IMG/VR virus record: IMGVR_UViG_3300034284_001753
Coordinates: 1 to 38,485 of that record
Source: a virus
Length of the DNA: 38,485 nucleotides
Strand: one strand, 5' to 3'
The notes under the pieces: generated by a model
The model's input: the letters and a program-made list of their open reading frames with translations, nothing else
What the model was told of the DNA's origin: nothing
Databases searched by the model: none
Made by a program: the position numbers and the translations under genes
In this document: piece by piece, positions 1 to 38,485 of the stretch
Layout of the letters: each line of letters opens with the position of its first letter
Numbering within the stretch: position 1 is the stretch's first letter

Positions 1-1
1 C

Positions 2-460
2 AACACAATCAAATTCTTTTACAATGGAATTAAAATCAACGGCGGGAAACTCCAAGCCTGTTGTTATTTTCGTGACGTTAAAAATGAATCAATACAAATT
101 TGCAAACAATCCAAAAAATCAGATCTCACTAGCCGCTTCTCCAAAGAAGTTGAGGAATTTTTCACGATTAAAAATGACACTGATTTGATGACTGATTGCT
201 TTGATTCTGACAGCATATTGGTATGCCCCGACCATCCTTTGTATTCTGACGTTTTAAAGGCTTTTGAAGACAAAGCACACAAGAACAAAATAAAAGCTGA
301 ACAAAGGCACAAAAAATATATAGCCGCATTGGTTGAGGCTTGCAAAACGGGCTTGCCATCTCTGCACTATAAACTGGCAACAGCCAACAACCCTATTGAC
401 ATAGAGATTTACGAAAAAAGAATCCAAGAATCAAACAAGATCATTTTAGCAAATTCTTAA
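2..460 (+). CDS. Hypothetical early protein, 5' end missing
   Basis: The reading frame is open from base 2 and codes for 152 residues before TAA. The first visible residues, NTIKFFYNGIKINGGKLQ, read like the beginning of a protein. Two other genes here start MNTI, so the ATG probably lies just outside the left edge. The only in-frame start inside the window is around 182-187, which would discard a well-formed N-terminal part. The rest is hydrophilic: an acidic middle is followed by a lysine-rich helix around residues 80-105. No signal peptide or membrane segment is seen. If the genome is circular, the promoter at 38420-38448 would drive it. Function is unknown; the N-terminal motif recalls small phage proteins I cannot name. 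Confidence 0.7.
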   Translation, partial: NTIKFFYNGIKINGGKLQACCYFRDVKNESIQICKQSKKSDLTSRFSKEVEEFFTIKNDTDLMTDCFDSDSILVCPDHPLYSDVLKAFEDKAHKNKIKAEQRHKKYIAALVEACKTGLPSLHYKLATANNPIDIEIYEKRIQESNKIILANS

Positions 461-538
461 TCACAACCAACAAAAGGGGGGATGGTTAATCCCCCCACAT
501 CATCCCAAGAAAAGACGTTCAAAGATTTTGAACAGACT

Positions 539-629
539 TCCCCTTAAGAACCAGCTAACGCTGGGTTTGTTTCATAGGGGATGCTCACCGATAGGCTAAC
601 GCCTCTCTGCCGCTCCCCTAAAGACCCCT
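539..629 (+). ncRNA. Candidate structured RNA with competing stems
   Basis: TCCCCT (539-544), AGGGGA (576-581) and TCCCCT (614-619) can form two mutually exclusive 6-bp stems that share the middle strand. Stem one encloses the perfect hairpin CCAGC-TAAC-GCTGG (551-564). Stem two encloses AGGC-TAAC-GCCT (593-604). A further CCCCT occurs at 625-629. Both apical loops are TAAC closed by C-G, which belongs to the stable UMAC tetraloop class only when read on the plus strand. No ORF or strong ribosome-binding site is present. The element could be a switch, a processed leader or a small RNA. Orientation and existence as RNA are inferred. Confidence 0.45.
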
Positions 630-821
630 AGGCGTATGTGTTTTAAGAATATCTTAAAGGTTATCAAACAATCAGGGTATTGAGCTATTAAGTTTACGCG
701 CACGAGGCTTTGTAACAAACAAAAATCACACTGTCAAGTAAATAAAAACTACACCTTTTTACGTCTGTTTCCTTGTGGTGCTTTTCTGTTTCTCTTTTAA
801 AAAAAAGATGCAATTTTTTCC

Positions 822-850
822 TTGACAAGCTGCAATAATTGCAGTATATC
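822..850 (+). promoter_or_regulatory. Early promoter P1 with internal operator
   Basis: The -35 is TTGACA (822-827), the spacer is 17 bp and the -10 is TATATC (845-850). The spacer contains the perfect palindrome CTGCAAT-A-ATTGCAG (830-844). The same arrangement recurs at 2141-2169 and 38420-38448. It is followed by an AACAAC-rich unstructured leader and the gene at 901. Confidence 0.85.
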
Positions 851-900
851 TGTATATAACAACAACAACACAAGCGTAACCAACAAAGGAAACCAAGACC

Positions 901-1146
901 ATGACAGGATTTAAACCTTACCCTATCAAAAAAGCCCTAGAAATCATACAAAACGCGGAAAACGTTTATGTTTTAGGCCAAATATCTTTTAAAAAACCAA
1001 GCCCAGAAAACAAGTTACGCCAGTATTCGTACTGTGTTGCCCTATCCAAAAAGGACAAAGCTGAAATGATTAAAAAGTTTTCCGAATGGAGAGACGATCT
1101 AACAATGGACCTTGAAATAGACGGCGAAGAAATCTGTATTGGATAA
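901..1146 (+). CDS. Hypothetical early protein, 81 aa
   Basis: A small hydrophilic, probably cytoplasmic protein that is the first gene behind promoter P1. The start is fixed by the cassette AAAGGAAACCAAGACC directly before ATG. The sequence begins MTGFKPYPIKKALEII, contains a possible beta strand (VYVLGQISF, residues 22-30) and a lysine-rich helix near residues 48-62, and ends in an acidic stretch. No family is recognised. Position and high-quality translation signals suggest abundant early expression. Confidence 0.75.
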   Translation: MTGFKPYPIKKALEIIQNAENVYVLGQISFKKPSPENKLRQYSYCVALSKKDKAEMIKKFSEWRDDLTMDLEIDGEEICIG

Positions 1147-1167
1147 CACCATCCTAACCTTTCTTTA

Positions 1168-1205
1168 ACCCCTTTGTTGTATTGTGTCTAAACACACACA
1201 ACAAA
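1168..1205 (+). promoter_or_regulatory. Second-class promoter cassette with dyad
   Basis: TTTAACCCC is followed by TTTGTTG and a -10-like TATTGT at 1180-1185. A normal -35 at 17 bp is lacking. The arms TTTGTTGT (1173-1180) and ACAACAAA (1198-1205) form an 8-bp inverted repeat spanning the -10 and the likely start point. The same block, with TTTAACCC and a TTGTTGG/CCAACAA dyad, precedes the gene at 4828. It may need an activator or be bound by a repressor. Confidence 0.45.
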
Positions 1206-1218
1206 AGGAACCATTACT

Positions 1219-1281
1219 ATGTCTTTTCTTGAAACCCTATCCGTGATTGCCCTAGCCTTTTTCGTCTGGGGCTCTCACTAA
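1219..1281 (+). CDS. Tiny hydrophobic peptide, 20 aa
   Basis: ATG follows the cassette AAAAGGAACCATTACT and opens a 20-codon frame encoding MSFLETLSVIALAFFVWGSH, then TAA. Residues 5-17 are almost all hydrophobic, enough for one short membrane helix. It has its own promoter-like cassette (1168-1205) and the same ribosome-binding design as neighbouring genes, so it is probably translated. Small phage peptides of this kind can act on host membrane proteins, but no specific role can be assigned. Confidence 0.5.
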   Translation: MSFLETLSVIALAFFVWGSH

Positions 1282-1314
1282 ACCAACACACAATCTAACA
1301 AAGGAAACCAAATC

Positions 1315-1587
1315 ATGTCCACCACAGTTTTAAAAACAAAAACCATCACATTGCTTGCTATAGGATCCACACCGGATCACCTTTTAAAGGCGATTGCATC
1401 ACACTGGTGCTCTCCCGTTTGTGCTTACGCTATCAAAGGCGATAAAATCCTTCGCACAAAAGACAACAGCTCTGTGGAAAGCCACAGAATCGTTTTTAAA
1501 CGTAACCAATACCGTTTTGAACGTGTGGACCTTCACAAAAAATCTACAAAACCAAAACCTGAAACAAACAAACCAATCCCCTACTAA
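1315..1587 (+). CDS. Hypothetical early protein, 90 aa
   Basis: The start is set by AAAGGAAACCAAATC before ATG. The protein is basic, with beta-rich stretches (KTITLLAIGS at residues 8-17; SHRIVFKRNQYRFERV further on) and a Lys/Pro-rich C-terminal tail (KPKPETNKP). No membrane segment or known domain is recognised. Basic charge and small size would fit nucleic-acid binding, but this is only a guess. The next gene begins 13 bases after the stop, so the two are cotranscribed. Confidence 0.7.
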   Translation: MSTTVLKTKTITLLAIGSTPDHLLKAIASHWCSPVCAYAIKGDKILRTKDNSSVESHRIVFKRNQYRFERVDLHKKSTKPKPETNKPIPY

Positions 1588-1600
1588 AGGAAACCAAACC

Positions 1601-1918
1601 ATGTTTATCCAAACCACCCAACCATCTCAATACGAAGCCGCCTTGCAACTTTTCTCATCCCGTCTCTATCCTTGGGATTGTGACCTTGAGGCGTGCGTTG
1701 CGATTGCTGAATATCTCTGGGATCAATCCGAAGAGGCAGGTGGTACGCCGTTCAATTTTGACGTGGTGGACCTTGCAAACAGCTGGGCCGTTTATGATGA
1801 CCTTGAGGCCTTTAACAAAGACCACAACACCACCTTTGAGAACGTCGAAGACATAAACTGCTTAACCCAAATCGTCCCGCTCTCCGGTGAGCGTTTTCTT
1901 GCCGAAAACTTTATTTAA
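1601..1918 (+). CDS. Hypothetical acidic early protein, 105 aa
   Basis: The frame is open further upstream, but ATG at 1601 is preceded by AAAGGAAACCAAACC and lies just after the previous stop, so this start is preferred. The product is acidic and aromatic, with Tyr-Leu-Trp and Trp-Ala-Val-Tyr-Asp-Asp segments (about residues 38-70), and looks like a compact soluble helical protein. Very acidic small early proteins can be DNA mimics or inhibitors of host enzymes; no family is recognised, so function stays open. Confidence 0.7.
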   Translation: MFIQTTQPSQYEAALQLFSSRLYPWDCDLEACVAIAEYLWDQSEEAGGTPFNFDVVDLANSWAVYDDLEAFNKDHNTTFENVEDINCLTQIVPLSGERFLAENFI

Positions 1919-1931
1919 AGGAAACCAAACC

Positions 1932-2123
1932 ATGAACCCCAAAATCACCCTAAAAATCACCAAAGGCAACAGCGGATACGTGCTGGGATACCTTGTCAAA
2001 TCAAACGGCAAAATCCTGTTCACAAAAAGAGAATCGTCGCAATTTGTCAGCAGACAGGCCGCCCAATATTACGGACAATGCATTATCAAAGAAGCCGCTC
2101 AACTGGGATATTTCCCCGTTTGA
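1932..2123 (+). CDS. Hypothetical early protein, 63 aa
   Basis: ATG at 1932 follows AAAGGAAACCAAACC, identical to the cassette of the gene before it. An upstream in-frame ATG (1887) lies inside that gene and lacks such a site. The protein has a beta-hairpin-like N-terminal half (KITLKITKGNSGYVLGYLVK) and a helical half with GQCIIKEAAQLGYFPV. It is soluble and of unknown function. It is the last gene before promoter P2. Confidence 0.68.
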   Translation: MNPKITLKITKGNSGYVLGYLVKSNGKILFTKRESSQFVSRQAAQYYGQCIIKEAAQLGYFPV

Positions 2124-2140
2124 ATGATGCAATTTCTTCC

Positions 2141-2169
2141 TTGACAGCCTGCAAGTATTGCCGTATTGT
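2141..2169 (+). promoter_or_regulatory. Early promoter P2 with internal operator
   Basis: TTGACA (2141-2146), 17-bp spacer, TATTGT (2164-2169). The spacer holds CTGCAAG-T-ATTGCCG (2149-2163), a slightly degenerate copy of the P1 palindrome. The upstream bases GATGCAATTTCTTCC also match P1. Confidence 0.85.
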
Positions 2170-2199
2170 GTATCTATCATCAACAAAAGGAAGCCAACC

Positions 2200-2637
2200 A
2201 TGACCGACGAAAACCCCTTAAAAACCCATTGCCTTGACGCACTAGAGGCACAACTTAAGCGCAATCTTTTTGAAACAGAGCGTGAAACCTTAGACGTGAT
2301 CTGCAATCTTTTGCCGCTGTATTATCATAGCCGCACGGGGGAGCCGCTTTATCCTAAAATCAGTTGGGGTTTTGAATTTCACTTGACATGGACCTTGCCT
2401 AGTATTGTTTACAATTCATTTACAATACATTTTAGTGATGAAACCGGAATAAACTATGTCATTAAATTACCACACGAAACCAAAGAAGTGTACCAAAAAA
2501 GCCACTTGTATTACATAGAACCCGATAAAAGAAAGGAAATGGAACCCGTCTTTTTATCGGGCCTCTATAAGGCCTACACCGACTTTTTTCTCGATCCCGA
2601 CTATGAACCAACGACCCAAAGGAACCACCACAAATGA
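2200..2637 (+). CDS. Hypothetical early protein, 145 aa
   Basis: The start at 2200 follows AAAAGGAAGCCAACC and lies at a suitable distance from P2. The longer frame from 2158 would begin upstream of the likely transcription start. The protein is soluble, with a helical N-terminal third (DALEAQLKRNLFETERETLD), an aromatic beta-rich centre (WGFEFHLTWTLPSIVYNSF) and a helical C-terminus. The stop overlaps the next start as ATGA, so translation of the HTH gene is probably coupled. Function is unknown. Confidence 0.75.
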   Translation: MTDENPLKTHCLDALEAQLKRNLFETERETLDVICNLLPLYYHSRTGEPLYPKISWGFEFHLTWTLPSIVYNSFTIHFSDETGINYVIKLPHETKEVYQKSHLYYIEPDKRKEMEPVFLSGLYKAYTDFFLDPDYEPTTQRNHHK

Positions 2638-2825
2638 CACCCGAGCAATTTAAACAAGCAAGACTACACTTGGGTGTCAGTCAAACAAGACTATGCGCTC
2701 TTGTGGGGAAATGCGTTCGCACGATCCGATCCTATGAATCCGGCGAATACCCCATCCCCAAATCTATGGAACTGCTTATCAAGCATCTTATCAAACAAAA
2801 GGACCAATCCAATGAACCAAAATAA
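2634..2825 (+). CDS. Small XRE-type HTH regulator, 63 aa
   Basis: This is a minimal Cro/C1-type helix-turn-helix protein. Residues 4-50 show the pattern: FKQARLHLGVSQTRLCALVG gives helices 1 and 2, and CVRTIRSYESG gives the recognition helix and the usual turn to helix 4. Length equals a bare DNA-binding domain, as in Cro-like proteins. The start overlaps the upstream stop (ATGA). It is expressed from P2, which carries the CTGCAAT/ATTGCMG operator, so autoregulation through that operator is an attractive but untested inference. It is one of two HTH proteins in the window. Confidence 0.8.
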   Translation: MTPEQFKQARLHLGVSQTRLCALVGKCVRTIRSYESGEYPIPKSMELLIKHLIKQKDQSNEPK

Positions 2826-3066
2826 CATCCTTACCTACCAAATGATTGACAATCTCATCCATGATATCTTTGGACAAACCGACGAACGCGCAAAACTACA
2901 AGCCTTCGCCGCCCGTATTCTGCTAGAGCAACAGAAACTGAATAGCCCATGCCTAACCAACAAATGGGGTAAAGAACACGCCGAAACGTCTTACCTCTCG
3001 CCAGAATACAATCCCTATAGCCCCTTTAAATTCCCCATCATTAACCATCAAATCAAAGGAGCATAA
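2812..3066 (+). CDS. Hypothetical early protein, 84 aa
   Basis: ATG at 2812 follows AAAGGACCAATCCA and overlaps the end of the HTH gene by 14 bases. The in-frame extension to 2674 lies wholly within that gene and is not preferred. The N-terminal half is helical (YQMIDNLIHDIFGQTDERAK, then FAARILLEQQ). The C-terminal half is rich in Pro, Tyr and Asn and looks disordered. No domain is recognised. The next ATG follows 2 bases after the stop. Confidence 0.65.
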   Translation: MNQNNILTYQMIDNLIHDIFGQTDERAKLQAFAARILLEQQKLNSPCLTNKWGKEHAETSYLSPEYNPYSPFKFPIINHQIKGA

Positions 3067-3068
3067 CC

Positions 3069-3350
3069 ATGGAAGGCGACTTTCTAAAATCTCACAAGAC
3101 ACGCACCTTAATACAGTCTTTTTTGAGATCAAAATACCCAAACTGTCGTTTTAGAATAGGGTACACCATCGAGCGCAATCAATGGGAGCTTGGTATAGGC
3201 ACATCTAATAACGACACTTTTTTTGGTAACGACTTTGGCTTGACAGGTGTTTTAGAAAAGGCAAATAACCAACAGGATTTTTTAAACATTTTACTTAAAC
3301 ACGTAGACATCCAAGCAAAATCCATCATAAAACAATCAAAAGGAGAATAA
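3069..3350 (+). CDS. Hypothetical early protein, 93 aa
   Basis: The start follows AAAGGAGCATAACC. The protein is soluble and mixed alpha/beta: a basic helix (THK-type residues, then LIQSFLRSKYPN), two predicted beta strands (CRFRIGYTI and QWELGIGTS), and a C-terminal helix (QQDFLNILLKHVDIQAKSII). No signal or membrane segment is present. No family is recognised. It sits in a run of tightly spaced genes sharing the same ribosome-binding cassette. Confidence 0.7.
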   Translation: MEGDFLKSHKTRTLIQSFLRSKYPNCRFRIGYTIERNQWELGIGTSNNDTFFGNDFGLTGVLEKANNQQDFLNILLKHVDIQAKSIIKQSKGE

Positions 3351-3380
3351 CCATGAACACCATCTACATCCAAAAACTAC
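3339..3380 (+). repeat. 42-bp direct repeat, copy 1
   Basis: The bases from AAAGGAGAATAACC through the first nine codons (MNTIYIQKL) of the gene at 3353 are identical to 3903-3944. The repeat covers the ribosome-binding site and start codon. Confidence 0.9.
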
Positions 3381-3733
3381 TTAATTACGTCCAAAAAAAT
3401 TACGACGATTTACAATATGACAGAGGACTTTTTCACTGGTTAATGATATTATCTGGCTTTTTAAGTTTTGCTTTACCCGTGTATCTTTTTGCCACAGATC
3501 AGGCAAATCTTTTAGCCATAATCTTTCTTTGTGTTGGCCCTATCGGTTTATTTTTTTGGGATTTGACTGAGACAAAACAAAAAATCTCTTTTTTTTGGCG
3601 GGAAGTATCTACTTTTTTTGCTTTTAATTTTATGATTTTTTTTATTTCCACGGCGATAGCAACGATGGCAATGGCAGATAAGATTGAAATGGAAGAAAAA
3701 ATTAAAGCAACAAAGGAGACCAACCATGATTAA
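3353..3733 (+). CDS. Small integral membrane protein, 126 aa
   Basis: Three hydrophobic segments are visible, about residues 28-46, 52-69 and 87-106, with a charged Lys/Glu C-terminus. It would sit in the inner membrane. The first nine residues (MNTIYIQKL) and the ribosome-binding site are an exact copy of those of the gene at 3917, although the rest of the two proteins is unrelated. The 3' end overlaps the next gene by 8 bases. Early phage membrane proteins may alter host permeability or block superinfection; no family is recognised here. Confidence 0.72.
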   Translation: MNTIYIQKLLNYVQKNYDDLQYDRGLFHWLMILSGFLSFALPVYLFATDQANLLAIIFLCVGPIGLFFWDLTETKQKISFFWREVSTFFAFNFMIFFISTAIATMAMADKIEMEEKIKATKETNHD

Positions 3734-3914
3734 TGATTTTTTTATAGTTTTAGGAGTTCATAAATGGAGGCAATTACTCGTGAATGGATCTCCCCTTTGT
3801 ACAGTAAATCTTGGCATAGGGTTTTGCCCTGTTTTTTCAACCCGAGAAGAGGCAGAAAAAGAATACCCAGATAAGGAAATTATGCAAATCAAAACAGAAA
3901 ACAAAGGAGAATAA
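3726..3914 (+). CDS. Hypothetical early protein, 62 aa
   Basis: ATG at 3726 follows AAAGGAGACCAACC and overlaps the preceding gene's end. An earlier in-frame ATG (3684) lies inside that gene and is less likely. The sequence suggests a small beta-rich soluble fold (FFIVLGVHKWRQLLVNGS, then CTVNLGIGFCPVFSTREEAE), with the ending resembling the conserved tail of compact phage proteins. Function is unknown. Confidence 0.62.
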   Translation: MINDFFIVLGVHKWRQLLVNGSPLCTVNLGIGFCPVFSTREEAEKEYPDKEIMQIKTENKGE

Positions 3915-3944
3915 CCATGAACACCATCTACATCCAAAAACTAC
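3903..3944 (+). repeat. 42-bp direct repeat, copy 2
   Basis: Identical to 3339-3380. It spans the Shine-Dalgarno sequence, ATG and the codons for MNTIYIQKL of the next gene. Divergence begins immediately after the codon pair for KL. Confidence 0.9.
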
Positions 3945-4147
3945 GTGACCTCGGTTTTTATTCGCGCTGCATGGACCAAATGGAAGAACACGGACACAAG
4001 GCCCTTTTTGTCAACGAAGAAGGCCGCAGGGCAACCGTAACGCTGGCAGAATGCAGAACAGAGATCAAGAACATCAACCATGACCTGATGCTGCTTAAAA
4101 CGTCCATGCCGCATGAATGGACAGAACACTATAAGCACGTATCGTGA
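3917..4147 (+). CDS. Hypothetical early protein, 76 aa
   Basis: It is soluble and charged, starting MNTIYIQKL like the gene at 3353, then a Cys/His/Met-rich segment (FYSRCMDQMEEHGHKALF) and a helical C-terminal half (NINHDLMLLKTSMPHEW). The start is fixed by AAAGGAGAATAACC. Conserved first residues next to an unrelated body suggest that the front end was copied by recombination. No known family is recognised. Confidence 0.7.
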   Translation: MNTIYIQKLRDLGFYSRCMDQMEEHGHKALFVNEEGRRATVTLAECRTEIKNINHDLMLLKTSMPHEWTEHYKHVS

Positions 4148-4154
4148 GGGGAAT

Positions 4155-4421
4155 ATGAAAAGCCCATCTTTTTACATCATCCTTGATCTGTTTTTTATCC
4201 TTTTGTCTTTGCTGCTGTGCTCAGGCTTTTTGTACCTGCTTAAAAATGACGACGGCACATCTTTACCTTTGCCCGTGATCCTAGCCCCTGTGGGCGTTGG
4301 TCTAGCCAGCCTGTGCCTTTGCATTGCCCTAGCCTCCCTTGCCGATTCCATCCACTTCTTTATGAAACGGAAACGCAAAAAACAACCCGACGAAAAAAAC
4401 GTTTACTCAATCTTGGACTAA
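4155..4421 (+). CDS. Two-helix membrane protein, 88 aa
   Basis: Start at ATG 4155 with GAGGGGAAT upstream; the upstream in-frame ATG at 4113 lies inside the previous gene. Two hydrophobic segments occur, about residues 6-29 and 38-66, separated by a short polar loop (KNDDGTS). A strongly basic tail (KRKRKKQ) should stay in the cytoplasm. Probably an inner-membrane protein. Holin-like topology is possible, but a separate lysis cassette exists at 14064-15868, so this is not called a holin. Confidence 0.68.
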   Translation: MKSPSFYIILDLFFILLSLLLCSGFLYLLKNDDGTSLPLPVILAPVGVGLASLCLCIALASLADSIHFFMKRKRKKQPDEKNVYSILD

Positions 4422-4425
4422 ACCC

Positions 4426-4557
4426 ATGCAATACGAAATCTACACCCTGATTTACCTCCTCAAAGGAGCAATCCTTAAATCCATGACAGGAAAACCTTTA
4501 CCAGATGCAGCAAAACCTTTGATTTTAAAACTAAAAAAAGAACTGGAAAATCAATAA
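4426..4557 (+). CDS. Small hypothetical protein, 43 aa
   Basis: ATG at 4426 begins 4 bases after the previous stop and encodes MQYEIYTLIYLLKGAILKSM and a Lys-rich helix ending in LENQ. No strong Shine-Dalgarno is visible, so reinitiation after the upstream gene is likely. It fills an otherwise empty gap between two membrane-protein genes and is followed after 11 bases by the next gene. It may be an amphipathic peptide. Coding status rests on position and composition. Confidence 0.45.
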   Translation: MQYEIYTLIYLLKGAILKSMTGKPLPDAAKPLILKLKKELENQ

Positions 4558-4568
4558 AGGAAACGTTT

Positions 4569-4769
4569 ATGAATTTATTTATTATGATTTCTTTCACTAT
4601 CTTCATTATCGGTGCTCCATTTGCCGTGCTGTATTATCAATCACTCAAATTAGACAAACAGATTGCTCAAGAGATTAAGGGAATTTATGAAACTTACGAA
4701 AAAATCAAGGATGTAATACGAGAAATAAAGGAAATGAAACAAGAAATAATAGAACGGGAAAATCAATAA
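4569..4769 (+). CDS. Membrane-anchored coiled-coil protein, 66 aa
   Basis: One N-terminal transmembrane helix (about residues 4-24) is followed by a highly charged Lys/Glu/Ile helix to the C-terminus with heptad-like spacing. The start follows AAAGGAAACGTTT. The layout resembles small spanin- or XhlA-like proteins, but the gene sits far from the lysis cassette, so the role is open. The preceding 43-aa gene ends with the same residues ENQ, suggesting local duplication of 3' ends. Confidence 0.62.
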   Translation: MNLFIMISFTIFIIGAPFAVLYYQSLKLDKQIAQEIKGIYETYEKIKDVIREIKEMKQEIIERENQ

Positions 4770-4781
4770 TTTTTTAACCCT

Positions 4782-4814
4782 TTGTTGGTATGGTAAACAC
4801 ACATCAACCAACAA
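4782..4814 (+). promoter_or_regulatory. Second-class promoter cassette with dyad
   Basis: TTTAACCC, then TTGTTGG (4782-4788), a -10-like TATGGT (4789-4794), and the matching arm CCAACAA (4808-4814). It resembles 1168-1205 base by base. No -35 of the usual type stands 17 bp upstream. It precedes a gene for a membrane protein. Confidence 0.42.
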
Positions 4815-4827
4815 GGAGACCACTACC

Positions 4828-5127
4828 ATGTTACCGTTTCAATACCTCTTTATTGCCGCCGCCGCTATGTGGGGACTATCACAAATAATCCCCGCCAACC
4901 ACATCCAAATCAAAATGCAAAGCACGTCTGCTTTGATTATGATGATGATTGGCATGACCATCACAGGCGTTATCACCATCCCTCAATTCGAGCCTGAGAA
5001 GCCTCTGAAGTACCTTGAGCCTTCGCAAGCCGTGCTGCGCGAAAACAATACTGCCCGTATCAAGCCTATGGACACCTTCGGGCCAGATGACCTTGACCGC
5101 GACATCAAACGCTTGGGGAAATACTAA
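4828..5127 (+). CDS. Small membrane protein, 99 aa
   Basis: The start follows AAGGAGACCACTACC. Two hydrophobic helices are seen (about residues 5-22 and 33-51), the second Met-rich, followed by a polar C-terminal half with Pro and charged residues (PQFEPEKPLKYLEPSQ). It is the last gene of the rightward early block and is followed directly by the bidirectional terminator at 5133-5160. It is probably expressed from the cassette at 4782-4814. No family is recognised. Confidence 0.72.
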   Translation: MLPFQYLFIAAAAMWGLSQIIPANHIQIKMQSTSALIMMMIGMTITGVITIPQFEPEKPLKYLEPSQAVLRENNTARIKPMDTFGPDDLDRDIKRLGKY

Positions 5128-5132
5128 GGGAG

Positions 5133-5160
5133 AAAGGGACGGTTTTTAATCGTCCCTTTT
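5133..5160. terminator. Bidirectional Rho-independent terminator
   Basis: The stem AAAGGGACG/CGTCCCTTT has a 9-base loop and is followed by TTTTT on the plus strand. On the minus strand the reverse complement likewise ends in a T-rich run. It separates the convergent blocks ending at 5127 (plus) and 5146 (minus). The minus-strand stop codon lies in the loop. Confidence 0.88.
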
Positions 5161-5403
5161 TAATTGCAACGCCTCTTTTCCCAATCTGGCTTGTTCTGCC
5201 TGCATAAATTCTTTTATCCAAGGCGTGTCTTCTTTGGGATTCCGAACACCAAATTCCCTAAGAATCTCTAATCCTAAAACCAACAAATCATCATCATCAG
5301 CCATAGGTGATAGATACCCATATCTTGTGCGACGATGACCAAACAAATCATCAATCACATTGACAATTCTGTCTTCCAAAGGTTCCATCAATTCTGCCAC
5401 CAC
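5146..5403 (-). CDS. Hypothetical acidic protein, 85 aa
   Basis: This is the last gene of the leftward block driven from 7138-7166. It overlaps the upstream gene by 16 bases, implying coupled translation. The protein is acidic and helical, with a run of four Asp near residues 36-39 (PMADDDDLLVLGLEILREFG) and a Glu/Gln/Arg-rich C-terminus. No signal peptide or membrane helix is seen. The acidic character would suit a DNA-mimic or inhibitor, but there is no family evidence. Confidence 0.68.
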   Translation of the reverse strand: MVAELMEPLEDRIVNVIDDLFGHRRTRYGYLSPMADDDDLLVLGLEILREFGVRNPKEDTPWIKEFMQAEQARLGKEALQLKRDD

Positions 5404-5690
5404 ATCGCCTTCGTTTCTTTCCTTGGCAAGACATAATCCTTTTCTTTTTTAATCCATTCAACCTTGCTTCCCTTCATCATGCACACGTTGGGTTCTTCAA
5501 AGCATCTCTCCAATGCCGACCCATAAAGCTGCATCACACTCCCCAAATGCCGCCCAGGGAGTCTTAAAACCACCAAGCCCTCAGACGGACGCGATTCAAC
5601 CTCAAGGGTCTTTAAAAATATATCCACAAACCCCGCCTCTGTTTTCGGCAACACGTCCTTTAATCGCTTTATCACTTCAATGCGATTCAT
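5388..5690 (-). CDS. Hypothetical protein, 100 aa
   Basis: ATG at 5690 is preferred over the longer frame (5744) because GAGG stands upstream and the extension lies within the neighbouring gene. The protein starts with a basic helix (MNRIEVIKRLKDVLPKTEAG), contains VVLRLPGRHLGSV in the centre, and ends with lysine-rich residues and MWWQN. Soluble. It overlaps both neighbours. Function is unknown. Confidence 0.65.
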   Translation of the reverse strand: MNRIEVIKRLKDVLPKTEAGFVDIFLKTLEVESRPSEGLVVLRLPGRHLGSVMQLYGSALERCFEEPNVCMMKGSKVEWIKKEKDYVLPRKETKAMWWQN

Positions 5691-5871
5691 ATTGGTGCCT
5701 CGCCCAAAACATAAAAAACCCAGCAAATCCAAATAAAAGCGCAAAATCTATTAGGGAACGATTCTCAAAGCCAAAAAGAATACCAGCAAAATACAAAGCC
5801 GTAACCCCGAACCAAAGAAACATAAACATTTTTTCAATAAAAACAAACAATTCTTTAATCTTGCGATTCAT
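5677..5871 (-). CDS. Two-helix membrane protein, 64 aa
   Basis: Hydrophobic segments at about residues 16-34 and 41-57 follow a basic N-terminus (MNRKIKE). The frame can begin at TTG 5883, but ATG 5871 has GGTGA at suitable spacing and is chosen. It overlaps the neighbour on each side. The first codons, ATGAATCGC, are shared with the next gene downstream. Probably in the inner membrane; role unknown. Confidence 0.62.
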   Translation of the reverse strand: MNRKIKELFVFIEKMFMFLWFGVTALYFAGILFGFENRSLIDFALLFGFAGFFMFWARHQYESH

Positions 5872-5998
5872 CTTTATCACCAAATTCTTCTAAAATCGCA
5901 TACGCAAAACACACAAAATCCCAATGTTTAACATCGTCAAAATCCTCCCCAACGGTTTCCTTGATAACCTTTGAGATTCTTTCGTATTTATGCGTCAT
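5855..5998 (-). CDS. Small acidic protein, 47 aa
   Basis: ATG at 5998 follows GAGGAAAGCC and overlaps the end of the upstream gene by 11 bases; TAA is at 5857-5855. The 47 residues begin MTHKYERISKVIKETVGE and include a Phe/Asp/Trp-rich centre (DFDDVKHWDFVCFAYA). It fills exactly the gap between two leftward genes in a fully overlapping operon, which supports it as a real gene. Function is unknown. Confidence 0.62.
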   Translation of the reverse strand: MTHKYERISKVIKETVGEDFDDVKHWDFVCFAYAILEEFGDKDESQD

Positions 5999-6245
5999 GG
6001 CTTTCCTCCTTTTGCTTAATAAAATCCTCAATTTCCGACGGCAAAGGAATCCTGCCCGTTCTTTGGATAATCGCCTTCACAGCAACAACAACATCATCCC
6101 CCGCAAAACGCGCGGATAACATATCCTCCAAGGCATCACACACCCTTTTCGGATCACGTGTGCCAATGCCATACATATCCATCACACGACAAATACGGTT
6201 TATGTGATAAAACAAATCGTTACGCTGCGGTTCAGTCCAACTCAT
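5988..6245 (-). CDS. Hypothetical protein, 85 aa
   Basis: The start overlaps the upstream stop in the repeated junction TGAATCATGA. The protein is soluble and mostly helical, with two likely helices (PQRNDLFYHINRICRVMDMY and DDVVVAVKAIIQRTGR) and a final segment PSEIEDFIKQKEE. No DNA-binding signature is clear. It belongs to the leftward early operon from 7138-7166. Confidence 0.7.
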   Translation of the reverse strand: MSWTEPQRNDLFYHINRICRVMDMYGIGTRDPKRVCDALEDMLSARFAGDDVVVAVKAIIQRTGRIPLPSEIEDFIKQKEESHDA

Positions 6246-6535
6246 GATTCATTTTCCCGTTCATATTTTTTAAGAACAAGGTTTGCTGCATAAATGGCTT
6301 CTACTAATTTTCCATAATCATCCCCAATTCTATATTTGTGGTTTTCGAGGATTAAATTTGCCGTATAAAATAACCTACGTAACTCCCCATAAAGAATTTC
6401 TATAGCCTCCACAGCCTCCAAAACTGCATTTCCTTGCTTAAGGTCAATTATTTTACGAAAAAAATCAGAGCCAATTTCTTTACCCTCAAAAGCACATGCT
6501 ACCATGTACAGCTCATCTGTTATTTTAGCACTCAT
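6242..6535 (-). CDS. Hypothetical helical protein, 97 aa
   Basis: It starts MSAKITDELYMVACAFEGKE and is nearly all helix, with two similar YTANLIL / YAANLVL segments around residues 57-63 and 82-88 that suggest an internal repeat. The start overlaps the upstream gene by 11 bases through the TGAATCATGA junction; an AGAG stands before the motif as a weak ribosome-binding site. No family is recognised. Confidence 0.7.
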   Translation of the reverse strand: MSAKITDELYMVACAFEGKEIGSDFFRKIIDLKQGNAVLEAVEAIEILYGELRRLFYTANLILENHKYRIGDDYGKLVEAIYAANLVLKKYERENES

Positions 6536-6821
6536 GATTCACTCTTTTTTTTGTTTTAACTGGCACCACTTTCCCGTTAGCAACAACGGTGGTAAATTGC
6601 ACAATCCGAAGACTTTTAAGCAATTTTAAAGGATTCTCCATCTCACTTAAAAAGAAAAACCCGTATTGACCAGAACGAATTTTAAAAGCACCTTCCTCAT
6701 TTGGCCCTTCAATAACGTGGGCTTTATCATCTTCATCCCACAATCTAAAATCCTGATCCTCTCGATCAATGTACGAACGATATAAATTTATTAACTCCAC
6801 GCAGGCTTTATGGTTTCTCAT
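6525..6821 (-). CDS. Hypothetical protein, 98 aa
   Basis: Soluble, with an acidic centre (YIDREDQDFRLWDEDDKAHV), a likely beta-rich segment (FKIRSGQYGFFFLSEM) and a basic end. It starts in the junction TGAATCATGA with GAGG upstream and overlaps the preceding gene by 4 bases. Its composition differs little from its neighbours. Role is unknown. Confidence 0.7.
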   Translation of the reverse strand: MRNHKACVELINLYRSYIDREDQDFRLWDEDDKAHVIEGPNEEGAFKIRSGQYGFFFLSEMENPLKLLKSLRIVQFTTVVANGKVVPVKTKKRVNHEC

Positions 6822-7114
6822 GATTCATCCTCACTGACATCAATAATTTCAGAAGAGTATTTTAAATCATTATTTCTTCCTCGAAATAATGTAACCTTAA
6901 TTTTAACCTTAACTTTAAGTGGTTTCCAATCGGAAATACCAGATGTCAAAGCCTCTGTTTTTGTTGTAAAGTGTGAAAAACAATTCCTGATAAAATCTTC
7001 CATTTTGTAACGGAAAAGCACGGTGTCCGATAGTTCACATTGAAGCATTCCATCGTCTTCTTTATTCGCTTCAAACCATTCTTCCATCGTCGGCAGTTTT
7101 TTCTCTTCAGTCAT
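6818..7114 (-). CDS. Hypothetical protein, 98 aa
   Basis: First gene behind the leftward promoter at 7138-7166. GGAG stands before the TGAATC-ATG start. The N-terminus is acidic (MEEWFEANKEDDG); the centre has alternating Lys/Val residues typical of beta strands (KPLKVKVKIKVTLFRG), and the end is acidic again (DVSEDES). It could form a small beta-barrel. No family is recognised. Confidence 0.7.
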   Translation of the reverse strand: MTEEKKLPTMEEWFEANKEDDGMLQCELSDTVLFRYKMEDFIRNCFSHFTTKTEALTSGISDWKPLKVKVKIKVTLFRGRNNDLKYSSEIIDVSEDES

Positions 7115-7137
7115 GATTCACTCCATGTTGTTGTGTA

Positions 7138-7166
7138 TGCATAACACAAACACAAACCACCGTCAA
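7138..7166 (-). promoter_or_regulatory. Leftward early promoter
   Basis: Read on the minus strand: TTGACG (7166-7161), 17-bp spacer, TATGCA (7143-7138). TTGTGT and ACACAA form a dyad around the -10. It lies at the 3' end of the gene at 7163-7759 and serves the eight leftward genes down to 5146. Confidence 0.78.
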
Positions 7167-7759
7167 GCATCATCTTTAGCTGCCATGTTCTGAATCTCTA
7201 ACCTCTTAACAACCTCTTTTTCCAAACAAGAATTGTTTTTTGTCAAAGTATTAAACAATTCCGAAATCTCGTGATACTGTGGATACCACTGCGTATTTGA
7301 TTCCTTGATTTGCTGATAAGCCACCAAAAGAGAAAGCGCCGAAATCTTCCCATGAAAATCCTCCGCAATCTCGTTTATCAAAATGGAAAGGGTAGCCTCA
7401 CCATTCGATGCGTGTTTAAAAGCCATCAGACGACTAAGGACATCGGTCAACATCTTTTTGCTTGCCACCACCCATTGCAACCTCAAGACATCATCGTAGA
7501 GGCTTCCTAGAGCCTTCTGGACGCATTCGGCATCTTGAGGCTCCTCTCGCAACAGATCAAAGCTTTCCGTTTTGGTTTTTGAATCGTACTTCAAACCGTA
7601 AATACCCTTAGGACTCAAGGCCGAGATTACGTCTGACATTGATGATTTTACGTTCGTAGTCAGTGAGTTTGGCAGGGAATCTTTGATTCTTTTCGTGTCC
7701 AAAGAAGACACCTTCACCTGATCCACCGCCGTTGTTACCATTGTGCCAAGTCTCTGCAT
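7163..7759 (-). CDS. Putative replication accessory (loader-like) protein
   Basis: This gene follows, and overlaps in another frame, the DUF6291-type replication gene, a position often held by helicase-loader or replication P-type genes. The C-terminal half has the pattern of such proteins: a helical stretch with a Tyr-Gln-Gln segment (SLLVAYQQIKES), then WYPQYHEISELFNTL, comparable to the F-P-x-x-x-E-I/L ending of phage replication accessory proteins. Two starts are possible. ATG 7759 has GGGAG at good spacing but overlaps the upstream gene by 152 bases; ATG 7639 gives 158 residues and a 32-base overlap but no clear ribosome-binding site. The functional call is inference from position and pattern. 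Confidence 0.5.
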   Translation of the reverse strand: MQRLGTMVTTAVDQVKVSSLDTKRIKDSLPNSLTTNVKSSMSDVISALSPKGIYGLKYDSKTKTESFDLLREEPQDAECVQKALGSLYDDVLRLQWVVASKKMLTDVLSRLMAFKHASNGEATLSILINEIAEDFHGKISALSLLVAYQQIKESNTQWYPQYHEISELFNTLTKNNSCLEKEVVKRLEIQNMAAKDDA

Positions 7760-8402
7760 TGTGTTTTCTCCCGTTGGTTTTGGTTTCTTTCGTTTCGTAA
7801 ACTGTCTGCCATCCGCGCTCTATTGCCGCCTCCAGTAACTTCGTAGGATCGTTCCCGTCGTTGTAGAGATTTATAATTTTGCTAATGAGCAATTCCTTCG
7901 CCCGATGCGACATGGCCCTTTTCAAGGCCTTGCGATGCTGGAAAAAATCCAAAAGCAAATCTTCGGGGATGTAACTGGGAATATCCAACGGCGTTTCAGA
8001 TTCCGCTTTTTTCTTTATAGATTTCTTTTTTAAAATATCAGTATCAGTATCAGTATCAGTATCAGGTTTTTTTGGGTTATTTTGGGTTTCTAAATTAACC
8101 GACTCTAACCCAGAAAAACCCACTGGGTTATTTTGGGTTTCTTTGGGTTCCTCTGTTTTTACAGGACGACCCCCCTTTAAACCATTGATCTTGTTTCTTT
8201 CTTTCACGGACTCATATTTTTCCATGTCTCTATCAAGGTTCACTTTGATAAAACTGAATGCCATCTGCACGATGGGCTCCATTTCCACATCATGACCCTG
8301 ATTGTATAAAAAAATGGCTTTTAAAAGTTTCCCAGCCTGTTCATCCGTTAGCAACTGGATGTGCTGTTCGTAGTCCTGATACAGGATAAAACTCTTTTTC
8401 AT
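7608..8402 (-). CDS. DUF6291-type phage replication initiation protein
   Basis: Residues 1-80 match the DUF6291 pattern: KKSFILYQDYEQHIQLLTDEQAGKLLKAI..., then a conserved helix (MAFSFIKVNLDRDMEKY) and the Gly-Gly-Arg-Pro motif at 77-80. A disordered linker follows (about 80-140) with a perfect Asp-Thr repeat (113-122) encoded by a 6-bp tandem repeat. The C-terminal domain (about 143-264) is helical and charged. Such proteins occupy the replication-O or DnaD-like position in many phages and are thought to recruit the replicative helicase to the origin. Neighbours support this: a repeat array lies upstream (8739-8826) and a candidate loader downstream. The transcript has a 220-base structured leader. 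Confidence 0.78.
   Translation of the reverse strand: MKKSFILYQDYEQHIQLLTDEQAGKLLKAIFLYNQGHDVEMEPIVQMAFSFIKVNLDRDMEKYESVKERNKINGLKGGRPVKTEEPKETQNNPVGFSGLESVNLETQNNPKKPDTDTDTDTDILKKKSIKKKAESETPLDIPSYIPEDLLLDFFQHRKALKRAMSHRAKELLISKIINLYNDGNDPTKLLEAAIERGWQTVYETKETKTNGRKHNAETWHNGNNGGGSGEGVFFGHEKNQRFPAKLTDYERKIINVRRNLGLES
8034..8064 (-). repeat. Hexanucleotide tandem repeat (Asp-Thr linker)
   Basis: Five tandem ATCAGT-type units (plus strand GTATCA) encode alternating Asp and Thr in the replication protein linker. Changes in copy number would stay in frame and only alter linker length. Confidence 0.85.
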
Positions 8403-8630
8403 GGGGTTTCTTTCGTTCTATTTCGTTCAAAATGATGCCGTGGCAGGCGAACGATAACTTTTCAAAGGGCTAATTACTTCCCTTCTAGCCACGGCATTTT
8501 TTGCTGGAACATATTTCCTTGTCCCGGAAACAGAAGGCACCCGCTACGCAGTCACCATCTTTTTTGGGGCAACCCGTCCCGAGGAAGGAAGAATTGGGCT
8601 TTCGGCTGTCGACTGCCTAGCCCCATGTTG
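8403..8630 (-). promoter_or_regulatory. Structured leader of the replication gene
   Basis: No ORF is credible here. Base composition is richer in GC than the flanks. On the minus strand, GGGGC pairs with GCCCC near 8562-8625, UUUCC with GGAAA near 8513-8530, and a 10-bp stem ATGCCGTGGC/GCCACGGCAT (8435-8444 with 8488-8497) encloses AAGGG/CCCTT (8465-8469 with 8480-8484). Read on the plus strand, the 10-bp stem is followed by six T, so it would also act as a terminator for an antisense transcript. Confidence 0.5.
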
Positions 8631-8637
8631 TTGGTAT

Positions 8638-8666
8638 ATTATACAGGCAGAAAAGTCAACCCATAA
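8638..8666 (-). promoter_or_regulatory. Leftward promoter of the replication gene
   Basis: On the minus strand a perfect TATAAT (8643-8638) is followed by ATACCAACAACATGG, closely matching the leader start of the 7138-7166 promoter. The -35 at 17 bp is TTATGG (8666-8661), which is weak; a TTGACT (8659-8654) lies only 10 bp away. Use of host sigma-70 is likely, with the exact -35 uncertain. Confidence 0.6.
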
Positions 8667-8738
8667 AACCATATCGAGCATATCCTCGGAATGGTCCCAC
8701 AAATTCCCATGATTTCCCATCTGTGCCCAGTCTATTCA

Positions 8739-8826
8739 ACACAAACATTTTTGTGTCTCGTGAAACGCAAAATACAAGTCACAAACTATTTTGTGATTCG
8801 TGGACAAGTCACAAAAAAGTTGACAA
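8739..8826. promoter_or_regulatory. Operator or iteron array, TCACAAA-type
   Basis: Two 18-bp dyads occur: ACACAAA-N4-TTTGTGT (8739-8756) and TCACAAA-N4-TTTGTGA (8779-8796). A third TCACAAA half-site (8809-8815) has a poorly matched partner. That gives five copies of the heptamer in about 80 bp, beside the replication initiation gene. They could be repressor sites or origin iterons. A plus-strand TTGACA (8820-8825) overlaps the last site. Confidence 0.6.
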
Positions 8827-8898
8827 AAAGGGAAGTCTGTTGTACGCTGACAGTTGACACGTTTGATTGTCAGTGGGACAGGTTCCCTGATCCCGTTT

Positions 8899-8926
8899 AA
8901 GGCCGCTTGCTCTAACAAGTGGCCTT
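8899..8926. terminator. Terminator hairpin
   Basis: AAGGCCGCTTG pairs with CAAGTGGCCTT (11 bp with one wobble; loop CTCTAA). It lies just downstream of the leftward gene ending at 8944. AT-rich flanks GTTTAA and TTAAAC extend the pairing weakly. The T tract is modest on either strand, so efficiency is uncertain. Confidence 0.65.
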
Positions 8927-8943
8927 TATAGTTTTAAACGGTT

Positions 8944-9390
8944 TTAAAGATGTTTAATTTCTTTTTGAATCTCTGCCACCAAAGATTCGTGCATTGTCAC
9001 GCCTTCAAGAGCGGGGAGGCAGCGTTTAAGAAGCTGCTTTGCCCGTTGCTGGGCAGTAAAAGGCTGCTGTTCAGGTGTTTTTCTTTTCTCAGGGTGCAGC
9101 ACCCACGTCTTAAAGTTAATGCCCTCTTCCTTACCTTGTATTCCGCACTGAAGGACATGCTCATAGTATGAATCCATATCTTCAAACGTGGCATCTAGCT
9201 TTAGGCATTCTTGGACAAAATCGATGCTGTAGTACCTATCGCAGCATTCAAAAACATTGGTGTAATCGTTTTCGTCCCACCCAACAAAATACACCGTCTC
9301 TAAAGATTCTTCAGGATAGTATTTCTTGAGAAACGCAATGATCGTTTTCTTACACGCATCATTATACTTTAACCACGCATCATTTTGCAT
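8944..9390 (-). CDS. Hypothetical protein, 148 aa
   Basis: A single-gene leftward unit with its own promoter (9425-9453) and a terminator hairpin behind it. The N-terminal two thirds are acidic and aromatic (VYFVGWDENDYTNVFECCDRYY) and the C-terminal third is basic (PFTAQQRAKQLLKRCLPALE). No membrane segment, HTH or enzyme motif is clear. Its promoter shares its -10 with the opposing promoter, so it could be part of an expression switch. Function is unknown. Confidence 0.7.
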   Translation of the reverse strand: MQNDAWLKYNDACKKTIIAFLKKYYPEESLETVYFVGWDENDYTNVFECCDRYYSIDFVQECLKLDATFEDMDSYYEHVLQCGIQGKEEGINFKTWVLHPEKRKTPEQQPFTAQQRAKQLLKRCLPALEGVTMHESLVAEIQKEIKHL

Positions 9391-9400
9391 AACTTATCTC

Positions 9401-9429
9401 TTGATTTTGTCATTGTGTTGGTGTATGTT
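9401..9429 (+). promoter_or_regulatory. Rightward promoter, shared -10
   Basis: TTGATT (9401-9406), 17-bp spacer, TATGTT (9424-9429). The -10 overlaps that of the opposite promoter. The perfect dyad TGTTAT-AC-ATAACA (9427-9440) covers the start region. It drives the genes from 9465. Confidence 0.68.
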
Positions 9430-9453
9430 ATACATAACACAAACGAAAGTCAA
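9425..9453 (-). promoter_or_regulatory. Leftward promoter, shared -10
   Basis: On the minus strand: TTGACT (9453-9448), 17-bp spacer, TAACAT (9430-9425). It uses the same bases as the rightward -10, so polymerase can occupy only one at a time. It drives the gene 8944-9390. Confidence 0.68.
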
Positions 9454-9464
9454 AGGAAAAAACA

Positions 9465-9740
9465 ATGTTACATAGACTTGATGGTGCCTGTATTCTCAAA
9501 AAAAGCGACGTGGCTGATATTTTACACCTTCTTCTTTCTTACGACGAAAGTTCACTTTACGAAGTTTGCCATGTTCTTAGAGAGGCTATGAAGCAATCCT
9601 TGGATGGCTGGGTAGCTGTTCCTTATGAAGCCAGTAAAAAACAACTTAGGGGGAATACAAACCACCCTATATCGTTAGGTCGGTGGCAATCTATTCTTGC
9701 ATTAAGCCCTGAAAATCCACCAACAACAGAAAGCATGTGA
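9465..9740 (+). CDS. Hypothetical protein, 91 aa
   Basis: The start follows AAAGGAAAAAACA. Soluble: LHRLDGACILKKSDVADILH forms a helical front; a basic segment with Gly and Asn (KKQLRGNTNHPISLGRWQS) follows, and the C-terminus is Pro/Thr-rich. First gene of a four-gene rightward unit under the 9401 promoter. The stop overlaps a GTG that could start the next gene. No family is recognised. Confidence 0.68.
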   Translation: MLHRLDGACILKKSDVADILHLLLSYDESSLYEVCHVLREAMKQSLDGWVAVPYEASKKQLRGNTNHPISLGRWQSILALSPENPPTTESM

Positions 9741-9742
9741 TT

Positions 9743-9976
9743 ATGATTTTATCATACTACTACACAGGGATTCACAAAGATGAATTGCCAACCTTTGAAA
9801 AGAAGGCAAATAAACTGCGGGCTGACTATAAATCGTTTGTGGTTGGCGGTATCGAGAGAACAATGCGGGTTCATTTTACGGGTGATGATTTAACCGAGTG
9901 TGAAAAAAAAGCATCTGTTTTTCGTAAGGTTTATGCAAACAAAAAGGAGATTGGTCCATGGTCAAAAAATGTTTAA
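9743..9976 (+). CDS. Hypothetical protein, 77 aa
   Basis: GTG 9737 and ATG 9743 are both possible; neither has a strong ribosome-binding site, and coupling to the upstream stop is likely. The protein has a short beta/aromatic start (MILSYYYTGIHKDELP), a basic helical segment (KKANKLRADYKSF), and a second helix with conserved-looking Cys and Lys. It resembles a ferredoxin-like or small alpha-beta fold, but that is only pattern-based. It overlaps the next gene by 19 bases. Confidence 0.62.
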   Translation: MILSYYYTGIHKDELPTFEKKANKLRADYKSFVVGGIERTMRVHFTGDDLTECEKKASVFRKVYANKKEIGPWSKNV

Positions 9977-10215
9977 TTTTAATCACTTTGCTTTCAGGCG
10001 ATGCTATGGCGCAATACTATAGCCCACAAACCTACATGCCATTAAACTGTAGTACAATGTGGACGGCAGAATGTGAGTCGGCTGCAAGAACATCTGAATT
10101 GCAAAATCAACAGGAAATGCTTGATTTTATGAGAAAACAAGAATCCAACCGAAGCCTTGAGCAGATCAATGAAAGTAACGATAGGTTTTGGAGAGAGTTT
10201 CGTTTGCCAAAATAA
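9958..10215 (+). CDS. Exported small protein with signal peptide
   Basis: The N-terminus MVKKCLILITLLSGDAMAQ is a typical Sec signal peptide with an A-M-A cleavage site after residue 18, leaving a mature protein of about 67 residues. The mature part contains two Cys (CSTMWTAEC) that could form a disulfide in the periplasm, then a Gln/Glu/Arg-rich helix. The start has AAAAAGGAG nearby. Exported phage proteins outside the lysis cassette can act in superinfection exclusion or modify the envelope; this is inference. The promoter at 10219 begins just after the stop. Confidence 0.72.
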   Translation: MVKKCLILITLLSGDAMAQYYSPQTYMPLNCSTMWTAECESAARTSELQNQQEMLDFMRKQESNRSLEQINESNDRFWREFRLPK

Positions 10216-10218
10216 TCA

Positions 10219-10247
10219 TTGACACAAGTCCTTTTGTTGTGTAGTGT
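10219..10247 (+). promoter_or_regulatory. Rightward early promoter
   Basis: TTGACA (10219-10224), 17-bp spacer, TAGTGT (10242-10247). The arms TTTGTTGT (10233-10240) and ACAACAAA (10257-10264) form a dyad across the -10 and start site, as at 1173-1205. It drives the gene at 10278. Confidence 0.75.
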
Positions 10248-10277
10248 ATACAAACAACAACAAACAAGGAAACCCTT

Positions 10278-10676
10278 ATGGTATCATTAACAGATTTTAA
10301 CAAGCCTTTTGAATGCACAGACGTGTACGAAAGAGAGCAATATACACTGGAACACGTAGAACTTTCTGATGATGAGGATTTGATCGGAAAAGATGTTACT
10401 TTAATGGCGTATGTTTTTTATCCGAACAAACTTTCTAAAAGTCTATTTCGTATCCGCTCAAAAGAGCAAGAAGGCACAGTAAATTTGGGCGCGTTAGAGT
10501 TTCTTTTGACCCCTGATGAGTACGAAGATTTTTTAGGTGGATTGTTGGATGTTTGCAGTGATTTTTCTGTGGAAGAGCCAAACAAATGGCGCACAAACAT
10601 CAAATACGTTTGGTCCACAGAGGAAATTGAAAAAACAGACGGGCTTCTCTATGACCCAGAATACAGAACCCTGTAA
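10278..10676 (+). CDS. Hypothetical acidic protein, 132 aa
   Basis: AAGGAAACCCTT precedes ATG. The protein is acidic, with DDEDLIGKDVTLMAYVFYP in the front half, a basic beta-type stretch (SLFRIRSKEQEGTVNLGALE), and acidic segments further on (TPDEYEDFLGGLLDVCSD). No membrane helix is seen. It has its own strong promoter and ends shortly before the candidate small-RNA unit. Unknown function. Confidence 0.72.
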   Translation: MVSLTDFNKPFECTDVYEREQYTLEHVELSDDEDLIGKDVTLMAYVFYPNKLSKSLFRIRSKEQEGTVNLGALEFLLTPDEYEDFLGGLLDVCSDFSVEEPNKWRTNIKYVWSTEEIEKTDGLLYDPEYRTL

Positions 10677-10681
10677 ACCCG

Positions 10682-10710
10682 TTGACAATGGTTGGTGTGT
10701 GTGTCATAAC
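10682..10710 (+). promoter_or_regulatory. Promoter in front of a short non-coding unit
   Basis: TTGACA (10682-10687), 17-bp spacer, CATAAC (10705-10710), directly after the preceding gene's stop. The only sensible product is a short transcript that ends at the terminator 10759-10795. Confidence 0.6.
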
Positions 10711-10716
10711 AACATC

Positions 10717-10795
10717 AACGCTCCTAAGTGGTTTTGGTTTCTTGCCACTTAAAACTGGACGGGGTTTCTTTGTTGATGGGAAGCCCCGTTTTTTT
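10717..10795 (+). ncRNA. Candidate small RNA, about 80 nt
   Basis: This interval lies between a sigma-70-type promoter and a strong terminator and holds no ORF with a ribosome-binding site. Hairpin one is AAGTGG-N13-CCACTT (about 10727-10751). Hairpin two is the terminator stem. The 5' end AACAACATCAACGCTCC is likely single-stranded, as in many base-pairing regulators. It may instead be just the 3' end of the 10278 transcript. Confidence 0.45.
10759..10795 (+). terminator. Strong Rho-independent terminator
   Basis: ACGGGGTTTC (10759-10768) pairs with GAAGCCCCGT (10780-10789), 10 bp with one wobble, loop of 11, then seven T (10789-10795). It lies against the end of the leftward gene at 10794, so it separates converging transcripts. 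Confidence 0.9.
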
Positions 10796-11051
10796 ATTGG
10801 TCAAACACCAGACAGCCACCCTGCTCTTTAACCCTATCCAGCAGATCGTCAATCTCTTGCCTGATGCTCTCTAGGCAATGCACAGATGCGTTGATATTGT
10901 AATCGTCAACCGTGTTGGCATGGAAACGCGCAACACGGCATAAACACTCTATCGTCTTCAGGTGGTTGTTTTTCAGGATTATGTCCTGAACGTTTTTTAA
11001 AGGCTCTTGTTTTTTCTTTTTATACTCAAAAAGATCAATGACCTTCCTCAT
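10794..11051 (-). CDS. Hypothetical protein, 85 aa
   Basis: ATG at 11051 begins inside the last codons of the HTH gene (17-base overlap); an upstream frame to 11123 lies entirely within it. The protein has a basic start (MRKVIDLFEYKKKKQ) and is otherwise helical, with LKTIECLCRVARFHANTV and a Leu/Ile/Glu-rich region near residues 55-75 suited to coiled-coil pairing. No catalytic motif. It is probably cotranscribed with the HTH protein and might be its partner. Confidence 0.6.
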   Translation of the reverse strand: MRKVIDLFEYKKKKQEPLKNVQDIILKNNHLKTIECLCRVARFHANTVDDYNINASVHCLESIRQEIDDLLDRVKEQGGCLVFDQ

Positions 11052-11313
11052 ACTGAATCTTGCCCTCAAAGTATGCTTTTTTAATCTTCTCCGGCACGAT
11101 CTCAAGTTCTCTAGCCACATCATCGAAATTTAAATCCAATACTTTACAAAGGCAACGTAAAAATGCTTCGTCCTGACTTTTTGTGCGTCGGTCTTCGATA
11201 AAAAGAATTTTGTGACCCGATCCTGAAAAACCATAGTCTTTCATCAAATCAAGAACATGACCTCTTGACCAACCCAACGATTCCCTGCGACTTCTTAAAA
11301 GCGTTTTGTGCAT
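11035..11313 (-). CDS. XRE-like HTH protein, 92 aa
   Basis: Residues 4-70 fit the Cro/C1-type fold: LRSRRESLGWSRGHVLDLM supplies helices 1-2, then KILFIEDRRTKSQ and a helix with FLRCLCKVLDLNFDDVAREL. It is less canonical than the 63-aa regulator at 2634 because an insertion (DYGFSGSGH) stands between helices 2 and 3. The start follows AAAGGATGTT. It is transcribed away from the promoter at 11330-11359, a layout typical of a regulator controlling its neighbour. Target unknown. Confidence 0.65.
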   Translation of the reverse strand: MHKTLLRSRRESLGWSRGHVLDLMKDYGFSGSGHKILFIEDRRTKSQDEAFLRCLCKVLDLNFDDVARELEIVPEKIKKAYFEGKIQYEEGH

Positions 11314-11329
11314 AACATCCTTTTTCTTC

Positions 11330-11359
11330 TTGACTTAGTCTTTGTCTATTTGGTATGTA
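11330..11359 (+). promoter_or_regulatory. Rightward promoter beside HTH gene
   Basis: TTGACT (11330-11335) with TATGTA at 11354-11359 (18-bp spacer; GTATGT at 17 bp). It drives the small-gene cluster from 11393 and lies directly upstream of the divergent HTH gene. Confidence 0.6.
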
Positions 11360-11392
11360 TATCACACACCCACACAAAAAGAAAGTGTTTTT

Positions 11393-11626
11393 ATGATTGC
11401 AAAATTAAAGTCTGAGTTCGTGTTTAAGAGCTTTCCCTTTGAGGTTGACGAAATTAGTGATGAAGAGGTAACCCAGTACCTTAACAAGGCTGCCAGTGAG
11501 GGATGGTCTTTATACAGTACGAATCTTGCTCTTGATTCTGACCGCGTTGTTCAGACGTTTGTTCACAAGAAGCGCAAAAAGGATCAAAAAGAAGACTCTT
11601 TGGTGGACACGTTTGGCACTCATTGA
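11393..11626 (+). CDS. Hypothetical protein, 77 aa
   Basis: ATG at 11393 is preceded by AAAGAAAG; the frame continues upstream to 11342, but that lies in the promoter. The sequence has an IAKLKSEFVFKSFPFEVDEI front, an acidic loop, and LNKAASEGWSLYSTNLALDS followed by a basic tail. The SEGWSLYS pattern resembles small DUF4177-like proteins (SEGWELVS) that form alpha-beta sandwiches, but similarity is weak. First of four overlapping genes. Confidence 0.65.
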   Translation: MIAKLKSEFVFKSFPFEVDEISDEEVTQYLNKAASEGWSLYSTNLALDSDRVVQTFVHKKRKKDQKEDSLVDTFGTH

Positions 11627-11874
11627 TGATAAGGGATGAGAATTTTTTAGACGACGCTGAAGTGGATATTGATTTTAATGTCTTTCCCACAGCCAGTTTT
11701 GTCATCACGTTCCATCCCTTCCCAGACGAATCTGATGCCCATTTTGAATGCACCCTTGTGGATTTGATTTGGGAAGCGGTATCCCAAAGGATTGAAAACA
11801 AGGAAAACCCAAAAACAATCTCAAATTACCTGAGAATGTTAGCAAGCGAAATAGATGGGGCATGTGATGAGTAA
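11626..11874 (+). CDS. Hypothetical acidic protein, 82 aa
   Basis: ATG 11626 shares its A with the upstream TGA. The protein is strongly acidic at the front (DENFLDDAEVDIDFNVFP) and aromatic in the centre (SFVITFHPFPDESDAHFE), then a helical end with Asp/Glu. No membrane segment. Acidic, beta-front proteins can mimic DNA, but no family can be named. It overlaps the next gene by 8 bases. Confidence 0.65.
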   Translation: MIRDENFLDDAEVDIDFNVFPTASFVITFHPFPDESDAHFECTLVDLIWEAVSQRIENKENPKTISNYLRMLASEIDGACDE

Positions 11875-12064
11875 TGTATTTAAAATAAGATTGTCTTTTG
11901 GTGTGCTGCTTGTGTGTTTTTTTGCGTGGCTTTCTTTTACGGGACATTCGTTATTAAACAAAGATTATTTTGGCTTAATGTTTCCGTTCGTTATTGCTAT
12001 TCAATTTTTTCTTTTGGGCTATCAATTCCACGAAGAAAAGGCAGAAAAAAACAATGATTCTTAA
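11867..12064 (+). CDS. Two-helix membrane protein, 65 aa
   Basis: ATG 11867 overlaps the previous stop; an in-frame ATG at 11855 is deeper in that gene. Hydrophobic segments at about residues 10-26 and 34-52 are joined by a short loop (TGHSLLNKDYF). The basic/acidic C-terminus (HEEKAEKNNDS) would be cytoplasmic. It overlaps the next membrane gene by 11 bases. Role unknown. Confidence 0.65.
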   Translation: MSNVFKIRLSFGVLLVCFFAWLSFTGHSLLNKDYFGLMFPFVIAIQFFLLGYQFHEEKAEKNNDS

Positions 12065-12212
12065 AGCCGCCTGTTTTGTCTTGATTGTCACGGTGCTGGC
12101 TTTGGTGTCTCTGATTGTGCTGGACGATCAAAAGGTGTGTTTTGATTATGGTCGCCTCAAGGATAAAATGGTGTCTATGGTTGTGGATTCTGAAACGGTG
12201 CCTGTGGAATGA
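12054..12212 (+). CDS. Single-helix membrane protein, 52 aa
   Basis: ATG 12054 begins a protein with one hydrophobic helix (about residues 3-23, MILKAACFVLIVTVLALVSL) and a short charged domain containing CFDYGRLKDKM. A longer in-frame start at 11994 lies inside the previous gene. The stop overlaps the nuclease start as ATGA. It may be an inner-membrane peptide; no family is known to me. Confidence 0.6.
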   Translation: MILKAACFVLIVTVLALVSLIVLDDQKVCFDYGRLKDKMVSMVVDSETVPVE

Positions 12213-12592
12213 TCCGACTGCCAAAAGCCTTTTTTAAAGGCAAGAAGCTACCTAAAGCAGCTAAAGTCAAAAGCATTGAGGAATCCTCTGGCCTTGAGTG
12301 TAAATTCCTTTATCTCTGGGAAATGCTTTCAAAACACAAGCTGGAAAAGGAATACAAATTTCACCCAGTAAGAAAATGGCGGTTTGACTATGCCCACCCC
12401 AAAAGCAAAATAGCCATCGAGATTGAAGGCATTAACCCGCACAAAATGGGCCGTCACCAAACGCTTGTGGGATACTCAAAGGACTGTGAGAAATACAATC
12501 AAGCGCAGTTTATGGGCTGGAAAGTCTACCGCCTTACACAAGTCATGATAACCGAAGACTGGATTCTGTTTGTCAATAACCAGATAAAATAA
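12209..12592 (+). CDS. PD-(D/E)XK-like endonuclease (Vsr/DUF559 type)
   Basis: The motif RFDYAHPKSKIAIEIEG (residues 58-74) places Asp60, Glu71 and Glu73 in the arrangement of Vsr/DUF559-type nucleases, where one Asp and a Glu-x-Glu/Lys pair bind metal. GRH at 81-83 and the later GWKVYRLT (103-110) also match the family. The protein is basic and 127 residues long, close to a single nuclease domain. It lies upstream of the ERF annealing gene, so a role in recombination or DNA processing is plausible, as is cleavage of host DNA. The start is coupled to the previous stop (ATGA). Confidence 0.8.
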   Translation: MIRLPKAFFKGKKLPKAAKVKSIEESSGLECKFLYLWEMLSKHKLEKEYKFHPVRKWRFDYAHPKSKIAIEIEGINPHKMGRHQTLVGYSKDCEKYNQAQFMGWKVYRLTQVMITEDWILFVNNQIK

Positions 12593-12595
12593 ACG

Positions 12596-12624
12596 TTGAC
12601 TTAGTATCGCACTGTGTGTATTGT
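12596..12624 (+). promoter_or_regulatory. Promoter of recombination genes with perfect dyad
   Basis: TTGACT (12596-12601), 17-bp spacer, TATTGT (12619-12624). The 21-bp inverted repeat TGTGTGTA-TTGTT-TACACACA (12613-12633) covers the -10 and start site. The leader then has AACACAAAGGAACC before the next ATG. Confidence 0.8.
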
Positions 12625-12649
12625 TTACACACATCAACACAAAGGAACC

Positions 12650-12994
12650 ATGATTATGAAAAAAAAGCCAGCAATCAAAGAATTAGAACGGGATATACAA
12701 GAACAAGTGTTTTTATTGGGGGTTGAAAAATTATTTGATTTATTAGGCAAAACAAAAAAAATCTCTTCATTTGATTTGTTTGTATTGTTTTTCAAAAGAA
12801 AAATGCAATTCAATGTTTCTTGTGACAAGTATTCAATATGTAAACTAGGTATTCCATTGTCTGGTGAAACAAGCGAATTTGTTGATGATTTAATTGCTGT
12901 TTTTGAGAAACATAGAAAATTGATTTATTCTAAAGGCAGTAGAATTGAAATTCAGCATCACGCTTACATGGAAGCTTACATGGAAGGAAAATAA
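12650..12994 (+). CDS. Hypothetical protein, 114 aa
   Basis: ATG 12650 (or 12656) follows AAAGGAACC; a longer frame to 12614 would begin before the transcription start. The protein is basic at the front (MIMKKKPAIKE), then helical with IQEQVFLLGVEKLFDLL, an aromatic segment (FDLFVLFFKRKMQF), and a C-terminal EFVDDLIAVFEKHRKL. First gene of the recombination transcript, directly before ERF; it could be a partner of it, but no family is recognised. Confidence 0.68.
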   Translation: MIMKKKPAIKELERDIQEQVFLLGVEKLFDLLGKTKKISSFDLFVLFFKRKMQFNVSCDKYSICKLGIPLSGETSEFVDDLIAVFEKHRKLIYSKGSRIEIQHHAYMEAYMEGK

Positions 12995-12996
12995 CC

Positions 12997-13677
12997 ATGA
13001 ATATCTTGTACGAATTACAAAAAAACATCCATGCGCCAAAGGACAAAAAAAACACCTTTGGAAACTACAATTATAGGACCGCTGAGGGCATTCTTGCGGT
13101 GGCTAAGTCTGTGATGCCTGAGGGCGTAAGCATTGTGCTTAGTGACGATGTTATCGAGATTGGGGGGCATGTTTTTGTGAAGGCAAAAGCAACCTTAAAA
13201 TCAGGGAGTGACGTTATTGCTGAATCTTTTGGTTTTGCTGGGCATCCTTTGGATAAAAAAGGAATGGATTTTTCGCAAATCACGGGGGCTTCTTCGTCTT
13301 ATGCCCGTAAGTATGCTTTGCAAGGCTTGTTTGCCCTTGACGATAGTTCCGCTGACCCTGATGTTACCAACAAGCATGATAGCGCACCTACGGGCGGAAT
13401 GACGCCCAAGACAGACTATCGCAAGCCAGCACCGTCTTCTGGCGACACGGGAGATGGTCCTAAGCTGGCAAGCGATAAGCAAAAGGGCATGATCTCTATC
13501 CTTGGGAAAAAGCTGCCCCCAGATGTAACGACTAAAATCAAAGCAGACTTTAAAATTATGACCATAGATCAGTGGAATTCTATGACATCATTCACAGCGT
13601 CTAAAATTATTGAGGCTTTGCAAAATGCGGAAAAGTCGCCACAAGAACACGTTTTAGATGATGAAATTCCTTATTAG
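12997..13677 (+). CDS. erf: ERF-family single-strand annealing protein
   Basis: Residues 1-120 carry the ERF pattern: a helical start, FGNYNYRTAEGILAVAKSVM, a beta region, and the diagnostic SQITGASSSYARKYALQGLF (93-112) followed by ALDDSSADPD. Such proteins bind single-stranded DNA as rings and anneal complementary strands in phage recombination. A linker (about 125-155) leads to a C-terminal helical module (KLASDKQKGMISIL, then TASKIIEAL, 156-208) that is also present in the next gene. The last six residues, DDEIPY, closely resemble the acidic tip of bacterial SSB (DDDIPF), which in SSB recruits partner proteins. No other SSB or exonuclease is seen in the window. Confidence 0.9.
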   Translation: MNILYELQKNIHAPKDKKNTFGNYNYRTAEGILAVAKSVMPEGVSIVLSDDVIEIGGHVFVKAKATLKSGSDVIAESFGFAGHPLDKKGMDFSQITGASSSYARKYALQGLFALDDSSADPDVTNKHDSAPTGGMTPKTDYRKPAPSSGDTGDGPKLASDKQKGMISILGKKLPPDVTTKIKADFKIMTIDQWNSMTSFTASKIIEALQNAEKSPQEHVLDDEIPY

Positions 13678-13692
13678 AGTTGGAGAGTTTTT

Positions 13693-13998
13693 ATGAGTGA
13701 TTATTTAGCCACAGACAAACAAAAACGCTACATGGCGCATTTACTTTTTAAACTAAAAAGTGACGATAATGGGCTGTTTCCGTTTTTCTTACCTGAAATT
13801 ACAAAACAATTTAAAATTGTTGGCTGTGAAAATTTGGAAAATTGGCAAAACCTTACAAAGGATCAAGCATCAAGTATTATAGATTTCTTGATAAAACTGC
13901 CAGACAATAAGGGTGATACAGTGAACTTGATATTTTCTTTAATTGGTTACGAAGAGAATCGTCAAGAAAAATGCAGCCAAGCTATTTCAGGTTATTAG
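13693..13998 (+). CDS. Small protein like the ERF C-terminal module
   Basis: Start: GGAGAG at good spacing. The 101 residues begin MSDYLATDKQKRYMAHLL and end with a LTKDQASSIIDFLIKLP segment. This mirrors the C-terminal module of the ERF protein just upstream (LASDKQKGMISIL ... TASKIIEAL), so the two probably share an ancestor. Modules of this kind are found at the ends of several phage recombination proteins and may mediate protein contacts. It lies 15 bases after the ERF stop. Confidence 0.7.
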   Translation: MSDYLATDKQKRYMAHLLFKLKSDDNGLFPFFLPEITKQFKIVGCENLENWQNLTKDQASSIIDFLIKLPDNKGDTVNLIFSLIGYEENRQEKCSQAISGY

Positions 13999-14005
13999 AA
14001 ACAGT

Positions 14006-14034
14006 TTGAAAATCAAGAAAATGCTGTGTAAGGT
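14006..14034 (+). promoter_or_regulatory. Possible weak lysis-cassette promoter
   Basis: TTGAAA (14006-14011), 17-bp spacer, TAAGGT (14029-14034), in the gap before the lysis genes. Both hexamers are imperfect; the genes may simply be read from 12596. Confidence 0.25.
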
Positions 14035-14063
14035 GATGTAAAACCTGCCAAAGGAGAGATGAA

Positions 14064-14345
14064 GTGAGGTTCTTTTTTTCACTCTCTAAACCTAAAAAAC
14101 CCCAAATAAAGGAAGACCCTATGTCTGAAGTCCAACAACACTTGGCCGCTATTGAGGAAGTTTACAAAGTGGCTTCTTTTGATCTTGCTGCTATTGCTTT
14201 TCGTATTATTCGCAGCCCTGAAATTGTTGCTAAAATTACGAAAGTGGAAGGCGAACAACTGATTCTGTCTGCTCTTAATGACTTTCCTAACTTTCAAAAT
14301 CAAGTTCGCACCACTGTTGCACACGTGCAACAACGGGGAAACTAA
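14064..14345 (+). CDS. Lysis-cassette protein, 93 aa (two possible starts)
   Basis: GTG 14064 has AAAGGAG upstream; ATG 14121 has AAAGGAAGACCCT and gives 74 residues. The extra front segment is basic (RFFFSLSKPKKPQIKE). The shared part is soluble and helical (MSEVQQHLAAIEEVYKVASF, then FRIIRSPEIVAKITKVEG), with no clear transmembrane helix. It precedes the holin-like and lysozyme genes. Two ribosome-binding sites on one frame recall holin-antiholin pairs, but this protein lacks membrane helices, so the analogy is weak. Confidence 0.6.
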   Translation: MRFFFSLSKPKKPQIKEDPMSEVQQHLAAIEEVYKVASFDLAAIAFRIIRSPEIVAKITKVEGEQLILSALNDFPNFQNQVRTTVAHVQQRGN

Positions 14346-14356
14346 AGGCCCCTGTT

Positions 14357-14593
14357 GTGGATAACAGCAGCAACACAAATACCAAGTTGCTTGTGACGTT
14401 GCTTGGTATTGTTATCGCTACCATTGCGGGGGCTGGTCCGTATTTTTTGCAGACACAAGCCGCCATTGATAAAAACTTGGCCGTAATGGTAGCCTTGCAA
14501 CAAAAGTCTGAAAAAGACTTTGAAAAGCTGGAAGGTCGCTTGACCAACGTTGAAAACGCAATCCCTTCTTTAATTACCCAAGGTGATAAATGA
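14357..14593 (+). CDS. Small membrane protein of lysis cassette
   Basis: GTG at 14357 follows AAAGG. One N-terminal hydrophobic segment (about residues 11-31, ending PYFL) precedes a coiled-coil-like region (AAIDKNLAVMVALQQKSEKDFEKLEGRLTN split over 36-68). This is the topology of XhlA-like proteins and of some i-spanins and type-II holin partners. It overlaps the lysozyme start by 4 bases, so it belongs to the lysis operon. A role as accessory holin or spanin is inferred. Confidence 0.68.
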   Translation: MDNSSNTNTKLLVTLLGIVIATIAGAGPYFLQTQAAIDKNLAVMVALQQKSEKDFEKLEGRLTNVENAIPSLITQGDK

Positions 14594-15057
14594 TGCTTTC
14601 TCTTTCTCAGGACGGAATCCGATTGATCCATGCTTTTGAAGGTTGCCGATTAAGAGCATACGATGATGGGGCAAAGTATCCCACTATCGGATGGGGGCAC
14701 AGAATATGGCCAGAGGAAACAGAGCGTTTTAAAAATGGTCTTACCCAAGAAGAGGCAGACGCACTTTTTTTGGTAGATAAAAAAAAAGCAGAAAACCACA
14801 TCCACGATTTGGTCCATTTTCCCCTAAACCAAAACCAGTTTGATGCTATGGTTTCTTTTGTTTTCAACCTTGGGAGAGGGAAAGTTTCTAGTTCAACCAT
14901 ACGCCGCCTGTTGAACGAAGGCAGAATACAAGAAGCATCCGCAGAATTTAAACGATGGATTTATATCAAGGGTCAACCTTCTAACGGCCTTCGCAGACGC
15001 AGACAGGCGGAATCTTTGATGTTTTTAGGCAATGAAGGATGGAAAGAGTTATTATGA
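14590..15057 (+). CDS. Endolysin, GH24 phage lysozyme
   Basis: T4-type lysozyme that cuts the beta-1,4 bond between MurNAc and GlcNAc in peptidoglycan. The catalytic triad is in place: Glu17 in FEGCRLRAYDD, Asp26 nine residues on, and Thr32 in PTIGWGH. Further family signals are DAMVSFVFNLG and SSTIRRLLNEG in the second half, and FKRWIYIKG. At 155 residues it has normal length and no signal or SAR segment, so it needs the holin to leave the cytoplasm. Overlapping starts with both neighbours mark a tight lysis cassette. Confidence 0.95.
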   Translation: MMLSLSQDGIRLIHAFEGCRLRAYDDGAKYPTIGWGHRIWPEETERFKNGLTQEEADALFLVDKKKAENHIHDLVHFPLNQNQFDAMVSFVFNLGRGKVSSSTIRRLLNEGRIQEASAEFKRWIYIKGQPSNGLRRRRQAESLMFLGNEGWKELL

Positions 15058-15356
15058 AAAACCTAACCATTTACCAAAATGTGTTTGAAAACCTCAAAGG
15101 GGAAACAAACGCGCACTGGTTATGCGTGGCATTGATTGATAAATTAAACAATACGCATGATTTTTTGCTTGAGATTGCTCGTACTATGCAGAGAAACGTA
15201 GATGACGTGGATCAGGAAAAAAGGGAAAGTCTCGAAGAGATTATAGATTTTGCGGATGATCTCGCTGAACATATCCGTATTGAACAATACAGACATATTG
15301 ATAAAATGAGAGAGTTTTCAGGGTTAAGGGAATACGGGAAAGGCATGAAACTATGA
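15054..15356 (+). CDS. Hypothetical lysis-cassette protein, 100 aa
   Basis: ATG 15054 overlaps the lysozyme stop; ATG 15039 is also possible. Charged and helical throughout (NLTIYQNVFENLKGETNAHW, then QEKRESLEEIIDFADDLAEH), with no clear membrane segment or lipobox. Its place between lysozyme and holin suggests a role in lysis timing or as an antiholin-like partner, but the sequence itself gives no family. The stop overlaps the holin start (ATGA). Confidence 0.62.
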   Translation: MKNLTIYQNVFENLKGETNAHWLCVALIDKLNNTHDFLLEIARTMQRNVDDVDQEKRESLEEIIDFADDLAEHIRIEQYRHIDKMREFSGLREYGKGMKL

Positions 15357-15868
15357 GTACATGGAAGGACGTAGGCGCATGGCTAAGCAGAAACGGCACG
15401 GAAGGCGCAAACCTTGTCGGTTCACTTTTAACTGGAAACCTTGGAAATGCTGTAGAGGCTGGCGTAAAGCTGGTTTCAGGGGCAACACACTATGCAACGC
15501 CTGACCAAGCACTATCCGTCCTGCAAAACGATCCACAGGCTCTAGAACGGCTTAAAAAGATGGCTTATGAGAATGAAGCCTCTATTCGCTCTCACCTGCT
15601 GGAAATGGAACGCATCCGGCTACAGGATGCCCAACTAGAGCAAAAGGAAACGCAAGACACCATTAGAGCAGGGGACAAAGCAGATGATATTTTTGTGCGC
15701 TCTACCCGCCCTGGTATGGCGTGGCTAGGACTATTAGGAAGCATCGCCTATGTTATTCTTATGCCCAGCCCCAACGAAAAGGTATTTGATGGGCTTATGA
15801 TGCTGCCCTACATTTACATGGGGCTAAGAACATTTGATAAGCTTTCGGCATTGCGATCAAAGGCATAA
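15353..15868 (+). CDS. Holin, 3TM gene-transfer-release family
   Basis: The pattern fits the 3TM holin family used by gene transfer agents and related phages (PF11351). A weakly hydrophobic N-terminal stretch (LVGSLLTGNLGNAVEAGVKL, about 21-42) precedes a charged helix (about 50-110), then RSTRPGMAWLGLLGS, typical of the family, leads into two membrane helices (about 121-137 and 146-160). It would form lesions in the inner membrane that release the lysozyme. Last gene of the rightward lysis cassette, converging with the late operon. Confidence 0.85.
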   Translation: MSTWKDVGAWLSRNGTEGANLVGSLLTGNLGNAVEAGVKLVSGATHYATPDQALSVLQNDPQALERLKKMAYENEASIRSHLLEMERIRLQDAQLEQKETQDTIRAGDKADDIFVRSTRPGMAWLGLLGSIAYVILMPSPNEKVFDGLMMLPYIYMGLRTFDKLSALRSKA

Positions 15869-15881
15869 TTAACAGCCTTTG
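15858..15881. terminator. Possible convergent terminator hairpin
   Basis: CAAAGGC (15858-15864) pairs with GCCTTTG (15875-15881), loop of 10. It spans both convergent stop codons. The T-rich run on the plus strand starts only after GCCGCCGC, so termination strength is doubtful. Confidence 0.35.
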
Positions 15882-15910
15882 CCGCCGCTTTTTCCTTTTT
15901 TCTTTTTCAT
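15869..15910 (-). CDS. Tiny Lys/Gly peptide, 13 aa
   Basis: On the minus strand AAAGGAG stands five bases before ATG (15910), followed by 13 codons: MKKKKGKSGGKGC, then TAA. It has a near-perfect Shine-Dalgarno and sits right after the last tail gene. Lys/Gly peptides of this type occur at ends of phage structural operons and are hard to call. It could also be chance; proteomics would decide. Confidence 0.4.
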   Translation of the reverse strand: MKKKKGKSGGKGC

Positions 15911-15920
15911 AAAAACTCCT

Positions 15921-16529
15921 TTAATTCCAGTCTACGGTTGGGGCATTTCTATCCCCTGTGGGAGACGTTGATGCTTGTGCAAATACGGTTGTACCATCCA
16001 GTTTATAAATTGTCACGTCACCCGTTGTTTCGTTGACGTTGACTTTGGCCAGTTGCGTTCTTGCCACACCTTTGAGCATTTGACTTGATGTGATGGCGTT
16101 TTCCATTGTGTAATTCCAAACAGCATCCGCGTTTTGCGCTGCTGTGGGGACAGAGCCACCTTCTGTTACGATTGTGGAAGCGGCGGATTGAATTAAGAGG
16201 GTTTGGACTCCGGCGGTGTAGGCGATGGGGTCTCCGCTTGGTCCTCCGACAAGGTTTCCACCTGAGACTCGGGCGACGTAGTTTCCTGCTGGGAATTGAA
16301 GTTGCCAAGACCCCAATAGTTCGACGGTGATACCGACTTGCACCCCGGGTCCGAGCACATTAAGTCCGGAACCTGATCCAATTCTTTCATAAAGAATACC
16401 CTCTTCTGTGGCTTGAGCTTCTTTTATAGCATCATACAAAAGAATGCAATCAATGTTTACCGATCCCACGTCAACATCAATTTTTGATGTGGCAAAATCA
16501 AAGGTAAACGGAGACACATAATAGGTCAT
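15921..16529 (-). CDS. Hypothetical tail-associated protein, 202 aa
   Basis: The protein is beta-rich and low in charge, starting MTYYVSPFTFDFATSKIDVD. It has a Gly/Ser/Thr-rich centre (NYVARVSGGNLVGGPSGDPI) and a C-terminus recalling tail appendage proteins (DVTIYKLDGTTVFAQA). The segment NADAVWNYTMENAITSSQML is also found in phage tail-decoration proteins. It overlaps nothing and begins 3 bases after the previous stop. Likely a virion or appendage protein at the end of the tail block. Confidence 0.72.
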   Translation of the reverse strand: MTYYVSPFTFDFATSKIDVDVGSVNIDCILLYDAIKEAQATEEGILYERIGSGSGLNVLGPGVQVGITVELLGSWQLQFPAGNYVARVSGGNLVGGPSGDPIAYTAGVQTLLIQSAASTIVTEGGSVPTAAQNADAVWNYTMENAITSSQMLKGVARTQLAKVNVNETTGDVTIYKLDGTTVFAQASTSPTGDRNAPTVDWN

Positions 16530-16532
16530 GGA

Positions 16533-17975
16533 TTACACGTCACTGTTTCGGCTTGCGTTCACACTTGCTCCAGCGTTGGTCACAGATAACGTGGTAGAGA
16601 AAGGCACAATCGGCGATACGCCACTTCCATTTCTTACATCCACGCGGGCATTAAAGTTAGAGGCATAAATAAACGTCACGCTTTCCGATGATCCCGTTGC
16701 AGCCCTGTCAATATAAGGCACAAACACATCATCCGCCGTGACAATGTTACTGGCTAAAGCAGGCGAAAGACCCGTAAAGGTTTTGGTGCCCGCATTAAAG
16801 GCAGTGTAGGTGTAACGAAGGTTTTTAATGCGAATCACGCCGCTGGCTGGGGTATCGGTTTTAATGCTTTCCACCACCTGCAATGACGTTGCCCCTGCGC
16901 TGGCCGCAACGGGGGTGTATTCATCTTTTAATAAGGCCCCTGATCCATTATCACGCGCCACCAAAACACGATCCCCTGACACCAAGTTTCCAACAGTAAC
17001 ACCAATAAGCGTTGGCGGTACCTGCGTTGTGCCATCATGGGCAATCAACTGATACTTGGTACTCTCCGCAGGCAAAACACCCGTCAACCACCACCCTTGA
17101 GCCACAAAGAACGTACCCCCCGCGAAGGTTCCAAAAGGGGCAGCAGGAATTTCCGTGTAAGCTGCGTTTAAAAGCCTATATCGCCACCCTGGGATACTGT
17201 TAAGCGTGGCTGCGCTGCTTTCTCTGGTTAAGTATTGCAAATACTGATACGCCTCTTGCAGGGTACAGGAACTGGTTAAAGCAATGGTGCCTTTATAGAG
17301 CTTTGATCCATTTCCGTTGGCTAAATCTTGGTTGGTATCCCCAAACGTTACCGTGACCTTGCTGGATAAGGCCGCCGCGCTGGCCTCAGAAAGCACAATG
17401 TTGGAATCAAGGGACGTTGACAAAGCCGCATTGCTTTCACCACCCGCTGACAGGTTCACGTCAAAGTGAGAATACGATTGTCCCCATTTTCTTGAAAACG
17501 CCGTCACGTTTCCGCTGTCAATCAATGATCCCGCTGTTTTGACTTTGACCAAAATCTGAATGTGTCCATCCGACCAAAATTTAGTCAGTTTGTTGCCACT
17601 TTGCACTACATACACAGGCGATGCCGCCACAATACCACCGATGGTTTTTAGGCCAGAGTATTGAACGTTTGCACTGTCTTGCTTAATAGAGCCAAAATTG
17701 ACAAATTGCGCCGCCGTATCATCCAAATTGAATATAATGGAACCACTGGTCAAAAGGTTAAGACGTGAAGCCACAGCAGCATCCCGAGGACCATCCAAAC
17801 GTGATGGGTTAGGGGCTAAAATATCCACAAGGTCATTGCCAGTAGCAGATGGATCATCCGCTAAACCCTGAAGCCACGCGTGTAAAGCCAACACCGAATA
17901 AACGGTTGTGCTGGCCCCAGCTTGGCGACGAATGTCACCTGTGGCACTAATTTGGAAATCGTCCTGAATAGCCAT
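16533..17975 (-). CDS. Phage tail appendage protein, 480 aa
   Basis: Beta-rich, with few Cys and many Ser/Thr/Ala/Gly. It opens with MAIQDDFQISATGDIRRQAG and has the ALHAWLQGLADDPSATGNDL segment seen in tail-appendage proteins of alphaproteobacterial phages. Later segments repeat similar short beta motifs (LVSGDRVLVARDNGSGALLK; TFTGLSPALAS), and a beta-sandwich-like end closes the protein. It follows the tailspike gene by 12 bases, so it is probably another virion surface protein. The exact role is not readable from sequence. Confidence 0.78.
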   Translation of the reverse strand: MAIQDDFQISATGDIRRQAGASTTVYSVLALHAWLQGLADDPSATGNDLVDILAPNPSRLDGPRDAAVASRLNLLTSGSIIFNLDDTAAQFVNFGSIKQDSANVQYSGLKTIGGIVAASPVYVVQSGNKLTKFWSDGHIQILVKVKTAGSLIDSGNVTAFSRKWGQSYSHFDVNLSAGGESNAALSTSLDSNIVLSEASAAALSSKVTVTFGDTNQDLANGNGSKLYKGTIALTSSCTLQEAYQYLQYLTRESSAATLNSIPGWRYRLLNAAYTEIPAAPFGTFAGGTFFVAQGWWLTGVLPAESTKYQLIAHDGTTQVPPTLIGVTVGNLVSGDRVLVARDNGSGALLKDEYTPVAASAGATSLQVVESIKTDTPASGVIRIKNLRYTYTAFNAGTKTFTGLSPALASNIVTADDVFVPYIDRAATGSSESVTFIYASNFNARVDVRNGSGVSPIVPFSTTLSVTNAGASVNASRNSDV

Positions 17976-17987
17976 AATTATAGTCCT

Positions 17988-20900
17988 TTATTGATCGGAT
18001 TCTTGAAGGGCAACAACGTTTGTCGTTGCCGTTGGTGAAATGGAAACTTGCGTAAACCATGGCTTGTAAGCAGGGCTGCCACTGGCATTTCTTGCCTCTA
18101 TGGCAACAGACCCTGTGTATTGAAAATCGAAGTTTAAGGTTGTACCCGCGCCGCAAGATGCTTGTTGCAGCAAGGCCCCCGTGTCCACCCGCGTCACCTT
18201 GACCCGCGATTGCGGAACAAGATTGGTGATGTTGACCAGAGACCCGGGAAGGGGGTGCTGGATTTGCTGATCCGTCGCATTGGTCTGGATGCCCGCCGAA
18301 AACCCGGTTGTAAGCGTACCCGCTGCGGCCAAGGTCGCGCGGCACCGGATTTGCAAGAGATAGCCATTGGTCGGGCTGACCGCGACGTTGACCGGCGAGA
18401 AGCTGATTGTACCGCTTGCGCCAAGCGGGTTGGAAATGAAAGCATTGGAGACGGTAATCACGTTCCCGGCGATGTTGGTGATGGTCGTGTCCTGCGGCAG
18501 CCGGAAGGTGCTGTGCTGGATAAAATCTCCAATCTGCGGCTGGCGGGTCAGGGCGGCCAGATCGGCCGTACTCACCGTTACTGTGGTAGCACCGTTTGCT
18601 GGGTCGCCGCCCTGCGTCCGAACCGTATTCGCAAGGAACGTCCAGGACGCGCCAAAACCGCCGCCCGTGTCGATCTTGTATTCCCAGATCAGGTTCTGAA
18701 CATCTGTCCCGCCGCACGATCCACCGCCACCGAAAGCGGTGTGGCCATAGAAGCGATAGGGCGAAGTCCAAACCACTTCATCCGTCAGTTTCGAGAGAAC
18801 GATGCTCCCGTTTCCGGTGTAGCCAGAGCCGGTTCCAAACGTCCCAGAAAGTTGACTTGCTGAAGCGGCGGTCGGCTCGTTCGCCATGACCGAGATGCGC
18901 CCTGTAGTGGTGGAGTTGTAAGCATCATCCCAATGCGTCCCGTTGCAGTTTGCAAAGCCGCGCCGGAAATTCGACCAGCGTGCGCCTCGGCTTGTAATTG
19001 ACTGTCCGCTCAAATCGAAAAACTGCGATCCAGTCGCCCAAACGTCGAACATTTCAATCAGAGGCATGGTTTGGGTGAACGACACCGGCCCGATGCGATT
19101 GTTCGTGGTGTAAATACGCCGAAACGTCGCCCGAGAACCCGGCCCACCGTTCAAAATATAGCCCATTGGATTAACAGAACCGCAATCATACGGCGCAGTC
19201 GGTGTGCCGATATTGGAGATTTTTAAATTAGTGAAGTACCCCGCAGCTAGGTTCACGATCTGGTCGTACGGGTGCACATTGGGCAGTCCGCCAAGCGATG
19301 CGAAGCCGTCAATTTCGATGTTCGTGCCGGTGACGGCGAAAGCCTGACTCGCCATTGCTGGTGTGCCGCCCGTCATGACATCCGCGTATTTGAAATTCTT
19401 GATTAGGATGTTTGAGTTTCCTGCCGCGATTGAAGTCTGGCCGTTAATGACTTCGCAGTCCTCCAGAACGCAGTTCGACATCCCCAAGTTCACAGTAACA
19501 AAATTACCAATCGCACTGGCCGGAACCCTCTGGGAAATGCCCTGCCATCTTGCGATCAGGTCAAATCGGCAGCGACGAAACTCGACATTTGTAGTGTTCC
19601 CTGCTGAGAAAACCCCCGCGTTACTGCGGCGCGTGAACCGGCTATCCGTAGCGCCCCCGGCGAAGGCGTTTGCAAAGGAAAGTGCCACAGTGGCGGAGGC
19701 AATCAGGCCCACGCCGACGCAGCAGTTGGTAATTGATGTGCTGCCAATAAACTGTGTGGTGCAGCTATCGGAAATCACCATGTTGCCAGTGTTAAACCAA
19801 TTCAGCACAGCGCCCTTCACCGTGGGGCCGGGGTTGCCGGATTGGAAATAATACCGCGTGTTGAGCGCGGTCAGCATCGGCGCGAAATTATCTACCGGCT
19901 GAGTGGTGGACAGGAATACGTTGGGTATCCTGACCTTGCAGCCCGAAGGCGGCTTGAAACCGGCATTGTTCGCCCCGCGAAGCGCAAGCTGCACCGTCCC
20001 CGCTATCGGATCCACACCGCAATGTTTTCCGCGTACATCCGTCGGGATGAAGGAGAAAGTCGCCATTTCCAGCCGCGACAGGGCGATATAAACGCCTTCC
20101 GTAGCACTGCCCGTGAAAGACGGAAGGCCGGTCACATAGGTCGGGGTCGCGGAGTTTGAGGTCGCGATAATGCACTGGCCGGTTTGCCCCGCGCCTGTGA
20201 GGTTGATCGTGACGTTTACCCGATACCAGCCGTTACCTAGAGCCGTGATGGAGGATGATGTGCCGGTCGGGCTGCCGACATTGGGGATTGCACTGAGCGT
20301 CCCCGCGTCCAAATCCACCAGCACACCGAAGCGGTCGGCACTGCCATTTGCGGCGAACTGCACCACGGCCCATTGCCGCGTCTCACGCTTCAGGATGGCC
20401 GAGAAGGTGTAGGTGCCCGATGGGAAGGCAGTGTTGTATCCACTCAGGGCAAAGGACGCATTATGCACACCCGTTGCTGCCGTTTCCCGCAGGCGTTCCG
20501 CCGCTGGATAAGGAAACGCAGAAATAGCATTCCTTGTCAGGGTCGCATTGGTGGCGGTCAGGGCTTCGTTGACGGTGTGGTGGCCGTTCCAAATGTCGCC
20601 TGCGTTGGCATACCACTCATACACACCCGACCCCGGCGCAGTCTCGATCTGAATGCCACCCAATTCTTCGCGCACCGGCAGCGTGAAAGTCTGGTTATCC
20701 GCGCCGTTCGTTGTTCCAAGGTCGTACCAGTCGCCATCGACAACGCAGGATGCCAAGCGAGGCACAACCATGGAAACGCTTGTGGTGCCTACGGTTCGCG
20801 CGACCACCTGAATAGCGCCGCGTTTGCCTGCATTCGTCGCAACAATCGTAGCACCACCCGGCAAAGTGATTGTCTCGCCTGCCTGAAAATTCCCGGTCTT

Positions 20901-21305
20901 TGACCGCAGCTTGATGTAGCCCGAAGCAGGCATGGCACCGCCCGCCGTGGCGGGGTCAAACGATCCGCTGGCCCATACACGGGTCAACTCGCCTGTCGCG
21001 CCGCTGGTGCCGCCTGTAACGCCATTGCTGCCAAGCGCCGCCTGTGTCGGCACGTTGCCGGAAGACGAAGCGAAGGGCACTTCCCAAACCTTGGTGCCGT
21101 CAATCAGCACCGACCCGCCCAGCGTCGAGGATAGCGTGACGATACCGAAAGCCGCCGCCTGCTGGTTAATTTGCGTGTCAGCATCAATTTTTAATGCACC
21201 ACCATTGATTGTGATGCTCTCACCATCCAGCAAACCCGAGATCAACGCGTCATCATAATTGATCGGCGATGCAGGCGTTCCCGTTGTGATAGTCTGATTG
21301 GCCAT
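17988..21305 (-). CDS. Tailspike or tail-fibre protein, chimeric
   Basis: A large beta-rich protein of 1105 residues. It starts MANQTITTGTPASPINYDDA and has a central part typical of right-handed beta-helices: a series of short strands with repeated Asn/Ile/Gly (VLEDCEVINGQTSIAAGNSN; NILIKNFKYADVMTG; NIEIDGFASLGG). This fits a receptor-binding or polysaccharide-binding spike. The codons for about residues 44-1040 are clearly GC-rich, unlike the AT-leaning first 43 and last 65 residues and all neighbours. The foreign centre thus sits between native ends, perhaps exchanged by recombination. No catalytic residues can be named. Confidence 0.85.
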   Translation of the reverse strand: MANQTITTGTPASPINYDDALISGLLDGESITINGGALKIDADTQINQQAAAFGIVTLSSTLGGSVLIDGTKVWEVPFASSSGNVPTQAALGSNGVTGGTSGATGELTRVWASGSFDPATAGGAMPASGYIKLRSKTGNFQAGETITLPGGATIVATNAGKRGAIQVVARTVGTTSVSMVVPRLASCVVDGDWYDLGTTNGADNQTFTLPVREELGGIQIETAPGSGVYEWYANAGDIWNGHHTVNEALTATNATLTRNAISAFPYPAAERLRETAATGVHNASFALSGYNTAFPSGTYTFSAILKRETRQWAVVQFAANGSADRFGVLVDLDAGTLSAIPNVGSPTGTSSSITALGNGWYRVNVTINLTGAGQTGQCIIATSNSATPTYVTGLPSFTGSATEGVYIALSRLEMATFSFIPTDVRGKHCGVDPIAGTVQLALRGANNAGFKPPSGCKVRIPNVFLSTTQPVDNFAPMLTALNTRYYFQSGNPGPTVKGAVLNWFNTGNMVISDSCTTQFIGSTSITNCCVGVGLIASATVALSFANAFAGGATDSRFTRRSNAGVFSAGNTTNVEFRRCRFDLIARWQGISQRVPASAIGNFVTVNLGMSNCVLEDCEVINGQTSIAAGNSNILIKNFKYADVMTGGTPAMASQAFAVTGTNIEIDGFASLGGLPNVHPYDQIVNLAAGYFTNLKISNIGTPTAPYDCGSVNPMGYILNGGPGSRATFRRIYTTNNRIGPVSFTQTMPLIEMFDVWATGSQFFDLSGQSITSRGARWSNFRRGFANCNGTHWDDAYNSTTTGRISVMANEPTAASASQLSGTFGTGSGYTGNGSIVLSKLTDEVVWTSPYRFYGHTAFGGGGSCGGTDVQNLIWEYKIDTGGGFGASWTFLANTVRTQGGDPANGATTVTVSTADLAALTRQPQIGDFIQHSTFRLPQDTTITNIAGNVITVSNAFISNPLGASGTISFSPVNVAVSPTNGYLLQIRCRATLAAAGTLTTGFSAGIQTNATDQQIQHPLPGSLVNITNLVPQSRVKVTRVDTGALLQQASCGAGTTLNFDFQYTGSVAIEARNASGSPAYKPWFTQVSISPTATTNVVALQESDQ
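18180..21175. other. GC-rich foreign segment in tailspike gene
   Basis: Between about 18180 and 21175 the base composition changes sharply to high GC, with many GCC, GGC and CGC codons. The flanks and the rest of the window lean to AT. The borders are approximate and lie within the tailspike frame, so the transfer replaced only the inner part of the protein. Confidence 0.75.
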
Positions 21306-21314
21306 GAAAACCTA

Positions 21315-21701
21315 TTAACGGCTAGTGGTAAATAATTTTTTAACTCTTGGTATCAAACCAAAAGCCAACGAAAGAATAATAAAACCTACAGAAAGATTTA
21401 CAAGATCAAAGTTTTTGATTGATAACACAATACAAAAAAAAGCCCCAACACACTGAAATGTCCAGTCCACAAAAGAATCTTTAAACGCACCACCACGCAG
21501 CAAATCCGCGCTTTCTTTTAATCCAGCAAAAACAACAGCAGGAAGAATACTGAAATACAAAGGCAATACTTGTATGGCAATACAAGTGATAAGAACACCT
21601 ATGGTAAAATGCCCTGTCTGGTTAGTCACCCAGCCATACCAATCAAGTTTTTGATCGTCTGGTGTTTTTAATGTCTCAAGGATAAGGGACAATAAACTCA
21701 T
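21315..21701 (-). CDS. Membrane protein in the tail region, 128 aa
   Basis: Three hydrophobic regions are visible, about residues 32-60, 80-96 and 101-117. GHFTIGVLITCIA and AVVFAGLKESADLLRGG form a pattern seen in small phage and bacterial membrane proteins with conserved His and Lys-Glu. It lies between spike and small tail genes and overlaps the upstream gene by 4 bases. It may be an accessory holin, an envelope-modifying protein or a late superinfection factor; none is proven. Confidence 0.68.
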   Translation of the reverse strand: MSLLSLILETLKTPDDQKLDWYGWVTNQTGHFTIGVLITCIAIQVLPLYFSILPAVVFAGLKESADLLRGGAFKDSFVDWTFQCVGAFFCIVLSIKNFDLVNLSVGFIILSLAFGLIPRVKKLFTTSR

Positions 21702-22009
21702 ATTGTGGCTGCTTGAATAAACATGCCATCAATCTGTTCACTTGTTAGCGAAAGCAAAGACCCGAATGCCGAAACAAGAGGATCGTTTCTTTCCACAGTC
21801 GTCAAATTTGCCCAACGTATTTTAATGGCCGCATTCTCTGCCGCCGTGCCACTAAGCAAAGCACTAAACGCCGTTGGAAATATCGTTCTATCCGTGGCCT
21901 CTGCCTCCGTTATAAAGCCCATGGCCTGCAACACAATTAGCATCTGCGTGGCTGTGATGGTTGAAATAGGAGGCTTGTAAAGGCTATTATTAATTGTGAT
22001 AATTGTCAT
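21698..22009 (-). CDS. Small tail-region protein, 103 aa
   Basis: It starts MTIITINNSLYKPPISTITA, with a helical centre (ATQMLIVLQAMGFITEAEAT) and an Ala/Ser/Leu-rich end (PLVSAFGSLLSLTSEQID). It overlaps both neighbours by 4 bases, so it is translated with them. Small proteins with this layout occur near phage tail-fibre genes and may aid fibre assembly. The role is uncertain. Confidence 0.7.
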   Translation of the reverse strand: MTIITINNSLYKPPISTITATQMLIVLQAMGFITEAEATDRTIFPTAFSALLSGTAAENAAIKIRWANLTTVERNDPLVSAFGSLLSLTSEQIDGMFIQAATI

Positions 22010-22260
22010 AAACCACCATTTTCAGGAAAATTATTGCTTTCAGCACCAATTCCATCTGTTAAAAGATTAACATCGACATCCCAATAATTTCTTGTACTAC
22101 GATCGGGCAAATCTTGAATATCGATTATTTTAAAAGATTTCCCTTCAGGAACATCTTTTAGAGCAATCGCTTGTATTCCATAAACAGACAAAGCTTCTTC
22201 TGTTGGATAAATCACAGCAATACCACCTTCGTCTTTTTTATAAATAATGCATTGGTTCAT
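22006..22260 (-). CDS. Small tail-fibre-associated protein, 84 aa
   Basis: It starts MNQCIIYKKDEGGIAVIYPT and continues with IALKDVPEGKSFKIIDIQDLP, a pattern common in short proteins adjacent to tail-fibre genes of tailed phages, where they may help assemble or cap fibres. Soluble and acidic-neutral. It follows the fibre gene (22270-23412) by 9 bases and overlaps the next gene (ATGA). Confidence 0.7.
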   Translation of the reverse strand: MNQCIIYKKDEGGIAVIYPTEEALSVYGIQAIALKDVPEGKSFKIIDIQDLPDRSTRNYWDVDVNLLTDGIGAESNNFPENGGL

Positions 22261-22269
22261 TAATGTCTC

Positions 22270-23412
22270 CTATCTAAAAATTGCTGCATAAACCAGACCT
22301 TTATCTTCAAGTGTTGCATTAGTGCTTCTAAGCACAACACTAAATGCCGACGTTGTTACAGTCCCGTCTGTAACATTAATACAATTTGACAGTAAATCAC
22401 CTGTACCCCTGCCTACGCTTAAACTAATACTATAATTTATATCAGGCATGGCTTCTGATAAATTAATTCCATAACTTCCAGTACCAAAATCCGTAACACT
22501 AGACACATTGCCGCTAGAACGAATTGTTACTGTGCCTGTCCCGTTAAAATTAACCCATGCTCGACAAGCGTATTCTGGATAAAGTAACGTTGAAACAACA
22601 GGTATAGCACTTCTTTTAGAGCCATCATCAGTTATCGCCATTCTTAAAACACGACGATCCATAGATCGAGAACCACTAGGTGTTGTATAAAATTCAAATC
22701 TGGAACCGCCATTGGTTTGATGAACACTAATGAAGCTACTATCTACTGTGGATAAATTGTTTGAAAAATCAATAAACGAGGCTGTTTGAGAAATAGCAGA
22801 ATCGTTATTATTTCCAATACGCACACCTTGTGAAACCCCGCCGTATCTCCCAAATTCACTGAATCCACGGACATCTAATTTTGCACTTGGCGATGTTGTA
22901 CCTATTCCCACGCTTCCAGAAGAATCCCAATAAGGACCATTTGTAGATAATTTTGATGGCGTCACAGAACCATCAGCCAGTTTTGTATTAGTAACAGCCC
23001 CATCTCTAATATTCATTGCAAATTGATCTAAAAAATTAATCTCAACCCGCGATAGATTGCTTGTCAAAGTCCCACTATCCAAAACAACCGTCACCGTCGT
23101 ATTGGGAGAAGAATACGCACTAGAAGCCACATACCCGTAAAACGTGCCCATAATTGCACCATACATGCGGATACGACGACCCACACCATAAAATGCCGTC
23201 ACGTCCGTAGGAATCGTGAACGATGTGGCACTAACGTAGGTAGGAACGTGGCCTAAATCACACCATCCACCGCTTTCGTAAAACGAACGTGTGTCTGCCA
23301 TCAGTTGACGCATGGTATTGTTCACCAAACCCGCCGCCATGCCCTCTGGTGCCCCGTTAGGAGGCGTTAGAGTGTTGTTGGCCGCTGTTGTGCTGTAATC
23401 CTTAATCGGCAT
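22270..23412 (-). CDS. Tail fibre protein, 380 aa
   Basis: The N-terminal part (MPIKDYSTTAANNTLTPPNG, about residues 1-130) with GWCDLGHVPTYVSATSFTIP resembles virion-binding ends of podophage fibres. A middle region carries KLADGSVTPSKLSTNG and GSVGIGTTSPSAKLDVRG, a short repeat often found before the C-terminal fibre part. The C-terminal half is beta-rich. A fibre role next to the 1105-aa spike is likely. Codon use matches the rest of the phage. Confidence 0.82.
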   Translation of the reverse strand: MPIKDYSTTAANNTLTPPNGAPEGMAAGLVNNTMRQLMADTRSFYESGGWCDLGHVPTYVSATSFTIPTDVTAFYGVGRRIRMYGAIMGTFYGYVASSAYSSPNTTVTVVLDSGTLTSNLSRVEINFLDQFAMNIRDGAVTNTKLADGSVTPSKLSTNGPYWDSSGSVGIGTTSPSAKLDVRGFSEFGRYGGVSQGVRIGNNNDSAISQTASFIDFSNNLSTVDSSFISVHQTNGGSRFEFYTTPSGSRSMDRRVLRMAITDDGSKRSAIPVVSTLLYPEYACRAWVNFNGTGTVTIRSSGNVSSVTDFGTGSYGINLSEAMPDINYSISLSVGRGTGDLLSNCINVTDGTVTTSAFSVVLRSTNATLEDKGLVYAAIFR

Positions 23413-23415
23413 TAT

Positions 23416-25626
23416 TTACTCTCCTGTGATTTCTCTAGCCGTTGCCTGACCCGCTTGTAAACTGATAAGTTTATCAATCAAACGCTGTTCAGCCGTTGAG
23501 TTCTGTTTTACCCTGCCAAGAGCTACCAACGTATCGCGCATTGCTTTGCTTTGATAAATACGACCACCCACTGCCACTGCACCTGCCACACCCATTAAAG
23601 ACTGTGTTAGACCTGGTAAAAGACTACCAAAACCTGCTGCACCAAGTGTTCCAACACCCATTTGCAATGGCGTTGACTTTGCATATTTCCCAGAACGTTT
23701 TGTCGCCTGCAATGCACGTTTTAACCCTTCAATGGCATCCTGTTCTTGCTTAGAAAAAAATGTTTTGATCTGATTTTGCCTTTGGGACAAAGACTCAAGA
23801 AATTTATCAGGATCAATGCTCTCTTCACCTTTGAGTTTTGAACGCGCCATCATGTCTTCCACAATAACACTTTTTGCACTCTGCTTTCCTTTATTATCAA
23901 GATACTTAGCAAGAATTTCTACTTCACTTGCATTTTTACTTAATAAGATATTTTTAGCAGATTCAGGGACAATGTCTCCTTTATTCATAATGCTGGATAA
24001 AGACGTTTTTTTGACCTCTTTGCCAAGGGTTTGCAATTCTTGATTGCCAATTTGCCATTTTTTATAATCCGCAGGACTTTTGGATTTTAAAAAGTTTCCC
24101 ATATCCTCTTTTAAGGAAGGATAAAATAGGTTTTCAAAATCAAGCGCACCTGGATCGTTGGCCACAAACTTTTTACTGTATGTATCCCTGACATTTTCTA
24201 AAGCATTCAGCCCTTTGTTTTCTGCCGCTTGCGCTCGCATTCCGAGAAGTTCTTCTCTCATTTTAGAAAATTGACCAGGACCTCTTTTCATTTCTGTTTC
24301 ATAATTAGGCTGTATTTCAGCTAACTTTTTATCAATGGCCTCTGTCAATTTTGGTGTGGGAATAGATATTTCTTGACCAGCGATTGTATCCATCTGGTTT
24401 TGTAATTTTTGAAGATTTGCTTTTTTTTTCGAGATTTCATTTGAAATACGATTTTTCTTTGCAACATCTATTGGAACACCGTCCACAGTTGTTGAAGGCG
24501 TGGCATTCAATTCATTTTCTAAATCTACAATATCTTTTTGATATTTATACACTTTGTTAGAAATTGTCTTGGAATTACCAATTAACTCTTCTGCTGTATT
24601 GTATTTTGGTCTTTGCAAAACACGGTTTTTAAGGTTATCAAACTTTTCTATCATTTTGCCGTGTTTGTCTTTAACCTGTGTGGTTATATCTTGTAACCAA
24701 GCAGAATTGGATTCTGCTTCAGGAACATATTGACGCACAAAATCTTCCGCTGTTTTTTGTCTGGCTTCTTGTGTTTTAACCAAACCGCCACCCGTACCAA
24801 CAAGAGGAACAATATCAGATGCCGCTTCAAGTTTTTTTCCAGCCCAAGATTGAGGGGGAAACACACTTGTGGTCCTAATGGGTATGTTGGCTTCTTTGCC
24901 TGCCTGTATGACCTTTTCTGCCTCTGTGATGGGGCCTTTCTTGGCACCACCTACAAGGGCCCTGCCTACATTTGTAACGGCACCCACACCCTTTTCTAAT
25001 GTGGCACCAAGAGGACCAGCAATAGCAGCCGTCTCAAGGCCACGCTGGGCAGCTTGTGGCACCGTTTCACCTTCCTGCAAGTTCTGTGTGGCTCTAAAGG
25101 CTTCCACGGGCGCACTTACCAGAGCATACTTTGCTGCACGTTCCAAAAACGGCGCACTCTTGTTAATCCATCCAGCCACACGAGCAGGTGTTGCTGCTAT
25201 GGATGTAGCAACACCACCAGCCAAACCAGACAAAGCGGTTGTGGTTCCATACTCTTTTTCACCACCTGCCAACTGTGCCTTTTCAAAAGCAGCTTGCCGT
25301 TCGTATTCTGGTAAAAAATCTTTGCCTTCCGTAAACAACGCAGGTGCCGCTCTAAACGCCGCAATGGCATCTCTTCCAAGGCCAAGTGTTGCTTCATTAA
25401 CAAAACTTCTCATGCCCGCAGCCAGCCGACCCTGTTCTTGATAAGCAGGCTTTTGCATTTCTTCAGCAAGGCCAACAGGCTGCTGTGGCATCTGTTGGGA
25501 TGGTTCATAATAAGATGGCTTATAATTTTGACGGAAATACTCTTCCGCTTGCTGCTGGGTTGCACCCTCTGGACCATTGATCTCATAAAACTGACCATCA
25601 GGGCCCTTTACTTGAAACTTAGGCAT
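23416..25626 (-). CDS. Large internal virion or ejection protein
   Basis: 736 residues. ATG 25626, which overlaps the upstream stop (TGATG), is preferred over an upstream frame at 25659. It starts MPKFQVKGPDGQFYEINGPE, a short domain common to podophage internal proteins, followed by a helix-rich body with Ala/Gly hydrophobic stretches (TALSGLAGGVATSIAATPAR), charged coiled coils (about 330-560), and a hydrophobic Gly/Leu-rich segment near the C-terminus (GVGTLGAAGFGSLLPGL). Such proteins are ejected into the host to form a channel for DNA. I see no lytic transglycosylase motif. Confidence 0.78.
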   Translation of the reverse strand: MPKFQVKGPDGQFYEINGPEGATQQQAEEYFRQNYKPSYYEPSQQMPQQPVGLAEEMQKPAYQEQGRLAAGMRSFVNEATLGLGRDAIAAFRAAPALFTEGKDFLPEYERQAAFEKAQLAGGEKEYGTTTALSGLAGGVATSIAATPARVAGWINKSAPFLERAAKYALVSAPVEAFRATQNLQEGETVPQAAQRGLETAAIAGPLGATLEKGVGAVTNVGRALVGGAKKGPITEAEKVIQAGKEANIPIRTTSVFPPQSWAGKKLEAASDIVPLVGTGGGLVKTQEARQKTAEDFVRQYVPEAESNSAWLQDITTQVKDKHGKMIEKFDNLKNRVLQRPKYNTAEELIGNSKTISNKVYKYQKDIVDLENELNATPSTTVDGVPIDVAKKNRISNEISKKKANLQKLQNQMDTIAGQEISIPTPKLTEAIDKKLAEIQPNYETEMKRGPGQFSKMREELLGMRAQAAENKGLNALENVRDTYSKKFVANDPGALDFENLFYPSLKEDMGNFLKSKSPADYKKWQIGNQELQTLGKEVKKTSLSSIMNKGDIVPESAKNILLSKNASEVEILAKYLDNKGKQSAKSVIVEDMMARSKLKGEESIDPDKFLESLSQRQNQIKTFFSKQEQDAIEGLKRALQATKRSGKYAKSTPLQMGVGTLGAAGFGSLLPGLTQSLMGVAGAVAVGGRIYQSKAMRDTLVALGRVKQNSTAEQRLIDKLISLQAGQATAREITGE

Positions 25627-26789
25627 CACTGGCCCCCAATTACAGGAGGCATACTCCATTGAGGTGATGACCCAGGAAGTTGAGGTTGTGTATTAAGTTT
25701 TTTCTTTAGATTTTCTTGGCCTTTTTTAATAACATCTTTAATAATTTTTAAACTTTCTCTTGCCTGTTTAGGATCTTGGGCAGATTTTAGGTTTATAAAA
25801 GCCTGCGATCCTCTCTCACCCTCAACAGTCGCAATGTTACCTGCTCCACGCAGACGATCATACATTTCAAGAAAAGATTGATTTTCAATTTGATCTCGAA
25901 GGTTTTTTGCATTTGCAGCAGGCCCCCATGGAAGAGACGGACCAGCACCCGTTCCACCCTGTAAAGCCTTTCCAAGAGAAGGTGCACCAAAAATTGCATC
26001 AAACCCTTCTGAATTTTCAAGTCTTTGAATGGTGTCTAGTAAGTAATTAGAGTTTAACTCAATGGTAGGAGCATCCAGTTGCAATTTACCTTGTTCTGTA
26101 CCCATAGATCTAGCATAAGCATTTTCATACATGTCCGAAGGACTAGAACGTTTCATATTTATATAAGCTTCTTTTTGCTCTGGAGTCATGTTTTGATAAA
26201 CCAGCCACTCTTTAACGGCTGCTGGCATATCCCCCATACCACCACCCTGACGGGCTTTATATTCTTCCAAAGCCCTCTGATTGCCGTATTGCATATTCTG
26301 CAACTGAACTTGTTGGGCAAATTTACGTTCGGCATCCTGCGCATTGATTCTATCGGTCATCTGCTGTTTAATAGTGCCTAAAGGGTCCACAGTCGCCGAT
26401 AAACGATATTGTTCTGGCAAATTCTGCGCTGCTTGAGCCGCCGTATCATATGTCATGGCCTCGCGTTGAAGGTTCAGTCTTTGTAAATTATCTTGAAGCT
26501 GCTGACGTGCTAAAATAGCATTTTGCTTTTGCTCTTCCCTTTGCAATTCCTCTTGCTTTCGTCTTTCATCCATAAAAGCAAGGCCACCACGGCCTATGCT
26601 TTCCCCAAGACTATAGCCTTGCTCGCTATCCGTTAGCATGGTTAATCCCATTTTCATCAACGAATTGCCAAAAGCAGGATTGTTAAAAATGGATTTGCTT
26701 TGCTGAGATTGACCCATGGATTGCTGCTGTTGGGGCTGCTGCTGCAACGCCTGTGCCAACATATCCTGATAAGAAGGAATCATTGCCAT
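25626..26789 (-). CDS. Ejection-type internal virion protein, 387 aa
   Basis: It starts with a very Gln-rich segment (ALQQQPQQQQSMGQSQQSKS, residues 14-33), followed by helical, Gln/Glu-rich coiled-coil sequence (RRKQEELQREEQKQNAILAR) and a Pro/Gly-rich end. It resembles internal proteins of P22-like podophages in position and composition (second of three). Likely packaged in the head and ejected with DNA. The stop overlaps the next start by one base. Confidence 0.72.
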   Translation of the reverse strand: MAMIPSYQDMLAQALQQQPQQQQSMGQSQQSKSIFNNPAFGNSLMKMGLTMLTDSEQGYSLGESIGRGGLAFMDERRKQEELQREEQKQNAILARQQLQDNLQRLNLQREAMTYDTAAQAAQNLPEQYRLSATVDPLGTIKQQMTDRINAQDAERKFAQQVQLQNMQYGNQRALEEYKARQGGGMGDMPAAVKEWLVYQNMTPEQKEAYINMKRSSPSDMYENAYARSMGTEQGKLQLDAPTIELNSNYLLDTIQRLENSEGFDAIFGAPSLGKALQGGTGAGPSLPWGPAANAKNLRDQIENQSFLEMYDRLRGAGNIATVEGERGSQAFINLKSAQDPKQARESLKIIKDVIKKGQENLKKKLNTQPQLPGSSPQWSMPPVIGGQ

Positions 26790-26792
26790 AAT

Positions 26793-27929
26793 CTACCCCA
26801 AAAATCCTCTTGAACCATACCAGCCACCCATAGACGTTGGAGCCTTTTGACCACCACCACCAAATAACGAACCCCACAAACTGCCAGAAGATGTTTGAGG
26901 TTGCGTATAGTTATAATTGACCAAACCACCTGGTGAATACGCTTGTTGCGCCGTACTGTCCTCACCACCAAACACACTGCCTAATTGTTGCCCACCTTGA
27001 GCACCCGCAGAACCACCCATAAAAGCACCTCCCAATGTCAAAGCACCTCCCATTAACTTGCCAAAAGTACTGCCTTTTTTATAGGGCGTGGCCGTTGACG
27101 TAACATTCGTACCAGGAATATACGCAGTTTGTAAATTTTGGTTAAATTGCGATAAACGATTTTGTTCCTTATTTTGTTCAAAATTAAACCGATCCATCTG
27201 ATCTTGAAGGGCCATACGCTTTTCTTCTTCCAGCATCTGTCCCTGAGACAAAAGACCCTGCGCTCGTCTTTGCGTAATGCCAGACAACGCTGAACCCGCA
27301 TTTTGCGCCATTAAAGCAGGACTATACGCCAACTCCTCATACGTCGGTGCAAGACCTAAAGCATTTTGCTGATTTACTCGCTCTTGTTGATAATTTTTTA
27401 ACGCAACACCAGAAAGATTGTCCGCAAGTTCACGCGAAAAATCCCGCCCCGATGTCGCTAAACCCTGCTGAAAATCCGATCCCCCAAAAGCCCCAGAACG
27501 CCCATAACCCGCCCTCAATGACGGCAACACATTTTCGTTATAAGATTGCTCAGAACGCCTTGCAATCACGTCCATGTAATTCTGCAATTCAGGCGTAATG
27601 CCCAAATAATCGCCTTGCAACGTCCTCTGCAACTGATCCTGAGCCGCTCTCGATGTAGACGATAACCCACCTTGAGCCTGATTGTACAGTGCCCGTGTCG
27701 CCGCCTCTTCCTCAGGGGAAACAGCCTGACCCAAAAGATCAATGCCCTGGCGCGTTGGGTCCGAATAACTTACATACGTTTGACCAGGGAAAAATTGCTG
27801 AGGCCCTTGATCGTATAGCCTTCTCGCCTCCCCAGCCGAAAACTCTAACTGAGGATTTAAATACGCAGGAGCGGAAGTTGTCGTGGTTGCGGTGCTAACC
27901 CCTTTTTTGCCTTTAAAAATACCACCCAT
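26793..27929 (-). CDS. Ejection-type internal virion protein, 378 aa
   Basis: First of three internal-protein genes. It starts MGGIFKGKKGVSTATTTTSA, has long helical Gln/Asn/Arg-rich sequence (YMDVIARRSEQSYNENVLPS; MLEEEKRMALQDQMDRFNFE), a Gly/Ala-rich hydrophobic patch (GKLMGGALTLGGAFMGGSAG, about 289-308) that could enter a membrane, and a Gly/Ser-rich end. The composition fits podophage ejection proteins. Exact counterpart (gp7/gp14-like) cannot be assigned. Confidence 0.74.
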   Translation of the reverse strand: MGGIFKGKKGVSTATTTTSAPAYLNPQLEFSAGEARRLYDQGPQQFFPGQTYVSYSDPTRQGIDLLGQAVSPEEEAATRALYNQAQGGLSSTSRAAQDQLQRTLQGDYLGITPELQNYMDVIARRSEQSYNENVLPSLRAGYGRSGAFGGSDFQQGLATSGRDFSRELADNLSGVALKNYQQERVNQQNALGLAPTYEELAYSPALMAQNAGSALSGITQRRAQGLLSQGQMLEEEKRMALQDQMDRFNFEQNKEQNRLSQFNQNLQTAYIPGTNVTSTATPYKKGSTFGKLMGGALTLGGAFMGGSAGAQGGQQLGSVFGGEDSTAQQAYSPGGLVNYNYTQPQTSSGSLWGSLFGGGGQKAPTSMGGWYGSRGFLG

Positions 27930-27932
27930 ACA

Positions 27933-28379
27933 TCACCCCATCATTAAAACGCCAAGTTTTTTAAAGCCAAATTTTGCCCATAAGTTATGAAACAATCTAT
28001 CTGTTTTTTCACTTATACCAGAACCACATAAAGCATACACAATTTTTGCATCTAAAGCCTTAGCTAACTTCACAACAGAACCCGCTAACATTCTGGATGC
28101 AACCGTGCCCCGAAACTCAGGAACAATGTAAAACTTGTCCACATCGCCTTCCTTCTGCACATAATACGTATGACAAACATTGAGAGAACAAAACCCAACT
28201 GGCACACCATCCCCTGTTTCAATCAAAAGGATATATTGCCAGTCCCTTATCATCTCTAGTGTATTTTCTTGACTGTAATCAAGCACTTTATACATGGTCT
28301 CAGAAAAAAACTGATAACAAAGCCTTTCCACCAAAGGAAAATCTTCTACATCGGCTAGTCTTATCTTAAAATCATCCAT
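27933..28379 (-). CDS. GNAT-type N-acetyltransferase
   Basis: 148 residues with the GNAT fold pattern. A helical front (IRLADVEDFPLVERLCYQFF) leads to a strand segment (VPVGFCSLNV) and the acetyl-CoA-binding motif A, DKFYIVPEFRGTVASRMLAG (residues 81-100), in which Arg90-Gly91-Thr-Val-Ala matches the R/Q-x-x-G-x-G/A loop. The substrate is unknown. Its place between nozzle and ejection genes suggests late expression and perhaps modification of a virion or host protein. Confidence 0.8.
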   Translation of the reverse strand: MDDFKIRLADVEDFPLVERLCYQFFSETMYKVLDYSQENTLEMIRDWQYILLIETGDGVPVGFCSLNVCHTYYVQKEGDVDKFYIVPEFRGTVASRMLAGSVVKLAKALDAKIVYALCGSGISEKTDRLFHNLWAKFGFKKLGVLMMG

Positions 28380-28381
28380 AA

Positions 28382-28711
28382 CTACCCAATAATGATGTAT
28401 CCATAATTCATGTCTGTATGGTTTTTTGATGCGTGGGTCAAAACAAAAGACCCATTATTCCTGCTCGCAAGGTACATATCTACAGTATGTCCTGCTGCAT
28501 GTGCCGTCAATGGAACCCAAAACACTAACGCATTTGCTCTCATTCTTGCATCTGTAACCGTTGTGGACGTGGTATGCGGCGCAACGGTAAACTCACCCGT
28601 TACATTCAAGCGACCCTCCATCATCCCATCCCAGATGCGCGTCATTTTAACCAGATCAATGTCATCAGGATTGTAAACCTTGGGCACACGTTCATAGGTA
28701 TTAACGGCCAT
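28382..28711 (-). CDS. Small beta-rich tail protein, 109 aa
   Basis: It starts MAVNTYERVPKVYNPDDIDL and has alternating polar and hydrophobic residues in the rest (RLNVTGEFTVAPHTTSTTVT; ALVFWVPLTAHAAGHTVDMY), typical of a small beta-sandwich. It overlaps the nozzle gene by one base. Probably a virion protein linked to the nozzle or tail tip. Family unknown to me. Confidence 0.72.
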   Translation of the reverse strand: MAVNTYERVPKVYNPDDIDLVKMTRIWDGMMEGRLNVTGEFTVAPHTTSTTVTDARMRANALVFWVPLTAHAAGHTVDMYLASRNNGSFVLTHASKNHTDMNYGYIIIG

Positions 28712-30183
28712 TATTCATTCCCCGTAGGTCTAAACTCAACCATAAACCCCTTGGCCCGTGTCCACGTGCCCGATAACTTAATGACAAACTGCATATACCG
28801 CGCAATTACATCAAAGTTTACGTTTTCCGTTATTGTGTTAATGGCACCAAACGACGTTTGCGTTGGCATCTCTGTCTGCAGGTTTCTGTGATTTGTTGCC
28901 ACCATAACCGTTGCATCCGTAACCACATGAAGGCCACTTAAATGCGCCCGACCATTCTTATTTAACCGGAAATCCTCTGTGTGCAATTCACCTTCCAAAG
29001 ATGCACCACTAAACGCCCCATACTTGTTGTTTGACGAAAACCCACCAAACACACGCAAACCCCCCGCATAAATCGGATCATCCAAAGACCCAGGAATGTT
29101 ATCAATAGACCCGTAAAGCGTCTCTAACGTCTCCAGCGTTTGGGCTGTCGTGTACGACGATAACAAAAACCGCACAGGATACTGAATGACCGTCCATTCC
29201 TGCAATGACGTGTTATAAGACATCATCATATCAGGATACCCATTGGGAGAATTGATAGACACAAAACTCCATAAGATATTCTTAGTCACAGGATCACGGG
29301 CACCCTGAATGCTTCTTAACTTTCCAAAATCCACAATATCATAAAAATACCGATCAATCTTGTTTTCCCCGATAGGTACAGAATTTGTCCCGTCAAAGGC
29401 ATAAAACCCATCTGTTCCATAATAATAAATAACACTTCCATCCCTCACAAGAGAATTGGGGGCTAACGTCCCACGACCCCTTGGCAAAGGCCGCAATCCA
29501 AACGATGCCGGCTGGGCAATGTATTCCACCCGATAAATAGAATCCGTAAAGAACAACACCGCATAGTCATTAAGGGCCATCACACGCTGCCCAGTGCCTC
29601 CTACGTCCTCTCTAACATCATTAAAGCCCGCCCCTAGCCCTGAGGTAGTCCAGTCCGTTATGAGGCCTTGTGCTGACCATCTCAGGCGGGTGTAACGATC
29701 CGTTCCACCGTCTACAAGGTTAAAGGCAAGCAAAAATGAATTGGATACCGCAATATCCCGACACCGAGGTGGACTGCCCGCTAAATTCCCAAACGTCCCC
29801 CCTACAGTCGTGTCATATCGCTGAAGGACATTCTCAAAGTTTGTCGCCAAAACCACTTCATCATAAAGATCAAACCGCCAATCTATCGCCGCAGAATTGT
29901 ACGTTGTTCCGCTCACGTCAGACCATGTATTTGATCCCGTTAGCAGATAAAGATTTGTCTTCGTTCCAGCAAAAATATACTGCAAACCACGAGGCGTTTG
30001 AAATCGAGCCGCCCCAATCACATCACTGGGCAATGCACCCGTCTGTTCACTTAATGTTTTAAAAGGCACATAATCCGTACCTTGAATCAACACATTCTTA
30101 GCCATGACAAGATTGCCATCGTTCCTATACGACCCCATATCAGGCCGCCATGGGCCAAAAGGAATCATATCCGTAAACGTCAT
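28711..30183 (-). CDS. Tail nozzle / packaged-DNA stabilisation protein
   Basis: 490 residues with beta-propeller character like P22 gp10: it starts MTFTDMIPFGPWRPDMGSYR, followed by repeated blade-like motifs such as YIFAGTKTNLYLLTGSNTW and RFDLYDEVVLATNFENVLQR, and later YYYGTDGFYAFDGTNSVPIG. The C-terminal third is a separate beta domain. It closes the DNA channel below the adaptor and forms part of the short tail. It overlaps the adaptor gene by 4 bases, in the usual podophage order. Confidence 0.85.
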   Translation of the reverse strand: MTFTDMIPFGPWRPDMGSYRNDGNLVMAKNVLIQGTDYVPFKTLSEQTGALPSDVIGAARFQTPRGLQYIFAGTKTNLYLLTGSNTWSDVSGTTYNSAAIDWRFDLYDEVVLATNFENVLQRYDTTVGGTFGNLAGSPPRCRDIAVSNSFLLAFNLVDGGTDRYTRLRWSAQGLITDWTTSGLGAGFNDVREDVGGTGQRVMALNDYAVLFFTDSIYRVEYIAQPASFGLRPLPRGRGTLAPNSLVRDGSVIYYYGTDGFYAFDGTNSVPIGENKIDRYFYDIVDFGKLRSIQGARDPVTKNILWSFVSINSPNGYPDMMMSYNTSLQEWTVIQYPVRFLLSSYTTAQTLETLETLYGSIDNIPGSLDDPIYAGGLRVFGGFSSNNKYGAFSGASLEGELHTEDFRLNKNGRAHLSGLHVVTDATVMVATNHRNLQTEMPTQTSFGAINTITENVNFDVIARYMQFVIKLSGTWTRAKGFMVEFRPTGNE

Positions 30184-30842
30184 ATAAGACCTGCTGGACG
30201 CCTAAATACACGCTCACTTACTGTCTTTCTTACAGTCTCACGGCTAAACCATGCCGAAGAACGACGATCAAACATACCCTGCCACGTCGCCATCTTATTC
30301 TCATCACCAAATCGCGGCGGGATATGCGCTAACGACCCATACAAATATAAAGATGGGTCCAGCCTCAATAACCAATTTGTTGTTTGTGTGTTGCTTAATG
30401 GCAACAGTTTCATCCAATACACAACATCCATCGTATAGTTCGAGTCGCTGGTGGGATAAAATTCTAACGCGCTTGTTATAACATCCGTATTTGAGGCGTT
30501 GCTATGCGTGATTTTTTCCGCATAAACCTCTGGTTTACCAGAGTATCCCGTCATTCTCGCTTCCCGAATGTCTTTTAAGGACCCAGACCGCAGCGTCTGA
30601 TTGCCAGAAATTGTGGCATCATAAACACTCAAAACATCCGAAGGCAAGGTTACCGTAGATGACCCCGCTGTTACCGACAGCGACACTTCATTTTTCTTTT
30701 CCTGAGGCCAAAACGACGTATCCACATAGTTTTCAAACAAGGCTATAGCCAAATCAATATCCGCCGTTATATCGTCACTGCGAGGAAAATACCGACGAAT
30801 GGCTGCAACCAACTCTGAATAACTACTGATGGCAACTGGCAT
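30180..30842 (-). CDS. Head-tail adaptor protein (SU10/gp4-like)
   Basis: 220 residues. A helical front (ELVAAIRRYFPRSDDITADI, then DLAIALFENYVDTSFWP) leads to a beta region (VSLSVTAGSSTVTLPSDVLS) and the segment NWLLRLDPSLYLYGSLAHIP, which is the signature of phage adaptor proteins placed beneath the portal. The end is basic. It connects portal and nozzle. The start overlaps the pentapeptide-repeat gene by 20 bases. Confidence 0.82.
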   Translation of the reverse strand: MPVAISSYSELVAAIRRYFPRSDDITADIDLAIALFENYVDTSFWPQEKKNEVSLSVTAGSSTVTLPSDVLSVYDATISGNQTLRSGSLKDIREARMTGYSGKPEVYAEKITHSNASNTDVITSALEFYPTSDSNYTMDVVYWMKLLPLSNTQTTNWLLRLDPSLYLYGSLAHIPPRFGDENKMATWQGMFDRRSSAWFSRETVRKTVSERVFRRPAGLI

Positions 30843-31206
30843 CTAAACTGCTCCATCTGATATCGGCATCTGTCGTGACAATGTCCTTTAAGATACAATC
30901 CTTAAAAACCACACCCTGCAAACATGATCCAGTAAAATCACATCCCGTGAAGTTACACCGATTAAACACAAACCCACGAATATCATACCCGCTAAAGTCT
31001 GTCCCAGAAAAATCCATGCCACTCGCATTCTTGTTTTTGACGCAAGAAAAGTCTAAATCATTGTCCCGCAAGGCGTTTTCATCAACCTGAAAAGGATCAA
31101 CAGAGTCTGACGTGTCTTGCAACGTCTCTTTGTTTTCTACCAAAACATGATCGCCATCTTGGTTTTGAACAATTTTAGGCCGTCGCCCTCTGCGTTTTAT
31201 TGTCAC
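30823..31206 (-). CDS. Pentapeptide-repeat protein, 127 aa
   Basis: Residues 1-40 are basic then acidic and probably disordered. About residues 44-123 form a quadrilateral beta-helix of pentapeptide repeats: units such as GMDFSGTDFSGYDIRG, FVFNRCNFTGCDFTGSCLQG, VVFKDCILKDIVTTDADIRW with a central Phe/Leu and small residues. Some pentapeptide-repeat proteins mimic DNA and inhibit gyrase; others are structural. Its place in the capsid-tail operon argues for a late or virion role. Overlaps both neighbours. Confidence 0.82.
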   Translation of the reverse strand: MTIKRRGRRPKIVQNQDGDHVLVENKETLQDTSDSVDPFQVDENALRDNDLDFSCVKNKNASGMDFSGTDFSGYDIRGFVFNRCNFTGCDFTGSCLQGVVFKDCILKDIVTTDADIRWSSLDASCHQ

Positions 31207-31526
31207 ACCATACTCCCATGAAAAACTTTTGTGTGTGGAAAATGCCTTTCAACAATCCGTATCAATTCAGGCACGTCTTTTATAACATCATCCCCATAAT
31301 GCTTGCGAATAAAAGCCACTTCCAATTCATCCAAACGAAACAAGGGCACCTCATCTTGATTTCCATGCCAAATCCGTTTACTTGCATCACGGGCTTCCTG
31401 ACGCGATTCATTGATCTTTTTTTGCGTATCGCCAACATAAGACCGATGAACGTGCATATCGTCACCATCCAGAACCAAATCTGTTTTGATGCCGTTTAAA
31501 ACCTGTCTTTGAATAATCTCTGCCAT
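31203..31526 (-). CDS. Hypothetical late protein, 107 aa
   Basis: ATG 31526 is preferred; the open frame extends to 31568 through a terminator hairpin and Gly-rich codons. The protein starts MAEIIQRQVLNGIKTDLVLD and has ARDASKRIWHGNQDEVPLFR and IRIVERHFPHTKVFHG. Soluble and charged. It lies between capsid and pentapeptide genes and may be a minor virion protein. No ribosome-binding site is clear, since the hairpin is directly upstream. Confidence 0.65.
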   Translation of the reverse strand: MAEIIQRQVLNGIKTDLVLDGDDMHVHRSYVGDTQKKINESRQEARDASKRIWHGNQDEVPLFRLDELEVAFIRKHYGDDVIKDVPELIRIVERHFPHTKVFHGSMV

Positions 31527-31528
31527 AT

Positions 31529-31555
31529 AAAAAAAGGGGAGGGAAGACCCTCCCC
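31529..31555 (-). terminator. Terminator behind the capsid cassette
   Basis: On the minus strand GGGGAGGG-TCTT-CCCTCCCC forms a perfect 8-bp stem with a 4-base loop, followed by seven T. It stands after the capsid and 45-aa genes and right before the ATG at 31526. It could reduce transcription of genes downstream of the capsid, as in T7 after gene 10. Confidence 0.88.
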
Positions 31556-31564
31556 CCCTCTCCA

Positions 31565-31702
31565 TCACTTCTTTTTGAACTTAGGGTCAATCATCGGTTT
31601 AGGTTTGCTGTTAGCAAACATACTTTCTTGACCGCGCTTTCTTGCTGTAGTTACAGGTGCAACATTACCTTTAACAGGAGGATTCATTGATTTCTTATCC
31701 AT
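31565..31702 (-). CDS. Small basic protein after capsid, 45 aa
   Basis: ATG at 31702 follows GAAAGGTTCTTTTT on the minus strand; TGA at 31567-31565. The 45 residues are MDKKSMNPPVKGNVAPVTTA and a Lys/Arg/Pro-rich rest ending in KKK. Basic and Pro-rich, probably disordered. It lies between capsid and terminator and is presumably made at high level together with the capsid; a head-decoration or DNA-binding role is conceivable. Confidence 0.65.
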   Translation of the reverse strand: MDKKSMNPPVKGNVAPVTTARKRGQESMFANSKPKPMIDPKFKKK

Positions 31703-31724
31703 AAAAAGAACCTTTCGTTTGTGT

Positions 31725-32669
31725 TTAGTTTAAGTCTGCAATAACGCCAGAGGCACGCTCGTTACTGGCCTGCAAAGTGTACTCTGCAAGAATCATGTAT
31801 TTATTACTGTCACCATCTTTGCCCAAATCCTCATCTTGCAATTCACGCAAAAAAGCAACTTCCCACATGTCGTTATCCAAAATGTGAACCGTCCGCGACC
31901 GAGAAAACGCATTTAAAACAACCTTTACTTCACCAAAAGAGGTTGCAATGATCTCAAGTGCCGCCGTTAAACGCCCGTCCGATGTGTCCTGACGCTTAAC
32001 CGTTGCATACCAATCAAAAGTCTCAAACACCAACTTTTGAGCAGGTGACATCATAACCGTTTTGGTACCAGCGCCAGCATTGTTAAAAATGGATTGCTGA
32101 ACGGTCTCAAACAAAGTTCTTGTAAAAGGACGCTGCGTTCCATCCGTTGCTGCCGCCGAAGCCGTCCCGTTGGCACCAGAAGCACCACGAGACACATTGG
32201 TAGAATACCAACCTTCCAAAGGACGAAGCTGTCTTGCCGTGTTGGTGGCACCCGGATCAACAGGAGCCTGATTTTGCGATAAAATAAACTCCATGTCGCG
32301 CAAAAGCCTTTGGTATCCGTAGGACATTTGTTTCGCAACTTCACTTTTATTTCCCGCCTTGCTGACAACTTCTTGTGTTCCAGAAACACCAAAGAAAATT
32401 CTGGAAATCTGTGTCACGTTTTTAGGACGCAAAGAAACAGTGTTTTGTAACGAACCTGCAACGTCACCTTCAATAGCAGCGTTTGGCCCAGGGGAACCAA
32501 GCGTCACTGTTTGCCATTGATGGGTTGTTCCCGATGTGGTTGTCCTTTTGCAAATCTCCGTCAAAAACGGACATTGCATCATATTGACGTTATAAATAGC
32601 ATCAATAAGAACTTCTCGGTTAGAAGCCGCACCCACATAGGAATCGACTGTATTTGCTGTAATTGCCAT
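31725..32669 (-). CDS. Major capsid protein (DUF5309/SU10-like)
   Basis: 314 residues in the DUF5309 pattern of HK97-fold capsid proteins. It starts MAITANTVDSYVGAASNREV, has a conserved early region (QISRIFFGVSGTQEVVSKAG), a helical segment (LLRDMEFILSQNQAPVDPGA), RPLEGWYSTNVSRG, and a C-terminal signature (FGEVKVVLNAFSRSRTVHIL; MILAEYTLQASNERASGVIA). It forms the icosahedral head. Scaffold lies upstream and a terminator lies downstream. Its high abundance fits that layout. Confidence 0.92.
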   Translation of the reverse strand: MAITANTVDSYVGAASNREVLIDAIYNVNMMQCPFLTEICKRTTTSGTTHQWQTVTLGSPGPNAAIEGDVAGSLQNTVSLRPKNVTQISRIFFGVSGTQEVVSKAGNKSEVAKQMSYGYQRLLRDMEFILSQNQAPVDPGATNTARQLRPLEGWYSTNVSRGASGANGTASAAATDGTQRPFTRTLFETVQQSIFNNAGAGTKTVMMSPAQKLVFETFDWYATVKRQDTSDGRLTAALEIIATSFGEVKVVLNAFSRSRTVHILDNDMWEVAFLRELQDEDLGKDGDSNKYMILAEYTLQASNERASGVIADLN

Positions 32670-32692
32670 TGGATTGTCTTTCTTTTAAAAGT

Positions 32693-33634
32693 TTATTTTT
32701 TCATTTCGAGCCACAATCCCGCCAGATTGTTGTTCTTTTCTGCTTGGCTGGACGCATTTCGTATATTAGCCCGCAACGTGCGAATGTTGGATTGCTTAAT
32801 ATCGCTGTCCGTAACCGTCACCTTGCCAACAGAACGCTTTATCACCTTAGGTGCCTCTTTCACAGGTTTCAAAACCTCCGAGGATTTCATTTTCATGTCA
32901 TTGTATGACATTGCATCTTTAGCCATCACAAAAAACCGAGCATCCATTATCTCTGCCACAATGTTTTGAGGAACATCATAAGTTTTGGATACAAACTCAG
33001 CAACCTTTTGTAAACCATTATCTTTCAACAAATCAGGTGCGCGTTTTTCTAAAATTTTATGTTGCTCTCTGAAAAAAGCCTCGTTGTATTGATTCGACTC
33101 TTGCTGCTTTTCCTCTCGGATTTTACGCAACGCTTCGCCCCGTGCCTTGGCTTGGTCTTCAATGGATTGCTTTTGATATTGCAACTTGGCAACCTCTGTC
33201 CAATCTTCTTCCGCTGCCGCCTGCTGAATTAACGCATTGATTTGTGAAAGGCTCGCACCAACATCTGAATTATCAGAAAGGATTTTTTCCATCACATCCA
33301 GCTTTTCAATTAGCTGCTGCTTCATGTCCAAAACATCCTGCGGCAACCCAACATCCTTAGGCTGCTGCTTCTCAGAATAAGATGCCACCAACTCAGACAA
33401 GGGCACCTTCTTCGTTTCTTCACCAACCTGAAACTCTATCAAATCATCAGGACTAGAATCCTCAACCACAACCTCTTCAGTGGCTTCAGAAGATTCCGCA
33501 GCCACGTCTTGCTCTTTGTTTTCTTCCGCAGAAACCCCTTCGGTTGCTGGCTCAACAACCTTTTCCGGCTCAACAGCCGCAGCTTCTGCACTCTTTACTT
33601 TTTCGTAAGCTTCAATAAAAGCATCTGTGGACAT
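32693..33634 (-). CDS. Scaffolding protein, 313 aa
   Basis: Directly upstream of the capsid gene. The front (about residues 15-75) is acidic and low in complexity, rich in Glu, Ala and Val (AEAAAVEPEKVVEPATEGVS). A long coiled-coil middle follows (DVLDMKQQLIEKLDVMEKIL; EALRKIREEKQQESNQYNEA), and a basic C-terminal segment (KPVKEAPKVIKRSVGKVTV) would bind the capsid. This is the usual scaffold layout; it guides head assembly and is then released. Confidence 0.82.
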   Translation of the reverse strand: MSTDAFIEAYEKVKSAEAAAVEPEKVVEPATEGVSAEENKEQDVAAESSEATEEVVVEDSSPDDLIEFQVGEETKKVPLSELVASYSEKQQPKDVGLPQDVLDMKQQLIEKLDVMEKILSDNSDVGASLSQINALIQQAAAEEDWTEVAKLQYQKQSIEDQAKARGEALRKIREEKQQESNQYNEAFFREQHKILEKRAPDLLKDNGLQKVAEFVSKTYDVPQNIVAEIMDARFFVMAKDAMSYNDMKMKSSEVLKPVKEAPKVIKRSVGKVTVTDSDIKQSNIRTLRANIRNASSQAEKNNNLAGLWLEMKK

Positions 33635-33638
33635 AATG

Positions 33639-33872
33639 TTAGCCTTTGCTTAAGTTATGTTTATTAATAATTCCCTGAAGAATCAAGTTAATTGATTCAA
33701 GGCCTTTGATTCTTGCATAAAAAGATTCTCTAAGGACGGTTTCTTCGGGCTTTGATGACATCATCTGATCCACAAGAGACATCCGCGCATCCGTAAGGAT
33801 AGACTTAAACACAGGGCAATCTAACAATTCCCTTGCCTTCATAGCCTTATCTGACAGTGCAACGTAATCCAT
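33639..33872 (-). CDS. Small late protein, 77 aa
   Basis: It starts MDYVALSDKAMKARELLDCP, with a DARMSLVDQMMSSKPEETVL segment. All helix by appearance, no membrane segment. It sits between the portal-linked coiled-coil gene and the scaffold gene. Possibly a head-assembly accessory protein. No family recognised. Confidence 0.7.
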   Translation of the reverse strand: MDYVALSDKAMKARELLDCPVFKSILTDARMSLVDQMMSSKPEETVLRESFYARIKGLESINLILQGIINKHNLSKG

Positions 33873-33883
33873 ACAATCCGTTT

Positions 33884-34378
33884 CTAAAGTATAACTCTCA
33901 TAGCACTTAGTAGTGCCATTGTTTCTTTTTGTTCTATTTCCAAATAAATGTCAATAATTTCCATATCTTCTTTTAAAAGAGCTTTAAGTGCCATCAAAGC
34001 ATCCTGTAATTCCTTTTGCTTTTGCCTTTCTTTAGCCTCAAGGATTTGCTGCGTTTTTAATGCTTTCTCTAGCCGCTTAATCTCTAAGTCTAAAACTTTA
34101 AACTTTTCAATGTTTTGAGAATAATCAATAAGTTTTCTGACAACCTTTTTAACCTTTGGCTGCTCAAAAGCAATGATTTTTTGTCCAATGCTTTGTAACT
34201 CTTGATCTTCTATTTTGCGAAGATTAAATTTAAGAACCTCTTTTTCTTTTTCCCATCGTCTTTTTCTTCTGACTTCCAATGTGCCGCCACCAATAGAAGG
34301 CACGCTTGGTGATGTAATGGACGGTGTCCAGTAGTTTCCTGCCCAGTATGTTTTTGCCCAATACTGATTTGACCACAT
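33884..34378 (-). CDS. Coiled-coil late protein, 164 aa
   Basis: The N-terminus MWSNQYWAKTYWAGNYWTPS is a Trp/Tyr-rich repeat (YWAKTYWAGNYW) seen at the start of small proteins next to portal genes in several phages. Residues 40-150 form a Lys/Glu/Leu-rich coiled coil (LEIKRLEKALKTQQILEAKE). It follows the portal gene after 9 bases. Perhaps a head accessory or packaging-linked protein; function is not established. Confidence 0.75.
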   Translation of the reverse strand: MWSNQYWAKTYWAGNYWTPSITSPSVPSIGGGTLEVRRKRRWEKEKEVLKFNLRKIEDQELQSIGQKIIAFEQPKVKKVVRKLIDYSQNIEKFKVLDLEIKRLEKALKTQQILEAKERQKQKELQDALMALKALLKEDMEIIDIYLEIEQKETMALLSAMRVIL

Positions 34379-34387
34379 TTTAAAAGG

Positions 34388-36649
34388 CTACTCTGTTTCA
34401 ATGCGCGTAACGCGACCATTCTCACGGACAATGCGCTTTGGCTTCTGTATCATAGATAAAGCACTCTGTGTGTTTTGCGTACTTGCAGTCGAAAACTCCT
34501 TAATAGCATCCCCAATCTTTGAAATAGCCTCACTTACAGATGCCATCTGCTTTTCCATATTGCTTTCTTTTTCAGAATCCTCACTTTTTTCTTCCTCTTG
34601 CTCTGGCGGCTCTGCCATCATCAATGCACGATTTGCCTCTTCCTGCGCAACCTGTTTTCCCTGCTCCACCAATAACTTAGCTTTCTCAAGCTTCAGCTTC
34701 TGAAGAGAGATTTGGGTTTTCATGACTTCAACCTGTAACGATCCTGCCTTATAAGCCGCATCCGCCGCCACTCTTCCCTCTTCAATGTCCATCGCCTTAT
34801 CCATAGGCTCAGGCGGCGGTGGCGCAGGCTGAAACTCATCAGGATTTGCAAAATACTTTTCTACATCACCCAAACCAGACAACGTCACCAACTCCGACAT
34901 TGTCCTGTACAAATGCTGAGGCGTTAACAGAGGATTGTTCATCAACCCCTGCGCCGCTATGTTTTGCTGCAACGATAAAACACCCTGCAACGCCAAAACC
35001 TTCGCCTCTTTGTCCGTCCGACCCGTGCCCACCGTAATGTCAAAAGACTTCCGCTTTCTCCACTCCCTAGGATCAACCTCGTAATACTTACCCGAATCAC
35101 GCAAGATCATAGAATCTTTAGCATACTTCCTAAGCAACTCATGCGTCTTTAAATACAAAGACTTAATGCCAGTTTCAGCAAAGATACGCACAATGTTCTT
35201 TAACTTCTTTTGAGACGCATTCAAAATACTCGCGCCCACAAACTGCGTACTCTCCGATAATGCCGCTGGGTCCAACCCTTGCGTCACCTTCGATATACCC
35301 GTGCGACGCTCCGCTAACTCGTCCAACAGCCCCAATATAGGTATGTTCTTGTCCGCCACATACTCCACGTTTAACGGCAATATGCCATCCGTATTTGCCG
35401 CTGGAATCACACCCCCCGGATCAGCATCCGCCAGCATCTTTGTATCCAATCCCGTCGTATCAGGAACAATCGTCACAGGCGCATTGTGCTGCAGCATGTT
35501 GTTCAACGTACCACGCAACAACGTACTCTTATACCGCTGAATATCCCCAATCTCGTCATACTTGGAAATACCCCAAAACCTGTGAGGCACAATGTTCGGT
35601 GACAATGCACAGTAAGGAATCGAATCCGTTTCCTCACATTCCAACACCACAGTCACACCATTCCCAGTTTGTCCATAACCAAATGTTCCACCAACAATGG
35701 CACGATATAACCGCATATCCCCATTGTTCTTAACATCTGCCCGAAAGTATGTCTCCATAATCTCAACGCGATCCGTAAACGTGCTTTTATCGCCTGCACC
35801 AACATTCTGAAACGAATTTAAACGATCAGAATCTCTCGCCCGTTCTTCCTCAGAATTAAACAAAATCGTTGTCTTAGGCACACGCTCAATCTTCTCTAAA
35901 CTATAACCAGCCGCCACTAAATCAGAGCGACGTGCAAACACACGTTCAGCTACAAACATAACATCATCAAGATTCAAACTCGAATGCGTCTTATCCACAT
36001 AAAAGTTTTCAGGTTGTATGCACTCAATACGAACCTGAGACACATCACTCTTTCTGACACAATCCACATCAAACCGCGCCATCATCACCATCTCAGGCGG
36101 CATGATCTGAATTTCATCCATAGATAACTCTTGCTCACCAAGAAACGCCGTGACCGCCTTAACCTCTACGTCTTTATCATTCACCAAGGAGGTGAACGCC
36201 TGAAACGATTGCATCTTGTACGTTTCGCGCTCTTTGTTGACGACATCGTCCCAATAAACTTTGACAATCCCATTCTTTTGAATCAAAGCATCTTTTAGCC
36301 ACGTATAGAACAACAAGAACCCATTGTTCTGCTCTTCAATAATGGTTTTCACCATCTTGGTTTCTTGCTCCGCCGCCTGTATATCGTTCATGTTCTCAGC
36401 CACAAACGATCCAATGGGTGACGTGCTAAAGTATATATCCATACATTCTGCTAACGTCCACTCCACAGCATCAAAGACGTCAGAGGATACAAACTCACTC
36501 CATCCCTCTTTCTCACCGCCAAATAAATCACGGTTGTAATACTTAAGGCCTAACGTCCTCTCTCTAGTCAATTCGGTGTTATACTGCCCAATGTCACCCC
36601 AATAGGACTGCACAATACCAATCACATCATCATCTTTTAACTTAGCCAT
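34388..36649 (-). CDS. Portal protein, P22-like, 753 aa
   Basis: Long portal of the P22 type. The front has YYNRDLFGGEKEGWSEFVSS and DVFDAVEWTLAECMDIYFST, typical of this family, then PIGSFVAENMNDIQAAEQET. A central wing and stem region follow, and a C-terminal segment (about 620-730) is charged coiled coil (AYKAGSLQVEVMKTQISLQK; EQEEEKSEDSEKESNMEKQM). It forms the dodecameric ring through which DNA enters and leaves. It overlaps the large-terminase stop by one base. Confidence 0.9.
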   Translation of the reverse strand: MAKLKDDDVIGIVQSYWGDIGQYNTELTRERTLGLKYYNRDLFGGEKEGWSEFVSSDVFDAVEWTLAECMDIYFSTSPIGSFVAENMNDIQAAEQETKMVKTIIEEQNNGFLLFYTWLKDALIQKNGIVKVYWDDVVNKERETYKMQSFQAFTSLVNDKDVEVKAVTAFLGEQELSMDEIQIMPPEMVMMARFDVDCVRKSDVSQVRIECIQPENFYVDKTHSSLNLDDVMFVAERVFARRSDLVAAGYSLEKIERVPKTTILFNSEEERARDSDRLNSFQNVGAGDKSTFTDRVEIMETYFRADVKNNGDMRLYRAIVGGTFGYGQTGNGVTVVLECEETDSIPYCALSPNIVPHRFWGISKYDEIGDIQRYKSTLLRGTLNNMLQHNAPVTIVPDTTGLDTKMLADADPGGVIPAANTDGILPLNVEYVADKNIPILGLLDELAERRTGISKVTQGLDPAALSESTQFVGASILNASQKKLKNIVRIFAETGIKSLYLKTHELLRKYAKDSMILRDSGKYYEVDPREWRKRKSFDITVGTGRTDKEAKVLALQGVLSLQQNIAAQGLMNNPLLTPQHLYRTMSELVTLSGLGDVEKYFANPDEFQPAPPPPEPMDKAMDIEEGRVAADAAYKAGSLQVEVMKTQISLQKLKLEKAKLLVEQGKQVAQEEANRALMMAEPPEQEEEKSEDSEKESNMEKQMASVSEAISKIGDAIKEFSTASTQNTQSALSMIQKPKRIVRENGRVTRIETE

Positions 36650-37872
36650 TAAACCATCATCCTTCTGCTAGGGGCTGCATATTGCATCCGACGTGATGCC
36701 ACTTTTCCAAAGCCTTCACATGCATATCGAAGCGCATCAATACCATGGTCTTCTTGGTGTTTTGCTATATCAGGCAATACCTTGCCACTATCCTTATCCG
36801 TTGCATAACTATAAAAAGCAAGCTCTTTAGCTATCTCAGGGCATCTTGGATGAACAACAATGTTGTAACCTTTAAGGAAATTGATTCCCTCCTCAACACT
36901 GTTCGCTCCTTTCAAACTAGGCATCATCTTAGGGTATCCGTGATTCCTCATGTGACTTATTGTCTCAGGCCTTGAACAATCCGCAACAATCACATATCGC
37001 TGGCTATCTGGTATGCTAAGAAACATTCTTGGCAAGTCTATTGTATCACAATGACTTAAATACAACTCTTGATCTATATATAAAGTCCGTTCTTTCAGGT
37101 AACAGCGGATCAGGACCGTGGGATCGGTGCTAAACCCCCAATCACAACCAAACTGAAACACAGCATCCGGATCCGTTTCAAAAGATTGTATGGTCCAATC
37201 CTTAAAGACCCTTGTCTCACTTAGCTCAATGTATCCGCCCAACCATACATGGCGGTACTTATCCACGCTTCGTGATCTGTCGTATTCCATTTCATCCCGC
37301 AAAACCTGTGGAAACCATGGGTTGTCCATATAATTAACCTGCACCACAATGGAATCAGGCGGAGGATTCTCACACCTTAACAATGCATCCACGGCATCCG
37401 TTTTAAAGTTTGGATTCCACGTAAACCACAACTCTGATCCTGGTTTTCGGATTGTCGGCCGCAACAACTCTAAACTTCGATGGGATAACGATTGCGCCTC
37501 TTCCACCCATGCGCGATCAAACCCAGCCAAAGACTTGATATTATCAGCCGTCTGGCTTTGCATTCCCTGAAAAACAATCTCGCCTTTGCCATATTTATTT
37601 TTAATTACATTATGCTGGATGATAAAATGGTCTGCAATGCCCATTTCCTCTATCTTAATTTCAAGGTCACGCTTCACTGATTTATCTAAGGACTGCTGAA
37701 TCTCCCTAACGCAAACGCTGCACGTGTCTGGATTCATAAGATGCTCCTCTAGAAGCATCTCCCCAAAGAAGTGTGATTTACCACTTCCCCTGCCACCATG
37801 CGCCCCCTTGTAACGCGCTGGCTTTAGCAACGGCAATGCCCACTTAGGCGTATTAATCTTCAGAGTCGTCAT
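36649..37872 (-). CDS. Terminase large subunit
   Basis: 407 residues with ATPase and nuclease halves. Walker A GGRGSGKS is at 26-33. Walker B with catalytic Glu, FDRAWVEEA, is at 118-126, and the coupling motif TWNPNF at 151-156. The RNase-H-like nuclease shows Asp244 in FGCDWGFSTDPTV, Asp298 in YVIVADCSRPE, and Asp379 in HGIDALRYA. It cuts concatemers and drives DNA into the head. ATG 37872 is used rather than TTG 37878. The start overlaps the small-subunit gene by 20 bases. Confidence 0.95.
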   Translation of the reverse strand: MTTLKINTPKWALPLLKPARYKGAHGGRGSGKSHFFGEMLLEEHLMNPDTCSVCVREIQQSLDKSVKRDLEIKIEEMGIADHFIIQHNVIKNKYGKGEIVFQGMQSQTADNIKSLAGFDRAWVEEAQSLSHRSLELLRPTIRKPGSELWFTWNPNFKTDAVDALLRCENPPPDSIVVQVNYMDNPWFPQVLRDEMEYDRSRSVDKYRHVWLGGYIELSETRVFKDWTIQSFETDPDAVFQFGCDWGFSTDPTVLIRCYLKERTLYIDQELYLSHCDTIDLPRMFLSIPDSQRYVIVADCSRPETISHMRNHGYPKMMPSLKGANSVEEGINFLKGYNIVVHPRCPEIAKELAFYSYATDKDSGKVLPDIAKHQEDHGIDALRYACEGFGKVASRRMQYAAPSRRMMV

Positions 37873-38323
37873 GGACAATGATGCGTTCTATTTTCTGTAG
37901 CAATATAGGATTATCGCCTTGACCACCTATGTTTAACTTGACAGCCTCATTGAACCCATACATCGCGTTTAGCTCTTTTAAGGCCCCTGTCATGCCTTGT
38001 GAGTGTTTTTGGCACCTAGCTATATCGGCTGCCTCTAACAGTGCCTCTACGGCCATCTGGCGAGTCCACACAACGTTTCTTTCAGCTCTTGCCTTTAGCT
38101 CTTCTATCATAGCCGAAACATTGCTACCACGCGCAACTTCATGAGCACGTCTTCGATGTGAGTTTTTATTATCTGTCTTCACATCGTAAGCATCACGATA
38201 AGCATCGACTTGTGGAACCCCTGCAACAACGTTTCTGACAAACTTCTCTTGTTTCGGCGTCAAAGCCTTTGAGCCTTTAGGACGTCCTGCCTTTTTCTTT
38301 GGCTTTTTATCATCTTTATCCAT
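37853..38323 (-). CDS. Terminase small subunit
   Basis: 156 residues. ATG 38323 is chosen because AAGGGAGG stands upstream and the promoter start lies near 38337, making the longer frame to 38356 unlikely. A basic disordered front (KKPKKKAGRPKGSKALTPKQ) precedes a HTH-like domain (EKFVRNVVAGVPQVDAYRDA), the Terminase_2 pattern, then coiled-coil helices (AMIEELKARAERNV). It recognises phage DNA and stimulates the large subunit. First gene of the late operon. Confidence 0.88.
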   Translation of the reverse strand: MDKDDKKPKKKAGRPKGSKALTPKQEKFVRNVVAGVPQVDAYRDAYDVKTDNKNSHRRRAHEVARGSNVSAMIEELKARAERNVVWTRQMAVEALLEAADIARCQKHSQGMTGALKELNAMYGFNEAVKLNIGGQGDNPILLQKIERIIVHDDSED

Positions 38324-38343
38324 AAAATCCTCCCTTTTGTTCA

Positions 38344-38372
38344 TATATGACAACAAAAACCCACAAAATCAA
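38344..38372 (-). promoter_or_regulatory. Late-operon promoter
   Basis: On the minus strand: TTGATT (38372-38367), 17-bp spacer, CATATA (38349-38344). The start near 38337 leaves about 14 bases before the ATG at 38323. It is divergent from the promoter at 38420-38448 and probably starts the leftward late transcript. Confidence 0.65.
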
Positions 38373-38419
38373 GCCCTTTCTTTTTTCCTATTTTTTTTTC
38401 ATTTTTTTGCATTTTCTTG

Positions 38420-38448
38420 TTGACATGCTGCAATAATTGCCGTATTGT
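38420..38448 (+). promoter_or_regulatory. Early promoter P3 with internal operator, at edge
   Basis: TTGACA (38420-38425), 17-bp spacer, TATTGT (38443-38448). The spacer holds CTGCAAT-A-ATTGCCG (38428-38442), almost the same as in P1. The leader AACAACAACACAAGCGT also matches P1. It points off the right edge and, on a circular genome, would serve the gene at 2-460. Confidence 0.82.
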
Positions 38449-38485
38449 GATCTTAATAACAACAACACAAGCGTTCAACTTAACA

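Follow-up and report, generated by a model that had tools for sequence, protein, structure and literature searches.

A proposed small non-coding RNA gene with twin GUUA-loop hairpins, an accessory module in a group of related phages

What is encoded by a short stretch of phage DNA that carries the same hexamer twice, its reverse complement once between them, and a perfect hairpin in each interval? The stretch lies at positions 539-629 of a virus record from IMG/VR; the record, 38,485 bases long, was analyzed over its whole length and is referred to here as the window. An earlier note on this DNA had described these elements and read them as a switch-like RNA with two exclusive stems. The elements themselves were recovered intact: TCCCCT at 539-544, AGGGGA at 576-581, TCCCCT at 614-619 and a further CCCCT at 625-629, together with two perfect hairpins with C(UAAC)G loops, viz. 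CCAGC(TAAC)GCTGG at 551-564 and AGGC(TAAC)GCCT at 593-604 on the plus strand. A scan of the window for a hexamer, its reverse complement and the same hexamer again, both intervals containing a perfect hairpin, returned exactly one site. Sixty whole-window dinucleotide shuffles gave four such triples in total (~0.07 per window), one of which had the same loop in both hairpins (~0.02 per window); the scan criterion was defined after the motif had been seen, and these rates serve as a guide and not as p-values. Within the window, GCTAACGC is confined to two places, namely the two motif hairpins. Thermodynamic stability alone is unremarkable, with z scores of -1.35 for 530-640 on the plus strand and -2.7 for 470-705 on the minus strand.

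The late genes of this phage lie on the minus strand, the first in the set being those for the small terminase (37853-38356), the large terminase (36649-37878) and the portal (34388-36649), and small early genes are found on the plus strand. By protein similarity, the best relatives are phages from spring water and scattered cultured phages. Relatives were sought using flanking proteins and DNA patterns, which yielded eight further contigs bearing a conserved block of ~250 bp (window ~521-770). With the window included, five distinct sequence variants were obtained from related IMG/VR phages (the window, grouped with L003/L024; L005 with L004; L018 with L017; L027; and L015 with L016), the identity between variants being 90-99%. 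In all five, the three hexamers are unbroken, as are the two hairpin stems of 4-5 bp. On the related contigs, the early and late gene sets diverge from one region, and the block lies in or near it; each record that carries the block has it once, at one general location. The similarity of L015 to the window ends at ~521 and fades past ~785, both flanks being different and unalignable. As a separate observation, the window and L027 have large terminases that share only ~50-60% identity with those of relatives with much closer small terminases and early genes, which points to replacement of this subunit.

The block is missing at the equivalent site in four related lineages (L007/8, L009/10, L011/12 and L013/14), each of which keeps the gene corresponding to 901-1146 and the small terminase, with nothing of the block between them. 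A covariance model (R1) did not find it elsewhere in the records of these lineages, which may be fragments, and a search of related records with the same model returned no diverged copy, the best extra match having an E-value of 0.4. L005 carries the block and L013 does not; their small terminases are 97% identical and their large terminases 96%. Judged by this presence and absence despite near-identical terminases, the block is an optional accessory module of the related phage group. The same comparison bears on the proposal that the block acts at the level of DNA, whether as a site for packaging, as an origin of replication or as the remnant of a transposon, with its palindromes serving as protein-binding sites. 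Such an element would accord with the nearness of the small terminase gene, the palindromic GCTAACGC repeats and the sharp block edges in L015, but presence of the block is not tied to the terminase, the entire 183-nt stretch is kept and not the palindromes alone, and a transposon is not suggested by the single copy per record and the lack of copies in other phages, plasmids and GTDB genomes; this reading is considered very improbable. A cos or pac packaging site in particular was rejected or at least ranked lower, given that small terminases of 97% identity occur both with and without the block.

Conservation of the block is by itself weak evidence for function, because the third positions of neighboring gene 901-1146 are similarly conserved: the block is 93% identical to that of L015, with third positions at 85% (only moderately lower), and 96% identical to that of L018, with third positions at 95% (equal). 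Stops occur in all six frames, on both strands, of every variant, and for this reason a peptide-coding block was ruled out; one-base insertions are present in L015 and L018, one in each. Variation also avoids the predicted stems. Using a five-helix fold, two of 76 paired columns vary compared with 20 of 112 unpaired columns (Fisher p = 0.0008), and counting both alternative folds, the values are two of 82 and 20 of 106 (p = 0.0003); the test is blind to strand, and it compares five related sequences that are not independent, with a fold drawn from the same sequences. No compensatory double change occurs among the five close variants. The general features of phage small RNAs, viz. that they are non-coding, structured and conserved, were all found here in five variants, and a folded non-coding RNA is the most likely product of the block.

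The strand from which this RNA would be read was considered separately. The earlier note had favored the plus strand on account of the twin UMAC loops, and had suggested a processed leader as one possible role. Neither suggestion holds up well. The pattern is strand-symmetric, and the loop argument is weak; in L005, one of the loops is UACC, so that UMAC no longer holds on the plus strand (read on the minus strand, the change is GUUA to GGUA). A leader is unlikely, since the plus-strand promoter of the gene at 901 begins at 822, downstream of the block, which is consequently not the leader of that gene. Evidence from a putative promoter, a terminator-like hairpin and wobble changes instead favors the minus strand (Table 1).

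Table 1. Coordinates, in the window, of the proposed RNA gene and neighboring features.
Feature	Position	Strand	Basis or remark
Proposed RNA gene body, ~183 nt	521..703	-	conserved block, stops, variation avoids stems; leftward
Putative RNA start	~703-701	-	from promoter spacing
-35 hexamer TTGACA	732..737	-	same in all five variants
-10-like hexamer TACAAA, preceded by TGT (extended -10)	709..714	-	17 bp from -35
AT-rich conserved stretch upstream of -35; possible UP element or regulator site	738..770	-	alignment
Terminator-like hairpin GGGGGGAU..AUCCCCCC + UUUUG	470..497	-	would give ~230-nt transcript
First AGGGGA, 5' arm of stem A on minus strand	614..619	-	invariant
Shared UCCCCU, can pair with either AGGGGA	576..581	-	invariant
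Second AGGGGA, 3' arm of stem B on minus strand	539..544	-	invariant
Hairpin AGGC(GUUA)GCCU on minus strand; C(UAAC)G on plus strand	593..604	-	
Hairpin CCAGC(GUUA)GCUGG on minus strand; loop GGUA in L005	551..564	-	
3' arm UACGC, closing stem of 5' domain	632..636	-	pairs with 695-699; invariant
5' arm GCGUA, closing stem of 5' domain	695..699	-	pairs with 632-636
Divergent early promoter TTGACA-17-TATATC, palindromic spacer	822..850	+	drives plus-strand genes from 901; outside RNA

Leftward on the minus strand, all variants keep TTGACA (737-732), a 17-bp spacer and TGT-TA[C/G][A/G]AA (714-709). The -35 hexamer is identical in all five, and the spacing and the TGTTA are likewise kept in each, though letters of the spacer change in L015/L020; the -10 hexamer is weak, being TACAAA in the window and decayed to TACGAA in L005 and TAGAAA in L027. 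At the other end, a G-rich hairpin followed by UUUU (497-470) is found in four of the five variants, L015 being the one that lacks it. Copies of this terminator-like hairpin also stand behind other plus-strand genes of L018, so it is not specific to the proposed RNA, and the hairpin at 470-497 may instead mark the ends of plus-strand genes. The three informative wobble changes all preserve pairs on the minus strand only. Thus, alignment columns 97/120 read on the minus strand as GU in four variants and GC in one, whereas a plus-strand reading gives an A/C mismatch in the four; a C-G to U-G change keeps its pair in a hairpin of L018; and a G-C to G-U change does so in the terminator-like hairpin of L027. 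No change preserving a pair on the plus strand only was seen within the block and terminator-like helices. The GCCUC pairs proposed by RNAalifold, with changes at 706 and 704, were dropped as minus-strand wobble support in that they lie upstream of the putative start. The RNA is probably read from the minus strand, a direction that is well indicated, though not proven, by these sequence features.

A plus-strand origin could take another form, that of a 3' untranslated region with a terminator cluster, the hairpins of which would end or protect an early transcript before the next plus-strand promoter at 822. In all five variants, the block is indeed preceded closely by the end of a plus-strand early gene, which in L015 abuts it directly, and the hairpin CCAGC(UAAC)GCUGG at 551-564 followed by GUUUGUUU scores as terminator-like on the plus strand in every variant scanned. 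The upstream gene is, however, not the same among variants, the hairpin has 5 bp and a poor U-tract, and the wobble changes fit the minus strand only; with the 5' domain and the conserved minus-strand -35 and spacing also left unexplained, this origin, the chief competitor of the minus-strand reading, is regarded as unlikely.

The lambda pR' leader, or 6S RNA, is a ~200-nt transcript directed toward the late genes that ends at a terminator. The proposed RNA resembles it in length, in direction and in its putative terminator end, but the block is optional among phages that share late genes, and plus-strand genes lie between in four of the five variants. The put sequence of phage HK022 is transcribed at the head of early operons as an RNA of ~70 nt with two stem-loops that enables RNA polymerase to pass terminators (PMC9378689). 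It shares with the block two neighboring stem-loops close behind a phage promoter; in contrast, the proposed RNA is ~183 nt long, is followed by an apparent terminator-like hairpin and does not head a conserved operon. That the block is a late-operon leader of either kind, reading into the small terminase gene to control termination or antitermination, is consistent with a promoter that always faces the terminase gene (150 bp off in L015, ~0.9-1 kb in L005, L018 and L027) and with an RNA that begins near this promoter and forms two hairpins, as does put. It is nonetheless held to be highly unlikely: the four block-less lineages retain the terminase/early divergence, so that the block is not present in all close relatives; terminator-like hairpins, in addition to the plus-strand genes, intervene in four variants; and phages without the block also have the AT-rich motif that immediately precedes the small terminase gene. 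Presence of the block does not track the terminases, and this speaks against a packaging site as well as a late leader.

Returning to the minus-strand small RNA, the earlier note had further proposed that its exclusive stems constitute a regulatory switch. The two folds stand as possible by predicted energy: the best folds of a 186-nt minus-strand RNA from the window, with either exclusive stem, have predicted energies of -47.1 and -48.2 kcal/mol. A functional switch is neither supported nor refuted by the covariation check, given that the three hexamers are invariant in all five variants. In its strict sense, a switch would be an addition to any RNA reading, with UCCCCU alternating between the two AGGGGA strands upon a signal. 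The near-equal energies and the invariant hexamers would suit this, but the predicted preference flips among variants (stem A in L018 and L015, stem B in L005 and L027), covariation is lacking, and in the long transcript a U-rich sequence further downstream pairs with the second AGGGGA; a strict switch is viewed as doubtful.

Comparison with known families placed the RNA in none of them. Against Rfam 15, no match above the curated gathering score was obtained with the whole window, and the region 400-900, examined at E-values up to 10, gave none but sub-threshold matches; this, along with the variation that spares the stems, bears out the earlier note's description of a structured RNA without a known family. 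No homologues of the block were found among INPHARED phages, PLSDB plasmids or, by pattern, GTDB genomes; the GTDB pattern matches (L034-L037) and further viral matches (L025, L038-L041 and L048) look like chance. Phages are known to encode small RNAs with their own promoters, including OOP, aQ, PreS, IsrK and c4, that range from ~50 to several hundred nt (PMC12197685). The proposed RNA is like these in being short, non-coding and opposite or beside early genes; it differs in its twin GUUA hairpins and three-hexamer arrangement, for which there is no Rfam match, and in that no target or chaperone is known for it. RNA anti-CRISPRs (Racr) are accessory small phage RNAs that mimic CRISPR repeats as solitary units (PMC10651486), and the block is likewise accessory and non-coding, but no repeat-like unit was recognized in it, as judged without a repeat library. 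The best reading of these likenesses is that the RNA would be a new, unclassified member of the phage-encoded structured small RNAs.

Taken as a whole, window ~470-740 is proposed, with moderate confidence, to be a minus-strand gene for a small non-coding RNA that forms an accessory module in the related phage group. A sigma-70-type promoter (737-709) that points away from the early promoter at 822 would start a transcript near 703 that runs leftward through a 5' domain closed by GCGUA/UACGC. Beyond this domain, there would follow a G/C-block stem, which bears one of the GUUA-loop hairpins, and the other such hairpin, with the 3' end either at ~521 or at the terminator-like G-rich hairpin (497-470). 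The AGGGGA/UCCCCU/AGGGGA set would permit two folds of similar energy, and the RNA would act in trans, as a regulator or a decoy, with its twin GUUA hairpins as the likely sites of contact with a protein or RNA partner of host or phage. A crude scan with seven shuffles found no duplex targets in the phage's own sequence above those of shuffled RNA. The more specific notion that the GUUA hairpins act by titrating or mimicking a host RNA partner, e.g., in defense or RNA control, with UCCCCU setting the two folds, is distinctly unlikely. Optional non-coding RNA genes of phages are seldom noticed because annotation looks for proteins, and this block is not in the curated RNA and phage collections searched. 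Its presence and absence in phages with near-identical terminases offers a natural comparison for the role of the RNA.

Some minor observations were also made. Early promoters of the form TTGACA-17-TAT with a TGCAA..TTGC spacer occur three times in the window (822, 2141 and 38420), where 0.01 would be expected. The three (822-847, 2141-2166 and 38420-38445, all on the plus strand) share TTGACA..CTGCAA..ATTGC..TAT with the palindromic spacer, as do promoters of related phages, and the shared spacer suggests a common operator of the early genes. Hairpins of G6/C6 flanked by CAACAAAA recur behind early plus-strand genes (L018 4585-4605, 4945-4963 and 5569-5593; window 476-496) and resemble terminators chiefly in the minus-strand direction. 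L039, an unrelated viral contig rich in GC, has repeated TCCCCTATGGGCGTTAGCCCATCACTT units with GGGCGTTAGCCC hairpins at 6463-6513. Lastly, intergenic direct repeats TTAGTAGT..ACGGGTAC around a GGGTACCC palindrome are present in L013/L014 and at 5927-5965 of L018, and are common to these phages.
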